This document shows, piece after piece, positions 1-64,000 of a stretch of 64,000 nt of DNA (its first letter is position 1; the number at the start of each line of letters is the position of its first letter). Where the stretch lies: contig NZ_CP044523.1 of NCBI RefSeq assembly GCF_008831545.1, forward strand, positions 2,976,001 through 3,040,000. Reading direction: 5' to 3'. Origin of the DNA: Halorussus halophilus (GTDB taxonomy: Archaea > Halobacteriota > Halobacteria > Halobacteriales > Haladaptataceae). Made by a program: the position numbers and the translations under genes. The notes below the pieces were generated by a model. The model ran no database searches. It saw only the letters and a program-made list of their open reading frames with translations, and was not told where the DNA came from.

Positions 1-321
1 CGCGTCGCGCTGGCCCGTGGGTTCGCCGTTGCAGTCGTCGTAGTCCTCCTGCTGTCCTTACTCGTCCTCCTGCTCGGTGGCGTCAGCCAGCAGTGGCTAC
101 TCGCGTACTTCCTCGCGCTCGTGTTCGCGGTGACGGGAGCGGCGGGCATCTGGTACGAGCAGTTTCGAGTCGCGGCGGTGGGAACGCTCGGATTCGGCGT
201 CGGGGCACTGTTGCTGATATCGAGAACTGCGTTCCTCTTCGTTCTCGCGGTCCTGCTGGCCGTTTCGCTCGTCGTCGCGTGGAACGGCCGGGCCCGCGAG
301 CAGTTGAAGAGTCAGAGCTGA
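1..321 (+). CDS. Membrane protein, C-terminal part (5' end outside window)
   Basis: The frame is open from base 1 to a TGA at 319-321, so the gene begins upstream of the window and only about 106 residues are seen. The visible part is strongly hydrophobic with about four membrane-spanning stretches (roughly residues 6-26, 33-49, 57-72 and 75-93) and ends in a short charged tail. Nothing in it identifies a family. It converges on uvrC and the two stop codons overlap by 10 bases. I do not recognise it; a small integral membrane protein is all that can be supported. Confidence 0.7.
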
Positions 322-2084
322 GTCCCGATGGTCTCCGCCGTCTTCTCGCCGACGCCCTCTACCTCGCGCAACTCCGCCACCGAGGCGTCTCGAATCCCCT
401 CCACGCTTCCAAATCTGCGAAGCAACTTCCGGCGCGTCTGCGGGCCGATGCCGGGCACACCGTCTAACTCCGTCGAAACGCCGTCCCGGATGGTCTGGTG
501 GTACTGCACCGCAAAGCGGTGGGCTTCGTCGCGCACTCGCTGTAGCACGTGCAAGTGGTCTGCGTCCTTGGACCAGTCGAATGTGCCGTCTGGCGTCACG
601 ACTAGTTCCTCGGCCTTCGCAAGCCCGATTGCCGGAATCTCCCACCCGGCATCGTCCAGTGCCTCGCGCGCCGCGTCCAGTTGCCCTTCGCCGCCGTCGA
701 TGAGCAGTAGGTCTGGGTCGGGCCGGTCGTCGCGGCCCTCGACCGCTCTGTCGGCGCGCCAGCGAAGCAGGTCGTACATGTTCGCGTAGTCGTCGTTCAC
801 GTCCTCCAGCTTTTTCCGCCGGTAGTCGGCCTTTTCTGGGGTGCCGCCCGCAAAGACGACGTTGCTCCCGACGACGCTCTTGCCTTGGGCGTGGCTCACG
901 TCGAACCCCTCGATTCGGCGGGGAATCGTCGCCAAGTTCAGCGCGTCCCGGAGTCCCGCGAGCGCATCCGGTTCGCCACCGCCGCGCCGGGCGTTCTTCA
1001 GCGCCAAATCGACGAGCGTCGCCTCACGACCTGCTCCCGGCACGCGAACCGCCACGCCCTCGGTTTCGAGCCAGTCCAGCACCTCCTGTTCGTCCGGTCG
1101 CTCCGAGAGCAGTAGGGCGTCGGGCAACTCGCGCTCGGCGTAGTACTGCGGGACGAACGCTGAGACGACGGCCGCAGAGCGCGTGTCGCCGTCCGAATCG
1201 TTCGGTATCGAGACGGCGTGACGCTCACGTTCGACCAGTTGGCCCGATTCGCTGTGCAGACGCGCCACCGTCGCGTCGTCGCCTTCGAGGACGACGCCGA
1301 GTACGTCTACGGCGCGCTCGTCCTGCTGGCTGGCGACGGCTTCGCCCGCGCCGCCGTGGAATCCTTCGACGGCGTCGAGTTTGTCTCGGAGGTTCGCCGC
1401 GCGCTCGAACTCCTGCGATTGAGCGGCCTCTTCCATCTCTCTTCGCAGGGGGTCTGCCAGCACGCCTGTCTCGCCTTCGAAGAATCTGACGACCGACTCC
1501 ACGTCAGCGAGGTATGCGTCCTCGCCGATTTCGCCGGTGCAGGGCGCGGTACAGAGACCGATGTCGTAGTCGAGACACGGCCGGTCGCGATTGGCGAACT
1601 TGTGGTCCGAACAGCCTCGCACACCGTAGGTCTCACGGAGCGCCTTCACGACGACTTCGACCTGTGTCTTCTTCGTGAACGGGCCGAACACGCGCGGGCC
1701 GTCGCTCCCACGGGCGGCTCTGGCTTGGGGGTCGGGGTCTCGCGTTATCTCGATTCTGGGGAATTCGTGGTCGGTCAGTTGGACGAGCGGGTAGGACTTG
1801 TCGTCTTTCAGCCGAACGTTGTAACGGGGCTGAAACCGCTTGATGAGGTTCGCCTCCAGTAGGAGGGCCTGGGTTTCGGTGTCCGTGACGGAGTAGTCGA
1901 TGGCGTCCGCGCGCCGGACCATCCGACGGATGCGGTCGCTCCGCGGGTCGGCGTACGAGCGAACGCGCTCGCGCAACGAGACGGCCTTGCCGACGTAGAG
2001 CGTCGTCTCTCCCTGCTGAAACTGGTAGACCCCGGGGTCCCGCGGTAACGACGATGCGGACTCCCGGACGGCGGCCCCATCCAT
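312..2084 (-). CDS. uvrC: UvrABC system protein C (excinuclease subunit)
   Basis: 590 residues, full length for UvrC. The protein makes both incisions in bacterial-type nucleotide excision repair with UvrA and UvrB. The N-terminal GIY-YIG nuclease domain (about residues 12-95) shows GVYQF and LYVGKA; a cysteine-rich part (GLCTAPC, about 175-185) and a UvrB-binding UVR motif (about 205-240) follow; an RNase H-like nuclease domain (about 385-500, with GFDVSH and LLIDGG) and two C-terminal helix-hairpin-helix units (PGIGPQ and VEGVGEKT) complete it. The system is bacterial in origin but is known to be general in haloarchaea. uvrA and uvrB are not in the window. Confidence 0.97.
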
Positions 2085-2093
2085 CGAGAACAG

Positions 2094-2834
2094 CTAGTCG
2101 GTGCTGGGCTTTGAACCTGTTCCTACGACCGTGCGCAGGCGGCGAGCGATCTGCTCGCCTTCCTCGCCTTCCTGCATCGGCACGCGAATCGGGTCGCGAC
2201 CCGCTCGTTCGATGACCAACTCGTCGGAGCGCGAGGTGTAGTAGAACGCGCCCAGTCCGGCCGCCACGAGCAGCAGTAGTCCGCCGACCAACAGGAGACC
2301 GGTGATGAGGACGGTGAACACAGTCGGGAGCGTGGCCGCGAACTGCGCGATGCCAGCGCCCGGACCCGACTCCGGCGTCTTGATTTCTCCGAGCGTGTTG
2401 AGGATGCCACTGCTCTGGACGACGAAACCGCCGCCGAGGAAGACGACGCCGTACACCGCGGACTTGACGCCCCAACCCGCGTAGGCGTCGCGGCCGCTGG
2501 TCTGGACGTTCGCGTCGAGGACGTTCGGCCGGTCTTCGTGGTCGAACAGTCGGCCGTTGGCGTCGCCGTCGGGGGTGAACACGAGGACACGATGGGTCGT
2601 GACCGCGAGACGCGCACCCTCCATCGTCAACTCCTCTTCGACCTCTTCGCCTTGGAAGAGCATGCTGTCGAGGCGGTCGTCGGTCGCCTGCGACAGTGGG
2701 GACTCAGTCGTCGTCACTGGTTCGCTCGATGACCGCAATAGCGTTCGTGGTCGATTCCCCGTACCCGTGTCGGTGCACTCCCCAGTACACCAGTCTTCGT
2801 GCGTGCCTGCCACCCAGATACTGTCATTCGTCAC
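2094..2834 (-). CDS. PH-like membrane-anchored protein, haloarchaeal
   Basis: 246 residues from ATG 2834, or 207 from GTG 2717. About residues 58-95 look like the start of a bacterial PH-like domain (MLFQGEEV, then a beta-strand segment with VTTHRVLVFT). Two long hydrophobic segments follow (about 123-142 and 165-198), then a second strand-rich segment (SDELVIERAG). The split PH-TM-TM-PH arrangement suggests a small membrane sensor or scaffold; no catalytic residues are seen. A TTAAG box centred near 2860 fits a leaderless start at 2834, but the first 39 residues have weaker third-position GC and two cysteines, so 2717 remains possible. The gene lies 9 bases upstream of uvrC on the same strand. 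Confidence 0.6.
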   Translation of the reverse strand: MTNDSIWVAGTHEDWCTGECTDTGTGNRPRTLLRSSSEPVTTTESPLSQATDDRLDSMLFQGEEVEEELTMEGARLAVTTHRVLVFTPDGDANGRLFDHEDRPNVLDANVQTSGRDAYAGWGVKSAVYGVVFLGGGFVVQSSGILNTLGEIKTPESGPGAGIAQFAATLPTVFTVLITGLLLVGGLLLLVAAGLGAFYYTSRSDELVIERAGRDPIRVPMQEGEEGEQIARRLRTVVGTGSKPSTD

Positions 2835-2902
2835 ACCGATACGCTCCTTTCCTTCTTAACACTACTGGCAGTATTGGGAAAGTGTGATTACCATCTTACA
2901 GA

Positions 2903-2915
2903 CTAAAAAATAAAC
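2903..2915 (+). promoter_or_regulatory. TATA-like box upstream of the 2931 gene
   Basis: An AT run (CTAAAAAATAAAC) in GC-rich surroundings sits about 26 nt before the ATG at 2931, the usual distance for a leaderless haloarchaeal transcript. It supports the upstream start of the following small gene. Confidence 0.5.
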
Positions 2916-2930
2916 TGAGAGGACGGTTAG

Positions 2931-3263
2931 ATGCCAATTTCCGGCCACACGGGACGAACCAACGGGATTCAACAGCCTACCGACGAAATGGTCTGTATGG
3001 ACGACACCGACGTGCGACTCTGGCTCGTCGAGCGAACGTACACCGACAAGGGACTGGTCACGCTCGTGTACGCGACTACGGATGGCGAACGCCGCCTCCA
3101 GCAACAGCGGTCGATGAACATGCTTCAGCAAGTGGACGTGACAGCAGGTATCGACGCCGACCCGGAAAGCTTAGAGGCTGTAGACGACGAAGAGGTGCGG
3201 GAACGCTACGCCGACGAAGCCAGAGAGATGGCAAACAGATACGACCCAGACGACGCGGTGTGA
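2931..3263 (+). CDS. Hypothetical haloarchaeal protein
   Basis: 110 residues from ATG 2931, or 88 from ATG 2997. The core from residue 23 (MDDTDVRLWLVERTY) reads as a strand-rich small domain, followed by an acidic helical C-terminus. No signal peptide, membrane segment, metal ligand or known motif is visible. The composition is typical of acidic haloarchaeal proteins, so the gene looks real. The promoter position favours 2931, while the more protein-like segment begins at 2997. It stands alone before the ABC transporter genes. Function unknown. Confidence 0.6.
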   Translation: MPISGHTGRTNGIQQPTDEMVCMDDTDVRLWLVERTYTDKGLVTLVYATTDGERRLQQQRSMNMLQQVDVTAGIDADPESLEAVDDEEVRERYADEAREMANRYDPDDAV

Positions 3264-3325
3264 GCCGTTTTTCCGTTCGAACGTCGCTGGAAATCCTTCC
3301 TGACGCGACACGATAAGGACAAGCC

Positions 3326-3333
3326 TTTACGTA
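3326..3333 (+). promoter_or_regulatory. TATA-like box of the ABC exporter operon
   Basis: TTTACGTA lies 27-30 nt upstream of the ATG at 3356, which fits a leaderless transcript for the two-gene ABC operon. Confidence 0.5.
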
Positions 3334-3355
3334 GGGTGAGGCAAAAGCGGCGCAT

Positions 3356-4276
3356 ATGACCGCGATAGAACTGGACGGGGTACACAAACGGTACGGCGAC
3401 GTCGTCGCCGTCAACGACCTCTCCTTCACGGTCGAAGAAGGCGAGGTGTTCGGCTTCCTCGGCCCCAACGGCGCGGGCAAGTCCACGACCATCAACATGC
3501 TGCTGGACTTCGTCCGGCCGACGGAAGGCGAGGTGCGCGTGCTCGACCACGACGCTCACGACGAGAGCGTCGCGGTGCGAGAACGACTCGGCGTCCTCCC
3601 GGAGGGCTTCTCCGTGTACGACCGACTGACCGGTCGCCAACACTTGGAGTTCGCCATCGAGTCGAAGGAAGCAGACGACGACCCGGACGCACTCTTGGAA
3701 CGTGTCGGCCTCACGGGCGACGGCGACCGGAAAGCTGGCGGGTACTCGAAGGGGATGGCTCAACGGCTCGTCCTCGCGATGTCGCTGGTCGGCGACCCCG
3801 ACCTCCTGATTCTGGACGAACCCTCGACCGGACTGGACCCGGCGGGCGCGCGCCAGATGCGCGACATCGTGAGAGAAGAGGCCGACCGCGGTGCGACGGT
3901 GTTCTTCTCCAGCCACATCCTCGGACAGGTCGAGTCGGTCTGTGACCGCGTCGGCATCATGCGCGACGGCGAACTCGTCGCCGAGGACTCCATCGAAGGA
4001 CTCCGCGACGCGACGAGCGCCGACACTGTGATGCGCGTGACCGTCAGCGACGTGACCGAGGACGCGCTTCAGCAGGTCCGGGACCTCGACGGCGTCTCGG
4101 AAGTGGCCCAAAGCGGCGACACGCTTCGGGTCTCCTGCGAAGGCGACCAGAAGACCACCGTCCTCTCGACGCTGGAAGACGCAGGCGTCACTGTCGAGGA
4201 CTTCGAGACGAAGGAAGCCTCCCTCGAAGACCTGTTCATGGCCTACACGACCGACCGAGAGGAGGTGCCAGCATGA
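3356..4276 (+). CDS. ABC transporter ATP-binding protein
   Basis: 306 residues. This is the nucleotide-binding subunit of an ABC-2 type exporter. Walker A (GPNGAGKST, 36-44), the ABC signature around SKGMAQ (131-136), Walker B (LLILDEP, 150-156), D-loop (STGLDP) and H-loop (FFSSH) are intact, so it should hydrolyse ATP. The C-terminal about 90 residues form the extra domain common in CcmA/NatA/NosF-like subunits. Its stop overlaps the permease start (ATGA, 4273-4276), which points to coupled translation. The substrate cannot be read from sequence; drugs, lipids, Cu-site assembly factors and Na+ are all known for this class. Confidence 0.93.
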   Translation: MTAIELDGVHKRYGDVVAVNDLSFTVEEGEVFGFLGPNGAGKSTTINMLLDFVRPTEGEVRVLDHDAHDESVAVRERLGVLPEGFSVYDRLTGRQHLEFAIESKEADDDPDALLERVGLTGDGDRKAGGYSKGMAQRLVLAMSLVGDPDLLILDEPSTGLDPAGARQMRDIVREEADRGATVFFSSHILGQVESVCDRVGIMRDGELVAEDSIEGLRDATSADTVMRVTVSDVTEDALQQVRDLDGVSEVAQSGDTLRVSCEGDQKTTVLSTLEDAGVTVEDFETKEASLEDLFMAYTTDREEVPA

Positions 4277-5163
4277 GTTGGCAAGCAGTCGCTCGGAAGG
4301 ACTTCCAAGACTCGATTCGCTCGAAGTGGCTGTGGGCGTTGACAGTGCTGTTCGTCGGAATATTCGCACTCCCACTGTTCCTGCTGTTCTACTTAGAGAT
4401 GGGTACCGCACCGTCGCAGGGCCAAAGCGGAACCTCGGACGTGTTCATCTACCTGATGAAACAGGGAACGTCCATCCTCATTCCGCTCATCTCCATCGTG
4501 ATGGCGTACGCGGCAATCACCCGCGAACGAGCGTCTGGCTCGCTCAAACTCCTGCTCTCGCTCCCACACTCCCGCGAAGACGTAGTGTTTGGCAAAGTGT
4601 TGGGCCGCGGCGCAGTCCTAACCGTGCCGATCATCATCGGGTTCGTCGTCGCCGCGTTCCTACTGCTGTTCACCTCGCTGTCGTTCAAGTTCGTGAACTT
4701 CCTGCTGTTCGGGATACTGACGGTGCTCCTCGGCGTCGTGTTCGTGGGGTTGTCGGTCGGTATCTCAGCGGCGGCAGAGAGCAACGAACTTGCGATCATC
4801 CCATCGATTGGCTTGTTCTTCTGGTTCGTCGTCCTCTGGAATTCCTTCGCCAATCAGGTCGTGAACGCACTGACCAAGTACGCTGGACTGGGTACGGAAG
4901 GGAAGTATCAGGCGCTACTGTTCATCAAGTTGATGAACCCGACGCAGGCGTACAAGACGCTCGTCGATACAGTCTTGATGGAGTCTGCGTTCCAGTCGCG
5001 ACTACTCATGTTCGGCCTCTTCAACCGACAGAAAGCCGCACAGGTACTCGGCGAGTCGCTTCCGGTTTTCCTGTCGAACGCGTTCGTCGTCATCTACCTC
5101 CTCTTCTGGCTGTTCGTGCCAGTCGCAGTCGGCTACTGGGCGTTCGACCAAGCAGACCTGTAG
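4273..5163 (+). CDS. ABC-2 type transporter permease
   Basis: 296 residues with about six membrane helices: a first at about 17-42, a long loop, then helices from about 72 onward and a last one at the C-terminus ending in WAFDQADL. The motif around residues 78-95 (ITRERASGSLKLLLS) is typical of NosY/ABC-2 permeases just after the second helix. It forms the membrane half of the exporter with the upstream ATPase, whose stop it overlaps by 4 bases. It ends 8 bases from the convergent ligA stop. Confidence 0.9.
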   Translation: MSWQAVARKDFQDSIRSKWLWALTVLFVGIFALPLFLLFYLEMGTAPSQGQSGTSDVFIYLMKQGTSILIPLISIVMAYAAITRERASGSLKLLLSLPHSREDVVFGKVLGRGAVLTVPIIIGFVVAAFLLLFTSLSFKFVNFLLFGILTVLLGVVFVGLSVGISAAAESNELAIIPSIGLFFWFVVLWNSFANQVVNALTKYAGLGTEGKYQALLFIKLMNPTQAYKTLVDTVLMESAFQSRLLMFGLFNRQKAAQVLGESLPVFLSNAFVVIYLLFWLFVPVAVGYWAFDQADL

Positions 5164-5171
5164 GACGAGTC

Positions 5172-7253
<2,082 letters not shown>

Positions 7254-7303
7254 TCAGCGCAAGCACTGGTGGGCGATAAAACGACGGGGAGACAGTGGCA
7301 AGC

Positions 7304-7906
7304 TCACCACGATACCCGATAGACGCACTCGGCGTCGCCCTCGGTACGGCACGTCTCGCCCGATTCCGTGACCGAGACGGTGGTCTCGTTCTCGCCGTAC
7401 CACTCGGCGACGCCAGCGACGACGCCGCGGTCCAGCGCGCAGGGATAGGGATTCTTGCAGAAGACCCGTCCCGCCGACGCGGCGACCTGCTCGAAGTCGT
7501 AGTAGCCGACGTCGCCCCCGCGGTGACTGTCCTGGTAGGTCTCGTTGAGTAGTCCGAGACCGTCTTCGGCCGTCGCGACTTCGCGGGGCCAATCGACGTT
7601 CCGCGGTATCTGCTCGCCGACGGTCGTCACGACTTGCGGACCAGCAGACTGGACGATGGCGTCGAGCGCGTGGAGATACGCCCGCTGGGAGTACCACTCG
7701 TCAGGTCTCGGGTCGTCGATGCCTTCCTCGGCGAGTGCGGCCTCCATCCGCGACTGGTAGGCAGTCGAGAGTTCGCCAGCGGCCCGGAGGACCGCGTCCA
7801 CGACGTCCCCTCTGACTTCGACGCCCGATTCGAACGGTTCACACCGGCCCATCGCATCCATATGCTCACTCGAAGGGTATACTTTGACTGGTTGAGGTAA
7901 CGACAT
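7304..7906 (-). CDS. V4R-like (4-vinyl reductase fold) domain protein
   Basis: 200 residues, soluble. The C-terminal half resembles V4R sensor domains: a CALDRGVVAGVAEWYG helix, a strand, then C-x(5)-GDAECVYRV at the end, where the Cys and GDxxC are the family hallmark for small-molecule or metal binding. The N-terminal half (about 1-120) is helical and unfamiliar. There is no DNA-binding, kinase or membrane segment, so it would be a stand-alone sensor or hydrophobic-ligand protein. A start at 7906 (MSLPQPVKVYP) is used; M16 and M19 are alternatives. Neighbours give no functional hint. The V4R assignment rests on the C-terminal motif only. Confidence 0.6.
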   Translation of the reverse strand: MSLPQPVKVYPSSEHMDAMGRCEPFESGVEVRGDVVDAVLRAAGELSTAYQSRMEAALAEEGIDDPRPDEWYSQRAYLHALDAIVQSAGPQVVTTVGEQIPRNVDWPREVATAEDGLGLLNETYQDSHRGGDVGYYDFEQVAASAGRVFCKNPYPCALDRGVVAGVAEWYGENETTVSVTESGETCRTEGDAECVYRVSW

Positions 7907-7994
7907 CCGGAACCATTCAATATTATTGTTCTAACTGAAAAGGAAGTGAGTAGCAACGACTAAGACGGGTGCGTGATACCCACCCAGAGAGTTC

Positions 7995-8720
7995 ATGGCA
8001 CGCGAGCGCGACCCTCGGCTACGCGAGGAGTACGTACACACAGAATCCGGACTTGCTAGCGACGTGACGCTGGTCGGCGTCGTTCACGACCACCCCGCGA
8101 GCGTCTACCGGACGCAGAAAATCGTCCGAGAGCGCGACCCCGAAGTCGTCGCGCTCGAAGCACCGCCGCTCGCGGTGCCGCTGTACGAGACGTACGCCCG
8201 GAATTCCAGTAGCGAGACACCAGCATTCGGCGGCGAGATGAGCGCGGCCGCTTGCGCGGCCGCCGAAGCCGAAGCGAACGTGGTCGGCATCGACGCGCCG
8301 ACTGGAGCGTTTCTCGCTCGACTCGCTCGGAACTGCTGGGACGAACGTGCCTCGACGACGACCGTTCGACGCGTCCTCTCGGGAGTCGGTTCGGTGACGC
8401 GCCACGCGCTCGTCTGCCGGATGGCCGCCGCCGTCGCCACTCGAACTGGCCTCCGCGTCGAGGTCGATTCACCGGTCAAGCACGACTGCGATTCGACCGA
8501 CTCTCCCGACGTGCAGGCCCGCGACGAACGCAAGCAGGCAGAACAGACCCAATCGCTACTGCGCGCGTTCGACACCCCGGAACCGATTCGACTCAGAGAC
8601 GACACTCGCGAGCAACACATGGCGACGCGACTGGCCTCGCTCCGCGAGCGCGGACCCGTCGTCGCAGTCGTCGGACTCGACCATCTCGACGGTATCACGG
8701 CGCGACTATGCGAAAAATGA
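7995..8720 (+). CDS. TraB/PrgY (Tiki superfamily)-like protein, short form
   Basis: 241 residues. It opens with LVGVVHDHPAS, then a helix and EVVALEAPP, as in TraB/PrgY proteins (usually GTAHVS followed by VVAVEL). A middle GEMSAAACAA segment and NVVGIDAP resemble the conserved glutamate region, and the end has REQHMATRL followed by VVAVVGLDHLDGI, the family's DR-x-MA and VVGxGHxxGI counterparts. The archaeal family often carries C-terminal membrane helices; this copy ends right after the soluble domain. The Tiki superfamily includes peptidase-like proteins; activity here is inferred. ATG 7995 follows an intergenic gap divergent from the V4R gene. Confidence 0.7.
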   Translation: MARERDPRLREEYVHTESGLASDVTLVGVVHDHPASVYRTQKIVRERDPEVVALEAPPLAVPLYETYARNSSSETPAFGGEMSAAACAAAEAEANVVGIDAPTGAFLARLARNCWDERASTTTVRRVLSGVGSVTRHALVCRMAAAVATRTGLRVEVDSPVKHDCDSTDSPDVQARDERKQAEQTQSLLRAFDTPEPIRLRDDTREQHMATRLASLRERGPVVAVVGLDHLDGITARLCEK

Positions 8721-8738
8721 GCGCAAGTGACTCTCCGT

Positions 8739-8975
8739 TCAGAGGTCGTCTCGCAGACGAACCTCGTCGTCGGTGACGGTATCGACGCGACTTTCCTGCA
8801 ACGGATACGTATCCTCGTCGCGGTCGCCCCAGTCGAGCGTCGCCTTGATTCGGTCGGTGATGCCGGGGTCGGGGTCCACGTACGCGGTGCCGTGCTCGAC
8901 CTCGGTAATCATACCCACTTTCTCGTCCCCCATGACGACAGATTTGCCTTCGTCGTCGTCGGTGAAATTCACCAT
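8739..8975 (-). CDS. PRC-barrel-like small protein
   Basis: 78 residues, very acidic. It has the short-strand pattern of a single PRC barrel (GKSVVMGDEKVGMITEVE, then AYVDPDP), as in many stand-alone haloarchaeal PRC-barrel proteins that bind RNA, photosystem or division partners elsewhere. No catalytic site is expected. The start at 8975 (MVNFTDDDEG) is the only sensible one. It is convergent with the TraB-like gene and divergent from the aminotransferase. Confidence 0.6.
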   Translation of the reverse strand: MVNFTDDDEGKSVVMGDEKVGMITEVEHGTAYVDPDPGITDRIKATLDWGDRDEDTYPLQESRVDTVTDDEVRLRDDL

Positions 8976-9097
8976 GGCACCAGCAGTACAAGCAGGACGT
9001 AGATTACGCTGTTGCCTGCCTACGCGTGGTCAAAGACACCCTACGGCTGTGGGCAAGCACGCCCTACGACCGTGGCGGCATTTGCGACGACCCGCGT

Positions 9098-9105
9098 ACT
9101 TAAGC
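9098..9105 (+). promoter_or_regulatory. TATA-like box of the PLP aminotransferase gene
   Basis: ACTTAAGC is centred about 28 nt upstream of ATG 9129. This decides for the 9129 start over the in-frame codons further upstream, whose translation is not protein-like. Confidence 0.5.
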
Positions 9106-9128
9106 CGACGGCGACGAACAGTGGACGC

Positions 9129-10298
9129 ATGCGCGAGGACTTTCTCCTCTTGAATCCGGGTCCGGTCCCCGTCACGCGCGAGGTGCGAAAAGCGATGAGC
9201 GAACCGATGGTCTCGCACCGTTCTGCGGAGTTCGAGGCCGTCTACGAGCGAGCGCAAGACGCGCTCGACTACGTGTTCACCGAATCGACACTCGACGGCG
9301 CTTCGACCGCGAGCGACGGCACGAGCCTCATCTTCAACGGCACCGCGACGATGGCGATGGAAGCCGCAGTAGCGAATCTCGTCGGCGACGGTGGGAACGT
9401 CGTCCCACTCGTCAACGGCAAGTTCGGTCGTCGGTTCAAACGTATCGCCGACCGGTACGCCTCCGTGGACCCCGTGGAGGCCACGTGGGGCCACTCCATC
9501 GACCTCGAAGCAGTCGAGGAGGCCGTGGACGACGACACCGACGTGGTGACGATGGTCCACAACGAGACGAGTACCGGCCTGCTCAATCCGGTCGAAGCAG
9601 TCGGCGAAATTGCCAAGGAACACGACGCCACGTTCGTCGTGGACGGCGTGACCTCCATCGGCGGCGACGAGTTTCGCATCGACGACTGGAACGTAGACGT
9701 GGCGGTCACGGACGCCCAGAAGTGTCTCGCGGCCCCGCCGGGCACCTCCGCGATGTACGCCACCGAGCGCGCCCAAGAGCGCTTCGACGGCGACAGCGCG
9801 CCGTTCTACGAGGACTTAGACTGGCACCTGCGGAAGGCCGACTCCCACCAGACGCCGTTCACGAGCGCAGTACCGCTCTTTCGGGGACTGGCTCTCGCCG
9901 TCGAAGACATCGCCGAGGAGACGATGCCCGCCCGCATCGAGCGCCACCGCAACCAATCGCAAGCGTTCCGCGACGGCTTCACCGCGATGGGACTGGAGAT
10001 GTTCCCCGAGCGCAACGACGCGACTGAGTTCTCGAACACGCTCACGGCCATCTCCCTGCCCGCAGACGTGCGCGAGAACCCCGAGGACTTCTTCGACGCC
10101 GTGGACGACCGGGGCGTTTCGATTAGTGGTGGACAGGCCCACCTCGGCGGCGAAATCTTCCGCGTGAGCAACATGGGCCACCTCTCCTCGGAGCAGATTC
10201 TGCGCGGCGTGCGTACGATTGGTGAGGCCTTCGAAGAGGTCGGTGCAGACGTAGACAGAGAAGTAGGCGTCGAGGCGGCGCGCGAGACGTTACGCTGA
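9129..10298 (+). CDS. Class V PLP-dependent aminotransferase (serine-pyruvate/alanine-glyoxylate type)
   Basis: 389 residues from ATG 9129 (MREDFLLLNPGPVPV). LNPGPVPV near the N-terminus and the aminotransferase class V core are clear. The PLP Schiff-base lysine is K198 in VTDAQKCLAAPPG; the SIGGDEFRIDDW segment just before it holds the cofactor-contacting aspartate region. The family interconverts alanine/serine and glyoxylate/pyruvate; one archaeal branch acts on phosphoserine or phosphohydroxypyruvate, so a role in serine or glyoxylate metabolism is plausible but the substrate cannot be fixed. It is monocistronic with a leaderless promoter and converges on the MFS gene. Confidence 0.9.
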   Translation: MREDFLLLNPGPVPVTREVRKAMSEPMVSHRSAEFEAVYERAQDALDYVFTESTLDGASTASDGTSLIFNGTATMAMEAAVANLVGDGGNVVPLVNGKFGRRFKRIADRYASVDPVEATWGHSIDLEAVEEAVDDDTDVVTMVHNETSTGLLNPVEAVGEIAKEHDATFVVDGVTSIGGDEFRIDDWNVDVAVTDAQKCLAAPPGTSAMYATERAQERFDGDSAPFYEDLDWHLRKADSHQTPFTSAVPLFRGLALAVEDIAEETMPARIERHRNQSQAFRDGFTAMGLEMFPERNDATEFSNTLTAISLPADVRENPEDFFDAVDDRGVSISGGQAHLGGEIFRVSNMGHLSSEQILRGVRTIGEAFEEVGADVDREVGVEAARETLR

Positions 10299-10317
10299 GT
10301 ACCTTCCGAACTCCCGG

Positions 10318-11526
10318 TTACCGCCCGAACACCGCTCCTTCTCCCCGTTCTCCGAGGTCGAACTTGAAGAACGCCGGAATCGAGACGAGTGCAATCGCTG
10401 TCTCTAACGCACCAGCGACGACGAACGCCGCGAAGAAGCCCATTTCGTCTGCGACAGTTCCCCCAATCACGATTCCCGCCAGAAAGCCGAGACTCCCGAA
10501 GATGTTGAACCCGGCCATCGCGGTGCCTCTTCCTTCCTCGGTCGCTAAGTCGGTGACGAGCGCCATCGTTGCCGGAGCCATCAGCGCGCCGATGACGCCG
10601 ACCACGACCATCGCCGCGCCAGCAGTCGTGACGGTGGGCGCGAGTCCAACGCCGACGACGGCGAGGCCGTATAGCGCCGACCCGACGACGATGGGGACCG
10701 TGCGGCCGACTCTGTCCGAGAGGACGCCGAACGGATACTGGAGCAGGGCGAACGGCGCGAAGAAGAGGCCGAGCATCATACCGGTCGTTCCGGCGTCGAG
10801 ACCGAACCCGGCCTCTGACTGGAAGTAGACGGTGCCGACGAGAGCGAAGAAGCCCGCCGTGAAGCGGTCGATGAAGCCGAAGACGTACGGCACGCCGAGC
10901 GTCGGTTGGTCGGCGAGCGTCGCCAGTGCTTCGCGGACTCGACGCTCTGCGGTGCTGGGCGCGCGGTCCGAAAGTAGGGGCGTGAGCGTGGCGACGCAGA
11001 GTAGGAGGACGCCAGCGACGTAGAGCGGGACGAGAGGGCCGACGCCGTACAGTTGGCCGCCGAGCGGCGCGCCGACGGCCGTCCCGAGGCCGATGGCGAT
11101 GCCCGCCGCGCCCATGTTCTTGCCGTGGCCGCCCTCCAAGTCCATCAGCATCGTCATCGCCAGCGAGAACGCGCCGATTGTCATCGCACCCTGAAAGACG
11201 CGAATGGCGAGGACGGCACCGAACGACAGCGAAAACGCTTCCGGGAGGAGCGCGAGCGCGAAGTAACCGACAGCGCCACCGAGCGCACCCGCCGCGATGA
11301 ACGGCCCGCGCTTGCCGAAACTGTCGCTGGCGGCACCCCAGAGACCGGCGCAGACGACGAACGCGGCGAACTCGGCCGCGAGGAACCACATGCTCGCGTC
11401 GAGCGTCGTCGTCGCGCCGACCGCACTCACGAGGTCCGGGACGCCGGGGTAGAGCAACACCTGCGCCAGCAAGACAGCGAACACCGCCGTGGCGAGTATC
11501 GGTCTGTCGCGTCCGGAGGAAGTCAC
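10318..11526 (-). CDS. Major facilitator superfamily transporter
   Basis: 402 residues with 12 predicted membrane helices in two halves. After helix 2 comes GAASDSFGKRGPF, the loop 2-3 signature of drug/sugar MFS carriers; a second copy (GVLSDRVGRTVPI) appears after helix 8. The pattern matches multidrug or small-solute H+ antiporters, but the substrate is unknown. The start at 11526 (MTSSGRDRPIL) gives a short cytoplasmic tail. It follows the S66 peptidase gene by about 50 bases on the same strand, so the two could be co-transcribed. Confidence 0.9.
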   Translation of the reverse strand: MTSSGRDRPILATAVFAVLLAQVLLYPGVPDLVSAVGATTTLDASMWFLAAEFAAFVVCAGLWGAASDSFGKRGPFIAAGALGGAVGYFALALLPEAFSLSFGAVLAIRVFQGAMTIGAFSLAMTMLMDLEGGHGKNMGAAGIAIGLGTAVGAPLGGQLYGVGPLVPLYVAGVLLLCVATLTPLLSDRAPSTAERRVREALATLADQPTLGVPYVFGFIDRFTAGFFALVGTVYFQSEAGFGLDAGTTGMMLGLFFAPFALLQYPFGVLSDRVGRTVPIVVGSALYGLAVVGVGLAPTVTTAGAAMVVVGVIGALMAPATMALVTDLATEEGRGTAMAGFNIFGSLGFLAGIVIGGTVADEMGFFAAFVVAGALETAIALVSIPAFFKFDLGERGEGAVFGR

Positions 11527-11576
11527 GGAGATATCCCGTCTTGGAACTGTCGGGCCTTATGCTGGTCGGTCACGGT

Positions 11577-12632
11577 TCAGGTACGGAACTCGATGCGTTC
11601 TGCGTCGGGGTCGATTCGCGCCGTCCCGCCGACCGGAATCGGGACGACCGGCGCGGTGTGGCCGAAGTCCACGTCGAAGACGAGCGGCGCGCCGGGGTTG
11701 TACTCCTCGAAGGTGTCCACGATGGCCTCGCGTTGCTCTCGTCGGTACTTCTCGCGGGCTTCGGGACCCCGAGCCTCGAAGGGACTGCGGGCTTTCGCTC
11801 GCCCGACGAGCGCGCCCGAAAATCGTTCGAGCAGGCCACGTTCGCCCATGCCTATCAGGAACTGTCGAACGTCCATCGCGTCGGGCATCTCCTCGGACGT
11901 TTCGAGCAGGAAGACCCTCCCATCGAGGTCCTCCGGCGTCGGGAGGTACGTGCTGGTGCGCAACTGCATGTCGAGCGTGCCGAGACACCCGCCCCACGTT
12001 CGGCCCTCGACGGTCGTCTCGGGACCGCGGAACTTCCACCCAGCGTTTCGTTCCATCTCGCGGTGTTTCTCCAAGTTCGCGGGGTCCGCCCACTCAAGGT
12101 CGTCGTCCGTGAACTGCTCCGCCGGAGAAATCTCGCCAATTTCGTCGTCGAAGAGCGCCCGTTCGAGGTAGTCGATGGTGTAGTCGTGCATCGACCCCTG
12201 CATGGCGAGGTCGGTCATCAGCGTCCCGCCGTAGAACGAGACGATGCCGAGGTTCCAGAGGTAGTTCTGGAAGTTGGTGTTGTCGCTGATGCCGTAGAAC
12301 CGGGTCGGGTTCTCTCTGAGTACGTCGGGGTCGAGATGCTTCAGCACGCGAACTTGGTCGTAGCCGCCGATGACGGTCATCACCCCGTCGATGTCGGGGT
12401 CCACGAAGGCGTCCATCAAGTCTCGGGCGCGCTCTTCGGGGTGGTCGTAGAGGTACTCGCTGTCCTTCGTCGCGGTCGGAAACTCGACCGGTTCCAGACC
12501 GAACACGTCTCGCAGTCTGTCGAGTCCGAGTTCGTAGACGTGCGAGAAGTCGGTCGCGCGATTAGAGGCGGGAGCGACGATGGCGACGCGGTCCCCACGT
12601 TCGAGCGCGGGCGGCACGACGAATTCGCTCAT
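11577..12632 (-). CDS. Peptidase S66 family protein (LD-carboxypeptidase/MccF-like)
   Basis: 351 residues. The S66 catalytic triad is readable: nucleophile S116 in GISDNT (usually GYSD), E244 in LLETSEE and H325 in GHTAP. VAIVAPAS at the N-terminus and VIGGYDQVRVL are further family motifs. Bacterial members cut murein tetrapeptides or detoxify microcin C-like peptide-nucleotides; haloarchaea have no murein, so an MccF-like immunity or general amide-hydrolase role is more likely. No signal peptide, so cytoplasmic. It is just upstream of the MFS gene on the same strand, a pairing that could mean import/export plus hydrolysis of a peptide-like compound. Confidence 0.9.
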   Translation of the reverse strand: MSEFVVPPALERGDRVAIVAPASNRATDFSHVYELGLDRLRDVFGLEPVEFPTATKDSEYLYDHPEERARDLMDAFVDPDIDGVMTVIGGYDQVRVLKHLDPDVLRENPTRFYGISDNTNFQNYLWNLGIVSFYGGTLMTDLAMQGSMHDYTIDYLERALFDDEIGEISPAEQFTDDDLEWADPANLEKHREMERNAGWKFRGPETTVEGRTWGGCLGTLDMQLRTSTYLPTPEDLDGRVFLLETSEEMPDAMDVRQFLIGMGERGLLERFSGALVGRAKARSPFEARGPEAREKYRREQREAIVDTFEEYNPGAPLVFDVDFGHTAPVVPIPVGGTARIDPDAERIEFRT

Positions 12633-12662
12633 GGTCGGACTGTCTGAGCGTAGTTTCCTATC

Positions 12663-12668
12663 TTTTAC
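12663..12668 (+). promoter_or_regulatory. TATA-like box of the 12694 gene
   Basis: TTTTAC is centred about 29 nt before ATG 12694, supporting that start rather than ATG 12670. Confidence 0.4.
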
Positions 12669-12693
12669 GATGGGTCGGAAGCGAGTGACACAG

Positions 12694-12900
12694 ATGACAG
12701 ACGACCAAGGGTCCGTGGAGAACGCCGAACTCGCGGCGAAGGTGGATCGCCTTGCGTATTTAGTTATCGCGCTCCTGTTGATAGAAGTTGTTCAGTTCGT
12801 CAAGTACGCTGAAGAACTAGTGGTAGTCGGCCTGCTACTTGGTATCGGCGGATTTGCGTGGTTGTTCCTGAAGGCGCTGGCGCACTCTACGTCAGCGTAG
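12694..12900 (+). CDS. Small two-helix membrane protein
   Basis: 68 residues from ATG 12694. A charged N-terminus (MTDDQGSVENAELAAKVDRL) precedes two hydrophobic helices (about 21-37 and 42-62). It resembles the many small haloarchaeal membrane proteins with no known role. It is divergent from the S66 peptidase gene. No motif suggests a function. Confidence 0.55.
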   Translation: MTDDQGSVENAELAAKVDRLAYLVIALLLIEVVQFVKYAEELVVVGLLLGIGGFAWLFLKALAHSTSA

Positions 12901-12972
12901 GTAGAGCGCGTTCCGTTTCGCTTGGCGTACTGTCACGGAAAACATAAATCATTTACAGCGTACCCAGCAGTT

Positions 12973-13140
12973 GTGGAGGATTCGACGGTCATTTACATCG
13001 CATCCATCGGAAGCATCTGTTCGTCAGCGATGGGTACCACGTGTCTGGTTACGGGTGCCACCTCGACGGCATCGAGTGTGGCACTGCTACTCGCCGGACT
13101 CACGTCGGCAGTGTATCCGTTGATGTCACTTTCACAGTAG
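12973..13140 (+). CDS. Possible very small hydrophobic protein (weak)
   Basis: A GTG-initiated 55-residue frame lies about 22-27 nt after an AT-rich box (12943-12956). The product would be one hydrophobic, Ser/Thr-rich peptide with two cysteines. There is no recognisable motif and no coupling to neighbours. It is listed only because the 12901-13185 gap is otherwise empty. Confidence 0.2.
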   Translation: MEDSTVIYIASIGSICSSAMGTTCLVTGATSTASSVALLLAGLTSAVYPLMSLSQ

Positions 13141-13185
13141 TTGCGCCAGTTCTCGAACTGGCGGTGCGCAGAATTCCCCGCCGCG

Positions 13186-13716
13186 CTACAGGTTGGGTTC
13201 GTACCCCGCTTTGCGCGCTTTTTCGAGGATGGAGTCGATGACGGGGGATTTCTTCCGGGTGTACTCTTCGGCGTCGCAGGAGTGCTCCTCTGCGGCGGCC
13301 CGTTTGACCCTCGCGTACTCGTCTCGTGCTTGCGGATGGTCGCGAAGGTACTCTCGAAGGAGAAGGTTGTTCTGCAGGCTTTCCGAGTCCTGTGGTCGGA
13401 CGTGAACGTTGAAGTGCTGGTCGTCCGCGGCGACTCGGCCGAGTTCTATCCACTCGTCGCCCCTGTCTTTGTCGCTCAGATAGTAGCCAGACTCGTGCAA
13501 TAGTTCCGCACATCTCCGGCCCTCGTCCATGTCCGAAACGACCGGACAGATGTCTACGATGGGCTTGGCCGCGAGTCCCGGTACGGCGGTACTACCGATA
13601 TGCTCGACGCGGAGTACGTGGTCGCCGAGTATCGTCTCCATTCGAGCGGCCTCCTGCTCGAACCGGACCGGCCACTCGGGGTCGTACTCTACGATTTCAA
13701 TCTCCACGTCGCTCAT
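13186..13716 (-). CDS. GrpB family (UPF0157) nucleotidyltransferase-fold protein
   Basis: 176 residues from ATG 13716. The GrpB signature is plain: IVEYDPEWP at the N-terminus, then RVEHIGSTAVPGLAAKPIVD and later VHVRP. The fold is nucleotidyltransferase-like; archaeal/bacterial members are linked to dephospho-CoA-kinase-type or glutamate-rich contexts but have no settled reaction. A TATAAC box near 13748 on this strand supports a leaderless start at 13716 over the codon 9 residues upstream. It stands alone. Confidence 0.88.
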   Translation of the reverse strand: MSDVEIEIVEYDPEWPVRFEQEAARMETILGDHVLRVEHIGSTAVPGLAAKPIVDICPVVSDMDEGRRCAELLHESGYYLSDKDRGDEWIELGRVAADDQHFNVHVRPQDSESLQNNLLLREYLRDHPQARDEYARVKRAAAEEHSCDAEEYTRKKSPVIDSILEKARKAGYEPNL

Positions 13717-13744
13717 TGATAACTTGACTTGTATTTCACGCACG

Positions 13745-13751
13745 GTTATAG
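13745..13751 (-). promoter_or_regulatory. TATA-like box of the GrpB-family gene
   Basis: On the minus strand the bases read ACTATAACC, centred about 32 nt upstream of the start at 13716. Confidence 0.5.
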
Positions 13752-14112
13752 TTTGTCCGCTCTCGCTACCGCTCGGTCCGCCCGTCTAAGTCGGAGACTA
13801 CCGGTTCGCGAACGACTCGACGCCACTCGCTACCGCAAACGCCCTTTCGACTACCCATCAATAATCGTCCGTCGGACCAACCGAACGGGTAGGACTTCCG
13901 AAAGGGAACGGACGCTCACGTCCTTTAGACGTGAGCGTCCGGGGGCTTTCGAGGCGGTCACAGTTGCAGTAATCCTCGCGGTACGAAGCGGCCGAAATCA
14001 CGTTGACTTCTGCGGTTCATTGCGAGCGGCCAGCGTATTTCGAATCGACTGTACTCCATCACACCAAACCCACCACTCATCTCGTCCCTGCAAGCCTTGC
14101 CGTAACTGGCGG
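13752..14112. other. Intergenic gap before the methionine operon
   Basis: No convincing gene. The gap holds the mini hairpin repeat at 13900-13950 and, at its right end, AT-richer DNA leading into the metY promoter. Open frames across it have no homology signal and no haloarchaeal amino-acid bias. Confidence 0.5.
13900..13950 (+). repeat. Family 2 structured repeat, minimal copy
   Basis: A 51-base hairpin. The outer GAAAG (13900-13904) pairs with CTTTC (13946-13950). An internal loop of GGAA against GGGG follows, then a perfect 13-bp stem (13909-13921 with 13929-13941) and a 7-base loop CCTTTAG. The ends match the head and tail boxes of the longer copies at 27502, 27897 and 60203, with all inner hairpins missing. 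It lies upstream of the methionine operon but about 160 bases before the promoter, so a regulatory role is possible, not shown. Confidence 0.7.
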
Positions 14113-14120
14113 TTATAAAA
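14113..14120 (+). promoter_or_regulatory. TATA box of the metY-metX operon
   Basis: TTATAAAA, the best TATA match in the window, is centred 29 nt upstream of ATG 14146, consistent with a leaderless transcript. Confidence 0.65.
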
Positions 14121-14145
14121 TCTTGCGAGAATATGCGTATAACAC

Positions 14146-15435
14146 ATGACCAGCGACGAGCCACGCTTCGACACTCGCAGTCTCCACGCGGGCCACGGGG
14201 CCGACCCCGCGACGGGGGCGCGGGCACCGCCACTGTACCAGACCACCTCCTACGAGTTCGAAGACGCCGACCACGCCGCGGACCTCTACGCCCTCGACGC
14301 GGAGGGCGACATCTACTCTCGCATCTCGAATCCGACGACGCGCGCGCTCGAAGAGCGCCTCGCCTCCATCGAAGGAGGGACCGGTGCAGTCGCCACCGCC
14401 AGCGGAATGGCCGCGCTCGACTCGCTGACGCTCGTCCTCGCCGACCAAGGAAGCAACGTCGTCTGTTCGACCGACACCTACGGCGGGACGACCTCCTACC
14501 TCTCGAAGACCGCCAGCAAACGCGGCATCGAAGCCCGGTTCGTGGAGACGCTCGATTACGAAGCCTACGAGGAGGCAATCGACGAAGACACTGCGTACGT
14601 CCACGTCGAAACCGTGGGGAATCCCTCGCTCGTCACGCCGGATTTGGAGCGCGTGGCCGACGTCGCCCACGAGGCGGGCACGCCGCTCGTCGTGGACAAC
14701 ACCTTCGCCACGCCCGCGCTCTGTAAGCCGCTGGAACACGGCGCGGACGTAGTCTGGGAGTCCACGACGAAGTGGCTCCACGGGAGCGGGACCACAGTCG
14801 GCGGCGTGCTGGTCGATGGCGGCAATTTCGACTGGGAGGCACACGAAGACGACTACCCGGAACTCGCGGGCGTGAATCCGGCGTACCACGATACCGACTT
14901 CTCGCGAGACTTCGCGGACGCCCCGCTGGCGTCTGCGGTACGATTCCGCGCGCTCCGGAGTCTGGGCAACCAGCAGTCACCCTTCGACGCGTGGCAGACC
15001 TTGCAGGGCCTCGAAACGCTGCCCCTCCGAATGGAGCGCCACTGCGAGAACGCCGCAATTGTCGCCGAATATCTCGCCGACCACGACGACGTGGCGTGGG
15101 TTTCCTATCCGGGGTTGGAGGACCACGAGACCCACGAGAACGCGGTCGAATATCTGGATGGAGGGTATGGAGGGATGATAGCCTTCGGTCTCGAAGCCGG
15201 ATTTGAAGGTGGCAAGGCGTTCTGCGAGAACGTCGAGTTGGCGAGTTTCTTGGCGAACATCGGGGACGCGAAGACGCTCGTGATTCACCCCGCGAGTACG
15301 ACCCACGCCCAGTTGTCCGCCGAGGAACAGCGTGCCGCAGGCGTCTCACCGGACCTCGTTCGGTTCTCTGTCGGCATCGAGGACCCGGCGGACCTGCTGG
15401 CCGACGTGGAACAGGCGATAGCTAGTACAACATGA
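14146..15435 (+). CDS. metY: O-acetylhomoserine sulfhydrylase-like PLP enzyme
   Basis: 429 residues. A Cys/Met-metabolism PLP enzyme: [17 protein letters not shown] (57-73), SGMAA, the PLP lysine K209 in ESTTKWLHG and the C-terminal IHPASTTH motif are intact. About 430 residues and the long region after the lysine favour the MetY (O-acetylhomoserine + sulfide to homocysteine) group over cystathionine gamma-synthase. It overlaps metX by 4 bases (ATGA), and MetX makes exactly its substrate, which strengthens the call. The role is direct-sulfhydrylation methionine synthesis in the cytoplasm. Confidence 0.92.
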
Positions 15436-16631
15436 ACCGGACCTGTGACACCGCCGAGTTGGGCGAGTTCGAGTTCGAGTGCGGCAGACGAATCCCGCTC
15501 GAAGTCGCCTACGAGACCTACGGCGAGTACGACGGCAACAACGCGGTCCTGATTTGCCACGCGCTGACCGGAAGCGCGCACGTGACGGGGTCCGCTCGAA
15601 ACGAAGACACCGACGGACAGGCCGCCGCGTGGTGGAGTGACGTGGTCGGTCCCGGCAAGGCCATCGACACCCGTGAGTACTTCGTGATTTGCGCGAACGT
15701 CCCCGGCTCGTGCTACGGCAGTTCCGGCCCGGCCAGCTTCGACCCCGAAACCGGCGACCCCTACAGTACCGACTTCCCCGCCGTCACGGTCACCGACTGG
15801 ACGCGCGCCCAGCACCGACTGCTCGACCACCTCGGCATCGGGCCGCTCAAGGCCGTCGTCGGCGGAAGCGTCGGCGGGATGAACGCCTTGGAGTGGGCGA
15901 AACGCTACCCCGAGCGCGTGGACAGAGTCGTCGCGCTCGCGACCGCGGCGCGACTCGACCCCCAGATGCTCGCCATCGAAGCGATTGCTCGCAGGGCGAT
16001 TACGAACGACGATGACTGGAACGGCGGGGAGTATTATGGGGAAGACGAGACGGAACCGACAGAAGGCCTCGCCGTCGCGCGCCAGTTGGGCCACGTCACG
16101 TACCTCTCGAAGGACTCGATGGACCGGAAGTTCGGCCGCCGGTCGGCAGGCCGGGCGATGATCGCCGACGCCTTCGCACCGGACGACCCCGCGAGCGACT
16201 TCTTCCCTTACCGGGAAGTCGAGTCGTATCTCGACTATCAGGCCGAGAAGTTCGCCGAGCGCTTCGACGCCAACAGCTACCTCTACCTCACCCGAGCGAT
16301 GGACGACTACGACCTCTCGTCTGGCTACGACTCGGACGCTGACGCACTGGCTGGATTCTCCGGCGAAGCCCTCCTCGTGAGTTTCACAGGCGACTGGCAC
16401 TTCACGGTCGAGCAGTCGGAACGACTCGCCTCGGCATTCGACGCCGCTGGCGTCGAGACAGCCAATCACGTGGTCGAGAGCGACCACGGACACGACGCCT
16501 TCCTCGTGGAACCCGAACAGGTCGGCCCACCGATTCGGGACTTCATCGCGGCGGGCGTCGAAGGGAAGGCCGTCAGCGACGCCGAAGAGCGGGAGTTCGC
16601 TCCGGTTCACACGAGTCTGTTCGGCGACTGA
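15432..16631 (+). CDS. metX: Homoserine O-acetyltransferase
   Basis: 399 residues. The alpha/beta-hydrolase-fold enzyme transfers acetyl from acetyl-CoA to homoserine. The nucleophile is S146 in [22 protein letters not shown] (91-100), the FTGDWHF aspartate and the histidine in DHGHDAF near residue 355 complete the active site. The family length is normal. It is translationally coupled to the upstream sulfhydrylase, giving a two-gene operon that takes homoserine to homocysteine. Acetyl versus succinyl preference cannot be read with certainty; acetyl is expected for MetX. Confidence 0.95.
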
Positions 16632-16719
16632 GCGAGTTCGAAACGGCGACTGAACGATTCCGTAGGCGTGTCAACGACCCGCACATTCATTGTACGGGGC
16701 GTCGTGGGCCTGTTCGGGA

Positions 16720-18042
16720 ATGAGTCAACGACTATTAGCGGGGCTATTCGTCCTCGTAGTGGTGGCTGCTGGGTCGGTGGGCGGCGTAGCGACTATCGGG
16801 CCTGACGCGATGGGAGCCGGGGCACAGGACGCAGAGACGCGAACGTCAGATGCGAGCGGCGGAGCGGCGGCCATCGACGCGCCAATGGCCGTCGAATCGC
16901 CAACAGGGAGCGACAGCGACTCGAAACCGCTCCAAGTGCAGGCACGGTGTAACTACACGAGGCTGTTCCAGACGGCGACGAACGCCGTCGTGACGATAAA
17001 CGTCTCGAACGAGACCGGACAGGTGAGTGGTGGCTCCGGTTGGGTCTACCGGGTGAACGAGGGAACTTCGACCGCCTACGTCGTCACGAACTGGCACGTC
17101 GTCTACAACGCCACCGAGTACGACGTGCAGTTCAACGACGACCGCTGGCGAGAGGCCGAACTCATCGGGACCGACGACGCTACGGACACCGCAGTCCTCC
17201 GCGTTACCGACGCGCCGGACTCCGCCGAAGAGTTGCCCATCGCCGAAGACCAGACACGGCGCGGCCAGCGCATCGCCGTCCTCGGGCAACCGTTCGGCTT
17301 CGAGGAGTCGATAAGCCAAGGCATCGTCAGCGGCGTGGAGCGGGCGGTCACGTTCCCGTACCGAGACGGCTTCAACCGGACGCTGGCACCGATGCTACAG
17401 ACCGACTCCTCGACCGAACCCGGCAACAGCGGCGGGCCGTGGGTCAACTGCGACGGCGAAGTCGTCGGCATGACCGTGGGCGGGGCAGTGTTCGCAGACG
17501 TGAACTTCGCCATCGCCTCGCGGGCGCTCCGTGAGGTCGTCCCGACGCTCATCGAGGACGGAAACTACCGGCACTCGTTCCTCGGCGTTCGAGTCGTCGG
17601 AATCGGACCGGAAATCGCCGAGGAGAACGACCTGAACGTCTCGCGCGGCGTGATGGTCGCCGACGTGCTTCCCGGCGGACCAGCGGACGGCCAGTTGCGC
17701 GGCGCGCCCGCCATCGACAAGGAGACCGGCAACCCCTTCGGCGGCGACGTGATTCTCGCCGTGGACGACACCCCAGTCGCCGAGAAAGAAGACCTCCTGA
17801 CGTACCTCCTGTTGGAAACCGAACCGGGGGAGACGGTGAACTTCACCGTGCTTCGAAACGACCGGAATCGAACGGTCGAGGTGACGCTCGGCGAACGGCC
17901 GTCGTTCCCGGCAGTGCCGCAGATGACGGTAGCACGACCGCCGACGACTACGGCGCAACCGCCGACAGCGACGACCCAACTGCCCAACGAAACGACTGGG
18001 GTGACGACCGGAGTCCGACCCGGAGGGAAAAACGGGAATTGA
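16720..18042 (+). CDS. Secreted HtrA/DegP-like serine protease with PDZ domain (paralogue 1)
   Basis: 440 residues from ATG 16720. An N-terminal Sec-type signal segment (SQRLLAGLFVLVVVAAG) is followed by an Asp/Ser-rich linker. The trypsin-like domain has H126 in TNWHVV, D156 in TDTAVL and S237 in PGNSGGP, so it should be active. A PDZ domain (about 275-385, with LGVRVV, GGDVILAVDD and GETVNFTVLRN) follows, and the tail is Thr/Pro-rich. It would act outside the membrane in protein quality control. A start 10 residues upstream (16690) is possible, but a box near 16690 sits the right distance before 16720. A second, smaller paralogue is at 18543. Confidence 0.9.
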   Translation: MSQRLLAGLFVLVVVAAGSVGGVATIGPDAMGAGAQDAETRTSDASGGAAAIDAPMAVESPTGSDSDSKPLQVQARCNYTRLFQTATNAVVTINVSNETGQVSGGSGWVYRVNEGTSTAYVVTNWHVVYNATEYDVQFNDDRWREAELIGTDDATDTAVLRVTDAPDSAEELPIAEDQTRRGQRIAVLGQPFGFEESISQGIVSGVERAVTFPYRDGFNRTLAPMLQTDSSTEPGNSGGPWVNCDGEVVGMTVGGAVFADVNFAIASRALREVVPTLIEDGNYRHSFLGVRVVGIGPEIAEENDLNVSRGVMVADVLPGGPADGQLRGAPAIDKETGNPFGGDVILAVDDTPVAEKEDLLTYLLLETEPGETVNFTVLRNDRNRTVEVTLGERPSFPAVPQMTVARPPTTTAQPPTATTQLPNETTGVTTGVRPGGKNGN

Positions 18043-18162
18043 GAACGAGAGACTGAAAGCAAGAGACTGAGAACCGGAGGCCGAGAACGGGCGACTGAAA
18101 ACAGGAGACCGAGACGCGACGGCTGTCGTAGTCGGTCGTCGCAGACGGCCGAGTCGGCCGAC

Positions 18163-18444
18163 CTACGCGCCGAGCAGTTCACGGCCGCGCTCGCGTTTCT
18201 CGTCGTCGCTGAGTCCGTCCGCGTCGAACGACCCCTTCGAGACCCAGTGGTCCATCGCGTAGAAGAGCGCGTGGACGGTGCCGTTCACTTCGAGTAACCA
18301 GCCGCTGACGACGTTCTCGCGCTCGCCCTCGCCGCGGAGTAGCGGTTCGGTCCAATCGACCGCGTCGCTGTCGGCGATTCGCTCGATTTTCGAGTCCAAC
18401 AGGGGTTTGTCCGGCAACGAGGAGAGGACGTTGGGTTCTGACAT
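18163..18444 (-). CDS. Hypothetical small haloarchaeal protein
   Basis: 93 residues from ATG 18444 (MSEPNVLSSLPDKP). Soluble and acidic, with a central strand/helix segment containing WLLEVNGTVHALFYAMDHW and a charged C-terminus. No motif I can name. It is wedged between the two HtrA-like genes on the opposite strand, convergent with the first and divergent from the second. The longer frame upstream of 18444 is not protein-like. Confidence 0.6.
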   Translation of the reverse strand: MSEPNVLSSLPDKPLLDSKIERIADSDAVDWTEPLLRGEGERENVVSGWLLEVNGTVHALFYAMDHWVSKGSFDADGLSDDEKRERGRELLGA

Positions 18445-18542
18445 GCGAGAGCGTTGGCGGGCGGTCGGAAAAAGGTTCACGTCTCTCGGCGGGATGCCGC
18501 GACCCCGAGTTTGATAGCCGTCGCTGGCGTGCACTGTACGAG

Positions 18543-19634
18543 ATGCGCGAACACATCGCAGTCGGCGTCCTGTTGCTCGCGCTGGTGGGATGGGGACCAG
18601 CGACGGCAGTCGGGAGTACGACTCTCGAACAGACTCCAGAAACGCGACCAACTGCACAAGCACAACCGACCGATTGCGACTTCACGCAGTTGTACGACGA
18701 GACCATCGGTTCGGTCGTCACCGTGCAGGTCCGAAGCCAGACCGGCGGCGGCATCGGGTCCGGGTTCGTCTACGACGATTCGGGCCACATCGTCACGAAC
18801 CAACACGTCGTCGCGAATGCCTCGGCGGTCGAAGTGCAGTTCGACCGCGGCGAGTGGGCCACCGCCGACGTAATCGGAACCGACGTGTACAGCGACCTCG
18901 CAGTGCTGGAAGTCAACGACACGCCCGACTACGCCGACCCGCTCGCGGTGAACGGGAGTCAGCCAGAACCGGGGCGACCCGTCGCCGCGCTCGGCAGTCC
19001 GCTCGGACTGCGCGGCACCATCACGAACGGCATCGTCAGCGGGACGAACCGCTCGCTCCCCGCGGGTGGGCCTGACGGGCCGACGTTCCCGATTCCGAAC
19101 ACCATCCAGACGACAGCGGCCATCAACCCCGGCAACAGCGGCGGGCCGCTCGTGAACTGTCAGGGGCAAGTCGTGGGCGTGAACACCGCTGGCGCACAGG
19201 GGAGCGACAATACAGGGTTCGCCGTGCCTGCCTCGCGCGTCGAGCGAGTCGTTCCGGCGCTCGTCCAGAACGGAAGCTACGCGAACTCCTATCTCGGCGT
19301 CTCGACGCTCGACGTGTCGCCAATCGTCGCCACCGCGAACGACCTGAACGTCACGCGCGGCGTGCTGGTCGTCGAGACAGTGACTGGGAGTCCGGCCGCA
19401 GAAGCACTGCGCGGAAGTACGGGAACCCGACAGGTCGATGGCCTCGAAGTCCCGGTCGGCGGCGACGTAATCCTCTCCATCGACGGCCAGAGAATCAACT
19501 CCGCGGAAGACCTCGGGAGCGTGCTGACCCAAAAGCGGCCGGGCGAGACGGTGACGGTGACGGTGCTACGGAACGGCCAGCGGGTCGAAGTTCGAGTCGT
19601 GTTGGCCCGGAGACCACAGCCCGGACAGGCGTAG
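18543..19634 (+). CDS. Secreted HtrA/DegP-like serine protease with PDZ domain (paralogue 2)
   Basis: 363 residues. A signal peptide (about 1-24) and a short linker precede a protease domain with H88 in TNQHVV, D118 in YSDLAVL and S199 in NPGNSGGP. The GSPLGLRGTITNGIVSG segment is the classic HtrA activation-loop region and is closer to bacterial DegP/DegQ than paralogue 1 is. One PDZ domain (about 255-355) holds GGDVILSIDGQ. Two cysteines, C45 and C206, occur at equivalent places to those in paralogue 1 and may form a disulfide, as expected for an exported protein. Monocistronic. Confidence 0.93.
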   Translation: MREHIAVGVLLLALVGWGPATAVGSTTLEQTPETRPTAQAQPTDCDFTQLYDETIGSVVTVQVRSQTGGGIGSGFVYDDSGHIVTNQHVVANASAVEVQFDRGEWATADVIGTDVYSDLAVLEVNDTPDYADPLAVNGSQPEPGRPVAALGSPLGLRGTITNGIVSGTNRSLPAGGPDGPTFPIPNTIQTTAAINPGNSGGPLVNCQGQVVGVNTAGAQGSDNTGFAVPASRVERVVPALVQNGSYANSYLGVSTLDVSPIVATANDLNVTRGVLVVETVTGSPAAEALRGSTGTRQVDGLEVPVGGDVILSIDGQRINSAEDLGSVLTQKRPGETVTVTVLRNGQRVEVRVVLARRPQPGQA

Positions 19635-19733
19635 GGATTCGACTGCTTCCCGGACAGATGTAGCGACCAGTCTGTCAGTCCGCATTGGGCGGGCCGCCGA
19701 CAGTTATGGTCATCGCCGCCGAAGTAGTGGAAA

Positions 19734-20675
19734 ATGCGCGTGTTGGTCACTGGAGCAACCGGGTTCGTCGGCGGCCACCTCGTGCCCGCCTTGCTCGACG
19801 CGGGCCACGATGTCGTCGCCCTCGTCAGGGACGCCGAACGCTACGACGCGCCGGACGGCGTCGAGGTAGTCGAAGCAGACCTGCTCGAACGTGAGACGCT
19901 GGCGGGAATCTTCGACGGTAGTTCGTCGGGCGGAGCGAGACGAACGTCGTCGGACGAGCGGAGCGAGTCCGCCGGTATCGACGCGGCTTACTACCTCGTC
20001 CACTCGATGCAGACCGGGCCGGACTTCGCCGAACGCGACCGCCTCGCGGCGCGGAACTTCGTGGCCGCGGCGCGCGACTCGGGCCTGAAGCGCGTCGTCT
20101 ACCTCGGCGGACTCGGCGAGACGGGCCACGGCCTCTCCGAACACCTCAAGTCCCGGCGCGAAGTCGAGGCGATTCTAGCCGACGGCGACTTCGAAGTGAC
20201 GACACTCAGGGCCGCCATCGTCATCGGCGCGGGGAGCGCGAGTTTCCGGATGGTCCGGGAACTCGCCGAGAAACTGCCGGTGATGGTCACGCCGCGCTGG
20301 GTCCACACCGAGTGTCAGCCAATCGCCGTCCGCGACGTAGTGGCGTATCTGGTCGGCGTCTTGGACGTACCCGAGACAGCGGGTGAGACCTACGAAATCG
20401 GCGGTCCCGAGGTGCTGACCTACGCCGAGATGCTGGACCGAACCGGCGAACTGATGGACCGCGACCCGGTCGTCGTGCCGGTACCGGTCCTCTCCCCGCA
20501 ACTCTCCGCGTACTGGGTGGACCTCGTGACCGACGTGCCCAAGAGCGTCGCCCACCCGCTCATCAACGGGCTGAAGAATCCCGTCGTCGCGGACGACGCC
20601 CCCATCCGCGAGTTGCTCCCCGTCGAACTGACGCCGTTCGAGGAAGCCGTCGAGCGGGCGCTGGCGGGCGAATGA
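19734..20675 (+). CDS. NmrA-like atypical SDR, NAD(P)-binding oxidoreductase
   Basis: 313 residues. The Rossmann motif is VTGATGFVGGHL (5-16), with DLL at the edge of strand 3 and YYLVHSM typical of the NDUFA9/YwnB-like SDR branch. No catalytic YxxxK pair is clear, in line with atypical SDRs that bind cofactor or act as assembly factors. Residues about 60-80 (SSSGGARRTSSDERSES) look like an in-frame insertion in a variable loop and the DNA there is an inverted repeat. The gene runs into the downstream membrane gene with a 4-base gap. Confidence 0.88.
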   Translation: MRVLVTGATGFVGGHLVPALLDAGHDVVALVRDAERYDAPDGVEVVEADLLERETLAGIFDGSSSGGARRTSSDERSESAGIDAAYYLVHSMQTGPDFAERDRLAARNFVAAARDSGLKRVVYLGGLGETGHGLSEHLKSRREVEAILADGDFEVTTLRAAIVIGAGSASFRMVRELAEKLPVMVTPRWVHTECQPIAVRDVVAYLVGVLDVPETAGETYEIGGPEVLTYAEMLDRTGELMDRDPVVVPVPVLSPQLSAYWVDLVTDVPKSVAHPLINGLKNPVVADDAPIRELLPVELTPFEEAVERALAGE

Positions 20676-20679
20676 GCCG

Positions 20680-21414
20680 ATGAGTTCGGATTCGGTTCGG
20701 ACCGACCCGGTCGCGACCGACCCCGAGTACGGCGAGACGTGGGTGTACGAGAGCATCGTCGGCGCGATTCCGGGCGTCGATTTGTCCGACCGCTCGGCCG
20801 TGACGGTGCAATTCGTCCTCTTCGAAGGCCTCGTGCTGGCGTTCGCCGCACTCTACGACCTCTGGGCGGCAGTTCCGGCAGGCACGGCGGCCGTCGTCGT
20901 CGCGGCCGCTGGAAGCTACGTCATGCTCGCACTGGGGGCGCAAATTCGGCAAGTCGAAGTGCCCGATACTTACCGCAGATTGCTCTTCTCGTCCAGCATC
21001 GAAGTCGTGCTGGGCGTGTTGGGGTTCGTCGCCTTCCTGACCTACGTGTTCGCGGTGGACCCTCACGGAGGGTCGCCGCCGCTCTTTCGCGCCTTGTTCC
21101 GAGAAGTACCGCCGATTCCCGTGATCTACCTCGCGCTGCTGATTTTGTGGGACCTCTGCTACCGCATCGGCACCGGCTGGTGGGCCAGCGTGACGGGACT
21201 CTGGCGGACGTATCGGTTCGGCGGCGAGTTCGAAGAAGCGACGCGCTCGCGCCTGCTCCGTATCGACTTGTTGACTATCGGCTTCGCGCTGGTTCAGCTT
21301 TTGCTGGTGCCGTTCGTCTGGCCTCGGGAGGTGCTAGTGTTGGCACTTCTCGGGCACGTCGTCGCGGTGAGTGTGGTGTCGGGGACATCGGTGGTGTGGC
21401 TTCGGCGGGGATAG
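20680..21414 (+). CDS. Haloarchaeal integral membrane protein
   Basis: 244 residues. After an acidic N-terminus with a WVYESIVGAIPG segment there are about six hydrophobic helices in three pairs. The loop VEVPDTYRRLLFSSSIE is positively charged at the membrane edge. No catalytic or transport motif is recognised. It follows the SDR gene by 4 bases and probably shares its transcript, so the two may work together, for example on a membrane lipid or quinone; that is inference only. Confidence 0.75.
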   Translation: MSSDSVRTDPVATDPEYGETWVYESIVGAIPGVDLSDRSAVTVQFVLFEGLVLAFAALYDLWAAVPAGTAAVVVAAAGSYVMLALGAQIRQVEVPDTYRRLLFSSSIEVVLGVLGFVAFLTYVFAVDPHGGSPPLFRALFREVPPIPVIYLALLILWDLCYRIGTGWWASVTGLWRTYRFGGEFEEATRSRLLRIDLLTIGFALVQLLLVPFVWPREVLVLALLGHVVAVSVVSGTSVVWLRRG

Positions 21415-21484
21415 GACGGCGAGTCCGGAGGGCGTAGTCGAATAAAAACCGAACGACGTCGGTGTTTTCCATTCAGAACGGCTA

Positions 21485-21742
21485 CTAATACTTCGTACAC
21501 ACTTTCTTGATGAACTTGTCACCGTGGTTGTGTTTGTGTGCTTTCACTGCACTCCAACTACCGACGTAGATATACTGCACGTTGGACGGATTGCCCGGCG
21601 GATGGTGCTTGATCTTGTACTTGTACTTCTTGCACTTGCTCGCAGAGTTTTTGCTCGTGTCGGCGACGGCAAAGCCCGTGCCGGCCGTGAGTGCAAACAT
21701 CACCGCGAGAGCGATGGCGAGTCGTACTGTCGTTCGAGTCAT
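21485..21742 (-). CDS. Small secreted lysine-rich peptide
   Basis: 85 residues from ATG 21742, with a GAGGGG Shine-Dalgarno-like stretch 8-13 nt upstream. Residues 1-28 form a Sec signal peptide ending near AVADTS. The remaining about 55 residues hold 13 lysines, 5 histidines and 1 aspartate, plus two cysteines that could form one disulfide. Such a basic protein is exceptional in a haloarchaeal proteome, and the local GC content is lower than in neighbouring genes. The gene could encode a secreted antimicrobial (halocin-like) or surface-binding peptide, but no family is recognised. Starts upstream of 21742 lack a signal peptide context. Confidence 0.65.
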   Translation of the reverse strand: MTRTTVRLAIALAVMFALTAGTGFAVADTSKNSASKCKKYKYKIKHHPPGNPSNVQYIYVGSWSAVKAHKHNHGDKFIKKVCTKY

Positions 21743-22201
21743 CGGCGTTCCCCTCGTTGCATTGCACAGGTCCTCTCCACGGATTGTGCAGTCGTTAGCA
21801 CAGCCCCCTACACCATTGTTATTAACACGGCATGGCCGGGGTAACTGTGGTTGCAGACGTATATTTCGATATTTCGAGCAGTATCCACCGTGTTCACACA
21901 CCACTTCTGTACTACACCAACATTTCCTCCTGCATTCCAGCCGTCACTACCAGTCAACTACACGTTTCTGCACATGTGTTTCGAACGAATCCCACTGCTG
22001 TCACAGGGAGGGAAGTTCAGTCACCACGCCGAGCCGTTACGAAGTAGCGAGTATGGCCGCTCTCGACCAGCGACGCGAAGTTCGAGCGAATAGGGAGGAA
22101 AGCGAGTCGAAAGCGGTCGTGGAGAGTCCGAACGGAGTTGACAACCGCGATTTACCAACAACCGCGATTTACTCTCACTCAGTTTCCATTTTCGAGTCAG
22201 G
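21743..22201. other. Low-GC intergenic gap
   Basis: 459 bases between the basic-peptide gene and the FAD oxidoreductase gene. It contains AT-rich boxes near 21818-21826 that may drive the peptide gene (giving a leader), and a tandem repeat at 22141-22172. Open frames here are short and not protein-like. Confidence 0.5.
22141..22172 (+). repeat. Short tandem direct repeat
   Basis: The 15-mer ACAACCGCGATTTAC occurs at 22141-22155 and again at 22158-22172 with a period of 17. It lies about 30 bases downstream of the FAD oxidoreductase stop. Confidence 0.6.
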
Positions 22202-23218
22202 TCACAGTTCCAGTCGCTTCCCAGTTTCCAACCCACTCCGGAGTGCGGCGTGAACCCGTCCCTCGCCGACGACCCAGTCGCCAGCGAAGTAGAGGTCCAC
22301 ACTCGCCGCCTCCGACAGCACCTCTTCGTCGGCGCTCGCGTCCGGAAGCGCGTCGCGCCAGCGAACCACGTCGAACCAGTCGGGCTGATAGCGGTCCGGG
22401 TCGCCGAGCAGTTCCGCAGAGCGGTCGGCGGCCGCGACCGCTATGTCTTCGTCGGAGTCGTCGAAGTGTTCGGCCGACCAGCGCGGCGATGGCTGGACGA
22501 TTAGCAGGCTCTCGCCGTCCGGTACGTGACCGGGCTTGCACTCCTCGCGGGCGACCCATCCGAGGTCGTGGTCCTTGCTCGTGTCCACCAGCGCGTAGTA
22601 CGGTTCCTCGCGGCGGTAGTCGTAGTGGAGCGCGACGGTGAGAAGCGAGCGATACGGCACGCGAGCGATTTCGTCCGGCAAGGTCTCGCGCCGCTCGTCG
22701 TCCCAGTCGGCTCCGGCGAGCAGTTCGGCAGTCTGCGGTGCGGGCGGCGTGAGAACGAGCGCGTCGGCGCGAAAGGTGTCTTCGCTAGTCTGGACGCGCC
22801 AGTCGTCGGCCTCGCGTGCGAGGCCGACGACCTCGGTCCCGGTTCGAATCGTCGCACCGCTCGCGTCTGCGAGACGCTCGCCGAGCGTCGAGAGACCGTC
22901 TTCGTAGGTCCACTTCGGCGCGTCGTCGTCTTTCCCCTCGGAAATCTCGCCCTCGTCGTCGAAGGTCCAAACCGGGCCGTCGGTGTCCACGAGGCCGTCC
23001 GACAGTACTTCGCGGAAGAGATTCGCCACTCGGTCGTCCCCACCCTTTGCGTAGTTCGCCCCCACGTCGTACACGCATCCAGCGCGGCGACGCGTCGCCG
23101 CGCGACCGCCGACCGCCGCTTCTCGTTCGAAGACGGTCACGGTCGCGTCGGCGTCGCGGAGCGCGTAGGCGGCCCCGAGACCGGCCACGCCCGCACCGAC
23201 GATAGCGATGTCTGTCAC
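22202..23218 (-). CDS. FAD-dependent amine oxidase/renalase-like oxidoreductase
   Basis: 338 residues from GTG 23218. The dinucleotide-binding motif IVGAGVAGLGAAYAL is at the N-terminus, followed by E-x-x-x-x-GGR (REAAVGGRAATRR), and the FAD C-terminal motif LYFAGDWV...GRVHAAL is near the end. The length and YDVGANYAKGG resemble renalase-like NAD(P)/FAD proteins. The substrate is unknown. The frame stays open upstream, but the text before 23218 is not protein-like and the Rossmann strand would otherwise be buried, so GTG 23218 is preferred. It is divergent from the Nudix gene. Confidence 0.88.
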   Translation of the reverse strand: MTDIAIVGAGVAGLGAAYALRDADATVTVFEREAAVGGRAATRRRAGCVYDVGANYAKGGDDRVANLFREVLSDGLVDTDGPVWTFDDEGEISEGKDDDAPKWTYEDGLSTLGERLADASGATIRTGTEVVGLAREADDWRVQTSEDTFRADALVLTPPAPQTAELLAGADWDDERRETLPDEIARVPYRSLLTVALHYDYRREEPYYALVDTSKDHDLGWVAREECKPGHVPDGESLLIVQPSPRWSAEHFDDSDEDIAVAAADRSAELLGDPDRYQPDWFDVVRWRDALPDASADEEVLSEAASVDLYFAGDWVVGEGRVHAALRSGLETGKRLEL

Positions 23219-23299
23219 GTGTCGAACGGTGGGACGGCGGCGTGAAAAGGGTACGGCGTCAGAGACAGCATACTCGTAGGACGAGTGAGCAGAGCAACC

Positions 23300-23896
23300 A
23301 TGAATCTCGACGAACGCGCCGCGGTTCGAGACGCAATCAATGCCGACGCCCAAAGGGTCGTCACTGGCATCGAAGAGCGTTGGAGCGACGTTCCCCGACT
23401 CGACTCCTTGACAGTCTCCCCGTTGTCCGACGACGACGACGATTCGTTTCCGGAGAGTGCCGACACGTTTCAGGAGCAGTACTATCCCTATGCCGCTGGA
23501 GCGGTCGTTACGGACGACGAGGCGCAACTGCTCTGCGTCAACAGTTCGATTCGGGAGGAGTGGGAGACGCCCGGCGGCGCGGGCGAATCGGGCGAGACTC
23601 CTGCCGAGACGGCACGGCGCGAGACGCGAGAGGAAACCGGCGTCGAGTGTGAGATAACCGGAGTGCTGTTCGTGCGCACGATGGAACTCGATTTGGGAGT
23701 CCCCGAGCATCTGCCGATTCCGGTCGCGGTGTTCACTGGACGACCGACTGACGACGGAACGGGACTGAGCGAGTCGGAAATCGAGTCTCACGAAGAAATA
23801 TCGGACCTCGCGTGGCTCACTGCCGACGAACTGCCGACCGAGTTGCGAGGCTACGAGCAGAAGTACGAGTATTTGCAGTCGCTAACAGAGGACTGA
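23300..23896 (+). CDS. Nudix hydrolase
   Basis: 198 residues from ATG 23300; GTG 23285 is an alternative. The full Nudix box is present (G-x5-E-x7-RE-x-REETGV, from GAGESGE to REETGV, about residues 93-118), so the enzyme should bind Mg2+ and hydrolyse a nucleoside-diphosphate-linked compound. The N-terminal about 55 residues are an acidic helical extension ending in DDDDD. The C-terminal SHEEISDLAWLTADEL is typical of the family. Substrate unknown. Confidence 0.9.
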   Translation: MNLDERAAVRDAINADAQRVVTGIEERWSDVPRLDSLTVSPLSDDDDDSFPESADTFQEQYYPYAAGAVVTDDEAQLLCVNSSIREEWETPGGAGESGETPAETARRETREETGVECEITGVLFVRTMELDLGVPEHLPIPVAVFTGRPTDDGTGLSESEIESHEEISDLAWLTADELPTELRGYEQKYEYLQSLTED

Positions 23897-23912
23897 GTCT
23901 CGAAAAATCCGC

Positions 23913-24395
23913 TTAGTCGCTGATGTCGATTTTCTTGCTGTCGTCTTCCTCCTGCTCCTCAGCGATGGGCAGGTGGACTTCCAACACGCCGTTGCGGTAG
24001 GTCGCGGTGATTCCCTCGTCCTCGATTTCCTTGGGGAGGGTAACGCGCTCTGCGACCTTGCGCGAGCGGGCGAAGCTAGTCGTGCCGACCATCTCGCCCT
24101 CGGTCGTCTCGCCGGCGGGCAACTCGGTCATCTCTTCGACCTCGTGTTCGGCGGCGATAGTCAGCGTGTCGTCGTCGAGTTTGAGGTCGATTTCCTCCTT
24201 CTCGAATCCCGGCAGGTCGGCCACGAGAACGAACTCACCCTCGCGCTCTTGGAGGTCGATACTGGTGTCGCCCTGCGTCATCTCACCGCGAGAGCCGACG
24301 GGGAGCGACCCGCGTGTCCCGCCGACGTTCCACATGCGGGTTCGCATCTGTTCGAACATGCGGTCCATCTCTTCGAAGGGGTCGTAACGAGTCAT
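23913..24395 (-). CDS. Small heat shock protein, Hsp20 family
   Basis: 160 residues from ATG 24395. The N-terminus MTRYDPFEEMDRMFEQM is the usual Hsp20 start. The alpha-crystallin domain (about 42-145) contains VLVADLPGFEKEEIDLKL and ends in YRNGVLEVHLPI; a short acidic tail with KKIDISD follows. It is an ATP-independent holdase forming oligomers. AT-rich sequence with TATATG and TTTATC elements lies 20-45 nt upstream, as expected for a heat-responsive promoter. Confidence 0.95.
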   Translation of the reverse strand: MTRYDPFEEMDRMFEQMRTRMWNVGGTRGSLPVGSRGEMTQGDTSIDLQEREGEFVLVADLPGFEKEEIDLKLDDDTLTIAAEHEVEEMTELPAGETTEGEMVGTTSFARSRKVAERVTLPKEIEDEGITATYRNGVLEVHLPIAEEQEEDDSKKIDISD

Positions 24396-24504
24396 TTTCT
24401 TTTTCACCGAACACATATACGCTCGCTGAGGAGATAAAGATAGCTGGATACGTGCTATCAAGAGGCCGATATCGGCACTTGAGCTGTTTCGAGATGACGG
24501 GGGT

Positions 24505-25143
24505 TCAGTCGAGTAGCCCGTCCTCTTCGAAGATAGTGTGGAGTCGCTCCATCGTGGCGACGACCACGTCGCAGGAGGGCCGAACGGCACGCTTGGGGAT
24601 GAACCCAATCGCGTGGCCCGCGGTTTCGAGCATCGGCAGGTCGTTCGCGCCGTCGCCGACTGCGTACGTGTCGCGGATAGGAATCTCGCGCTCCTTGGCG
24701 AGTCGTTCGAGCGCGTCGTCTTTCGTGCCCTCGATGAGCGGGCCTTCGACCTCACCGGTGAGTTCGCCGTCCTCGATTGGAAGTCGATTGGCGACGATGG
24801 TATCCACCGAGACGCGCTCTTTTGCGAGTGCTGCTTCGACGCCGCGCTCGAACCCGCCGGTGAGAATCGCGGTGGTGACGCCCGCGTCGTTGAGTTCCCG
24901 AATCAGGGTTCCGGCGTCGGGTCGCAGGACCACCTCGTCGAAGGCAGTCTGGGCGTCCTCCTCGGGAAGTCCTTCGAGCAGAGCGGCTCTGTCCCGGAGA
25001 CTCTTGGCGTAGCTAATCTCGTCGTTCATCGCACGCTCGGTGATGTCAGCCATCTGGTCGGCGACTCCTTTTTGGCTGCCGAGCAGGACCGTCATCTCCG
25101 AGTCCGAGAGTGTTCCGTCGAAGTCGAACGCGACGAGTGACAT
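24505..25143 (-). CDS. serB: Phosphoserine phosphatase-like HAD hydrolase
   Basis: 212 residues. HAD motif I is DFDGTLSDSE, with D7 the nucleophile and D9 the acid; motif II is ILTGGFERG; motif III and IV are K...VGDGANDLPML. These match the SerB group (DGNGANDxxM), which makes serine from phosphoserine in the last step of serine synthesis. The cap domain is four-helical, of normal size. It is divergent from hisA, separated by the long repeat element at 25282. Confidence 0.9.
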   Translation of the reverse strand: MSLVAFDFDGTLSDSEMTVLLGSQKGVADQMADITERAMNDEISYAKSLRDRAALLEGLPEEDAQTAFDEVVLRPDAGTLIRELNDAGVTTAILTGGFERGVEAALAKERVSVDTIVANRLPIEDGELTGEVEGPLIEGTKDDALERLAKEREIPIRDTYAVGDGANDLPMLETAGHAIGFIPKRAVRPSCDVVVATMERLHTIFEEDGLLD

Positions 25144-25230
25144 GGGGGTTTGTTCGTGTGGAGGGGGCTTGAAACGAGTGGTAGCAACGGGATTTGCGAT
25201 AAGAAAACGAGAGCTAGTGTTCGCTTGACT

Positions 25231-25288
25231 AGTTCGAGAACAGCACTATCGAACGCTACAGGAGACACCGAGTTCGAGAACAGCACTA
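25231..25288 (+). repeat. 18-bp direct repeat at the left edge of the family 1 element
   Basis: AGTTCGAGAACAGCACTA occurs at 25231-25248 and 25271-25288. The second copy overlaps the left end of the large palindromic element. Confidence 0.8.
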
Positions 25289-25618
25289 CTGCCGAAACCT
25301 ATGAAGACCGCACAGCACCGCACGGGCCACATTCCTCCCCAACCGATTCGCTCACGTTCGTTCGCTCATCCCTCGCACGGTGTCGGCGCGAGCCAAGCCT
25401 CGCGCCAGCGCGCGCCGTGATGAGAAATCAGGTTCACGTATCTTCACACCTGCTTCGGCGCGCGGGAGCGACGGAAGGAGCGACTCGTGCGAGGGATGAG
25501 GACCGCAAGCCCGGACGACGCGTTCCGTCGCGTCGTCCGTACTGAGGACCGCAATCGGTTGGGGAGGTGTGTGGCTGAGGCGGTGCGGTTTCTCCTTGGT
25601 TTCGGGAGTAGCTAGCTT
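25282..25618 (+). repeat. Family 1 large palindromic repeat, near-complete copy
   Basis: A 337-base element with nested inverted repeats. The outer arms are related to AGCTAGCTACT-CCGAAACC (imperfect at the left end). The middle arms are CCTCCCCAACCGATT (25334-25348) and its exact complement (25553-25567). The inner arms are CATCCCTCGCAC (25367-25378) and its exact complement (25487-25498). The core CGCGCCAGCGCGCGCCGTGA (25401-25420) is identical in the copy at 43481-43500. A separate 10-bp hairpin sits at 25513-25538. No open frame inside is protein-like, so a MITE-like element or structured RNA is more likely than a gene. Confidence 0.8.
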
Positions 25619-25818
25619 CGACTCGAAGACTGGCCAGTCACCGCGGAAAGTCGAAGCTTACTGCGTATCGGGCGTGGCTAGCTTCTCGTGTACGTCACCA
25701 ACAGCGAAGTTCGAAACACAAGCATCTCCAATTCACCAGCAGACCCCCCAAAACCCACACCCAGACAATGCTAGCCGGAAGCGCGAGAACTTAGCCCTCC
25801 CACCACAAACCCCCAGCC

Positions 25819-26544
25819 ATGACCCACTTCCCCGAGTTCGAAGTCGTCCCGGCAGTAGACATGCAGGACGGCAAAGTCGTACAACTCGTTCAAGGAGAAC
25901 GCGGCACCGAGAAAACCTACGGCGACCCGGTCGCGGCCGCCGAGCGGTGGATAGACGCCGGTGCCGAGACGCTCCACCTCGTGGACCTCGACGGCGCGTT
26001 CGAGGGCGAGCGCCAGAACGCCGACGCGGTGGAGCGAATTCTGGACGCCGCGGACGTAGACGTGCAACTCGGCGGTGGGATTCGTACCGTCAAGGACGCA
26101 ACCGACCTCCTTGAAAGAGGCGTGGACCGCGTGATTCTGGGCACCGCCGCAGTCGAGAACCCCGACATCGTGGCCGAGATTAGCGAGGAGTATCCGGGGG
26201 CAGTCACCGTCAGCTTAGACGCCAAAGACGGCGAAGTCGTCGTCTCGGGGTGGACCGAAAGCACGGGACTCGACCCCGCAGAGGCCGCGGCGCGCTACGA
26301 GGAGTTGGGCGCAGGCGCGATTCTGTTCACTGACGTAGACGTGGAGGGCAAACTGGAAGGCGTCCAAACCGACCGCGTTCGCGAGGTGGTCGAAGCCGTC
26401 GAGATTCCGGTGATCGCCTCGGGTGGCGTCGCTACGCTAGACGACGTGCGCGCACTCCGCGAGGCAGGTGCCGCCGCCGTCGTCGTCGGGACGGCACTCT
26501 ACGAAGGACAGTTCACGCTCGAAGAAGCGAAGACGCTCGACTGA
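25819..26544 (+). CDS. hisA: ProFAR isomerase (histidine biosynthesis)
   Basis: 241 residues, a TIM barrel. It converts ProFAR to PRFAR in histidine synthesis. The catalytic aspartates are D14 in VPAVDMQDGK and the one in LFTDVDVEG (about 172-180). VQLGGGIRT and VIASGGV form the two phosphate-binding loops, as expected from the half-barrel duplication. hisB lies 300 bases further on and hisI about 5 kb away, so the his genes are close but not one operon. Confidence 0.95.
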   Translation: MTHFPEFEVVPAVDMQDGKVVQLVQGERGTEKTYGDPVAAAERWIDAGAETLHLVDLDGAFEGERQNADAVERILDAADVDVQLGGGIRTVKDATDLLERGVDRVILGTAAVENPDIVAEISEEYPGAVTVSLDAKDGEVVVSGWTESTGLDPAEAAARYEELGAGAILFTDVDVEGKLEGVQTDRVREVVEAVEIPVIASGGVATLDDVRALREAGAAAVVVGTALYEGQFTLEEAKTLD

Positions 26545-26559
26545 CGGACGAACGTTGGA

Positions 26560-26742
26560 TTAGTGCGTGAACTGTCGAATCGTCGATTCCACCTCGTCGC
26601 GGTCCGGCGTGGTGTTCGACCCCGCGAACAGATAGGCACTGGCGGCCAGTAGCGGGACGCCGAGAATTGCGCCCTCGCCAGTCAGCGCGAGTAGTCCTCC
26701 CGTCGGCACCATCAACGTACTCAGCACGTCAGATTTCTGCAT
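26560..26742 (-). CDS. Small membrane protein between hisA and hisB
   Basis: 60 residues. One long or two short hydrophobic segments (about 9-42) are followed by a polar tail ([17 protein letters not shown]). A GGAGG Shine-Dalgarno-like site lies 11-16 nt upstream of ATG 26742 and a TTATATTA box upstream of that, so the gene looks real despite its size. It runs opposite to both his genes. Function unknown. Confidence 0.55.
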
Positions 26743-26851
26743 CTCTATCGTTTCCTCCTACAGGAAACACAGTAATATAATCTCGTCAGACGCTCGTCAT
26801 GCGACTGCGCCGAAGGTAACGACCTTGTACCTCCGGTCCAACGTTGTAGGC

Positions 26852-27439
26852 ATGACAGACCGCACGGCCGCCGTCACCCGCGAGACGGCGGAGACGGACA
26901 TCGAGGTGACGCTGGACGTGGACGGCGACGGCGATGCCACCGTCGAGACGGGCATCGGCTTCTTCGACCACATGCTCGGCAGTTTCGCCAAACACGGCCT
27001 GTTCGACCTGACGGTGCGCTGTGATGGGGATTTGGAGATTGACGACCACCACACGGTCGAGGACGTGGCGATAACCTTGGGACAGGCGTTCGAGGAGGCA
27101 CTCGGCGACAAGCGCGGCATCGAGCGGTTTGCAGACCGGAAGGTGCCGCTGGACGAGGCAGTGGCCTCGGTCGTGGTGGACGTGAGCGGGCGGCCGCTGT
27201 TCGAGTTCGACGGTGAGTTCTCGCAAGGGCGAGTCGGCGAGATGACGAGCGTGATGGCCAAGCACTTCATGCGGTCGCTGGCGATGAACGCGGGACTGAC
27301 GCTTCATGTTGGTGTCGAGGGGGAGAACGCGCACCACGAAATCGAAGCGATGTTCAAGTCGGTGGCTCGGGCTTTGGATGACGCGACGCGGGTGGACGAA
27401 CGACGGAGTGACGTGGCGAGTACGAAAGGGCAACTGTAG
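26852..27439 (+). CDS. hisB: Imidazoleglycerol-phosphate dehydratase
   Basis: 195 residues from ATG 26852. It dehydrates IGP to imidazole-acetol phosphate in histidine synthesis. The two metal-binding histidine clusters are seen: [10 protein letters not shown] (about 64-73) and the second-half [10 protein letters not shown] (about 160-170), along with [13 protein letters not shown]. It is the stand-alone, monofunctional archaeal/plant form without a phosphatase domain. The family-typical start [12 protein letters not shown] fixes 26852 against the in-frame codon upstream. Confidence 0.95.
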
Positions 27440-27501
27440 GACGTTGGGTTTGGTGTGATAGTTTACAGCGACAGCACAGTTACAGCTGATGTGACTACCC
27501 C

Positions 27502-27665
27502 GAAAGCCCCCACCTGGTCACGCGAACGGAGTGAGCGTGATGTTGTTGGAGCTTGCTCCAACAGAACTCGCGGTCGCTCAGCGACATATCGGTGTCGGGC
27601 GTTGCCGGAGAGACACCGATATGTCGCTGAGACGACTACATAAACGCGAGCAAGTGGCCCCTTTC
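27502..27665 (-). repeat. Family 2 structured repeat, longest copy
   Basis: A 164-base element, oriented on the minus strand. GAAAG at 27502-27506 and CTTTC at 27661-27665 close it, with C/G runs inside both ends. Inner hairpins: a 9-bp stem with a 2-base loop at 27544-27563, and a perfect 20-bp stem (27577-27596 with 27612-27631) around a 15-base loop. The 12-mer ATATGTCGCTGA in the big stem recurs in the copy at 60203-60361. Confidence 0.75.
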
Positions 27666-27741
27666 AGTCCCGCCCTGTGGTCTGGTTCACCGGGCGTTTT
27701 GTGGGGTTATCTCAACTGCTGTTTCGAAGGTGGACAGTCCA

Positions 27742-27890
27742 CTCCGGCGCGCGCTGGCGCGAGTTCATCTATCGTCAACACTGTGCGAGGGATGAGCATC
27801 GCAACTCGGGAAACGCGGCACGCCGCGTTTCCCGGAATTGAGAAGCGCAGTCGGTTGGGGAGGGCGTGGCTCAGACGGTGCGGTGTTCGG
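27742..27890 (+). repeat. Family 1 repeat, right half
   Basis: It shares GTGCGAGGGATGAG (27783-27796), a variable 11-bp hairpin (27808-27833) and the right arm AGTCGGTTGGGGAGG (27849-27863, one mismatch) followed by GCGTGGCT and CGGTGCGG. The GC core near 27745-27762 is present but inverted relative to the two full copies. The left arm is absent. The right side is cut off where the family 2 element begins at about 27891. Confidence 0.7.
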
Positions 27891-27896
27891 GGGACT

Positions 27897-28012
27897 GAAA
27901 GGAGCCGCCCGGTCGCGCTTGCATGGTCGTCTGCGCAGGCCACTATTCTGGCCGAGTTGTGCGGAGAGGCCAGAATATCCTGCGCCAGCGACCGCGAGCG
28001 GGCGGGGCTTTC
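27897..28012 (+). repeat. Family 2 structured repeat, short copy
   Basis: A 116-base element closed by GAAAG (27897-27901) and CTTTC (28008-28012). After an internal loop (GAGC against GGG), an 11-of-12 stem pairs CGCCCGGTCGCG with CGCGAGCGGGCG. Inside is a perfect 10-bp hairpin (27944-27953 with 27968-27977). It is preceded by GGGGACT, as in the copies at 27502 and 60203. Confidence 0.75.
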
Positions 28013-28145
28013 TGGGTGGCCACAGTCCCACTGATTCTTTCGAAGTGTTCTCCTTCGAACTCACGTCGAAACTTCTGACAGAGTTGAAACCAAGAAAGCG
28101 AGAGACAACGACTAAACCCCTCGATACCCCACTACTCACCAATCA

Positions 28146-28649
28146 ATGTTCGACGAGATAATGCAGAAGTTCGAGGGAAGCCCCTCCCAACAAGCCGTAA
28201 TACGCTTGCTCCTCGAACGCGGGTTCTCCGTGAGCGACGAGGGCAGAGTCGTGTCGGGCGGCATCGAAATCCCCAACACCCAAATCGCCCGCGAAATCGA
28301 CGTGGACCGCAGAGTAGTCGATTCGACCACCGACGCCATCCTTGACGACGAGCAACTCCGGCGCATCTTCCAGAACATCTCCTCGATTCCGAGTCTGATG
28401 GACCTCGCGCCGGTGCTGGACCTCACCGTCCTCACCATCGAAGTGGCCGACGCCGACGAACCGGGCATCGTCGCCACCGTTACGACCCTGCTGGCGGACA
28501 ACGACATCTCGATTCGCCAGACGATTAGCGAGGACCCGGAATTCACCGACGACCCGCGACTCTACATCGTTACCGACGAGGACGTTCCCGGCGACGTGCT
28601 GAACGAGTTGAAGAACTTCGAGTTCGTTCGGAAGATAGAGTTGAAGTAA
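28146..28649 (+). CDS. HTH and ACT domain regulator of amino acid metabolism (COG2150-like)
   Basis: 167 residues. The N-terminal half is a helix-turn-helix-like unit (GSPSQQAVIRLLLERGFS, then IPNTQIAREIDVDRRVVDSTTD). The C-terminal half is an ACT domain (VLTIEVADADEPGIVATVTTLLADNDISIRQ), a fold that usually binds an amino acid. The combination matches the archaeal predicted regulators of amino acid metabolism. The start is leaderless or nearly so. Its position after hisB fits amino-acid control, but target and ligand are unknown. Confidence 0.85.
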   Translation: MFDEIMQKFEGSPSQQAVIRLLLERGFSVSDEGRVVSGGIEIPNTQIAREIDVDRRVVDSTTDAILDDEQLRRIFQNISSIPSLMDLAPVLDLTVLTIEVADADEPGIVATVTTLLADNDISIRQTISEDPEFTDDPRLYIVTDEDVPGDVLNELKNFEFVRKIELK

Positions 28650-28710
28650 GCGATTCTGCTTTCGCCGTCGGCCCGCCTACCTTTCCCTCTCCGTCCCGTA
28701 GCAAGTTGCC

Positions 28711-29853
28711 ATGAGTTGGCTCCCGGACGACCGCAAGCGAGTCGCGTGGTGGACCTTCTCGCTGGCGATGCTCGTCGTGTTTCTGTTCGTCCTCCACGCG
28801 TTCGTCGGAACGGTCGTATTGGGTCTGTTCGTCTACTACGGGACGCGCCCGGCGTACCAGCGGTTGCGCACGATACTTCCCACAGGAGGTGCGGCCGCCG
28901 CGACGCTCCTCCTCGTGACGATTCCGGTCGTCGCGCTGGTCGGCTACACCGTCTTCGTGGGCTTCAGCGAGTTGAGCGCGCTGACGAACACACCGCTGTC
29001 GTCGTTCGCGCGATACCTCCCCGGCACGCCCGAGAACCCGACGCAGGCGGTCGAACGCCTCAGACAGATTGCCGGACCGGGACAGAACGCACAGGAACAG
29101 ATGCTCTCGACGGTGGTAGGCGTCCTCGGAACCATCGCTGGCGGTCTCGCACACCTCTCGCTTTCGTTCATGCTCGCGTTCTTCCTGCTCAGAGACGACC
29201 ACCGAGTCGCGGACTGGTTCCGCGAGCAGATCGCCGCAGAAGACTCGACTGCACGCGCCTACGTCGCGGCCGTGGACGAAGACCTCCAGAAGGTCTACGT
29301 CGGCAACCTGCTGACCGTCTTCGCGGTGATGGGACTCGGCGTCGTCGTCTACAACGCACTGAACGCCATCGCGCCGTCGGGTCTCGGCGTTCCAGTGCCG
29401 ACACTGCTCGCGCTCCTGACTGGAGTCGCCACGCTCGTGCCGCTGGTCGTCGGGAAAATCGTCTACGTGCCGGTGGGCGCGTACATCGGCTACGAGGCGG
29501 CGACCGGTGCGGGACCACTCTGGTTCCCCGTGGTCTTCTTTGCGGTGTGTCTCGTGCTGTTGGACCTACTTCCCGTCGCAGTCCTGCGACCGTACATCGC
29601 GGGACGGAACCTCCACGGCGGACTTATGGTGTTCGCGTACATCGGCGGCACCATGCTGTTCGGTTGGTACGGACTGTTCCTCGGTCCGCTCGTCGCCGTG
29701 GTGCTGGTGCAACTGGCGCGCATCGTCGTGCCGGACCTCGTCCACGGCGAGACGCCGTCTCCGGACGCCGAGGGTGCCGAGTCGATAGGTGCAGACCCCC
29801 AGAGTGCCCAACGGAGCGACGGCGCGCAGGCAGACGCCGGAGGAAGCGAATGA
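28711..29853 (+). CDS. AI-2E family transporter (PerM-like)
   Basis: 380 residues with about seven or eight membrane helices. The N-terminal pair (about 12-45 and 60-85), a long amphipathic loop with LPGTPENPTQ, and a C-terminal cluster with PTLLALLTGVATLVP and FGWYGLFLGPLVAVV match the AI-2E/PerM family. Known members move AI-2, Na+ (with Na+/H+ exchange) or sporulation signals; the haloarchaeal substrate is unknown. The tail is acidic and low-complexity. Its stop overlaps the YigZ start (ATGA). Confidence 0.9.
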   Translation: MSWLPDDRKRVAWWTFSLAMLVVFLFVLHAFVGTVVLGLFVYYGTRPAYQRLRTILPTGGAAAATLLLVTIPVVALVGYTVFVGFSELSALTNTPLSSFARYLPGTPENPTQAVERLRQIAGPGQNAQEQMLSTVVGVLGTIAGGLAHLSLSFMLAFFLLRDDHRVADWFREQIAAEDSTARAYVAAVDEDLQKVYVGNLLTVFAVMGLGVVVYNALNAIAPSGLGVPVPTLLALLTGVATLVPLVVGKIVYVPVGAYIGYEAATGAGPLWFPVVFFAVCLVLLDLLPVAVLRPYIAGRNLHGGLMVFAYIGGTMLFGWYGLFLGPLVAVVLVQLARIVVPDLVHGETPSPDAEGAESIGADPQSAQRSDGAQADAGGSE

Positions 29854-30494
29854 GCGACGACACCTACAGAACTCTCGCAGACCGCGGACAGGCCGCCTTC
29901 GAAGTGCGAGGGTCGGAGTTCATCGGCCACGCCGAACCGGTCGAGAGCCGCGAGCAAGCCGAGAAATTCATCGAGGAAATCGAGTTGGAGTACGCCGACG
30001 CGACCCACAACGTGCCCGCCTATCGAGTGCGCGACGACCCGCTCCGGGAGTGGAGTAGCGACGACGGCGAACCCTCCGGGTCGTCGGGCAAGCCTGCGCT
30101 GAACGTTCTCCAGCAACAGGACATCGAGAACGTCGTAGTCGTCGTCACGCGCTACTACGGCGGGACGAATCTGGGGGTCGGTGGCCTTGCGCGCTCGTAC
30201 TCCCAAGCTGTGAAAGAAGCCGTCGAGGCCGCTGGCGTGGTCGAAGCGGAACCACACGAGCGATTCGAGATTACGGTCGAGTACGACGATTCGGGAACGG
30301 TGCGAGGAGTACTCGAAAGCGCGACGCGCGGAGCGCGTCGGGACGAACGAGCGGAGAATCCGAGAGATGGCGTCGAGTTCGACGCAGAGTACGGCGAGCA
30401 GGTCGCCTTCGAGGTTCGGGTGCCCGAGGAGCAAGCAGACGCGCTTCGAGACCGGATTCGGAGCGCGACGAGCGGCCGAGCAGAAATCGAGTGA
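29850..30494 (+). CDS. YigZ/IMPACT family protein
   Basis: 214 residues from ATG 29850, with GGAGG 7-11 nt upstream and a 4-base overlap with the AI-2E gene. The UPF0029/IMPACT N-terminal domain has RGSEFIGHAEPVESREQAEKF, DATHNVPAYRV, DDGEPSGSSGKP and VVVTRYYGGTNLGVGGL, all hallmarks. A second small domain follows. Residues about 158-173 (TRGARRDERAENPRD) read as an in-frame insertion whose DNA is an 8-bp perfect hairpin. The family is linked to translation quality and stress, but its biochemical role is unsettled. Confidence 0.92.
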   Translation: MSDDTYRTLADRGQAAFEVRGSEFIGHAEPVESREQAEKFIEEIELEYADATHNVPAYRVRDDPLREWSSDDGEPSGSSGKPALNVLQQQDIENVVVVVTRYYGGTNLGVGGLARSYSQAVKEAVEAAGVVEAEPHERFEITVEYDDSGTVRGVLESATRGARRDERAENPRDGVEFDAEYGEQVAFEVRVPEEQADALRDRIRSATSGRAEIE

Positions 30495-30567
30495 CGACGA
30501 GAGAACGGGCCGAAAGCGGATGAGACGAGCGAACAGAAATCCAGCGAAGATTCACCTGCTGACCAAC

Positions 30568-30576
30568 CTTTATACC
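30568..30576 (+). promoter_or_regulatory. TATA box of the metalloprotease gene
   Basis: CTTTATACC is centred about 27 nt upstream of ATG 30599, favouring that start among three in-frame candidates (30587, 30593 and 30599). Confidence 0.5.
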
Positions 30577-30598
30577 AAATCCATGATTGGTCATGCGC

Positions 30599-31792
30599 AT
30601 GGTGCAACTGACGCCGAGACTGGTCGGCGTCGTCTTTCTGCTCGTGGTGGCTACGGGCGTCGGGACGGCGTTCGCACTCGACGTGGACGGCGACGGTATC
30701 GCGGGAACGGATGAGTTGGGCGAGACGAATCCGTTCAGTGGCGATACCGACGGTGACGGACTGGACGACGACACCGAGTACGAGTTCGGGTCTGACCCGA
30801 CAGTCGCCGACACCGACGGGGATGGACTCAGCGACAGAGAGGAGTTGTACGGTAACCCCGCGGGAGATGGAACGTACACGTACGGCAACATCGTCGCGTG
30901 GGAGAAATCAGACCCGCGTTCGAAAGACACCGACGGCGACGGGATTCCAGACGCGAAAGAGGCAGAAGACGGCTTGGACCCGACGAGCGCGGATTCGGAC
31001 GGCGACGGTCTTTCGGACAAGCGTGAAGTCAACGGGCCGCTGGACCCGACCCTCGCAGACACCGACGGCGACAACCTGCTCGACGGCTGGGAAGTCAGGG
31101 GAGAGAGTCCGAAGGGTGCGGACCTCTCGGAAGCCGACCCGCTCCACAAGGACATGTTCGTCCACGTCATCTACCTCCGCAACACTGAGTACACGCTCCC
31201 GTTCAGCGTCTTCGACAACGTCGAGGAGTGGTACGCCGACATGCCGGTACAGAACCCCGACGGCGAGACGGGCATCAACGTCCACTTCACCGACGAGGAG
31301 CGCATCGACCGCTCTATCGACGAGTGGGAACACGACGACGGCACCACGACACACGGCGTCAGCGGCTTCATGGCGATGCGGGAGTTCTACAACCAGAACA
31401 CTATCGGCGAGAATACGGGCAGTCACTTCCTCGTCGTGATGGCCGGAGACGGCGTTCCGATTCGCGGCAGCGGCAACGCGGGCGGGTCGAAGACGAACAT
31501 CGTCACGCCGTGGCTCGGCTCCGAACGCGACGACGCGCGACGGAAGGCCCACACCATCACGCACGAACTCCTGCACAACGTCGTCCGGGAAATCGGCGGC
31601 CGAGACTGCAACGGCCAGATGCACACCTGCGAAGGGTTCCTCTCCTACGAGAACGACTACTACCTCTCGCAGAAGTCGGCACAGAAACTCAATCAGCGTG
31701 GCTTCGCCGACGCAGTCTACTCCGAGCAGATGAACGCGACGAGTTGCGAGGAGACCATCTACTACAAAGGTCAGTGCGGCGTCGAGGAGTAG
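30599..31792 (+). CDS. Secreted Ca2+-binding repeat protein with HExxH metalloprotease motif
   Basis: 397 residues from ATG 30599. A signal peptide (about 1-26) is followed by about six thrombospondin-type-3-like calcium repeats of the form DTDGDGLSD (about residues 28-165). A C-terminal domain of about 200 residues carries [10 protein letters not shown] with H322, E323 and H326 of HExxH, pointing to a zinc metalloprotease. Several cysteines (C338, C345, and others near the end) fit an exported enzyme. It is likely cell-surface or secreted, with the Ca repeats as a rigid stalk. The protease call rests on this motif; no family name is certain. Confidence 0.8.
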
Positions 31793-31802
31793 CACACACA
31801 AA

Positions 31803-31810
31803 ACATATCG
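31803..31810 (+). promoter_or_regulatory. TATA-like box of hisI
   Basis: ACATATCG is centred about 28 nt upstream of ATG 31834. Confidence 0.45.
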
Positions 31811-31833
31811 CCGGGAAACCCGAACCACGACAC

Positions 31834-32214
31834 ATGAGCGACGCCCTGTCCCCCGAGGTTGACCTCGACTTTGGCGAGCGCGGCCGCATCCCGGCAATCG
31901 CACAAGACGCCGAGAGCGGCGAGGTGCTGATGCTCGCCTACGTCACGCCCGAGGCAGTCCGAAAGACGCGCGAGACCGGTCTCGCACACTACTACTCGCG
32001 GAGTCGCGAGGAACTGTGGCAGAAAGGCGGGACGAGCGGGCACGTCCAGCACGTCCGGGAGGTCCGGGTAGACTGCGACGGCGACACGTTACTCTATCTG
32101 GTGGACCAAGAGGGCGGAGCCTGCCACACGGGCTACGAGACCTGCTTCTACCGAAACATCGACGGCGAAGAGGTCGCAGAGAAAGCCTTCGACCCCAACG
32201 ACGTGTACGAGTAG
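31834..32214 (+). CDS. hisI: Phosphoribosyl-AMP cyclohydrolase
   Basis: 126 residues from ATG 31834. It opens the purine ring of PR-AMP in histidine synthesis. [23 protein letters not shown], the metal-binding DCDGDTLL (a cysteine and two aspartates) and [10 protein letters not shown] (two further cysteines) are the family motifs, so Zn and Mg sites are intact. It is the stand-alone form without the HisE domain. It is 4 bases upstream of the coiled-coil gene and shares its transcript. Confidence 0.95.
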
Positions 32215-32218
32215 TGCG

Positions 32219-33373
32219 ATGAGCAGGAACACCGGAACGACGACGACGAACGCAGGCGACCCGACCGGCGAACTCGAAGTCGCCGCCACAGAAGTAACCG
32301 AAACTGAGCGACGAGTCTCGGAGTATGGGGAGGAGACCGTCGAGGAAGTCGCCGACGCCTACGAGCAAGCAATCAAACTGCTCGACAGCTACGAGGGCCG
32401 TGCCACAGGCACGGGCGACTTCGAAGCGTACCTCGAGTTTCAGGGGCAGTTCGCGGACCTCGTGGAGAGTCTGGCCGACGACTTGCCAGAGCGCGAGGCG
32501 TTCGAGGCCGCCGAAGAGCGCATCGACAAACGCAGACTCAGCGAACGCGACTTCGAGCGCGCTCGTACCGACCTCGAAGGAGCCGCAGACATCGCAGCGT
32601 TGCTGGACGAGCGCCGCGAAGCGAGAGCGCAGTATCGCGAAGCCCGACGCGACGTGACGACGGACCTCGTGGAGACGCGAGAGCGAATCGAGTCCCACGA
32701 AAATCTGCTCGAACTCGGCGACGCAGACCTCCAAGCCCCAACCGAAAACCTCCGCGAGCCTATCGAATCCTACGACGAGGCGGTGAGTACGGCGTTTTCC
32801 ACGTTCAAGAAAGACGCGAGCGCCCGCGAAGTACTCGACTTCGTCGAAGCGACCGAGGAGTATCCGCTCGTGGAGTTTCGCCAGCCACCCGAGGCTCTCG
32901 TTTCGTACGTCGAGTCGCGCGAAGCAGGCACCAAACCGATTCCAGAACTGGTAGAGTTCTCTCGGTACTCCAACTCGAAGTTGGACCACTACGTCGAGGA
33001 CCCCGCCGCGCTCAAGCGTGCCGTGGCGACCAACGAGACGTATCTCGAACGATTGGATAGCCACCCGCTCGAAGTGGAGTGGCCCCCTAGAGAAGGGGCA
33101 GAACTGCGCTGGCGCGCCGACGAGTTGATTGCGGTCGTGGCGAAGTTCGCGCCGGAAGACGTGGTCGCGAAGTTGCGCGAGGTGCGAGACCTGACCCGAG
33201 ACGAAGCGGAGTTCGGGCGCCTTCGGACCGCGGCGCGTGCCGAAGCAGAACTGGCGAGCGAAGAGCGCGAGAAACTGGCGAACGGACAGGTGGAGCGGGA
33301 ACTAGAGCAGTTGCGCGAGCGGAAAGAGCAGTTGGAATCTGCGCTGGAAGAGTACCCCGAGCGGTCGCAGTAA
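32219..33373 (+). CDS. Haloarchaeal coiled-coil protein
   Basis: 384 residues, almost wholly helical and acidic, with heptad-like runs at about 20-150 and at the C-terminus (EEREKLANGQVEREL onward). There is no membrane segment, catalytic motif or signal peptide. This looks like the conserved haloarchaeal family annotated as DUF7118-like; I am moderately sure of that match. The 4-base gap after hisI suggests co-transcription, but the role is unknown; a structural or chromosome-associated function is possible. Confidence 0.75.
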   Translation: MSRNTGTTTTNAGDPTGELEVAATEVTETERRVSEYGEETVEEVADAYEQAIKLLDSYEGRATGTGDFEAYLEFQGQFADLVESLADDLPEREAFEAAEERIDKRRLSERDFERARTDLEGAADIAALLDERREARAQYREARRDVTTDLVETRERIESHENLLELGDADLQAPTENLREPIESYDEAVSTAFSTFKKDASAREVLDFVEATEEYPLVEFRQPPEALVSYVESREAGTKPIPELVEFSRYSNSKLDHYVEDPAALKRAVATNETYLERLDSHPLEVEWPPREGAELRWRADELIAVVAKFAPEDVVAKLREVRDLTRDEAEFGRLRTAARAEAELASEEREKLANGQVERELEQLRERKEQLESALEEYPERSQ

Positions 33374-33377
33374 TTTC

Positions 33378-34742
33378 TCAGGCTTCGGCCTTCGCCGCCC
33401 GCAGTCTTTCCTCCATCTCTTCTGCGAGTTCGATGGCCCGAGACTCCCCCCGGGCCTCGGCGTAGATTCGGACCATCGGCTCGGTGCCGCTCGGTCGGGT
33501 CAGCACCCACGCGTCGCCGTAGTCGAAGCGGTAGCCGTCGAGCGTGGTCAAGTCGGCGTCGGTCTCGTCAGCGGCCTCCTCGGCCGCTTCGAGGAGGGCT
33601 TCGCGTTCCGCGTCGCCGCTGTACTCGATGTTGATGCGGACGTTGTGGTAGCCGTCGTAGGGCGCGACGACTTCGCTCGCTGGCTGGTCGGCCAGCAGTT
33701 CGAGGAATCGTGCGGCGGTGAACGCGCCGTCCCGCGAGAGTCGGTAGTCGGGGAAGAAGATGCCGCCGTTTCCCTCACCGGCGACCGGGACGTGGCGGTC
33801 TTTCTTCTGGAGGTCTTCGATTCGGGTGATGATGTTGGTCGAACCGATGGGCGTGAGTTCGAGGTACGCCTCGCGGTCGTCGGCCACGTCCACGAGTCGC
33901 TGGGAGACGTTGACCGCCGAGACGACCGAGTCGCCGGGGTCGAGTTCCGCGGCGGCGAGCGCCGCGAGCGTCGCGTCTCCCTCGATGTACTCGCCGTTCT
34001 CGTCGTAGAAGATGGCCCGGTCGGCGTCGCCGTCGTGAGCGATGCCCACGTCGGCGTCCGCGGCAGTAACGAGTGCGCCGAGGTCTTCGAGATTCTCCGG
34101 GACCGGTTCGGGGTTCCGACCGGGGAAGTGACCGTCCGGCTGGCTGTTGGTGGTGACGACGCGACAGCCGAGTTTCCGGAAGAACTCCGGCGAGGTGAGC
34201 GACCCCGCACCGTGGCCGGGGTCCAGCGCGACGGTGAGGTCGGTGTCGGCGATTTTCTCGCGGTTGGCGCTGTCGAGCAGCGAATCGACGTACTCCCGCC
34301 GGGCGCTCTCGATCTCTCTGCTGGTGCCCGTCTCGCTCCAGCGGACTTTCTCGAACTTCTCGGCGAGGAACTTCTGTTCGATGCGCTCTAAGTCCGCGAC
34401 GGCGAGTTCGATGCCGTCCGCGCCGACGAGTTTCACGCCGTTGTACTCCGGCGGGTTGTGACTCGCCGTAATCATGACGACCGGCACCGACTCGCGTTCG
34501 GCGTACGCCTGTGCGCCGGGCGTCGGGATGACGCCGAGTCTATCGACGTTCGCGCCGACGCTGGCGAGACCGCTGGCGGCCGCGTCGGCGAGCATCTGGC
34601 CCGTCGCACGGGTGTCCCGAGCGACCGCGACCCGGTCGGCCCGCCAGACCGTCCCCGCGGCCTCAGCGACCTTCAGCACGAACTGGGGTGTCAGTTCCTC
34701 GTTGGCCACCCCGCGCGTGCCGCTCGACCCGAATACCTTCAT
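33378..34742 (-). CDS. glmM: Phosphoglucosamine mutase/phosphomannomutase family (GlmM-like)
   Basis: 454 residues from ATG 34742. It interconverts 6-phospho and 1-phospho hexoses, here probably glucosamine, for UDP-GlcNAc and surface-glycan supply. The phosphorylated serine is S94 in TASHNPPEYNG, the Mg-binding loop is DGDADR (about 235-240), the sugar-specificity loop is GEGNGG and the C-terminal phosphate loop is RPSGTEP. GEGNGG and MKVFGSSGTRG favour GlmM-type enzymes, but archaeal members can use several sugars. Convergent with the coiled-coil gene and divergent from the beta-propeller gene. Confidence 0.92.
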   Translation of the reverse strand: MKVFGSSGTRGVANEELTPQFVLKVAEAAGTVWRADRVAVARDTRATGQMLADAAASGLASVGANVDRLGVIPTPGAQAYAERESVPVVMITASHNPPEYNGVKLVGADGIELAVADLERIEQKFLAEKFEKVRWSETGTSREIESARREYVDSLLDSANREKIADTDLTVALDPGHGAGSLTSPEFFRKLGCRVVTTNSQPDGHFPGRNPEPVPENLEDLGALVTAADADVGIAHDGDADRAIFYDENGEYIEGDATLAALAAAELDPGDSVVSAVNVSQRLVDVADDREAYLELTPIGSTNIITRIEDLQKKDRHVPVAGEGNGGIFFPDYRLSRDGAFTAARFLELLADQPASEVVAPYDGYHNVRINIEYSGDAEREALLEAAEEAADETDADLTTLDGYRFDYGDAWVLTRPSGTEPMVRIYAEARGESRAIELAEEMEERLRAAKAEA

Positions 34743-34899
34743 AAGCGTGGCTGGTACCCCGGAGGTGAAAGGGATTCCGGTGGCAGGCGGCCGTGTGACC
34801 CCGTGACGGCCGGTTCGGCGACCCCAGAGCCTCAATTCGCTGATTTGTCTCGTGGCCGAAAGCCCGAACGCATTTCTGACCCGACAACCGAGTTCTAGT

Positions 34900-35745
34900 A
34901 TGGTCAGCATCGAAGAGAAGCGAGTCTACCGGGGGACGGGGAACTCTACTCCGGTGTACGTCGCTGGCGACTTCGGAGTCGCCGGGGTGGAAACCTCCGA
35001 CGACCTCGTGGGCGAGTTCGGGTTGGAACACCAGTGTACGGCCCGCGACGTAGCTGGGCGGAACGGCCGCGTCGCGGTGGCCACCGACGAGGAGACGCTG
35101 GTGTACGGCACGGAGGGCTTCGAACCGCTGGAAGTCGGTGCCTCGACTGCGGTCGGCTTCGACGGCGAGGACCTGCTCGTGGCTCGTGAGGACGGCGCGG
35201 TCTTCCGGGAGGACGGCGGAGGGTGGCGACAACTTGGCCGATTGGAGGACGTGCGCGCAATCGACGGCCCCCTGCTCGCGGCAGAGTCGGGCGTCTATCG
35301 GGCCCAAGCGCGAGATTTAGACCACGTCGGCTTGGCCGACGCGCGGGACGTGTCCACTGAGGGCGTTCCGCTGGCCGCGACGGCAGACGGTCTCTACACG
35401 CTCGGCAACGGCTGGATGGAGGTACTGGAAGGGGAGTTCGTCGCGGTCAGTGCGACCGAGAACACGGGGAAACTCGGTCGGGCACACGCCGCAGGCGAGG
35501 ACGGCCTGTTCGGCTACGACGACGAGTGGCACTCCGTGGAGATACCGACCGAAGGGAGCGTCGTCACGCTGGCCCACGGCGACGACGTATACGAGAGCTC
35601 GACAGAGGGCGATTCGGAAGACGTGGTGAGACACGACGCGGTGTACGCCGCGACTGAGGATGGTGATTTTCTGTTGTCGGTCGGCGATGGGTGGCGCAAG
35701 CAGGTGTTGGGGTTGCCGGGCGTGAAAGCAATTGCGACGCCTTGA
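34900..35745 (+). CDS. Haloarchaeal beta-propeller-like protein (HVO_0234-like)
   Basis: 281 residues from ATG 34900. Short repeating strand blocks (VAVATDEETLVYG, LLVAREDGAVFRED, PLLAAESGVYR, PLAATADGLYTL, AAGEDGLFGY, AVYAATEDGDFLL) spaced about 35-45 residues give a six- or seven-bladed propeller pattern. No signal peptide or active site, so it is probably an intracellular scaffold. The order glmM, propeller, prs is one I associate with the HVO_0234-type family of Haloferax; the family call is moderate. It is followed by the degraded family 1 repeat. Confidence 0.75.
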   Translation: MVSIEEKRVYRGTGNSTPVYVAGDFGVAGVETSDDLVGEFGLEHQCTARDVAGRNGRVAVATDEETLVYGTEGFEPLEVGASTAVGFDGEDLLVAREDGAVFREDGGGWRQLGRLEDVRAIDGPLLAAESGVYRAQARDLDHVGLADARDVSTEGVPLAATADGLYTLGNGWMEVLEGEFVAVSATENTGKLGRAHAAGEDGLFGYDDEWHSVEIPTEGSVVTLAHGDDVYESSTEGDSEDVVRHDAVYAATEDGDFLLSVGDGWRKQVLGLPGVKAIATP

Positions 35746-35774
35746 GTTAGAAACTGGTTTATTGGGTTTTCACT

Positions 35775-36013
35775 GACCAACCGGCGCGCGCGGTCGTGGC
35801 CCGTGGTTTGGGCCACGACCAGTCCGCGCGAGGTCTTGGCGAACGAATGTGAGCCAAGGCTCGTCAGAGCTTGCGCTGACGGTGGATGAGGACCATAGCT
35901 CAGAAAACGCGGCGTGCTGCGTTTTCTGAAATCGAGAGCCGCAATCGGGTGGGAAGATGTGGCTCGTTCGGTGCTGTGCGGCGCGGTTTCTCCTTTGTAT
36001 AGGGATTAGTAGC
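35775..36013 (+). repeat. Family 1 repeat, degraded copy
   Basis: The right half aligns with the full copies: GGATGAGGACC, then GCAATCGGGTGGGAAG, TGTGGCT, GCGGTTTCTCC and a GGGATTAGTAGC end. A 10-bp hairpin (near 35901-35928) sits where the full copies have a variable hairpin. At the left is a perfect 11-bp hairpin (35792-35802 with 35810-35820). The left arm proper is missing or highly diverged. Confidence 0.6.
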
Positions 36014-36167
36014 GGTCGTTGTCGCGGAGGAAGTCGCTATCGTTCAGGAGTGCTCTACTGGAGGAGCAGTCGCTGTCGTCGCGGAGTTTTCTGTCACTAA
36101 CCCAATATCCCTGATATTCCTGTCACAGCCGACGAACCCCTCCCGAACAGCCACGAGTGAAAATCGG

Positions 36168-36173
36168 TTTAAC
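36168..36173 (+). promoter_or_regulatory. TATA-like box of prs
   Basis: TTTAAC is centred about 26 nt upstream of ATG 36196 and decides for that start over codons 13 residues upstream. Confidence 0.5.
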
Positions 36174-36195
36174 CTCCCGTATCCACCCCACGAAT

Positions 36196-37044
36196 ATGAT
36201 CGTGAGCGGGTCAGCCTCGCAGGTGCTGGCGGCCGAACTCGCCGCCGAGTTGGACGAACCGTTGGCGAGCGTAGAGTACGAGCGGTTCCCTGACGGCGAG
36301 GTGATGGCGAGCGCCCCCGGATTCGAGGACGACCGGGCTATCGTCGTCGGTTCGACCGTCTCCTCGGACGCCCACCTCGAACTGCTCCAGTTACAGGACG
36401 CCGTGCGCGAGTGGGGTGCCGAGGAAGTCGTCACCATCCTGCCGTACATGGGCTACGCGCGCCAAGACCAGGCCTTCGAGACCGGCCAACCAGTCTCCGC
36501 GAGAGCGGTTGCCCGCGCGCTCTCCCCCGGTACCGACCGCGTGATGACGGTCAACCCTCACGAAGAGGCAGTCTGTGACTTCTTCGACGTGCCCGCCGAG
36601 TCCGTAGACGGGGCCGGACGACTCGCCGAACCGCTCCCCGACGACCTGCACGACCCCGTGTTCCTCTCGCCCGATTCGGGCGCTATCGACATCGCTGAAA
36701 CCGTCAAAACGTCCTACGGCACCGGCACCGCCGACTACTTCGAGAAGGTACGCCACTCCAGTACCGAAGTGGAGTTGACGCCGAGCGACACCGACGTGTC
36801 GGGACGCGACGTGGTCGTCACGGACGACATCATCGCTACCGGGTCCACGATGTCGGGTGCGGTCGAAATCCTCCACGAACGCGAGGCGAGTCGCGTCTTC
36901 GTCACCTGCGTCCATCCCATGCTCGCCGCCGACGCCTACACGAAACTCTCGCGGGCAGGCGTCGAGACTGTGTACGGCACCGACACTATCGAGCGCGCCG
37001 TCAGCGAGGTGTCGGTCGCGCCGAAATTAGCAGACGCGCTCTGA
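36196..37044 (+). CDS. prs: Ribose-phosphate pyrophosphokinase (PRPP synthase)
   Basis: 282 residues from ATG 36196. It makes PRPP from ribose 5-phosphate and ATP for nucleotide, His and Trp synthesis. The sequence has YERFPDGE, PYMGYARQD, VNPHEEAV and the PRPP loop VVVTDDIIATGSTMSGA (about 210-226). Short length (about 280) is normal for archaeal class enzymes. It fits functionally with the nearby his genes, which consume PRPP, though it has its own promoter. Confidence 0.95.
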   Translation: MIVSGSASQVLAAELAAELDEPLASVEYERFPDGEVMASAPGFEDDRAIVVGSTVSSDAHLELLQLQDAVREWGAEEVVTILPYMGYARQDQAFETGQPVSARAVARALSPGTDRVMTVNPHEEAVCDFFDVPAESVDGAGRLAEPLPDDLHDPVFLSPDSGAIDIAETVKTSYGTGTADYFEKVRHSSTEVELTPSDTDVSGRDVVVTDDIIATGSTMSGAVEILHEREASRVFVTCVHPMLAADAYTKLSRAGVETVYGTDTIERAVSEVSVAPKLADAL

Positions 37045-37069
37045 GAGAGGCCGGACTCCGTGGGGAGTT

Positions 37070-37861
37070 CTACTCGGGGAGTCCGTTTTCGAGCAGTCGT
37101 CGAACGACGACCAGCAGGCCGTTGCCGAACCCCTTCGAGTGAATCGCATTCTGGACGGTGTCGCCGTTTTGCTCGCGAACTGCACTGAGAAGCAGTTGCT
37201 CTCGGTCGGCGACGATGAGTTGACTGATTCGTTTGTCGTCCGTACTTTCCGAATCGTTCAACCAGTCTTCCAACAGCGGCGGGGTCTTGGCGTCCGGGAC
37301 TGCCGAGAACGCCCGGTCTCGCTCGTCCTCGTCGTCGGTCAACAAGCCGAGGTAGACGGTCACGCCGCGGTCGGACGCCGCACCGAGCGCGTCCAGTAGT
37401 TCCTGCTGGTCGGCAGTCGAACCGAGGACGGCCAACACTTCACGCTGGGCGTCTTCGACCATCTGTTCGGTGATTTCGGCGATAGTCGTCACACCCGACA
37501 GCGACCAGACGCCGTCAGTCGAGTCCGAAGCGGACTCGGAGTTCGTCTCCAGTTCCGTCAGTGCGGTCGCCAACTGCTCGAAGCGCGCGTCGTACCGACT
37601 GCGGAGTATCTCGACGGCGTCGCCGATTGGAATCGCTCGGTATCGCTTCGGATTCGAGTGACGAACCTCGACCAGACCGCGAGACGCCAGCTGTTCGCCA
37701 GCGTCGTAGACGCGGGTTCGCGGTACGTCCGCGAGTTCGCTTATTTCTCGGGCAGTGCTATTCGAGGAGCGGGCGAGTGCCGCAAACACTTTCGCTTCGT
37801 ATTCTTTCAGTCCTAGTTGCTGCAACAATTCGACTACGGTAATTTGTGCTTCGTCGCTCAT
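37070..37861 (-). CDS. TrmB-family transcriptional regulator
   Basis: 263 residues from ATG 37861. The N-terminal winged helix (about 8-85) has LLQQLGLKEYEAKVFAALAR and ELADVPRTRVYDAGEQLASRGLVEV, the TrmB hallmark. The C-terminal part (about 115-263) has the PLD-like/TrmB-associated alpha-beta pattern (REVLAVLGSTADQQELLDAL) seen in haloarchaeal relatives. The family usually represses or activates sugar or metal genes. No target is evident. Convergent with prs. Confidence 0.85.
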   Translation of the reverse strand: MSDEAQITVVELLQQLGLKEYEAKVFAALARSSNSTAREISELADVPRTRVYDAGEQLASRGLVEVRHSNPKRYRAIPIGDAVEILRSRYDARFEQLATALTELETNSESASDSTDGVWSLSGVTTIAEITEQMVEDAQREVLAVLGSTADQQELLDALGAASDRGVTVYLGLLTDDEDERDRAFSAVPDAKTPPLLEDWLNDSESTDDKRISQLIVADREQLLLSAVREQNGDTVQNAIHSKGFGNGLLVVVRRLLENGLPE

Positions 37862-38211
37862 GCCCAACCACCTACCGAACGGCGAGCGACACGACGCACC
37901 GCACGTATCACATCGACCGTTTCGGAGTTAGTCGTGAGTAGGAGCGTGCTTGCATATACAAATCACGGTATTTTTTCCCATCTCTAGAAAATTCACGCTG
38001 AGAAGAATTGAAGATATATTTCTTGGGTGGTATCACACAGAAATTCGGAGAATTTCGGGAGCTGAATCACCACAAATGCGTTCACCCACAGAATCACAAA
38101 ACCTTAATTGTGATTGGGAATCGACTTTCGACTGGCGCGTGGTCGAAAATCCCAACCACCTACCACTACGTGTCCGGCTGCCACATTCCTGGCAGTCGAT
38201 ATTCCATACGG
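37862..38211. other. AT-rich intergenic gap
   Basis: About 350 bases of markedly lower GC than the surroundings, beginning with TATACAAATC-type stretches near 37960 and ending in GATATTCC near 38199. No credible gene is seen; frames across it have unusual composition. It probably holds promoters for the TrmB gene and the small HalOD1-like gene. Confidence 0.5.
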
Positions 38212-38499
38212 GTGAGAAAATTGCCAGAAAATTCCAGTAATCCGGCGATTCGCGTCGGAGACTGTCGTTCCGACCAGCGGGCGAGTACGCGCGTCGCGCT
38301 GGCGTTAGCCGACGTTCGTGACGAAGACGTGACGTCGATACGACTCCACGACCACATCGACCCCGACGCACTCGACTTGTTGTTCGCACCTCGCCACGAC
38401 GGCAGCGAACGCGACAACGGCCGCGTCTCCTTCGACGTAGACGGCTACCACGTCACGATTCGGAGCAGCGGACTGTACACCATCGAACCACCGCGGTAG
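38212..38499 (+). CDS. HalOD1-like output-domain protein
   Basis: 95 residues from GTG 38212. Residues about 22-95 match the haloarchaeal HalOD1 pattern: RVALALADVRDEDVTSI, HIDPDALDLLF, then NGRVSFDVDGYHVTIRSSGLYTI. The domain normally sits at the end of two-component or sensory proteins; here it stands alone, as is common. No enzymatic residues are known. Upstream starts are possible but the text before 38212 is AT-rich and not protein-like. Confidence 0.7.
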   Translation: MRKLPENSSNPAIRVGDCRSDQRASTRVALALADVRDEDVTSIRLHDHIDPDALDLLFAPRHDGSERDNGRVSFDVDGYHVTIRSSGLYTIEPPR

Positions 38500-38517
38500 T
38501 CGCCTCGTCTACGTACC

Positions 38518-38886
38518 TCAATCACTGGCGTTCGGGTCTAACTTCCTCGCGTGCGCGACGTACGGCCGCAACTGTGCCCCTAGATCGGAGAGTACAACCT
38601 GCCCAGCGTTTCTGTCGTAGGTGACCAGTCCTTCGGCAGCGAGTCGCGGCAGAATCGAGTGGTGAAGCGACACCCGCGCCGCGTCCGAATCGAGCGTCGA
38701 GTTCGAACAGGCAACGAGCAGTGCTGCGAGGTCGGCGAGTGCGACAGGGTCGTCCTCGGTATCGAGTCGCCACAAGACGCGACGGCGTCGCCAATCCGAC
38801 AACACGTCGAAGAGCGTATCGACCGGAAGCGGCGGTTCGGCGTCGGTCGGAATCGAAGCGTCCAGTTCCCCCTTGCAGTTCGTCAT
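38518..38886 (-). CDS. DUF7344-like winged-helix protein
   Basis: 122 residues. After a short disordered N-terminus, residues about 20-110 are a winged helix: LFDVLSDWRRRRVLWRLD, ALADLAALLVA, VSLHHSILPRLAAEGLVTYD, then QVVLSD. The LxHxxLPxLxxxGxxxYD pattern is the hallmark of DUF7344-type haloarchaeal regulators, which lack a ligand domain. It converges on the HalOD1-like gene. Targets unknown. Confidence 0.78.
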   Translation of the reverse strand: MTNCKGELDASIPTDAEPPLPVDTLFDVLSDWRRRRVLWRLDTEDDPVALADLAALLVACSNSTLDSDAARVSLHHSILPRLAAEGLVTYDRNAGQVVLSDLGAQLRPYVAHARKLDPNASD

Positions 38887-39203
38887 CGAAGTTCCTCCAC
38901 CCGAGAGACCAACAAATAGCTTACCTGCCGTTCTACACCGCGGGATGCATCTGCATTCACAAACATTTGACCACCTACCGATTCACCCGAACGATTGGGC
39001 GTCCCGTCTCCTCGGTCGATTGGCAGACAGTTAAGTATCTAGGTTTACGCAGGTGTGAGTGAACTCGAAACTGACCGACTGAGTGGGGGTGGACGACGAA
39101 AGCAGACATTAGTCGATGAAGATGGGGGACGTTGGTCGGCAGTGAGAAGTCGCAGTTTCGAATGATCGAACCGGTCGCGAACGCACGCAGAATAGGTACT
39201 CTC
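38887..39203. other. Intergenic gap between the two winged-helix genes
   Basis: 317 bases. Promoter-like AT stretches occur near 38915-38925 and at 39029-39045 (GTTAAGTATCTAGG). No gene or repeat is seen. Confidence 0.4.
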
Positions 39204-39614
39204 TCAGTCGTCGTCGGCCTGAACAGACGTGAACTCTCGGTTCGGCGACTCGGGAAGCGAAACCTCCGATTCGTCGGCGTCGTAGACGACGTATCCGGCG
39301 TCGTGGAGTTGCGGGAGGTCCACGCGACAGAGGCGGGTTCGTTCGCGCTCGATGGCGACGGGAGTCGGACACTCGCGGTCGTCCGACGTTCTGAATCCGG
39401 CGACGAGTTCGGCGAGTTCGGTGACCGAGAGTGGTCCGTCGTGTTCGCCGAGCGATCGAAGGAGGTGCTGGCGGCGTTCGTCGGCGACCGTTCGACGCAT
39501 CTCCCACGACTCTCCTTCGGAGTCCCCGTTCGGAGGACCGAGGGCAGTCGATTGCTTGGACTCGCCTCTCGGCTTCGACGAGTCGTGCGCGTTAGAGTTA
39601 GAGTAGTTGGACAT
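39204..39614 (-). CDS. DUF7344-like winged-helix protein, second copy
   Basis: 136 residues from ATG 39614. A disordered Ser/Asn-rich start (about 1-40) is followed by a winged helix: VADERRQHLLRSLGEHDGPLSVTELAELVAG, then RVDLPQLHDAGYVVYDAD and SEVSLPES. It is a paralogue in type of the 38518 gene, with a longer inserted loop before the second helix. Stand-alone regulator; target unknown. Confidence 0.72.
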   Translation of the reverse strand: MSNYSNSNAHDSSKPRGESKQSTALGPPNGDSEGESWEMRRTVADERRQHLLRSLGEHDGPLSVTELAELVAGFRTSDDRECPTPVAIERERTRLCRVDLPQLHDAGYVVYDADESEVSLPESPNREFTSVQADDD

Positions 39615-40005
39615 GGTATGTTCCTCGCTTCGGAACGCGTGGAGACCGTGTGATGCGGTCACGTGTTGACACGTGTATGGAGCAGCACCGGCACGATTTT
39701 CCATAGTATCCATGTCCTCCACGTCTGAAGGAGAGGAGTGACGCACAGTGTATTCCGTGGTTCCGTATGCGAAGTACGAACTCTAACCCCTTTAGTGCGG
39801 ACACTCATATGTAACACTGCACCTTTTTCTCGTCGGGTGCTGCGGCGCGCTCTGCGCGCCGCGCACCACTCCTCGAAAAATCTGCACCAAAAAAGGGACG
39901 CCGAGAAATCTGGCCGCATCGCGGCCAAATTCTCGCGTCTGGGGTGGCTTGGTGAGGCGACCGCACAGCACCACCCACCGCAGTCACACTCCCGGGAGGC
40001 GGTAA
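39615..40005. other. Hairpin-rich gap downstream of ileS
   Basis: 391 bases. It carries a 14-bp stem with one bulge (39836-39867), a nested 7-bp plus 5-bp hairpin (39903-39934) and a family 1-like arm (39959-39995). Being 3' of ileS, some may act as transcription terminators; no gene is seen. Confidence 0.5.
39836..39995 (+). repeat. Possible remnant of a family 1 repeat plus strong hairpins
   Basis: GACCGCACAGCACC (39959-39972) is identical to bases in the left arm of the 25282 element and is followed by CCACC...TCACACTCCCGGGAG, a weak match to the arm CACATTCCTCCCC. The hairpins at 39836-39867 and 39903-39934 occupy the place of the element core. The match is short, so the assignment is tentative. 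Confidence 0.4.
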
Positions 40006-43000
40006 TTACGCCTGCACTTCCGCCAGCGGCGCGACCGCAATGGTCATCTCGACGCCCTCCACGTCCCACTCCTTGCGGAGGCCGTCTTCGACCGCGCCGA
40101 CCTCGTCGGCGCGGACTTCCTCTTTCACGAGGTCGAGTCGCTCGTCCACGAGCGACTCGACGCGCTCGTCGGCGATGTCGAGTTCGAGGCGCACGCGTTC
40201 CTCGATATCGAGGTCCATCTCCTTGCGCATCTCTTGGACACGTCGGATGACCTCTCGGGCGTAGCCCTCACTCTCGATGTCCTCGGTGAGTGCCGTGTCG
40301 ATGTAGACGACGCCGCGGTTGTCGCCGTCCGTGTCGAACGACACGCCGGTGACGCCCTCGGGCGTCTGGGTGACGAACTCGACCATCTCGTCCGTGAGGT
40401 CAACGTCCATGCCGGTCTCAGCTTCGACCGCTTCTTCGAGTGCGTCGAGGTCCATCGACTCGACTTCGGCGGCGTTGAGCGCCTGCATGACTCGTCCTGC
40501 GTCGTCGCCGAACTCCGGGCCGAGGAGGCTCATGTCGGCCTCCGCGCTGTAGTGGAGTTCGCCCCAGTTCTCGCCGGGCGCGACGAGTTCGACGTTCCGA
40601 GCGTTCAGTCGGTCGGCCAGCAGGTGACTGTGACGTTCGACTGCTTCGACGACACGCTCGTCGTCGGCGTTGACGACGACTCGCGTCACGGGCCAGCGGA
40701 GTTTGCGCTCGGCCTGCTGGCGGGCGTTCGAACCCGCCTCTTCGATGGCGCGCAGGAGCGTCACGTCGGTTTCGAGTTGCTCGTCGCGGAACTGCTCGTC
40801 AACCTCGGGCCAGTCGCGCATGTGGACCGTGTCGTAGCCCGCGTCACCAGTGAGGTTCTGGTACACGTCCTCGGCGACGAACGGCGCGTAGGGCGCGAAC
40901 AGGGCGACGAGGTCCGACAGCACCGCGTAGAACGTCGCGTACGCGGCCTGCTTGCTCGCGCTGTCCTCTTCCTCCCACATGCGCTCGCGGACCACTTGGA
41001 TGTAGAACCGCGACACGTCCTCGACCACGAAGTCGAGCAGTGCGGAGAGTGCCTTGTCTTGGCGGTAGTCCTCCCAGTGGTCGGTCATCTCGGCCTTCAC
41101 CGTCTGGAGTCGCGAGAGGACCCACTCGTCCACGAGTTCGAGGTCCGCGGAGACAGACTCCAAGGTCGTCTCCTCGGGGTCGAACTCGTCCAGACGCATG
41201 TACGGGAGCGGGAACCGGAACACGTTCCAGAGGATGTTCAGGTCCCGTTGCATGTTCTGCATCTCGTCCCACGAGAACCGCATGTCGTCGCCCTGCGGAT
41301 TCTGGTGGAGCAGGAACGTGCGCATCGGGTCCGCGCCGTGGCGCTCGATGGCCTCGCCGGGCGAGACGATGTTTCCGATGGACTTGGACATCTTGCGGCC
41401 GTCCTCGGCGAGCGCCCACCCGTGCATCAGCACGTCCTTGTACGGCACTTTTCCGACGGCGGCGCTCCCCATGCCGAGTTGCGACCAGAACCAACCGCGG
41501 GTCTGGTCGTGGGCCTCCATGATGAGGTCGGCGGGCCACAATTCCTCGAACGCCTCCTGTTCCTCGGGGAAGTCGAGGGTGCCCCACGACGCCACGGAGG
41601 AGTCCAGCCACACGTCGAACACGTCGGCGACGCGTGTGTAGGTCGTACCGTCCTCGGTGATGGTGAGGTCGTCCACGGTCGGCTTGTGGATGTCCACCTC
41701 GTCGGGGTCCACGTCTTGGTCCACCATCTCCGCGAGTTCTTCGCGGGTGCCGACGACCTTCACGTCGTCCATGCCGCCGTCCCAGTCCTCGGGCGTCCAG
41801 ATGGGGATTGGGATGCCCCAGTATCGCTGGCGCGAGACGTTCCAGTCGGGCGCGTCTTCCACGAAGTCGCGGAAGCGGTTGTCGCGCGCCCACTCGGGAT
41901 GCCACTCGCTGTCCTCGATGTTGGCGAGCAGTTCGTCTTTGATGTCGGTGATGGTGATGAACCACTGGTCGGTGACTATTTGCAGGATGCCGGTGTCACA
42001 GCGCCAGCAGTGGCCGTAGCTGTGTGTCACCGTGTCCGAGCGGAGCATCAGGCCCTTCGCTTCCAAATCGGCGATGAGTTCCTCGTCGGCGTCCTTGACG
42101 AACTGGCCTTCGTACTTGCCGCCTTCCGCGGTGTAGACGCCGTCGCCGCCGACCGGACAGAAGATGTCCAAGCCGAGTTCTTTGCCGCGCTCGAAGTCCT
42201 CCTCACCGTGACCCGGCGCGGAGTGGACGAGTCCCGTACGGTCTGCTTCCACGTAGTCGGCGGTGTACACCTGCAAGGTGCCCTCGCCGCTGGCGTGGTC
42301 GGGGACCTCCTCGTCGAGGGGGTGGTCGTACTCCCAACCGACCATCTCTTCGCCGGTGAACGTCTCGCCGACTTCGTAGTCGTCGTAGCGACCCGCCTTC
42401 AGGACGCCCTCGACGCACTCCTCGGCGACGTAGAGCGTCTCTTCTTGGCCGCCTTTCTCGGCGCGGACTTCCTGATAGGTCATCTCGCCGTCCACCGCGA
42501 CGAAGGTGTTGGCGGGGATGGTCCACGGCGTAGTCGTCCAGATGACGAGGGAGCCCTCGCGGTCCTTGAGGGGGAATTTCACGTAGATGGACGGGTCCTC
42601 TACGTCCTCGTACTCGACTTCGTTGTTGGCGATGGCCGTCTCACAGCGCGGGCACTGACTGATGGAGCGTTGGCCCTGCTCCACGAGACCTTTCTCGTGG
42701 GCCTGCTGGAATCCCCACCACGCGGCCTCCATGTACTCGGGGTTGACCGTCTTGTACGGGTCGTCCCAGTCCATCCAGACGCCGAAGGACTTGAAGTCTT
42801 CTTGGAGGCCGACGAGTTGGTCCTCGGCGAACTCCTTGCACTCGTCGATGAAATTCTCCTCGCCGAACTCCTGGATGTCCTTCTTGTTCTCGAAGCCGAG
42901 TTCCTCCTCGACTTTCGTCTCGATGGGCAGACCGTGCATGTCGTAACCCGGCCGGTCGGTCACGTTGTAGCCCTGCATCCGAAGGTAGCGGATGTAGGCG

Positions 43001-43203
43001 TCTTTCAGGGTCTTGTTCCACGTCGTGCCCATGTGGGCCGCGCCGCTCGTGTACGGCGGACCGTCCACGAAGAAAAAGTCCTCGCCGTCGGCGCGGTGGT
43101 TCTTGGCCTTCTCGTAGGCGTCTACCTCGTCCCAGTAGTCGAACACGCGGTCCTCGACCGCGTCCGGTTCGTACTGGTCGTCTACTTCGCCGAACCTGCT
43201 CAT
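40006..43203 (-). CDS. ileS: Isoleucyl-tRNA synthetase
   Basis: 1065 residues, the usual archaeal/eukaryotic-type length. Charges tRNA-Ile. The HIGH-type motif is HMGT (H57) after GPPYTSGAA; the KMSKS motif is KMSKSIGN at about 602-609. An editing CP1 domain occupies about 180-400 with TTPWTIPANT, and the C-terminus is the anticodon-binding part and acidic tail. Paired Cys (CPRC near 182) may bind Zn. No shortfall in key residues. Long opposite-strand frames over this gene are codon-bias shadows. Confidence 0.97.
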   Translation of the reverse strand: MSRFGEVDDQYEPDAVEDRVFDYWDEVDAYEKAKNHRADGEDFFFVDGPPYTSGAAHMGTTWNKTLKDAYIRYLRMQGYNVTDRPGYDMHGLPIETKVEEELGFENKKDIQEFGEENFIDECKEFAEDQLVGLQEDFKSFGVWMDWDDPYKTVNPEYMEAAWWGFQQAHEKGLVEQGQRSISQCPRCETAIANNEVEYEDVEDPSIYVKFPLKDREGSLVIWTTTPWTIPANTFVAVDGEMTYQEVRAEKGGQEETLYVAEECVEGVLKAGRYDDYEVGETFTGEEMVGWEYDHPLDEEVPDHASGEGTLQVYTADYVEADRTGLVHSAPGHGEEDFERGKELGLDIFCPVGGDGVYTAEGGKYEGQFVKDADEELIADLEAKGLMLRSDTVTHSYGHCWRCDTGILQIVTDQWFITITDIKDELLANIEDSEWHPEWARDNRFRDFVEDAPDWNVSRQRYWGIPIPIWTPEDWDGGMDDVKVVGTREELAEMVDQDVDPDEVDIHKPTVDDLTITEDGTTYTRVADVFDVWLDSSVASWGTLDFPEEQEAFEELWPADLIMEAHDQTRGWFWSQLGMGSAAVGKVPYKDVLMHGWALAEDGRKMSKSIGNIVSPGEAIERHGADPMRTFLLHQNPQGDDMRFSWDEMQNMQRDLNILWNVFRFPLPYMRLDEFDPEETTLESVSADLELVDEWVLSRLQTVKAEMTDHWEDYRQDKALSALLDFVVEDVSRFYIQVVRERMWEEEDSASKQAAYATFYAVLSDLVALFAPYAPFVAEDVYQNLTGDAGYDTVHMRDWPEVDEQFRDEQLETDVTLLRAIEEAGSNARQQAERKLRWPVTRVVVNADDERVVEAVERHSHLLADRLNARNVELVAPGENWGELHYSAEADMSLLGPEFGDDAGRVMQALNAAEVESMDLDALEEAVEAETGMDVDLTDEMVEFVTQTPEGVTGVSFDTDGDNRGVVYIDTALTEDIESEGYAREVIRRVQEMRKEMDLDIEERVRLELDIADERVESLVDERLDLVKEEVRADEVGAVEDGLRKEWDVEGVEMTIAVAPLAEVQA

Positions 43204-43750
43204 ACTGGTTTTGTTCTCCTACGGAGTTAAATCGGGTTCGGTTGTGCAGTTCGATCTGTATGTCCGGGGTTGGTCGTGATTCGATAGCGGAAATAGACTT
43301 TGCTGGCGTGAAAGTGCTGGAACTATCTTAGCGTCGTTGTCAGGGCCGGAAGAGAGGATGAAGCTAGCTACTCCCGAAGCCTAGGATACCGCAGCCACAC
43401 ACCTCCCCAACCGATTCACGTCTCGGCTTTCAGCCTTCGACGTTCATCCCTCGCACGGGTTTGGCGCGGCCCTGACGCGCCGCGCCAGCGCGCGCCGTGA
43501 CACCGGAATCCTGTCTCGAAGCTGACTTGGAACACTTCGGTGCGCGAAGTCGCACCTCTGGTGCGACCGCGCGAGGGATGAGCGAACACACGTGAGCGAA
43601 TCGGTTGGGGAGGTTCGTGGCTGATGCGGTCGCGGTTTCGGGGCGGTGTGGTCTCTCATAGGTTTCGGCAGTAGCTAGCTCCGAGAAGTCGTCCCAAGAT
43701 GTAGTGCTGGTCGAGAACGCTCCTCAAAATCCGAGGTTCGCTCGTGACAT
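43204..43750. other. Intergenic region with a full family 1 repeat
   Basis: 547 bases between ileS and the HAD gene. The first 155 bases hold the ileS promoter (AT-rich near 43205-43235); the element at 43362-43680 fills most of the rest. No gene is seen. Confidence 0.6.
43362..43680 (+). repeat. Family 1 large palindromic repeat, near-complete copy
   Basis: 319 bases ending in true inverted termini: AGCTAGCTACTCCCGAAGCC at the left and its imperfect complement GGTTTCGGCAGTAGCTAGCT at the right (43661-43680). The middle arms CCTCCCCAACCGATT (43402-43416 and 43599-43613) are perfect complements; the inner arms CATCCCTCGCAC (43445-43456) and GCGCGAGGGATG (43569-43580) match at 11 of 12. The core at 43481-43500 is identical to that of the 25282 copy. 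The best-preserved ends in the window are here. Confidence 0.85.
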
Positions 43751-44401
43751 TCAAACCGTCGCCGGGAGGTCCCACAGCGAGTCGAGTTCGTAGGTCGGGG
43801 ACACGTCGAATCCCTGTTCGCTCGCGTCCTCACGTCGAACCAGCGCAGAGTCGATTCCGGCGTTCTCCGCGGCGAGCACGTCTACCTCGCGGTCGCCGAC
43901 GTAGAGGGCGGTCTCGGCATCGAGCGTTTCCATCGCGGCTTCGACGTTGCTGGGGTCCGGCTTGCGGCGTTCGAGTCCCGCAGGGGTGAACGGACAACCG
44001 CGCACCGTTTGGAACAGTCCCGTCAGGTCGAACTGGCGCAGGAGGAACGAAAGGACGCGCGGGTGATTGTCGCTGACGACGCCGAGCGGCAAGTTTAGGT
44101 CCCGAATCGCCGCGACATCTTCGTACCGCGAACGGAGACCCGAACGAATCTCGGTCAGTTGTGCGCTCACGGCTTCCCGTGCTGCCTCCGCACAGAACGA
44201 ATCGCGCTCAATTCCCGCCTCTCGACAGCGTTCGGTGATAGCCGAGAGATTGCCTCTGAAAAAGTCGGCGACGACGTTCTCCGGCGGGACGGAGAGTCCG
44301 AATCGCTGTTGGACGCGCCGCATCGCGTCCGTCATGGCTGCTCGGTCGGGCATCTCGACGATGACACCGTCACAGTCGAACAACACCGCGTCGTAGCTCA
44401 T
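43751..44401 (-). CDS. HAD-superfamily phosphatase (Gph/PpaX-like)
   Basis: 216 residues from ATG 44401. Motif I is LFDCDGVIVE (D9, D11), motif II is GVVSDNHPR, motif III has RRKPDPSN with the lysine, and motif IV is YVGDREVDVLAAENAG. The helical cap (about 20-85) puts it in the phosphoglycolate phosphatase/PpaX-like group. Substrate not certain. An unusual tail after SALVRREDA ends the protein. It is divergent from the HIT gene. Confidence 0.88.
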   Translation of the reverse strand: MSYDAVLFDCDGVIVEMPDRAAMTDAMRRVQQRFGLSVPPENVVADFFRGNLSAITERCREAGIERDSFCAEAAREAVSAQLTEIRSGLRSRYEDVAAIRDLNLPLGVVSDNHPRVLSFLLRQFDLTGLFQTVRGCPFTPAGLERRKPDPSNVEAAMETLDAETALYVGDREVDVLAAENAGIDSALVRREDASEQGFDVSPTYELDSLWDLPATV

Positions 44402-44565
44402 CGTGACAGAACACTGTAGTGGGGAGTATAAAACACTATCTGGCAAGTGTTCACAATGGCCACTGGGGCAGAGCGGGGAACCGCTATCGGAGGAAACATC
44501 GAGGACAGTCTCGTCTCCGACAGCGACAAACTACAAACCCGAAGCGACCGAAAACACGACCACAC

Positions 44566-44994
44566 ATGAGCCAAGACGACTGCATCTTCTGCAAAATCGT
44601 CGCCGACGAAATCCCGAGTCGCACCGTCTTCGAGGACGACGAAGTCATCGCGTTCCTCGACGCCAACCCCCTCGCGGAAGGCCACACGCTCGTCATTCCG
44701 AAGGACCACTACGAGACGTTGGACGAAGTGCCCGAAGAGACTGCGGCGCGGGTCTTCGGCGTCCTCCACAAACTGAACACCGTCGTACAGGACGCCGTGG
44801 ACGCCGACGGCGCGAACGTCGCGTTCAACGACGGCGAGGCGGCCGGGCAGGAAGTGCCGCACGTCCACGGGCACGTCATTCCGCGGTTCGACGGCGACGA
44901 CGGCCACCCGATTCACGCCGTCGCGGGCGAGCGCCCGAACCTCTCGGACGAAGAACTCGACAAAATCGCCGGTGCGATTCACGACAACAGCTGA
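44566..44994 (+). CDS. HIT family (Hint-type) nucleotide hydrolase
   Basis: 142 residues from ATG 44566. The histidine triad HVHGHVIPR (about 99-107) is complete, and CIFCKIV at the N-terminus gives the usual Zn-finger-like start. Members hydrolyse adenosine phosphoramidates or related adenylates. The promoter box CTACAAACC is about 31 nt upstream. Single gene. Confidence 0.95.
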   Translation: MSQDDCIFCKIVADEIPSRTVFEDDEVIAFLDANPLAEGHTLVIPKDHYETLDEVPEETAARVFGVLHKLNTVVQDAVDADGANVAFNDGEAAGQEVPHVHGHVIPRFDGDDGHPIHAVAGERPNLSDEELDKIAGAIHDNS

Positions 44995-45325
44995 ATAGAA
45001 GTCGTTGAACCTCGACTCTGTTTCTGCGATTCGACTCGTCCGAGATAGTGCGTCCGCTCGCCGTCGGTATTCGTTCTAGTTTTCTCGTATATTGGCCATC
45101 AGTATTATTACCTCTCGGTTTGTTTTGCTATCTGCATTTCTCTACGATTTGTAGCCTCAATAGAGATATAGACCTAGATTCTAGACTAATGTCAGACATA
45201 CCTCAGAGAATTTTAGAAATATTAATTTAGATTATTAACTGAAGATAAGTTTATTTTGGTCCAAATGAATTGGTATCTGAGGTGTGGAATGCTAGAAAAA
45301 AGAGAGCAATGCGGCAGAGTGATAC
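44995..45325. other. AT-rich leader before the glycan-like locus
   Basis: 331 bases; from about 45060 on it is far lower in GC than the flanks, with many TTTAGAAA, TATATAG and AATTAAT runs. No gene with haloarchaeal character is found. A TAGAAAAAAG box near 45293-45302 is about 28 nt before ATG 45326. It is the only place for the locus promoter and could also hold regulator sites. Confidence 0.6.
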
Positions 45326-46099
45326 ATGATTGAGCTACGTCGGGACGTCGTAGTAAGTGCAATAATTACGATTGGGCTCGTTACGTCCTTGCTCGTTGCC
45401 GCCCAGCCATCGGCGGCCACGGGCGTCACGGTGTCCGGCCCGGACACCGTGAGTGTTCCAGAAACGGTCACGTACACGGCCGCCGTCGAAGTTCCGAGCG
45501 ACGCGACGCTCGACGGTGTGACCTTCGCGCTTCGCCCAGCAGACGGTGAGGACGGGGAAGTCGTCACCATCGACGTGGCACCAGACGGCACGGTTCGGAG
45601 CGTGACGCCCGAGCGCGGCGTCGTCGGCGAGGGCGAGATTCGCGTCAACCGCTTGCGAAAGTCCCTCGACGTGACCCGACTCGACCGAGACGGCGACTCG
45701 GGTTACGGCTACGGCTACGGGTATGGCTACGGCTACGGCGACGACGAACGAACCGTGGTCTTCGAAATCCAACTCGACGCCCGCGCGTTCAAGCAGGGCG
45801 AGTACCTGCTTCGAGCGAGCGCGACGGCAGACGGCGAACCGATCGAAGCGGGTCAACTTCGATTCGCCGTGGAGAAACCGGGCGAGAACCCCGGTGACGG
45901 TGACGACGACAACGGCGACGACGGTAACCAAGGCGACGACGGTAACCAAGGCGACGGTGACGACGGCAACGACGGCGACCGAAACAGCGACCTGCGAGAC
46001 TTCGTGCGCCGCGTCGTCTCCGTCGTCGCCGACCTCGTACGGTCCATCTTCGAGGACAGGGCGACGAACGGCCACCGAACAGCCTCACTCTTCCGATAG
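45326..46099 (+). CDS. Secreted acidic protein with Tyr-Gly repeat
   Basis: 257 residues. An N-terminal membrane/signal segment (about 5-30) precedes a strand-rich domain (about 33-165) of the immunoglobulin-like secreted type. Residues 126-138 are a perfect (GY)n run, six Tyr in alternation with Gly. After the domain comes a low-complexity Gly/Asp/Asn/Gln tract (about 188-215) and a last helix rich in Val and Arg. It starts the locus and is three bases from the flippase gene. Structural or polymer-anchoring role guessed; no family recognised. Confidence 0.8.
   Translation: MIELRRDVVVSAIITIGLVTSLLVAAQPSAATGVTVSGPDTVSVPETVTYTAAVEVPSDATLDGVTFALRPADGEDGEVVTIDVAPDGTVRSVTPERGVVGEGEIRVNRLRKSLDVTRLDRDGDSGYGYGYGYGYGYGDDERTVVFEIQLDARAFKQGEYLLRASATADGEPIEAGQLRFAVEKPGENPGDGDDDNGDDGNQGDDGNQGDGDDGNDGDRNSDLRDFVRRVVSVVADLVRSIFEDRATNGHRTASLFR
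45701..45739 (+). repeat. Codon repeat encoding alternating Gly-Tyr
   Basis: Thirteen codons alternate GGN and TAY, mostly GGCTAC, giving a 6-base microsatellite inside the secreted protein gene. Such tracts expand and contract easily by slippage in steps of two codons, so length variation between strains is expected. Confidence 0.85.
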
Positions 46100-46102
46100 T
46101 CG

Positions 46103-47446
46103 ATGTCGGGAGAGTTTTCCGGTCGAACTATCGGCCGACGACTGCTTGCGTTCGGACAGACGACCGTCACCGCACTCCGCGGGGCACTCCGGGCCGACGA
46201 CCTGCTCAGACACGGCGGGCTGATGTCGGCGGCGACCGTCCTCATCGGCGGACTAAACTACCTCTATCAGGTGTTCGTCGGACGAGCGCTCGGCCCCGAG
46301 CAGTACGGCGTCTTCGGGGCGGCGTTCGCCCTGCTGTACCTCGTGAACGTCCTCGGAACCGGCGTTCGGTTCAGTTCCTCGCGGTTCGTCGCGGAACTAG
46401 ACGGCGAGCGCGGTGCGCTCGGAACTAATGGGTCGGTCGGCGCGTTCGTCACCGGCCTGCAACTCCGAGCGACCGCGTTCGGCGCAGTCGTGTTCGGCGG
46501 CCTCGCGCTGGCCAGCGGACCGGTCGCGTCGTTCGTCGGCTTGGGTGACCCGACACTGGTCGTGCTCGTCGCGCTGAACGGCTTCGGCGTCCTCGTCCTG
46601 CGGGCGAATTTGGGGGCGCTACAGGGCCTCCAACGCTTCGGCGCGCTCGCGGGCTATCGACTCTCGCTGGCCGTGCTGAAACTCGCCGCGGCAGTCGCGC
46701 TCGTCGCCGCGGGCTACGCCGCGGCGGGCGCACTCGGTGCGGTCGTGCTGGCCGTCCTCGCACTGCTCGTCGTCACGACGGCGTGGATACACGCTCAGTT
46801 CGAGGGTGGCCTCCGCGCCGTCCCCGACCGACTCCGTGGTCACGACTTCGACTACCGGCGGGCGTACCGCTACGCGCCCGCCGCCACGCTCGCTGGCTTC
46901 TGCCTGACGGTGCCTGCGACGGCGGACGTCATCGTCGTCAAGCACTTCTTCACGGACCATCAGGCGGGCCTCTACACGGCCGCGAGCGTCCTCGGCAAAG
47001 TGCTGGTCTTCCTCCCGACCGGCATCACGTCGGCGCTGTTCCCGAAGGTCTCCCACGACCGAGCGGACGACCAGCGGTTGCACGGCCTACTCGACCGGGC
47101 GCTCGCCTACTCGGCGGCCGTCGCCGGAGCGGGCGCGCTGGCCTACTGGGTCGCGCCCCGTTTCCTGCTAGCGCTCGTCTTCGGCCCGGCGTACGTCGAG
47201 GCCGCGCCACTCCTGCGCTGGTACGGGCTGGCCATCGTGGCGGCCGTCCTCGCAATCGTGGTTCTCAACTTCCAACTCGCGCGCGACCGCAACCGCTTCG
47301 TCTACGTCTTCACCGCGGCCTCGTGCGTCGAGATTCTGCTGCTCTGGCGCTTTCACGCCTCTATGATCCAGGTGGTTCAGGTGATGGTGGTCACCAACGC
47401 CCTCCTCTTCGCGTATGGGTACGTCGCTGTGAAACTGAAACAATGA
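46103..47446 (+). CDS. Polysaccharide/oligosaccharide flippase (Wzx/MATE-like)
   Basis: 447 residues with about 12-14 membrane helices. The N-terminal part (GGLMSAATVLIGGLNYLYQVFVGRALGPEQYGVF) and the second half (LAGFCLTVPATADVIVVKHFFTDHQAGLYTAASVLGKVLVFLP) are typical of MOP-superfamily flippases. It would move a lipid-linked oligosaccharide across the membrane. It is 3 bases after the secreted-protein gene and overlaps the next gene by 4 (ATGA). Confidence 0.9.
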   Translation: MSGEFSGRTIGRRLLAFGQTTVTALRGALRADDLLRHGGLMSAATVLIGGLNYLYQVFVGRALGPEQYGVFGAAFALLYLVNVLGTGVRFSSSRFVAELDGERGALGTNGSVGAFVTGLQLRATAFGAVVFGGLALASGPVASFVGLGDPTLVVLVALNGFGVLVLRANLGALQGLQRFGALAGYRLSLAVLKLAAAVALVAAGYAAAGALGAVVLAVLALLVVTTAWIHAQFEGGLRAVPDRLRGHDFDYRRAYRYAPAATLAGFCLTVPATADVIVVKHFFTDHQAGLYTAASVLGKVLVFLPTGITSALFPKVSHDRADDQRLHGLLDRALAYSAAVAGAGALAYWVAPRFLLALVFGPAYVEAAPLLRWYGLAIVAAVLAIVVLNFQLARDRNRFVYVFTAASCVEILLLWRFHASMIQVVQVMVVTNALLFAYGYVAVKLKQ

Positions 47447-49593
47447 GCAAGAACGAAACCGAGACTCGAACAGACGAATCGACAGTCGAACCGGCCGCCG
47501 CGGACGCGGCGACCGATTCGGGGAAGCAAAACGGAGCGGTCGAAGCAAGTAACGAAAGCGGAGCGGAACCAGCGAGTGAACGGAGTGAAGCGACAGAAAC
47601 GAGCGAACAGGGGACCGATTCGGACGACGAGACACCGCCGCGACGGCCCGTCTCGAAGTCCACGACAGCGGCCGGGACGGCGAAGCAAGCCAGCGAGCCG
47701 ACCCGAGCCGTCGTCCTCCCCATCTACGACGAACCGGTCGAATCGTGGGTCGGACTCGTCGAGGAACTACTCGCGGCCGACTGGGACGAGGTCGTCGTCT
47801 GCGCCGACGACCCCGGTTGGTCGGGAAGCAAGGCACTTCGCGACATCGACGGCGAGGAGCGCGTGACGCTCTCGGTCAGCGACGACCGGCGGGGCAAAGG
47901 CGGCGCACTCATCGACGGCCTCGACGCCAGCGACGCCGACGTAATCGGCTTCGTGGACGCCGACGGTGCCATCGACGTGCAGGAGTTGGCCTGCCTCTAC
48001 CGCGTAGTCGAGAGCGGCGACGCCGACGTGGCCATCGGTTCCCGGGGAATTTCGAGAGAGCGACGAGCGGGGCAATCGACGCTCCGGCGTGCGTTTGCCG
48101 CCGGATACAGCGCCCTCGCGAGACGTGCGACCGGCGTCCCAGTTCGGGACTTCCAGTGTGGTGCGAAGGCGTTCACTCGCGAGGCGTGGGAGAGCGTCAC
48201 CGCTCACAACGCCGAGGAGGGGTTTTCGTTCGACACGGAACTGGTCGCCAGACTCTACCACCGCGGGTTCACCATCCGGGAAGTGTCCATCGAGTGGAAC
48301 GACAGCGGCGACTCGGACGTGCAACTGAAGAGCGACGTGCCGAAGATGCTGTCGTCTCTCCAGCGCATTCGGCGCACTCGCACCGCCGCGCCGGGGCGTG
48401 CCTCGACGCCGGGAAGCCAGCAGGTAGCGATGGTGTCGTGTCATCCGCCGTTACAGGGCCACCTCTCGGAGTACTGCGAAGCCCTCGCAACCGAACTCGG
48501 GGCGCGCGACGACGTTGACCTGACCGTCCTCGCACAGTGTTCGGACGACGCGCCGAGCGTCGAACATCGCGACGACTACGTCGTCCGTCGCGTCTGGCAA
48601 CGCGACTCGGCGAGAGGAACGGCGAGTCTGCTCCGCGAACTCGTCGGCAACGACTACGACGTGGTTCACTTCAACATCCACATGACATACTTCGGGACGA
48701 AGAACCGCTATCGGTTCGCGGGTCTCGCGCTCCCGCCGCTGATAAGCCGACTCTCCGACGCCTCGGTCGTGACGACGCTCCACGACCTGCTGGAAGTCGT
48801 GGACGACCAGGTGGTCGAAGAGGAAATCGGCGTGATGGAGCGACTCGGCGCGGTGGCGGCGACCCAGATGGTCCTGTTGGGCGACGCGACGACGGTCACT
48901 TCCGAGGAGTACTTGGACGTGGTGACGAGTCGGTATCAGGCTCCGGACGTTCGCCACGTACCACACGGGACGTTCCGGACGGCCAGCGAACGAGCGGCGG
49001 GTGAACGGACGACCACCGAGCTGCCAGACCTGGACGCTCCCTTGCGCATCATGGTGTTCGGTCACCTCGGGCCGACGAAGGACGTGGAGACGATGGTCGA
49101 AGCGATGGAGTTCGTCCACGAGGAGGTGCCCGACGCCGAACTCTGGATAGCGGGCGACTCCCATCCGGGGTACCCGGGCTACCGCGAGCAGTTGGAGAAG
49201 AAGTTCTCGGGCACGCCCGGCGTTCGGTTCACGGGCTACGTCGAAGACCACGAGATGGACGAACTCTGGGAGAGCGCGAGTCTACTGGCGATGCCGTATC
49301 GCACCTGCACGGGCGTCAGCGGCGTCTTCCAGTTGGCGAAGTCGTACGGGCGGCCAGTGCTCGCCTTCGACGTAGAAGGGATGCGAACCGCGACCGTCGA
49401 GACCGGCGGGAGCGCCTCGTTCGTGCCGGAGGGTCGCCCCGAGGAAATCGCGAGTCGAATCGTCGAGTTGTGGGACGACCGCGAGCGACTCACCGAGATG
49501 GCCAGCGAGAACGCCGCCGCCTCCGACGAGTTCACGATGGCCGACGCGGCCGAACGCTTCGCGGAGGTGTACGGCGAATGCCAGACGCGGTGA
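47443..49593 (+). CDS. Fusion glycosyltransferase: GT2 (DPM-like) plus GT4
   Basis: 716 residues. Residues 1-85 are disordered and acidic. The GT2 domain (about 88-310) starts with VVLPIYDEP, has the DxD motif as D172-A-D174 in GFVDADGA, and contains DFQCGAKAF, typical of dolichyl-phosphate glucosyl/mannosyltransferase-like enzymes. A GT-B type GT4 domain (about 335-716) follows, with VSCHPPLQGHLSEY at the start, HFNIHMTYFG, and the donor region GVSGVFQLAKSYGRPVLAFD. Single-chain GT2-GT4 fusions are unusual. It overlaps the flippase stop and the next start. Confidence 0.88.
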   Translation: MSKNETETRTDESTVEPAAADAATDSGKQNGAVEASNESGAEPASERSEATETSEQGTDSDDETPPRRPVSKSTTAAGTAKQASEPTRAVVLPIYDEPVESWVGLVEELLAADWDEVVVCADDPGWSGSKALRDIDGEERVTLSVSDDRRGKGGALIDGLDASDADVIGFVDADGAIDVQELACLYRVVESGDADVAIGSRGISRERRAGQSTLRRAFAAGYSALARRATGVPVRDFQCGAKAFTREAWESVTAHNAEEGFSFDTELVARLYHRGFTIREVSIEWNDSGDSDVQLKSDVPKMLSSLQRIRRTRTAAPGRASTPGSQQVAMVSCHPPLQGHLSEYCEALATELGARDDVDLTVLAQCSDDAPSVEHRDDYVVRRVWQRDSARGTASLLRELVGNDYDVVHFNIHMTYFGTKNRYRFAGLALPPLISRLSDASVVTTLHDLLEVVDDQVVEEEIGVMERLGAVAATQMVLLGDATTVTSEEYLDVVTSRYQAPDVRHVPHGTFRTASERAAGERTTTELPDLDAPLRIMVFGHLGPTKDVETMVEAMEFVHEEVPDAELWIAGDSHPGYPGYREQLEKKFSGTPGVRFTGYVEDHEMDELWESASLLAMPYRTCTGVSGVFQLAKSYGRPVLAFDVEGMRTATVETGGSASFVPEGRPEEIASRIVELWDDRERLTEMASENAAASDEFTMADAAERFAEVYGECQTR

Positions 49594-49778
49594 GCGAGCA
49601 GCAGCGCGCGAAAAAGCGACGAACCGCCAGAGACGCACTCTCCCGACTCGCCGACGCCGACTGCCCGCTTCCGAACTGTGAGGGTACCCTATCGCGCGGC
49701 GAGTTCAAAGACACCGACGCGGTGGTCTGTCCGGACTGCGAGACGCCCGCAGTCCGCGTCTGGGGTGAGGAGCCGTGA
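49578..49778 (+). CDS. Small zinc-ribbon protein
   Basis: 66 residues from ATG 49578; GTG 49590 (making a GTGA overlap) is an equally good start. Two Cys pairs, C-x(4)-C and C-x-x-C (DCPLPNC and CPDC), form one rubredoxin-like zinc ribbon with a helical N-terminus rich in Arg/Lys. It sits inside the operon, overlapping both neighbours, so it probably acts with them; partner or nucleic-acid binding are the common roles of such ribbons. Confidence 0.7.
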   Translation: MPDAVSEQQRAKKRRTARDALSRLADADCPLPNCEGTLSRGEFKDTDAVVCPDCETPAVRVWGEEP

Positions 49779-51163
49779 CGGACGGCCCGGTCGAACGACT
49801 CGAAAGCGCAGGAATGCGAGCGGCGGGCTACCTGCCGAACGCAGTCGTCCGGCGACTCGCTCGGCCGTACAACCGGGTACAGCGCAGACGGGCAGACAGA
49901 ACATTCCAAGCCCGAGAGCGAGAGGAGTTGGCTCCCGCCACTGATGCCCCCCAACACGTCCTCGTGGTCGTCGTGGACGCGCTCCGCGCAGACACCCTCG
50001 ACACCTCGCTGACGCCGTTCCTCCACGAGCGGTCGGTCGAGACCGCTCGCACGCCCGCGCCGTGGACGTTCCCCGCAGTCTCCTCGCTGTTCACAGGGCA
50101 GTACCCCCACGAACACGGAGCGATGCGCCAATCCGACGATGCAAATCGGGGGGCGGACGACCTCGTGGTGCCCCCGCAACTCCCCGACGACCAGCAGTTG
50201 CTCTCGGACGCGTTCGCCGCCGCGGGCTACGACACTTACGGCGCGTTCGCGTTCCATATGCCCTTCTTCGCGCTGTCGGGGCGGTTCGAGCGCCACGCGC
50301 TGTACGACGACGCACCAGCGAAGGAGTTGCTGGCTGACTATCGAAACTGGCTGGACGAGCGCAGCGACGAGCGAACCTTCGCATATCTGCATCTTGGCGA
50401 CCTCCACGAACCCGTGGACCCGCCAGGGTGTTACTGGCTGAAACACGACGTAGACGACAGTATCCAAAATATTCGGCGGTGGGCGTTCGAGACGGAGACC
50501 GACCCCGGTTCGGCCGCGCGACGGTATCAGGCGCATCGAAAACGCCTCTACCGGGCCGCCACGGACTACGTGGACGACCAGCTCCGCGAGTTACGAAACG
50601 GACTCGTGCGCCACGTCGGAGACGAGTTCGCGCTGGTCGTCACTGGCGACCACGGCGAGGCGTTCTGGGAGCATTCGAGCTACGACGCCGACAACTTCGT
50701 GGACTCCAGACCGGCCCACTGCGTGGACCACGGCGGCACCCCCTACGAGTGTCTCACACGGGTGCCGTTGGTCGTCGAGGGCCTCGACGTAGAGGCGGGA
50801 CCAACTTCGCTCATCGACATCGCGCCGACGCTCTGCGACGCGCTCGGACACCCCAACGCGCTCTCGACCAGCGGAAAATCGCTGTTCGAGGAGCGCCCGG
50901 ACGACCGGGTGTTGCTCGTGGAGGCCGCGCGCTACGGCCACGAGAAGAAGGCCGCCTACTCTGGCGACTGGAAGCTCCTCGTCTCGAAGGGCGACGACGT
51001 GGCGGCAGGCTTCTCGCTCCCCGACGAAGACCCGACCGACCTCCCGAGAGACGTAGAACGGCGACTCGCCGAGACACTGCCACCGTGGCCGGACGGGACA
51101 GGTGCCGACGTGAGCGTCTCCGGCATCGCACGCGACAGACTGGAGGACCTCGGCTATGTCTGA
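49775..51163 (+). CDS. Alkaline-phosphatase/sulfatase superfamily protein 1
   Basis: 462 residues from GTG 49775 (GTGA overlap with the previous stop). VLVVVVDALRADTL holds the first metal aspartate; the active-site region is APWTFPAVSSLFTGQYPHEHG, where the nucleophile would be Thr or Ser; VVTGDHGEAFWEH and VDHGGTPYE supply later metal ligands. There is no sulfatase CxPxR motif, so a phosphate- or phosphoethanolamine-type transferase/hydrolase acting on polymers or lipids is more likely. No signal peptide or membrane helix. The end RDRLEDLGYV is common in this group. Confidence 0.87.
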   Translation: MTDGPVERLESAGMRAAGYLPNAVVRRLARPYNRVQRRRADRTFQAREREELAPATDAPQHVLVVVVDALRADTLDTSLTPFLHERSVETARTPAPWTFPAVSSLFTGQYPHEHGAMRQSDDANRGADDLVVPPQLPDDQQLLSDAFAAAGYDTYGAFAFHMPFFALSGRFERHALYDDAPAKELLADYRNWLDERSDERTFAYLHLGDLHEPVDPPGCYWLKHDVDDSIQNIRRWAFETETDPGSAARRYQAHRKRLYRAATDYVDDQLRELRNGLVRHVGDEFALVVTGDHGEAFWEHSSYDADNFVDSRPAHCVDHGGTPYECLTRVPLVVEGLDVEAGPTSLIDIAPTLCDALGHPNALSTSGKSLFEERPDDRVLLVEAARYGHEKKAAYSGDWKLLVSKGDDVAAGFSLPDEDPTDLPRDVERRLAETLPPWPDGTGADVSVSGIARDRLEDLGYV

Positions 51164-53384
51164 GCAGGTCCGGACCCTGCTGGTCGCCGCACTCGTCTCG
51201 CTGTCGGCCGCAGGTGCCGTCACCGGGCACGCGAGCGCTGCCGGGGCGACGACTATCGACGCCTGTACCACACTCGACGCACCCGGTTCGTACGTCCTCA
51301 CTGCCGATATCGTCACGAGCGAGGACGGCGACTGCATTACGGTCGCGGCGGCCGACGTGACCATCGACGGCGACGGGCACACTATCGACGGAACGTGGGA
51401 CCGCAGTCAGTCGCGGTACGTCGTGGGCGTCAACGTGACCGAGTCCAACGTCACCGTCCGAAATCTCGACGTCGTGCAGTTCTCGCGCGGCATCAACGTC
51501 GTCGGCGGGAGCGACGGAAACGCGGTCGTCAACGTTACTATCGAAGACGCGTGGTTCGGCGTTCGGCTTGGAGACGGCGGAGCGAGCGACGACAACCTCG
51601 TCACCGAGAGCAGCATCTCCTACACGTCGGTCGGCGTCCGGGTCAGTCCGGGCGGACGGAACAACGCGGTGACCGACAACACGTTCGGGCTTAGCTGGCA
51701 CCGCGACGTCCGGGTGCTGTCTGCGACCGGGACGACCCTCCGCGGAAACGACGCCCACCAATTCGAGGTGGTCGATTCGACGGGCACCGAAATCGAGGCG
51801 AACGCGGTCGGGAGACTTCGACTCTCCAACGCCGACAGCGCAACCGTCACCAACAACACGGTGGTAGACGGCGGCATCGACCTGTTAGACGGCTCTGACA
51901 GCAACTTCGTCTCGCACAACGTCGTCCGGGGCGGTTTGGATGGCTTCGACGTTCGCAACTCCCACGAGAACAGCTTCGTCAACAACACCGTCGAACACCC
52001 GGTTCAGTACGGCTACAACCTCGACCACGCTCGGAGCAACACGATACGCGACAGTCGCATCGTCGAGAGTGGTTGGGACGGCGTCTCCATCTACGGCGGG
52101 AGCGACAATCTGCTCGCCGACTCCACCATCCGGCGAGGCGACGGCGTCGGCGTCTACCTCGCGCAGACAGACATGAACGCGGTGGTCGATACGACCATCG
52201 TGAGCAACGCCGACGGAGGCGTCCACCTCTGGCGGACCGGTCCCAACCTGCTCGAAGCGAACGAAGTTAGGGACAACGACCAAGCTGGCGTGTTCGTGGA
52301 GGAATCGGAGGGCGTAGACGTGAGAGCCACGAGCCTGACCGACAACCAGCAGGCAGGGGTCAGAATCGAGCGCTCACAAGAGATGGAAGTCGAGGATATC
52401 GTCGCACGCTCGAACGGCGGTACCGGCGTCAGACTCCACGGGACCAGCGACAGCACCGTCCACGATGCGGTGGCCGAGGGCAACGACCGCGGCGTGTGGC
52501 TCTCACGGAGCCCCGACAACAACGTCTCGAACGCGAGCGTGAACTTCAACGAGTACGCAGGCGTGCTGGTCGCCGCGTCGAACCGCACCACCATCGACGG
52601 CGTCGAGACCACTGGAAACCGGTTCGGCGTCCACGTCTCGGGGTCGAGCCGAACCGCGATTACTAACGTCACAGCCGTGCAGAACGACTGGGGCGGCATC
52701 CGCGTGGACGCCGGCGGTTCCGAGACTCCGGGACCCGACGTAGCGATTGGCAACCACTTGGAGAACGTCACGGCGTTCGACAACGACATCTCCGGCGTTC
52801 GACTCGCCGGAACGAGAGACACGACGGTCGAGAACGCGACGGTCGAGGCGAATCGCTACGGCGTCTGGCTCTCGGGGGCGACGGACAGTCGTCTCTCGTC
52901 GGTCGCGGCGACGGACGCCTCGGGCTGGGAGTTCCTGGCGACCGCTGGCACGACGAACGCGACGGCGACGAACCTGACGCTGGGGCCGGAAGCTGTCGTT
53001 TCGGTCGTGGCGACAGACGTTGCACTCGGGTCGGTAGAGCGACAGCCGTGGCTCCCCGAGGGCTACGTCGGAATCGAGCGGTTCGTCCGCACCCAACCGA
53101 CCAGTTCGTCGGCCCGACTCGACCTTGCGGTCAGCTACGAACAGGAGACAGTATCAGACGCAGACACCACCGAGGACGCCCTCGAACTCTGGCGGTTCGA
53201 CGGAGAGTGGTCCACGGTATCGAACAGTGCAGTCTACAGCGAGGACAACTACGTGAACGCAACACTCACCGAATTCGGACTCATCGCACCGCTCGGCGAA
53301 CGAACGAACGCGACGACTGGAACGGAATCACAGAACGCGCCGGCCGCACGCTCGGCCCGACCCTCGTCGGAGGTGGTCGCGTGA
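51156..53384 (+). CDS. Secreted right-handed beta-helix protein
   Basis: 742 residues. A signal peptide (about 1-30) is followed by a pectate-lyase-like start (DACTTLDAPGSYVLTADI, then DVTIDGDGHTIDG) and at least fifteen repeated coils of about 22 residues (for example NVTVRNLDVVQFSRGINVVGG), as in NosD/PbH1 proteins. Many N-x-S/T sequons are present. A non-helix domain (about 625-720) follows. It would bind or process long polysaccharide chains at the surface. Overlaps the previous stop by 8 bases and the next start by 4. Confidence 0.9.
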   Translation: MSEQVRTLLVAALVSLSAAGAVTGHASAAGATTIDACTTLDAPGSYVLTADIVTSEDGDCITVAAADVTIDGDGHTIDGTWDRSQSRYVVGVNVTESNVTVRNLDVVQFSRGINVVGGSDGNAVVNVTIEDAWFGVRLGDGGASDDNLVTESSISYTSVGVRVSPGGRNNAVTDNTFGLSWHRDVRVLSATGTTLRGNDAHQFEVVDSTGTEIEANAVGRLRLSNADSATVTNNTVVDGGIDLLDGSDSNFVSHNVVRGGLDGFDVRNSHENSFVNNTVEHPVQYGYNLDHARSNTIRDSRIVESGWDGVSIYGGSDNLLADSTIRRGDGVGVYLAQTDMNAVVDTTIVSNADGGVHLWRTGPNLLEANEVRDNDQAGVFVEESEGVDVRATSLTDNQQAGVRIERSQEMEVEDIVARSNGGTGVRLHGTSDSTVHDAVAEGNDRGVWLSRSPDNNVSNASVNFNEYAGVLVAASNRTTIDGVETTGNRFGVHVSGSSRTAITNVTAVQNDWGGIRVDAGGSETPGPDVAIGNHLENVTAFDNDISGVRLAGTRDTTVENATVEANRYGVWLSGATDSRLSSVAATDASGWEFLATAGTTNATATNLTLGPEAVVSVVATDVALGSVERQPWLPEGYVGIERFVRTQPTSSSARLDLAVSYEQETVSDADTTEDALELWRFDGEWSTVSNSAVYSEDNYVNATLTEFGLIAPLGERTNATTGTESQNAPAARSARPSSEVVA

Positions 53385-54868
53385 AGGTCTGTGTCGTCGG
53401 TCTCGACGGTGCGACGTGGGACCTGCTCGACCCGTGGTTAGACGAGTTGCCCACACTCAGCAAATTTGCCGACTCGATGCGCGCGGACCTCGACAGTTGC
53501 GTCCCACCCATCTCGATTCCGGCGTGGAAGTGCTACGCCACCGGGATGTCTCCCGGCGATTTAGGCGTGTTCACGTTCGTGGAACCGGACTTCGAGCGCG
53601 AGCGGTTCACCACCGTGAGCAACGAGACGTTCACCCACCGGGAAATCTGGGACTACCTCGGCGAAGCAGGGAGAGAAAGCGCCGTCGTCAACATGCCGAG
53701 TACGTCGCCGCCACGGGAAATAGACGGCTCGATGGTCGCCGGACCGTTCGCCGACGCCGACGACTTCGCGCGGCCGCCGTCCTTACAGAAGAGACTCGCC
53801 GCGGACGACTACACGGTCCTGCCGGAGTACTACCTGACCCGGGACGAAGACGACTTGGACGACGCCGTCGCGGCCGCCCACGAGAAGTTCGACGTGGCGG
53901 TCGAGTTGTCCGAAGACGCCGACTTCGTCCACGTCACGATTTACGTCACCGACACCGTCCAGCACACCGAGTGGGACTCGGCGGCCTGCAAGGAGTTCTG
54001 GAAGGGCATCGACCGAGAACTCGGTCGGTTCGTGGAGCGACTCGGCTCCGAGTGGAACGTCGTGCTGATGTCCGACCACGGGTTCGGTCGCTCGAAGGGG
54101 CGATTCTACCTGAACACGTGGCTGGAAGACCACGGCTACATGTCGGTGGACGACGACGGCTTCGACTTCGGCGACGTTGCGGGCGCAGTCGGACTGGACT
54201 ACCAGACCGCGTACGCCATCGTCAACAAACTCCGACTCGCTGGCCTCCTGCGCACCGTCTTCCCGAGCGAGTTGCTCCTGCGAATCGCACGCCAGATGCC
54301 GGGCAACCGGAAGTTGGAGGGCACCCAAGACAAACTCGACTGGGACGGCGACGCCATCGCGCTCGCGCCCCTTATTTACACGAAAGACCGCACCGTCGCC
54401 GAGGAGATTCGAGAGGGCCTACTCGCCGTCGAAGACAGAGCAGGCGAACGATTCATCGACGAGGTTCACTTCGGCGCGGACCTCTGGCCGGACTGCGACG
54501 TGCGGGTGCCGGACCTCGTGGTCGAACACACCGACTACGTCATCAGCGACGTGGTGAAACCCGGCGTCACCTTCGAGTACGAACTCGACGGCGACATCAT
54601 CGCACACCACCGCCGAACGGGAATTCTGTCCGCACTCGGGCCGGACCTCGGCGACCTCGACAAATCGAACCCCCGACTGTACGACGTTGCGCCGACGGTA
54701 CTGGACGCCTTCGACGTGCCGGTGCCCGACGAGATGGAAGGCGAGAGCCTCGGCCTGTTCGGAGAGACCGGCGAGCGCGCGCCGGTCGGCGTCCGGCGCG
54801 ACGAGCCACGCAGACTCGAACACGACGAGGGCGTCGAACAGAAGCTGAAGGACTTGGGCTACCTCTGA
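53381..54868 (+). CDS. Alkaline-phosphatase superfamily/type I phosphodiesterase-like protein 2
   Basis: 495 residues from GTG 53381 (GTGA overlap). VVGLDGATWDLLDPWL begins the metal site, the nucleophile region is PPISIPAWKCYATGMSPGDLGVFTF, and VVLMSDHGFGRSKG and DIIAHHRRTGIL give later ligands. The group is typical of archaeal nucleotide-pyrophosphatase-like proteins found next to glycosyltransferases. No signal peptide, so a cytoplasmic, membrane-face role is inferred. It shares the C-terminal LKDLGYL ending with protein 1, so the two are distant paralogues. Confidence 0.88.
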   Translation: MKVCVVGLDGATWDLLDPWLDELPTLSKFADSMRADLDSCVPPISIPAWKCYATGMSPGDLGVFTFVEPDFERERFTTVSNETFTHREIWDYLGEAGRESAVVNMPSTSPPREIDGSMVAGPFADADDFARPPSLQKRLAADDYTVLPEYYLTRDEDDLDDAVAAAHEKFDVAVELSEDADFVHVTIYVTDTVQHTEWDSAACKEFWKGIDRELGRFVERLGSEWNVVLMSDHGFGRSKGRFYLNTWLEDHGYMSVDDDGFDFGDVAGAVGLDYQTAYAIVNKLRLAGLLRTVFPSELLLRIARQMPGNRKLEGTQDKLDWDGDAIALAPLIYTKDRTVAEEIREGLLAVEDRAGERFIDEVHFGADLWPDCDVRVPDLVVEHTDYVISDVVKPGVTFEYELDGDIIAHHRRTGILSALGPDLGDLDKSNPRLYDVAPTVLDAFDVPVPDEMEGESLGLFGETGERAPVGVRRDEPRRLEHDEGVEQKLKDLGYL

Positions 54869-54869
54869 G

Positions 54870-57725
54870 ATGAGTCTGCGCGCTCACTTGCGGCGACTTC
54901 GGGACCCCCGGACGCTCCGTCACTGTCTCGGCCTGCTCGCGTTCGCCGTCGCGTACGTCGCCCTGCTGTGGGGCATCGAACTCGGCGAACTGTACGCGTT
55001 CGGCGACTTCTCGCCGTACTTCGGCGACCGAGCGTTCGGGAAGTTCGTCGAGACGTGGCACGACCAGCAACTGGGCTACGCGTACATCTACAACGTCCTG
55101 CCCGCGTACATGGGCGCGGTGACTGCCGTCGGAGGTGCGCTCGGCCAGAACCTGTTCTACCTGACGCTGATTCCCTGCGGCTTTCTGGCGTTTTTGGTGT
55201 TCTCGGGGCGGTTCGTCGAGCGACTCGACGCGCGCTATCTCGCCGCTGGCATCTACGCCGTCAACCCGATAACCGTCGGCGAGTTCGCCAACGGCGGCCT
55301 CAGTGCGCTCATCGGCTTCGCGGGGCTGCCGCTCGTGTTGCACTATCTGTACAAAATCACGGAGACTGAGGACTGGGCCGACTCGCTGAAGGCCGGGACC
55401 GTCTTCGGCGCGACGACGGTCGTCCCGTGGCTCGGCTTCTGGATGGTCGGCCCGTTCGCGGCGTTTCTGGCGTACCGGACCTGGCGCGCGCCCAGGACGC
55501 TGGCGAAGTTGGTCGCGGCAGGAGCAATCGGCATTCTGCTCTCCCTGCCGAACGTCCACCACGTCCTCCAACGCGCGGGGAACTTCGACACCGGCAAGAC
55601 GTTACTCTACGAGACACTCAAGTGGAACTACGCGGCGGCCGACCCCCTCGCAGTCGTGCGACTCGCGGGCAACCGTGGCGTGCGAGCGATGAGTCAACTC
55701 GGCTACAACGACGACCCCGCGATGGTCGTCGGTCTCGCCATTCCGGGCATCGCACTGCTCGCGTGGAGACGAACGGAATTGCGGCCATTCTACGCCGTTG
55801 CTGGCGGCGTCGTCGCGTTCGTCAGTCTGACCGGCGCTGGTCTCACGTACCCCCTGTTCGACGCGATTCCGCTGTTATGGTCGGTTCGGAACCCCATCAA
55901 GCTCCAGTATCCGCTGTTGCTGGCGCTCGCGGTGCTATTCGGCGCGGGTCTCGAAGTCGCGCTCGGCCGGACGCCGGGACCTGCTGTCCGCCGCGACTCG
56001 CTGCTCTCCGAGGGACGACTCGGGGGCGACGGAACTGGGCCGCCGATTGCGAACGTCGTGCTGGTCGCCGTCGTGACCCTCTCACTGGTGTCGTACGCCG
56101 CGCCGACGGCGGGCGCGCTCGGGATGGAAGAGATTCGCGGCGACGACTACTCAGTGCCCGAGGAGTACGAGACGATTACCGACAGGTTGGAGGGCAAGGC
56201 GCTGTGGGTGCCGTACGGCTACACGACCCAGTTGCGCCTGCGCCACGCCTACCCGAACCACGTCGGCATCAAGAGCGGCGGCGTCCTCCACGGCATCGAG
56301 AACGTCGAGTACGTCAGGGAGTTGTTCAGTGATTTGGGAGAAGGGAAGGAAGTTCGCCAGCGACTCGCGGCCCTCGGCGTAAAGTACGTCGTGGTCGATG
56401 CAGACGCGCCCGCGCGGTACGACGCCGGGAAGCCGCGACTGGTCGAGAAGTGGGGCGCGCCGTGGCTCTGGGGCAACACCTCGAAGTTCGAGACGCGACT
56501 GAACGAGTCGGTGTCGTTCTCCTTCCGGGAGCGCGTCGATGGCTACGCCGTCTACCAAGTGCAGGGCGTCGAAGTCGAGGGTCGTACGTCCCAGACCGAG
56601 GGTGTCCACGCCGTCTCGGCACCCCAGAAGGCGACCGTCTCGACTGTCGGCGAGAACGTCGTCTCGAACCCCTCGTTCGAGCAGAACTTCACGGACTGGT
56701 GGGCACCGAAGAAAGACGGAGCCACCTCCTTCAAGGTGGTCGAAACCGATTCCGGACCGGCCGCGGAGTTGACGACGGGCGAAGACGAGCAAGCGCTCCC
56801 AATCGCCCAGAAGACGGCGTCGGGAGTTCGCGAGCGCCATCCCTATCGGGTGCGCGTCAACGCCACCGGCGACGGACAGGTACTCCTCTACTGGTACGAC
56901 AACGAGTCTGCGAAGTCGCCGACTGCGGTCGATTCCGTGCCGCTGAACGCTTCCAAGCAGGTCGTCACGGCGCGCGGGTCGGTGCTGTCGATACGCGTGA
57001 AACCGGCCGACGAGCGCGTAGTCGTCGCGGACGTCGGCGTCCGACGGACGACGTATCCGCCGGAGACGGAGTTCCCGGCGGCCGCCGCCCGCGTGCCCGG
57101 CATCGCGGTGAACGCCAGCGAAGCCCCGGACGTGGCGACGAACGTCTCAGTCAACCTCGATTCGGCGAGCGAGACGAACGCGACGGATGCGACGAACGCG
57201 AGCGTCCGACTCGTTGACGCAGAGACGGTTCTCGGCGGCGAGTTGGTCTTCGACGACTCGCTCCGGCAGGGCGTCGGCGTGCGAGTGCCGAAAGAGCGCG
57301 CTGACGACGTAGTGCCGGAGAACGCGACGGTCTACTCCGAACCTGACGGCGAGTCGGTCGTCATCGACTACTGGGTCGTCGGCGCGTTCGACGACTCGTC
57401 GGTGACGGTGCTACACACCTCCTACGACGAGCGGTGGAAGGGGCCGCCGGACGCAGACCACTTCCGGGCCGCCGGGTGGGCGAACGGGTTCACGAACGCC
57501 GACGCAGACGAAATTCGGTGGACCGGCGGCGGGTCTCGACTGCCCGTCGTCAAGTTCTGGCTCCTGTCGTGGCTCTTCGTCGGCGTGGCGCTCGTCGGGA
57601 TTCGACTCCGGGTAGTGGCCAGAGTGAATCGACGACTCGGTTCGCTGACGTCGAGTGGTTCCGCTTCGAGCGTCGATGCTGACCCGCTCGCAGAACGCGA
57701 CACCTCGACAGACGGCGACGACTGA
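54870..57725 (+). CDS. GT-C-like large membrane protein 1
   Basis: 951 residues. About ten to twelve membrane helices fill the first half (about 18-440), with FGDFSPYFGDRAFGKF in the first outside loop, a place where GT-C transferases hold acidic catalytic residues (D, F, D). The second half (about 440-915) is a large exported domain with many N-x-S/T sequons and a carbohydrate-binding-like part (about 600-750, VVSNPSFEQNFTDWWAPKK). One helix near 890-910 ends it. It resembles lipid-linked-sugar glycosyltransferases such as arabinofuranosyltransferase-like or YfhO-like proteins; the sugar is unknown. Starts 1 base after the previous stop. Confidence 0.82.
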   Translation: MSLRAHLRRLRDPRTLRHCLGLLAFAVAYVALLWGIELGELYAFGDFSPYFGDRAFGKFVETWHDQQLGYAYIYNVLPAYMGAVTAVGGALGQNLFYLTLIPCGFLAFLVFSGRFVERLDARYLAAGIYAVNPITVGEFANGGLSALIGFAGLPLVLHYLYKITETEDWADSLKAGTVFGATTVVPWLGFWMVGPFAAFLAYRTWRAPRTLAKLVAAGAIGILLSLPNVHHVLQRAGNFDTGKTLLYETLKWNYAAADPLAVVRLAGNRGVRAMSQLGYNDDPAMVVGLAIPGIALLAWRRTELRPFYAVAGGVVAFVSLTGAGLTYPLFDAIPLLWSVRNPIKLQYPLLLALAVLFGAGLEVALGRTPGPAVRRDSLLSEGRLGGDGTGPPIANVVLVAVVTLSLVSYAAPTAGALGMEEIRGDDYSVPEEYETITDRLEGKALWVPYGYTTQLRLRHAYPNHVGIKSGGVLHGIENVEYVRELFSDLGEGKEVRQRLAALGVKYVVVDADAPARYDAGKPRLVEKWGAPWLWGNTSKFETRLNESVSFSFRERVDGYAVYQVQGVEVEGRTSQTEGVHAVSAPQKATVSTVGENVVSNPSFEQNFTDWWAPKKDGATSFKVVETDSGPAAELTTGEDEQALPIAQKTASGVRERHPYRVRVNATGDGQVLLYWYDNESAKSPTAVDSVPLNASKQVVTARGSVLSIRVKPADERVVVADVGVRRTTYPPETEFPAAAARVPGIAVNASEAPDVATNVSVNLDSASETNATDATNASVRLVDAETVLGGELVFDDSLRQGVGVRVPKERADDVVPENATVYSEPDGESVVIDYWVVGAFDDSSVTVLHTSYDERWKGPPDADHFRAAGWANGFTNADADEIRWTGGGSRLPVVKFWLLSWLFVGVALVGIRLRVVARVNRRLGSLTSSGSASSVDADPLAERDTSTDGDD

Positions 57726-59567
57726 ATGCTCACTGCACTGCGCACCCTCGTAACCCGAGCGCGAGTAGGTCTGTGGACAGCGCGTGGCGCGACCACGGCC
57801 TACTTCGTCGGTCTCTCGCTGTTGGTCTGGGGGCCACTGCTCGCTCCGGGGTACGTCCTCACGCTCGACATGGTGTTCGGGCCGAACGCCGACTACGTGG
57901 CGTACTTGCTGGACGCGAAAGACCCGTTGTACTACGGCCGACTGCCGTTTTTGGCACTGCTGGACGCCGCCGCGCTGGTCGTCCCCGACTGGGCGATTCA
58001 GAAGGTCCTGCTGGTCGCGCTGGTCGCCGTCGCCGGACTCGCGGCCTACCGGGCGTGTCCGGCGCGAGCGCCCGCCGCGAAACTGTTCGCTGGCACGCTG
58101 TACGCGGTCAACCCGTTCGTGTACGTCCGACTGCTCGCGGGCCACTGGTACTTCCTGTGGGGGTACGCGCTCCTGCCGCTGGCGCTCTGGTCGCTAGTGA
58201 GATATCTAGTCGCAGAAGACGGTGAAAAAGTCAGAGAATCCGAACTCCTTCCGGCGGTCGGCTTCGCTACGCTCGTCGCCGTCTTCGACCCGCACGCCGT
58301 GGTGCTGCTCGCGGTGGCGGGCGGCTTTGCGCTCGTCGTGGCGGTCGTAGTTGGTGACCAACTTCGAGCGCCCGTTCGCCGATTCGGCAAATTCGTCGCG
58401 GCGAGCGCAGTCGTCAACAGCTACTGGCTCGGTCCGGCGCTCTGGCACGCCGTCGTCGGTGGCACGAAACTTGCGGCTGTGTCCGGGGCCGACCTCGCGG
58501 TGTTCAAACCGCGACCGACGATTGCGGACAACGTCGCGCTGTCGGTCGCCATGCTCGACGGGTTCTGGCGGGGCGGGGCGACCGCGCCCGCCGCGATGCT
58601 CTCTCTGCCCGTGGCACTGGGTCTCTTCTCTGTCGTCCTCTTTTTCGCGGTGTTCGGCCTTCTGGCAGTGTATCGCGGGGATTCGGCAGTCGAAAAGAGC
58701 GACCCGCAGGTCGCCGTCCTCGCAGGTGCGGTCGCGCTCGCTGGCGCGAGTGGCCTCGTCCTCGCGCTCGGGGTCGCAGACACGCGGACGGAACCGGTGT
58801 TTCGTGCTCTCTTCGAAGCAATTCCGCCGTTCAGAGGGATGCGCGACTCCCAGAAGTTCGCCGGACTGCTCGCACTGGCCTACGCCACGCTCGGGGGACT
58901 CGGCGTGGACGCTTTGCTTCGAGGAACAGAAATACGAATTTCTAGCGTCGGCAAGACGCCACTCGGCGACTGGCAAACAGTAGGGACTGTCGCGGTCGTC
59001 GGTCTCCTGCTCGCGGTGCCGCTCCTCTCGGCGGCACCGATGCTCGGCGGACTGTCGGGCCAAGTCGGGACGACGGAATATCCCGAGGAGTGGCACGCCG
59101 CGAACGACGTGTTTGCGGGCGACGCGCCCGCAGGTGACGCGGGAGAGTACCAGGTGTTAGTGTTGCCGTGGCACCAGTACCTTGACCTCTCGTTCACCGA
59201 ACGAACGGTGGCGAACCCCACGGACCTCTTCTTCGAGCGGCCGGTACTTCGGGGGAAGAACGCCGAAGTCGGAGCGATTCGCAGTCAGGCCACCGACCCT
59301 GAACACGCCCGCGTCCGCGAACTGCTTCGGACGTATCGGGGCGATTCCGACGACGCGTCGAACAGCACGACGGCCCCGTCAAGTGAATTCGGTGCGGCCG
59401 TCGCGCCACTGAACGTGAAGTACGTCGTCCTGCTGAAGGAGACAGACTACCGAACCTACGAGTTCCTCTCGGAGCAGTCGGACCTCGTGGTCGTCCTCGA
59501 AAACGAGAAGGTGGTCGTTTACCGGAACGAGGCGTACGGCGATAGGGGGGCGAGCGCCGGTTCGTGA
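57726..59567 (+). CDS. GT-C-like membrane protein 2
   Basis: 613 residues, starting directly at the upstream stop (TGAATG). About twelve helices, with TLDMVFGPNADYVAYLLDAKDPLYYGRLPF in the first outside loop and LFAGTLYAVNPFVYVRLLAG after, match the same helical plan as protein 1 (AAGIYAVNPITVGEF there). A smaller exported C-terminal domain (about 450-605) ends the protein. The two are related membrane glycosyltransferase-like proteins that may add successive sugars or anchor the polymer. Confidence 0.82.
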   Translation: MLTALRTLVTRARVGLWTARGATTAYFVGLSLLVWGPLLAPGYVLTLDMVFGPNADYVAYLLDAKDPLYYGRLPFLALLDAAALVVPDWAIQKVLLVALVAVAGLAAYRACPARAPAAKLFAGTLYAVNPFVYVRLLAGHWYFLWGYALLPLALWSLVRYLVAEDGEKVRESELLPAVGFATLVAVFDPHAVVLLAVAGGFALVVAVVVGDQLRAPVRRFGKFVAASAVVNSYWLGPALWHAVVGGTKLAAVSGADLAVFKPRPTIADNVALSVAMLDGFWRGGATAPAAMLSLPVALGLFSVVLFFAVFGLLAVYRGDSAVEKSDPQVAVLAGAVALAGASGLVLALGVADTRTEPVFRALFEAIPPFRGMRDSQKFAGLLALAYATLGGLGVDALLRGTEIRISSVGKTPLGDWQTVGTVAVVGLLLAVPLLSAAPMLGGLSGQVGTTEYPEEWHAANDVFAGDAPAGDAGEYQVLVLPWHQYLDLSFTERTVANPTDLFFERPVLRGKNAEVGAIRSQATDPEHARVRELLRTYRGDSDDASNSTTAPSSEFGAAVAPLNVKYVVLLKETDYRTYEFLSEQSDLVVVLENEKVVVYRNEAYGDRGASAGS

Positions 59568-59570
59568 CGC

Positions 59571-60029
59571 TTACTCCGCGTCCGCCCCCGCCTCTGCCTC
59601 CGCGGCGGAATCGACGGTGAACTCCCGCCAGTGGCGGAGTGCCCAGTAGGCGAGACCGGTGCAGATGAGTCCGGCCGCCGCGAAGTATACCAGTAGATTC
59701 GACGCGAGTACTTTTCCGGGGAACCGAACGGCGTAGACGAATCCCTCGCCAGCGAGCGTCACGAGGACGAAGCTAGCCACCGTGACGCCCGCCGTCGCGG
59801 AGATGACCCGCGAACCGTCCGCCTCGGGGTCGTCGAGCGCGAAGATGGTGGCCGCAAACGCGACGGCCATCGTCAGCACGTAGAAGGGGAGTCGGCCGCC
59901 GACACCGTTCGCGGAACCTGTGAAAAATGCGACGACGCCGACGAAACTCGCAGTGAGGACGACGGTGCTGGCGGCGACAGCACCCCCAGCACGAGCGAGG
60001 AACTCCCTGTCGAAATCGGCCGAGACCAT
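59571..60029 (-). CDS. Four-helix haloarchaeal membrane protein
   Basis: 152 residues from ATG 60029. Four hydrophobic helices (about 18-40, 48-66, 77-98 and 108-130) and an acidic tail rich in Ala/Glu/Asp. No function seen. It converges with the end of the glycan-like locus and is not part of it. Confidence 0.7.
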   Translation of the reverse strand: MVSADFDREFLARAGGAVAASTVVLTASFVGVVAFFTGSANGVGGRLPFYVLTMAVAFAATIFALDDPEADGSRVISATAGVTVASFVLVTLAGEGFVYAVRFPGKVLASNLLVYFAAAGLICTGLAYWALRHWREFTVDSAAEAEAGADAE

Positions 60030-60202
60030 GGAAGGTTGCTCCAACCGGGACGCTAAAAACCTACTGGAGGATTCGGACGGCCCTGTTCAGATAGGCGGCC
60101 AGAACGGGCCACCGCTCGAACGAAGGCGACTCATCGGTCAAGACAGAGTTCGGTGACTCCATCCACCGGAATCGACCCGCTACACAAACCACGGGTGGGA
60201 AT

Positions 60203-60361
60203 GAAAGGGGCCGCACGCTCGCGTTTACGTGGTCGCTTCAGCGACCCCTATCCGCGTGCGGTCACGCGAGCGGAGCGAGTGTGACCTCGGAAGACGCGGT
60301 TTGTCTTCCGGCGGTTTGCACGGATATGTCGCTGAACGACCGCGAGCGTGCGAGGGCTTTC
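60203..60361 (+). repeat. Family 2 structured repeat, long copy
   Basis: 159 bases. GAAAG (60203-60207) pairs with CTTTC (60357-60361); an internal loop of GGGC against AGGG follows, then a perfect 12-bp stem CGCACGCTCGCG with its complement. Inner hairpins: 7-bp at 60231-60246, 7-bp at 60289-60309 (GGAAGAC), and GTCAC/GTGAC at 60261-60285. It is preceded by GGGAAT, like GGGACT in other copies. It lies between a small membrane gene and the HerA-like gene. Confidence 0.8.
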
Positions 60362-60443
60362 TAAGCGGTTGCGTCAACAATGTCGATGGAATACTCTATT
60401 CCCGTAAATCTGAAAAACTCCCAACTCACTCCGACAGTAAGCA

Positions 60444-60448
60444 TTTAC
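60444..60448 (+). promoter_or_regulatory. TATA-like box of the HerA-like gene
   Basis: TTTAC is centred about 30 nt upstream of ATG 60476, which selects that start over ATG 60380 inside AT-rich DNA. Confidence 0.45.
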
Positions 60449-60475
60449 CCTTGGCCTCGAAACCCCCGGACCGAC

Positions 60476-61786
60476 ATGGGCGACGACCAGACGATTACCG
60501 TCACGGACGACGGGTTCACGCTCCCGGTAGTCGAGGTGTTGACCGGCCGGGGATTCATCACCGGGAAGTCCGGGTCCGGGAAGTCCAACACCGCGAGCGT
60601 CGTCGCCGAAGAACTGCTCGAACAGAACGTCCCGCTGCTCGTCATCGACACCGACGGGGAGTACTACGGCCTGAAGGAAGCGTACGAGATGCTCCACGTC
60701 GGCGGCGACGACGCCTGCGACGTGCGGGTTGGCGTCGAACACGCCGACGGACTCGCCGAACTCGCACTGGAAGAGAACGTCCCCGTCATCCTCGACGTGT
60801 CGGGGTACGCCGACCACGACGAGGTCGAAGCGGTTATCGACGCCGTGGTCGGCGCGCTGTTCCGCCGCGAGAAGAGCGCCAGAAAGCCGTTCCTGCTGTT
60901 CGTCGAGGAGATGCACGAGTTCGTCCCCGAGTCGGGGGGTCTCGGCGACGTGGGCGAGACGCTGGTCCGGGTCGCCAAGCGCGGCCGCAAGCGCGGACTC
61001 GGCCTCTGTGGAATGTCTCAGCGACCCGCCGCCGTGGACAAGGACTTCATCACCCAGTGCGACTGGATTGCCTGGCACCGCCTGACGTGGGAGAACGACA
61101 CCAAAGTCGTCGGCCGGATTCTCGGGACCGACGCCGAATCGACCGTCCAAGAACTCGGCGACGGCGAAGCGCTGCTGATGACCGACTGGGACGAGTCGGT
61201 CCAACGGGTGCAGTTCCGCCGCAAGCGGACCTTCGACGCGGGCGCGACGCCGGGACTAGACGACTTCGACCGGCCGGACCTCCAGACGGTGAGCGAGGAC
61301 GTAGTCGCCGCGCTCGAAACGGTCGAGACGGACGCCGACCCGGCCAGCGCGGACGCAGACGTTGCAGAACTACGCGAACAGCTTCGAGAGAAAGAAGAGC
61401 GAATCGAAGAACTCGAAACGGAAGTCGAGCGACTTCGAGGAGAGGAGACGGATGATAGCGGGGGCGGTGGCAAAACCAGCAACAGGACGGTTGCCGGTGA
61501 ACAGTCCGACACCCCGCTCTCGGAGTTCGGCCATCTCGTCGTCCACCTCCTCGGATGGGTCGGTCGGCGGTGTAGGGCGGCAGGAAGGTGGGCAGTAGAG
61601 CGTAGTTCGGCGGCCACGCAGTGGTTCGTCGATGTCGTCAGTGGCACCCGCGCCGACGACACCGAAACCGACGAGACGGACAACCAAGCCCAACACGACC
61701 GACTGCTCGCGGTGGTGCTTCTCGCGGTCACGCTGCTCGTCGTGCTGATTTCGACGGCGTTGCTCGGACTGGCGCTGCTGCCCTGA
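60476..61786 (+). CDS. HerA/DUF87-like ATPase with C-terminal membrane anchor
   Basis: 436 residues from ATG 60476. Walker A is GKSGSGKSN (about 30-38), Walker B is LLFVEEMHEF (about 140-149), and GMSQRPAAVDK supplies the sensor/arginine-like loop; all fit the HerA-FtsK ATPase class. A coiled coil (about 302-330, LREQLREKEERIEELE) follows. Two hydrophobic segments (one near 350-365, and the C-terminal about 415-435) would tether it. HerA normally pumps DNA with NurA in end resection; no NurA is adjacent and the anchor argues for a different or membrane-located job. Confidence 0.85.
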   Translation: MGDDQTITVTDDGFTLPVVEVLTGRGFITGKSGSGKSNTASVVAEELLEQNVPLLVIDTDGEYYGLKEAYEMLHVGGDDACDVRVGVEHADGLAELALEENVPVILDVSGYADHDEVEAVIDAVVGALFRREKSARKPFLLFVEEMHEFVPESGGLGDVGETLVRVAKRGRKRGLGLCGMSQRPAAVDKDFITQCDWIAWHRLTWENDTKVVGRILGTDAESTVQELGDGEALLMTDWDESVQRVQFRRKRTFDAGATPGLDDFDRPDLQTVSEDVVAALETVETDADPASADADVAELREQLREKEERIEELETEVERLRGEETDDSGGGGKTSNRTVAGEQSDTPLSEFGHLVVHLLGWVGRRCRAAGRWAVERSSAATQWFVDVVSGTRADDTETDETDNQAQHDRLLAVVLLAVTLLVVLISTALLGLALLP

Positions 61787-61787
61787 T

Positions 61788-62390
61788 CTACGGCAGTCCC
61801 AAGTGTCGATGCCGATCGTAGAGATACACTGGTCCCGCCAGTAGCGACGACGCGACGAGCGCGACGACGAACGTCCCCGCGACGAAGCCGCCGAGTTCGT
61901 CACCGCTCCCGCTGGCCTGCACCACCGGGTACGAGCGGGCGAACGTTAGCGCGAGCGCGCCCGGGACGAGGTACCGCCACGGGTTCGGCGTCCACTCCGC
62001 GCCTACTGCTCCGAGCGCGGTGGCGTCTCGGTAGAGCAGTACCGTCCCAGCGACGCAGAGGAGGAAGAACGGGACGAGCAGGGCGAACGCGAGAAGTCCC
62101 GCCGGAGTGGTTCCCGTCTGGAGCGCGCCGGGCGCGAGTAGGGCGACCGGCACGAGCGCGAGGGCGGCAGCGAGCGGAGCGACGAGGAGCCACCACGCGT
62201 CGAGCGTCGGCGGGCCGTCGCTGACGACGAGGCCAGCGCGTTCGACCATCGTTTCATCGACGGCACCGTTCGCTGCGACCACGAACCGAACGTGGTCTGG
62301 GTCGTCGAGGTCTATCTCTATTCGTCCGTCCAGTGCAGTAGAGGCGTGTTCCTCTACGTCGAATCCGTTCTGTATCGTTATCGAGCCCAT
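61788..62390 (-). CDS. Haloarchaeal four-helix membrane protein with short soluble head
   Basis: 200 residues from ATG 62390. About residues 1-60 are a small acidic strand-rich domain (IEIDLDDPDHVRFVVAANGAV), then about four or five helices from 65 to 190. The head resembles small domains in other haloarchaeal membrane proteins, but no function is seen. It converges with the HerA-like gene. Confidence 0.65.
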   Translation of the reverse strand: MGSITIQNGFDVEEHASTALDGRIEIDLDDPDHVRFVVAANGAVDETMVERAGLVVSDGPPTLDAWWLLVAPLAAALALVPVALLAPGALQTGTTPAGLLAFALLVPFFLLCVAGTVLLYRDATALGAVGAEWTPNPWRYLVPGALALTFARSYPVVQASGSGDELGGFVAGTFVVALVASSLLAGPVYLYDRHRHLGLP

Positions 62391-62775
62391 GGGTTGGTCC
62401 TGTGAGGTGCGGCGTGGCTGTCCGAACTCCCAGTTGGAACCGTCCGAAGTCCAGTCGCGGTCGCGTTCGGCGTCCGGTCGAACGCGTCTCGGTACGAAAT
62501 CCGGGGGACAGCGTCGCCACTCTGGGAAAGGCTTATACCGTCGGACGGAGAACATAACGACGTTCCACCATCGCGGTTCTCCAGTGAGTCTTTCGCCTAG
62601 GGAGTACTACGTCTCGCTCGGACGACTTTAATCTTATCCGCTCCCTTATACTTGTCTGACAAACATAAAATTCCAGTCATTGTCGCAGTCATGCGCTTTT
62701 CGCGCCTATCCCGGTGACGACCCCGAACGTTGTCTTTCACACGACCACTCCGATGCGCGAAGTTGGACCCGTACG

Positions 62776-62785
62776 TTTTTATATC
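62776..62785 (+). promoter_or_regulatory. TATA box of the MinD-like gene
   Basis: TTTTTATATC is centred about 27 nt upstream of ATG 62808, a strong fit for a leaderless start. Confidence 0.6.
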
Positions 62786-62807
62786 AACTCGAAACAAGCT
62801 CGAATCA

Positions 62808-63584
62808 ATGACCGACTCGACTACCGCGCTCGTCGGTGCGACCGGCGGGGCCGGAACAACCCGACTGGCCGTCGAACTGGGGGCGACGCTCGCCCGCGAC
62901 GGCAGGACCGTCGCCGTCGTAGACGCCGCCTTCGCCACGGAAGGACTCGCACGCCACGTCTCCGGTCGCATCGACACCGACCTGACGACCTTGCTCACGG
63001 ACGAGACCGATAGTCCGCTGGACGCAGGTCTCTACGAGCAGCAAGTGAGCGACGACGTAACGGGCGAACTCGCGCTCTGTCCGGCCCGCGCGGCGTTCGA
63101 ACGGATGGCTCGCGCCAAGACCGCGGGCGCGGCCGAGCGATTCGTGACGCTCCTCGCAGACGCCAACGAGCGGTTCGACCACGTTCTCGTGGACACGCCG
63201 CCAGTCGCCGCGAATCAAGCTGTCGCGGCGATCACGAGTGCAGACCGCGTTGCAGTCGTCGCGCCCGCCAGTGAGCGTGGCGTTGACGCCCTCCAGCGAA
63301 CGCGTGGTCGGATTACCGACGTGGGCGCAGCAGTCGATAGCGTCGTCGCCAACCAGGCCGAGGGCGACAGTCCAATGCGAAGTGCCGACGCCGTCGTTCC
63401 CGAAAGCGAAACGACGACCGTCGAGAACGTGCCTGCGAGCGTCACCGACACCGACTCGGCGTTCGCGCCAGCGATAGCCAACGCCGCTGAGGTCGTCTGT
63501 GAGGTAGAATTGACACTGGAGTTCGAAGAACCGGGGATGCTCGACCTCGATACCGAGGAGTATCTACCGGACGCGCTACGCTGA
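62808..63584 (+). CDS. MinD/ParA-like protein lacking the Walker A lysine
   Basis: 258 residues from ATG 62808. The fold is ParA/MinD-like: an N-terminal strand and P-loop (ALVGATGGAGTTRLAVELG), TVAVVDAAFA for strand 2, HVLVDTPPV for the Walker B-type region, and DRVAVVAP. But the P-loop reads GGAGTT where MinD has GGVGKT, and the deviant first lysine is also absent. ATP hydrolysis is therefore doubtful; it could bind nucleotide weakly or serve as a partner or decoy. The C-terminal 40 residues are acidic. Confidence 0.8.
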   Translation: MTDSTTALVGATGGAGTTRLAVELGATLARDGRTVAVVDAAFATEGLARHVSGRIDTDLTTLLTDETDSPLDAGLYEQQVSDDVTGELALCPARAAFERMARAKTAGAAERFVTLLADANERFDHVLVDTPPVAANQAVAAITSADRVAVVAPASERGVDALQRTRGRITDVGAAVDSVVANQAEGDSPMRSADAVVPESETTTVENVPASVTDTDSAFAPAIANAAEVVCEVELTLEFEEPGMLDLDTEEYLPDALR

Positions 63585-63589
63585 ACTGT

Positions 63590-64000
63590 TCAGTCTTCGT
63601 CGGCGAACGCTCGGAATTCCTGTGCGACCTGTTCGGGTGCCGTCGAAATGCCGACGTGACCTGCCTCGGATAGTTCGACCAGTCGGCTCTGGGCCAGTCG
63701 TTCGTGAAGTGTACGAACTCCATCGCGGAGATGTTCCGGGCCGTTCTCGCCCGTGAGAAGGAGCGTCGGAACCGAAATTTCGAGGTCGGCGTCGAGTTCG
63801 TACCGTTCGACCACGCGGTTCTCGCGGACGATGGTCTCGGCGATTTCGGCGACGCGACCGACCGGCAACGGTTCGAGGTTCTCGATTCCGGCGGCCTCGC
63901 GGAAGAACAGTTCGACGGCTTCGCGCCGTTCACCGGCGTCGAGGCGCTCCTGCATCCGGTCGGCGAGGACTGCACCCTCTCGATGAGAACCAGTTAACAA
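63590..64000 (-). CDS. Alpha/beta hydrolase, partial (5' end outside window)
   Basis: The frame is open to the last base, so the N-terminal half with the nucleophile lies beyond the window. The visible 136 residues include a cap region (about 1-75), a strand PTLLLTGENGPEHL with the acid region (a Glu or Asp is expected there), and AGHVGI with the catalytic histidine. This is the usual C-terminal half of a hydrolase of the 3-oxoadipate-enol-lactonase/haloperoxidase type. Substrate unknown. Confidence 0.8.
   Translation of the reverse strand: MLTGSHREGAVLADRMQERLDAGERREAVELFFREAAGIENLEPLPVGRVAEIAETIVRENRVVERYELDADLEISVPTLLLTGENGPEHLRDGVRTLHERLAQSRLVELSEAGHVGISTAPEQVAQEFRAFADED

Follow-up and report, generated by a model that had tools for sequence, protein, structure and literature searches.

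Nine open reading frames, all on the forward strand, fill positions 45326–59567 of the window (the whole 64,000-nucleotide stretch of the Halorussus halophilus genome analysed here), and the widest gap between consecutive genes is 3 bases. The junctions from g1 to g9 measure, in order, +3, −4, −4, −4, −8, −4, +1 and 0 bases; the 3–4-base overlaps described for the run in a first-pass annotation are thus found at g2/g3, g3/g4, g4/g5 and g6/g7, each of 4 nucleotides, but g5 and g6 overlap by 8 nucleotides, g1/g2 and g7/g8 are separated by 3 and 1 nucleotides, respectively, and g8 and g9 abut. An AT-rich leader precedes the run (45020–45325, forward strand), with a GC content of 39% in the 300 bases 5′ of g1 against 66% in the cassette, and is a presumed promoter region. 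The upstream neighbours encode a HIT protein, a HAD hydrolase and a tRNA synthetase, and downstream there are an open reading frame of no assigned function and a gene for a HerA-like ATPase, so that the borders of the cassette look sharp.

The first gene (g1, 45326–46099) encodes a secreted protein of 257 residues with a (GY)6 tract at residues 126–137. It is followed by a MATE/Wzx-type flippase (g2, 46103–47446, 447 residues; PF13440, 1e-10), a fusion of an AglJ/Dol-P-sugar-synthase-like GT2 domain with a GT4 domain assigned by Pfam and NCBIfam models (g3, 47443–49593, 716 residues), an HVO_A0556-family zinc-finger micro-protein (g4, 49590–49778, 62 residues; NF041921) and a cytosolic AlkP-superfamily protein of the Sulfatase type (g5, 49775–51163, 462 residues; PF00884, 3.9e-19). 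Further along lie a secreted NosD-type beta-helix protein (g6, 51156–53384, 742 residues; PF05048, 3.3e-43), a cytosolic AlkP-superfamily protein of the Phosphodiest type (g7, 53381–54868, 495 residues; PF01663, 1.3e-36), a large multi-TM, putatively GT-C-like protein with a CBM-like segment (g8, 54870–57725, 951 residues) and a membrane protein of predicted GT-C fold related by sequence models to MmpA and AftD (g9, 57726–59567, 613 residues). The initial domain calls for the flippase, the GT2–GT4 fusion, the AlkP pair, the zinc ribbon, the beta-helix protein and the two multi-TM proteins all hold, and no Pfam family scored above cut-off in g1, g8 or g9.

Pfam and NCBIfam models detected neither STT3/AglB nor nucleotide-sugar genes among the nine genes, and AglB of this genome lies about 2.2 Mb from the cassette (STT3 proteins at C1:749275 and C1:398425), in agreement with the earlier statement that this is not the standard N-glycosylation locus. 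No dedicated glycan polymerase or ligase was found in the window copy, nor did any of the nine genes match Pfam or NCBIfam models of an initiating phosphoglycosyltransferase or of Wzy polymerase, a divergent family whose absence is not firm.

Conservation and probable transfer of the cassette

The gene-order comparison that had been proposed for this locus was carried out, and it yielded nine cassette copies in total, which fall into three or more family-level groups of Halobacteriales. The order g1-g2-g3-g4-g5-[g7]-g8-g9 is kept in the window copy and in eight other genomes, a recurrence beyond chance, and the genes are kept together in relatives instead of being scattered, supporting both the reality of the run and its reading as a single surface-glycan-like pathway. 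As a unit of nine genes the run holds in part: eight genes recur in identical order in relatives, g5 being present in all copies and g4 recognised in seven of the nine, but g7 is found in four copies and missing from five, and g6 occurs in the window copy only. Accordingly, g7 is an optional member of the cassette and g6, rejected as a core member on account of its absence from all eight other copies, is a local addition. Beta-helix proteins related to g6 are present in 24 of 28 genomes of the family, including the window genome.

Searches across the order detected g8 in 7 of 392 genomes and g9 in 7 of 372 genomes, which are the identical seven that carry g8; the other 27 genomes of the family have neither gene. 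Among the haloarchaea searched, the g9 family occurs only in the cassette, and a search of plasmids for g9 found nothing. Extra copies came from a separate collection, in Halorarius litoreus (Natronomonadaceae) and Halobaculum litoreum (Haloferacaceae). Trees of g2, g3, g5, g8 and g9 agree in setting the grouping (window,(L013,(L014,L015))) against the Halobaculum and Halorarius copies; because of this agreement, and because g8 and g9 co-occur in the same seven genomes, the cassette is one inherited unit and a conserved operon. The low distance correlation of g3 and g5 with the other genes coincides with broken, uncorrected g3 and g5 matches in the L020 copy. Fragmented matches, seen for g3 and g5 of L020 and for g2 of L012, suggest frameshifts or assembly errors.

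The L013 genome shares its family group (f5) with L010–L012, and its cassette nevertheless clusters with the copies of L014 and L015 from group f6. This conflict between family and tree, together with the sparse occurrence of the cassette and its differing flanks, argues that the whole unit was probably transferred horizontally between haloarchaea, differential loss being the alternative. The L013, L014 and L015 copies also share an upstream FilR1/HVO_A0261-type regulator (53–56% identity) and a divergent NAD-dependent epimerase gene (80–81% identity; coordinates for the two genes, L013 15590–17502, L014 2925–4815 and L015 3086–4975), neither of which has a match within the window. Separately, a short inverted repeat (ACTCGC...GCGAGT-like) lies directly before the g1 start codon in L010, L011 and L012, and is perhaps a regulator site.

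Lipid donor, micro-protein and AlkP-superfamily pair

The GT2 half of g3 matches the AglJ model (3.7e-13) and a dolichyl-phosphate hexose transferase model (4.3e-9), in both cases below the equivalog cut-off, and g2 belongs to the MATE/Wzx-type flippase class (PF13440 above cut-off). Taken together with a predicted GT-C protein, these two components follow the logic of bacterial three-component systems, in which a polyprenyl-phosphate-sugar synthase, a MATE flippase and a CBM-bearing GT-C enzyme constitute an established pathway (PMC11127046). The cassette is like these systems (Gtr, and the GT136 ribofuranose system; PMC11127046) in pairing a domain resembling such a synthase with a MATE-type flippase and a putative GT-C protein carrying a CBM-like domain. 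Unlike them, it is archaeal, has its synthase-like domain fused to a GT4, encodes two putative GT-C-type proteins, and adds a secreted (GY)n protein as well as cytosolic AlkP-fold proteins and a zinc micro-protein.

The zinc micro-protein g4 belongs to the HVO_A0556 family, scoring 72.4 bits against NF041921 with its cut-off of 65. Deletion of an HVO_A0556-type zinc finger in Hfx. volcanii gave a mutant that gained biofilm and no longer swarmed (PMC6562870). Where HVO_A0556 zinc-finger genes occur in the two inspected Haloferax plasmids, no glycan genes are near them, and the family name therefore gives no pathway clue. Next to these Haloferax genes (L016 11947–12090 and L017 11947–12090) lies an ABC transporter substrate-binding gene, and genes for cobyric acid synthase and hut genes are close by.

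Both AlkP-superfamily proteins are above cut-off for their families, g5 for PF00884 and PF01663 and g7 for PF01663, and alignments show that metal-ligand-type motifs are kept, with Thr or Ser at the nucleophile position and no formylglycine motif there. Neither protein has TM segments or a signal. The pair had been counted as part of an unusual make-up, a view that we abandon: such proteins are common, with g5-like matches (E ≤ 1e-60) in 47 of 392 genomes, several of the fetched ones near GT4-like or flippase-like genes, and with at least six AlkP-superfamily proteins in the window genome's own AglB locus, one of which shares the PWTFP motif of g5. Since many genomes carry g5-like proteins at loci other than the cassette, g5 and g7 were rejected as cassette markers.

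The phosphate-linked step that the first-pass annotation had proposed for the pair also fares poorly, as published proteins of Hbt. salinarum would, by analogy, point to sulfation instead (PMC11980604). Two AlkP-superfamily proteins of the aglB cluster of that organism, VNG1056C and VNG1057C, of which VNG1057C is cytosolic, sulfate a glycan, according to deletion and to expression in Hfx. volcanii (PMC11980604). Because these two proteins (Agl30 and Agl31) are sulfotransferases (PMC11980604), our favoured guess is that g5 and g7 sulfate a glycan, which on this analogy seems better than a phosphate-linked step. Not every member of the superfamily sulfates, since VNG1063H, the third AlkP protein of the Hbt. 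salinarum cluster, showed no such role (PMC11980604). Tails deduced from the published cloning primers (HLEDLGYL and LEELGYT) resemble those of the window proteins (RLEDLGYV and KLKDLGYL); the comparison with Agl30 and Agl31 is one at superfamily level plus these tail peptides, and LGY-type tails are widespread in such loci. A pattern derived from the VNG1056C primer did not find Hbt. salinarum among the 26 family genomes searched, and 13 genomes of that same family gave no more than weak matches to g5.

A phosphate-linked, teichoic-acid-like polymer, with g5 and g7 performing phosphodiester chemistry, would agree with the Thr or Ser in place of a formylglycine motif, with the Phosphodiest type of g7 and with a BLAST hit of VNG1063H named as lipoteichoic acid synthase family (PMC11980604). 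We nonetheless consider it very unlikely, given that both proteins are without TM segments or signal, that five of the nine copies do without g7, and that sugar sulfation is the activity of related-fold proteins from a haloarchaeal glycan locus. Phosphoglycerol transferases, unlike g5 and g7, are membrane-anchored.

The putative GT-C pair and the secreted (GY)n protein

Structure prediction for g9 gave a moderate model (pLDDT 63, pTM 0.62), with AftD (6w98, Z 22.5) as its top fold match and AglB (3waj; Z 21.1, 323 residues, 3.9 Å) and many other GT-C enzymes also matching; its C-terminal part resembles the globular domain of AglB (3vgp) weakly (Z 5.8). On this model g9 is predicted to carry a GT-C fold, and because the fold is that of AftD and STT3/AglB, g9 may be a final transferase belonging to the cassette itself. 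No PDB sequence match was found for g9, and no WWDYG-type motif was seen in it. All six g9 members tested match the MmpA model NF053599 (best 8e-53), the window protein at about 157 bits (157.6) and under the curated cut-off of 210, and two of the six, with the window protein not among them, match PF11847 (GT-C_AftD, best 1e-10). On the strength of these profile matches we regard g9 as a distant relative of MmpA.

The g8 protein has a C-terminal TM segment and matches CBM_4_9 weakly (best 7.7e-5); beyond this and weak PMT_2 hits it matched no Pfam or NCBIfam family, and it had no noteworthy PDB sequence match. An AlphaFold2 model of g8 built from seven sequences was set aside (pLDDT 37). Alignment of the g8 profile with g9 covers 417 columns (E 3e-4, probability 40%), and this weak match, along with the topology, suggests a GT-C fold for g8 as well. 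An invariant Asp stands just after TM1 in both proteins (Asp46 in g8 and Asp48 in g9), and GT-C enzymes have a catalytic acid at this position.

The kinship of g9 could be taken to mean a lipid-linked envelope glycolipid pathway as in mycolata, with g9 assisting transport or assembly in the manner of MmpA, g8 as the transferase and g1 as a carrier or adaptor. The MmpA matches of all six g9 members are in line with this, as is the presence of a match to the same model in Corynebacterium glutamicum alone among 14 control genomes; MmpA itself is required for trehalose-lipid transport, and is a glycolipid transport factor, not a proven transferase (PMC8698533). As g9 scores under the MmpA cut-off, genes for mycolate-type lipids are missing, and archaeal lipids differ, we judge this reading decidedly unlikely. 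The likeness to AftD and MmpA of the mycobacterial envelope arabinan and trehalose-lipid pathways lies in the sequence models and predicted fold of g9 and in the CBM-like segment of g8, and unlike in those pathways, there are no arabinan or mycolate genes near the cassette. The cassette connects this mycobacterial type of membrane family with haloarchaea.

Every copy opens with the gene for the secreted protein g1, which lacks cysteine and bears a signal segment that in most copies includes paired arginines. All nine copies retain the (GY)n tract, with 2 to 6 uninterrupted repeats, and in L018 it is interrupted by Ser. The majority residue has a mean frequency of 0.92 within the GY tract and of 0.61 across the remainder of the folded part, and a (GY)4G coding pattern occurs, among 28 family genomes, in the window cassette only. 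The protein may be a glycan acceptor, a matrix scaffold or a sugar-binding protein, and represents a testable candidate for a dedicated glycan acceptor.

In one form of this idea, the cassette would serve dedicated protein glycosylation, with g9 (by its AftD/STT3 fold) or g8 glycosylating tyrosines of the (GY)n tract. The leading position of g1, a GY tract better conserved than any other part of a rapidly diverging protein, a coding pattern found only with the cassette and the resemblance of g9 to STT3/AglB are all consistent with such a role. However, a protein acceptor does not follow from the GT-C fold alone, g9 shows no WWDYG-type motif, the GY tract could be structural instead, and we found no precedent for tyrosine O-glycans of haloarchaea in the open-licence literature; we therefore think this reading unlikely. 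If true, it would mean an archaeal tyrosine-O-glycosylated surface or matrix protein, its glycan possibly sulfated, swapped between species as a serotype-like module.

Another haloarchaeon encodes a distant secreted g1-like protein with GYEVG repeats (L103 9409–10191; L099), which, with neighbour names read by eye, adjoins a GT2 and a sugar-nucleotidyltransferase-like gene, and possibly belongs to a wider family of glycan-locus GY proteins.

A proposed pathway for surface glycosylation

We read the cassette, with somewhat better than even confidence, as a self-contained, probably horizontally transferred operon for extracytoplasmic, GT-C-dependent surface glycosylation, and a function at the level of a surface glycan is likely. 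The analysis shows the gene content, the conserved order, the joint occurrence of g8 and g9, the predicted GT-C fold of g9 and the retained GY tract; the individual catalytic steps, the substrate, the sulfation and what g1 and g4 do are inferred as follows. The GT2 half of g3 would charge dolichyl phosphate with a sugar, and its GT4 half would extend the lipid-linked glycan on the cytosolic side with nucleotide sugars from general metabolism. While still in the cytosol, the lipid-linked glycan would be modified by g5, and by g7 where present, most likely through sulfation, before being flipped by g2. Outside the cell, g8 and g9 could transfer sugars or the glycan from dolichyl-phosphate donors, and g1 might be co-exported as a dedicated acceptor or matrix partner by way of its (GY)n tract, with g4 as a putative regulatory micro-protein.

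AglB-anchored N-glycosylation clusters (PMC11980604) share with the cassette a flippase, a GT4 and AlkP-fold proteins, and a g5-type protein is found in the AglB locus of the window genome; unlike these clusters, the cassette lacks AglB and sugar-nucleotide genes and encodes a putative GT-C pair of its own as well as a dedicated secreted protein. In Haloarcula, the Dol-P-sugar synthase AepG feeds an acidic exopolysaccharide (PMC9943897), and this pathway of Haloarcula hispanica is similar in that a Dol-P-sugar synthase supplies a surface glycan that is not N-linked; unlike the cassette, it uses a different gene set, with aepG placed within an aglB cluster (PMC9943897). No description of the cassette was found in the open-licence literature searched, and its known part types, in a combination that we did not find described, appear to form a variant of extracytoplasmic GT-C glycosylation. 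Archaeal surface glycans beyond N-glycosylation are little charted, and the cassette, being compact and sporadic, can be deleted or moved whole; with it one can also test directly whether glycan sulfation by AlkP-fold proteins extends beyond AglB loci.

In the AglB locus of the window genome (L071, G000:C1:745000–764900), three of the AlkP proteins are of the Phosphodiest type and at least three of the Sulfatase type, accompanied by a flippase and a DolP-mannose mannosyltransferase. A neighbour of AglB there bears a VPGVSGGT motif, and we take it to be DUF368/PopT-like.
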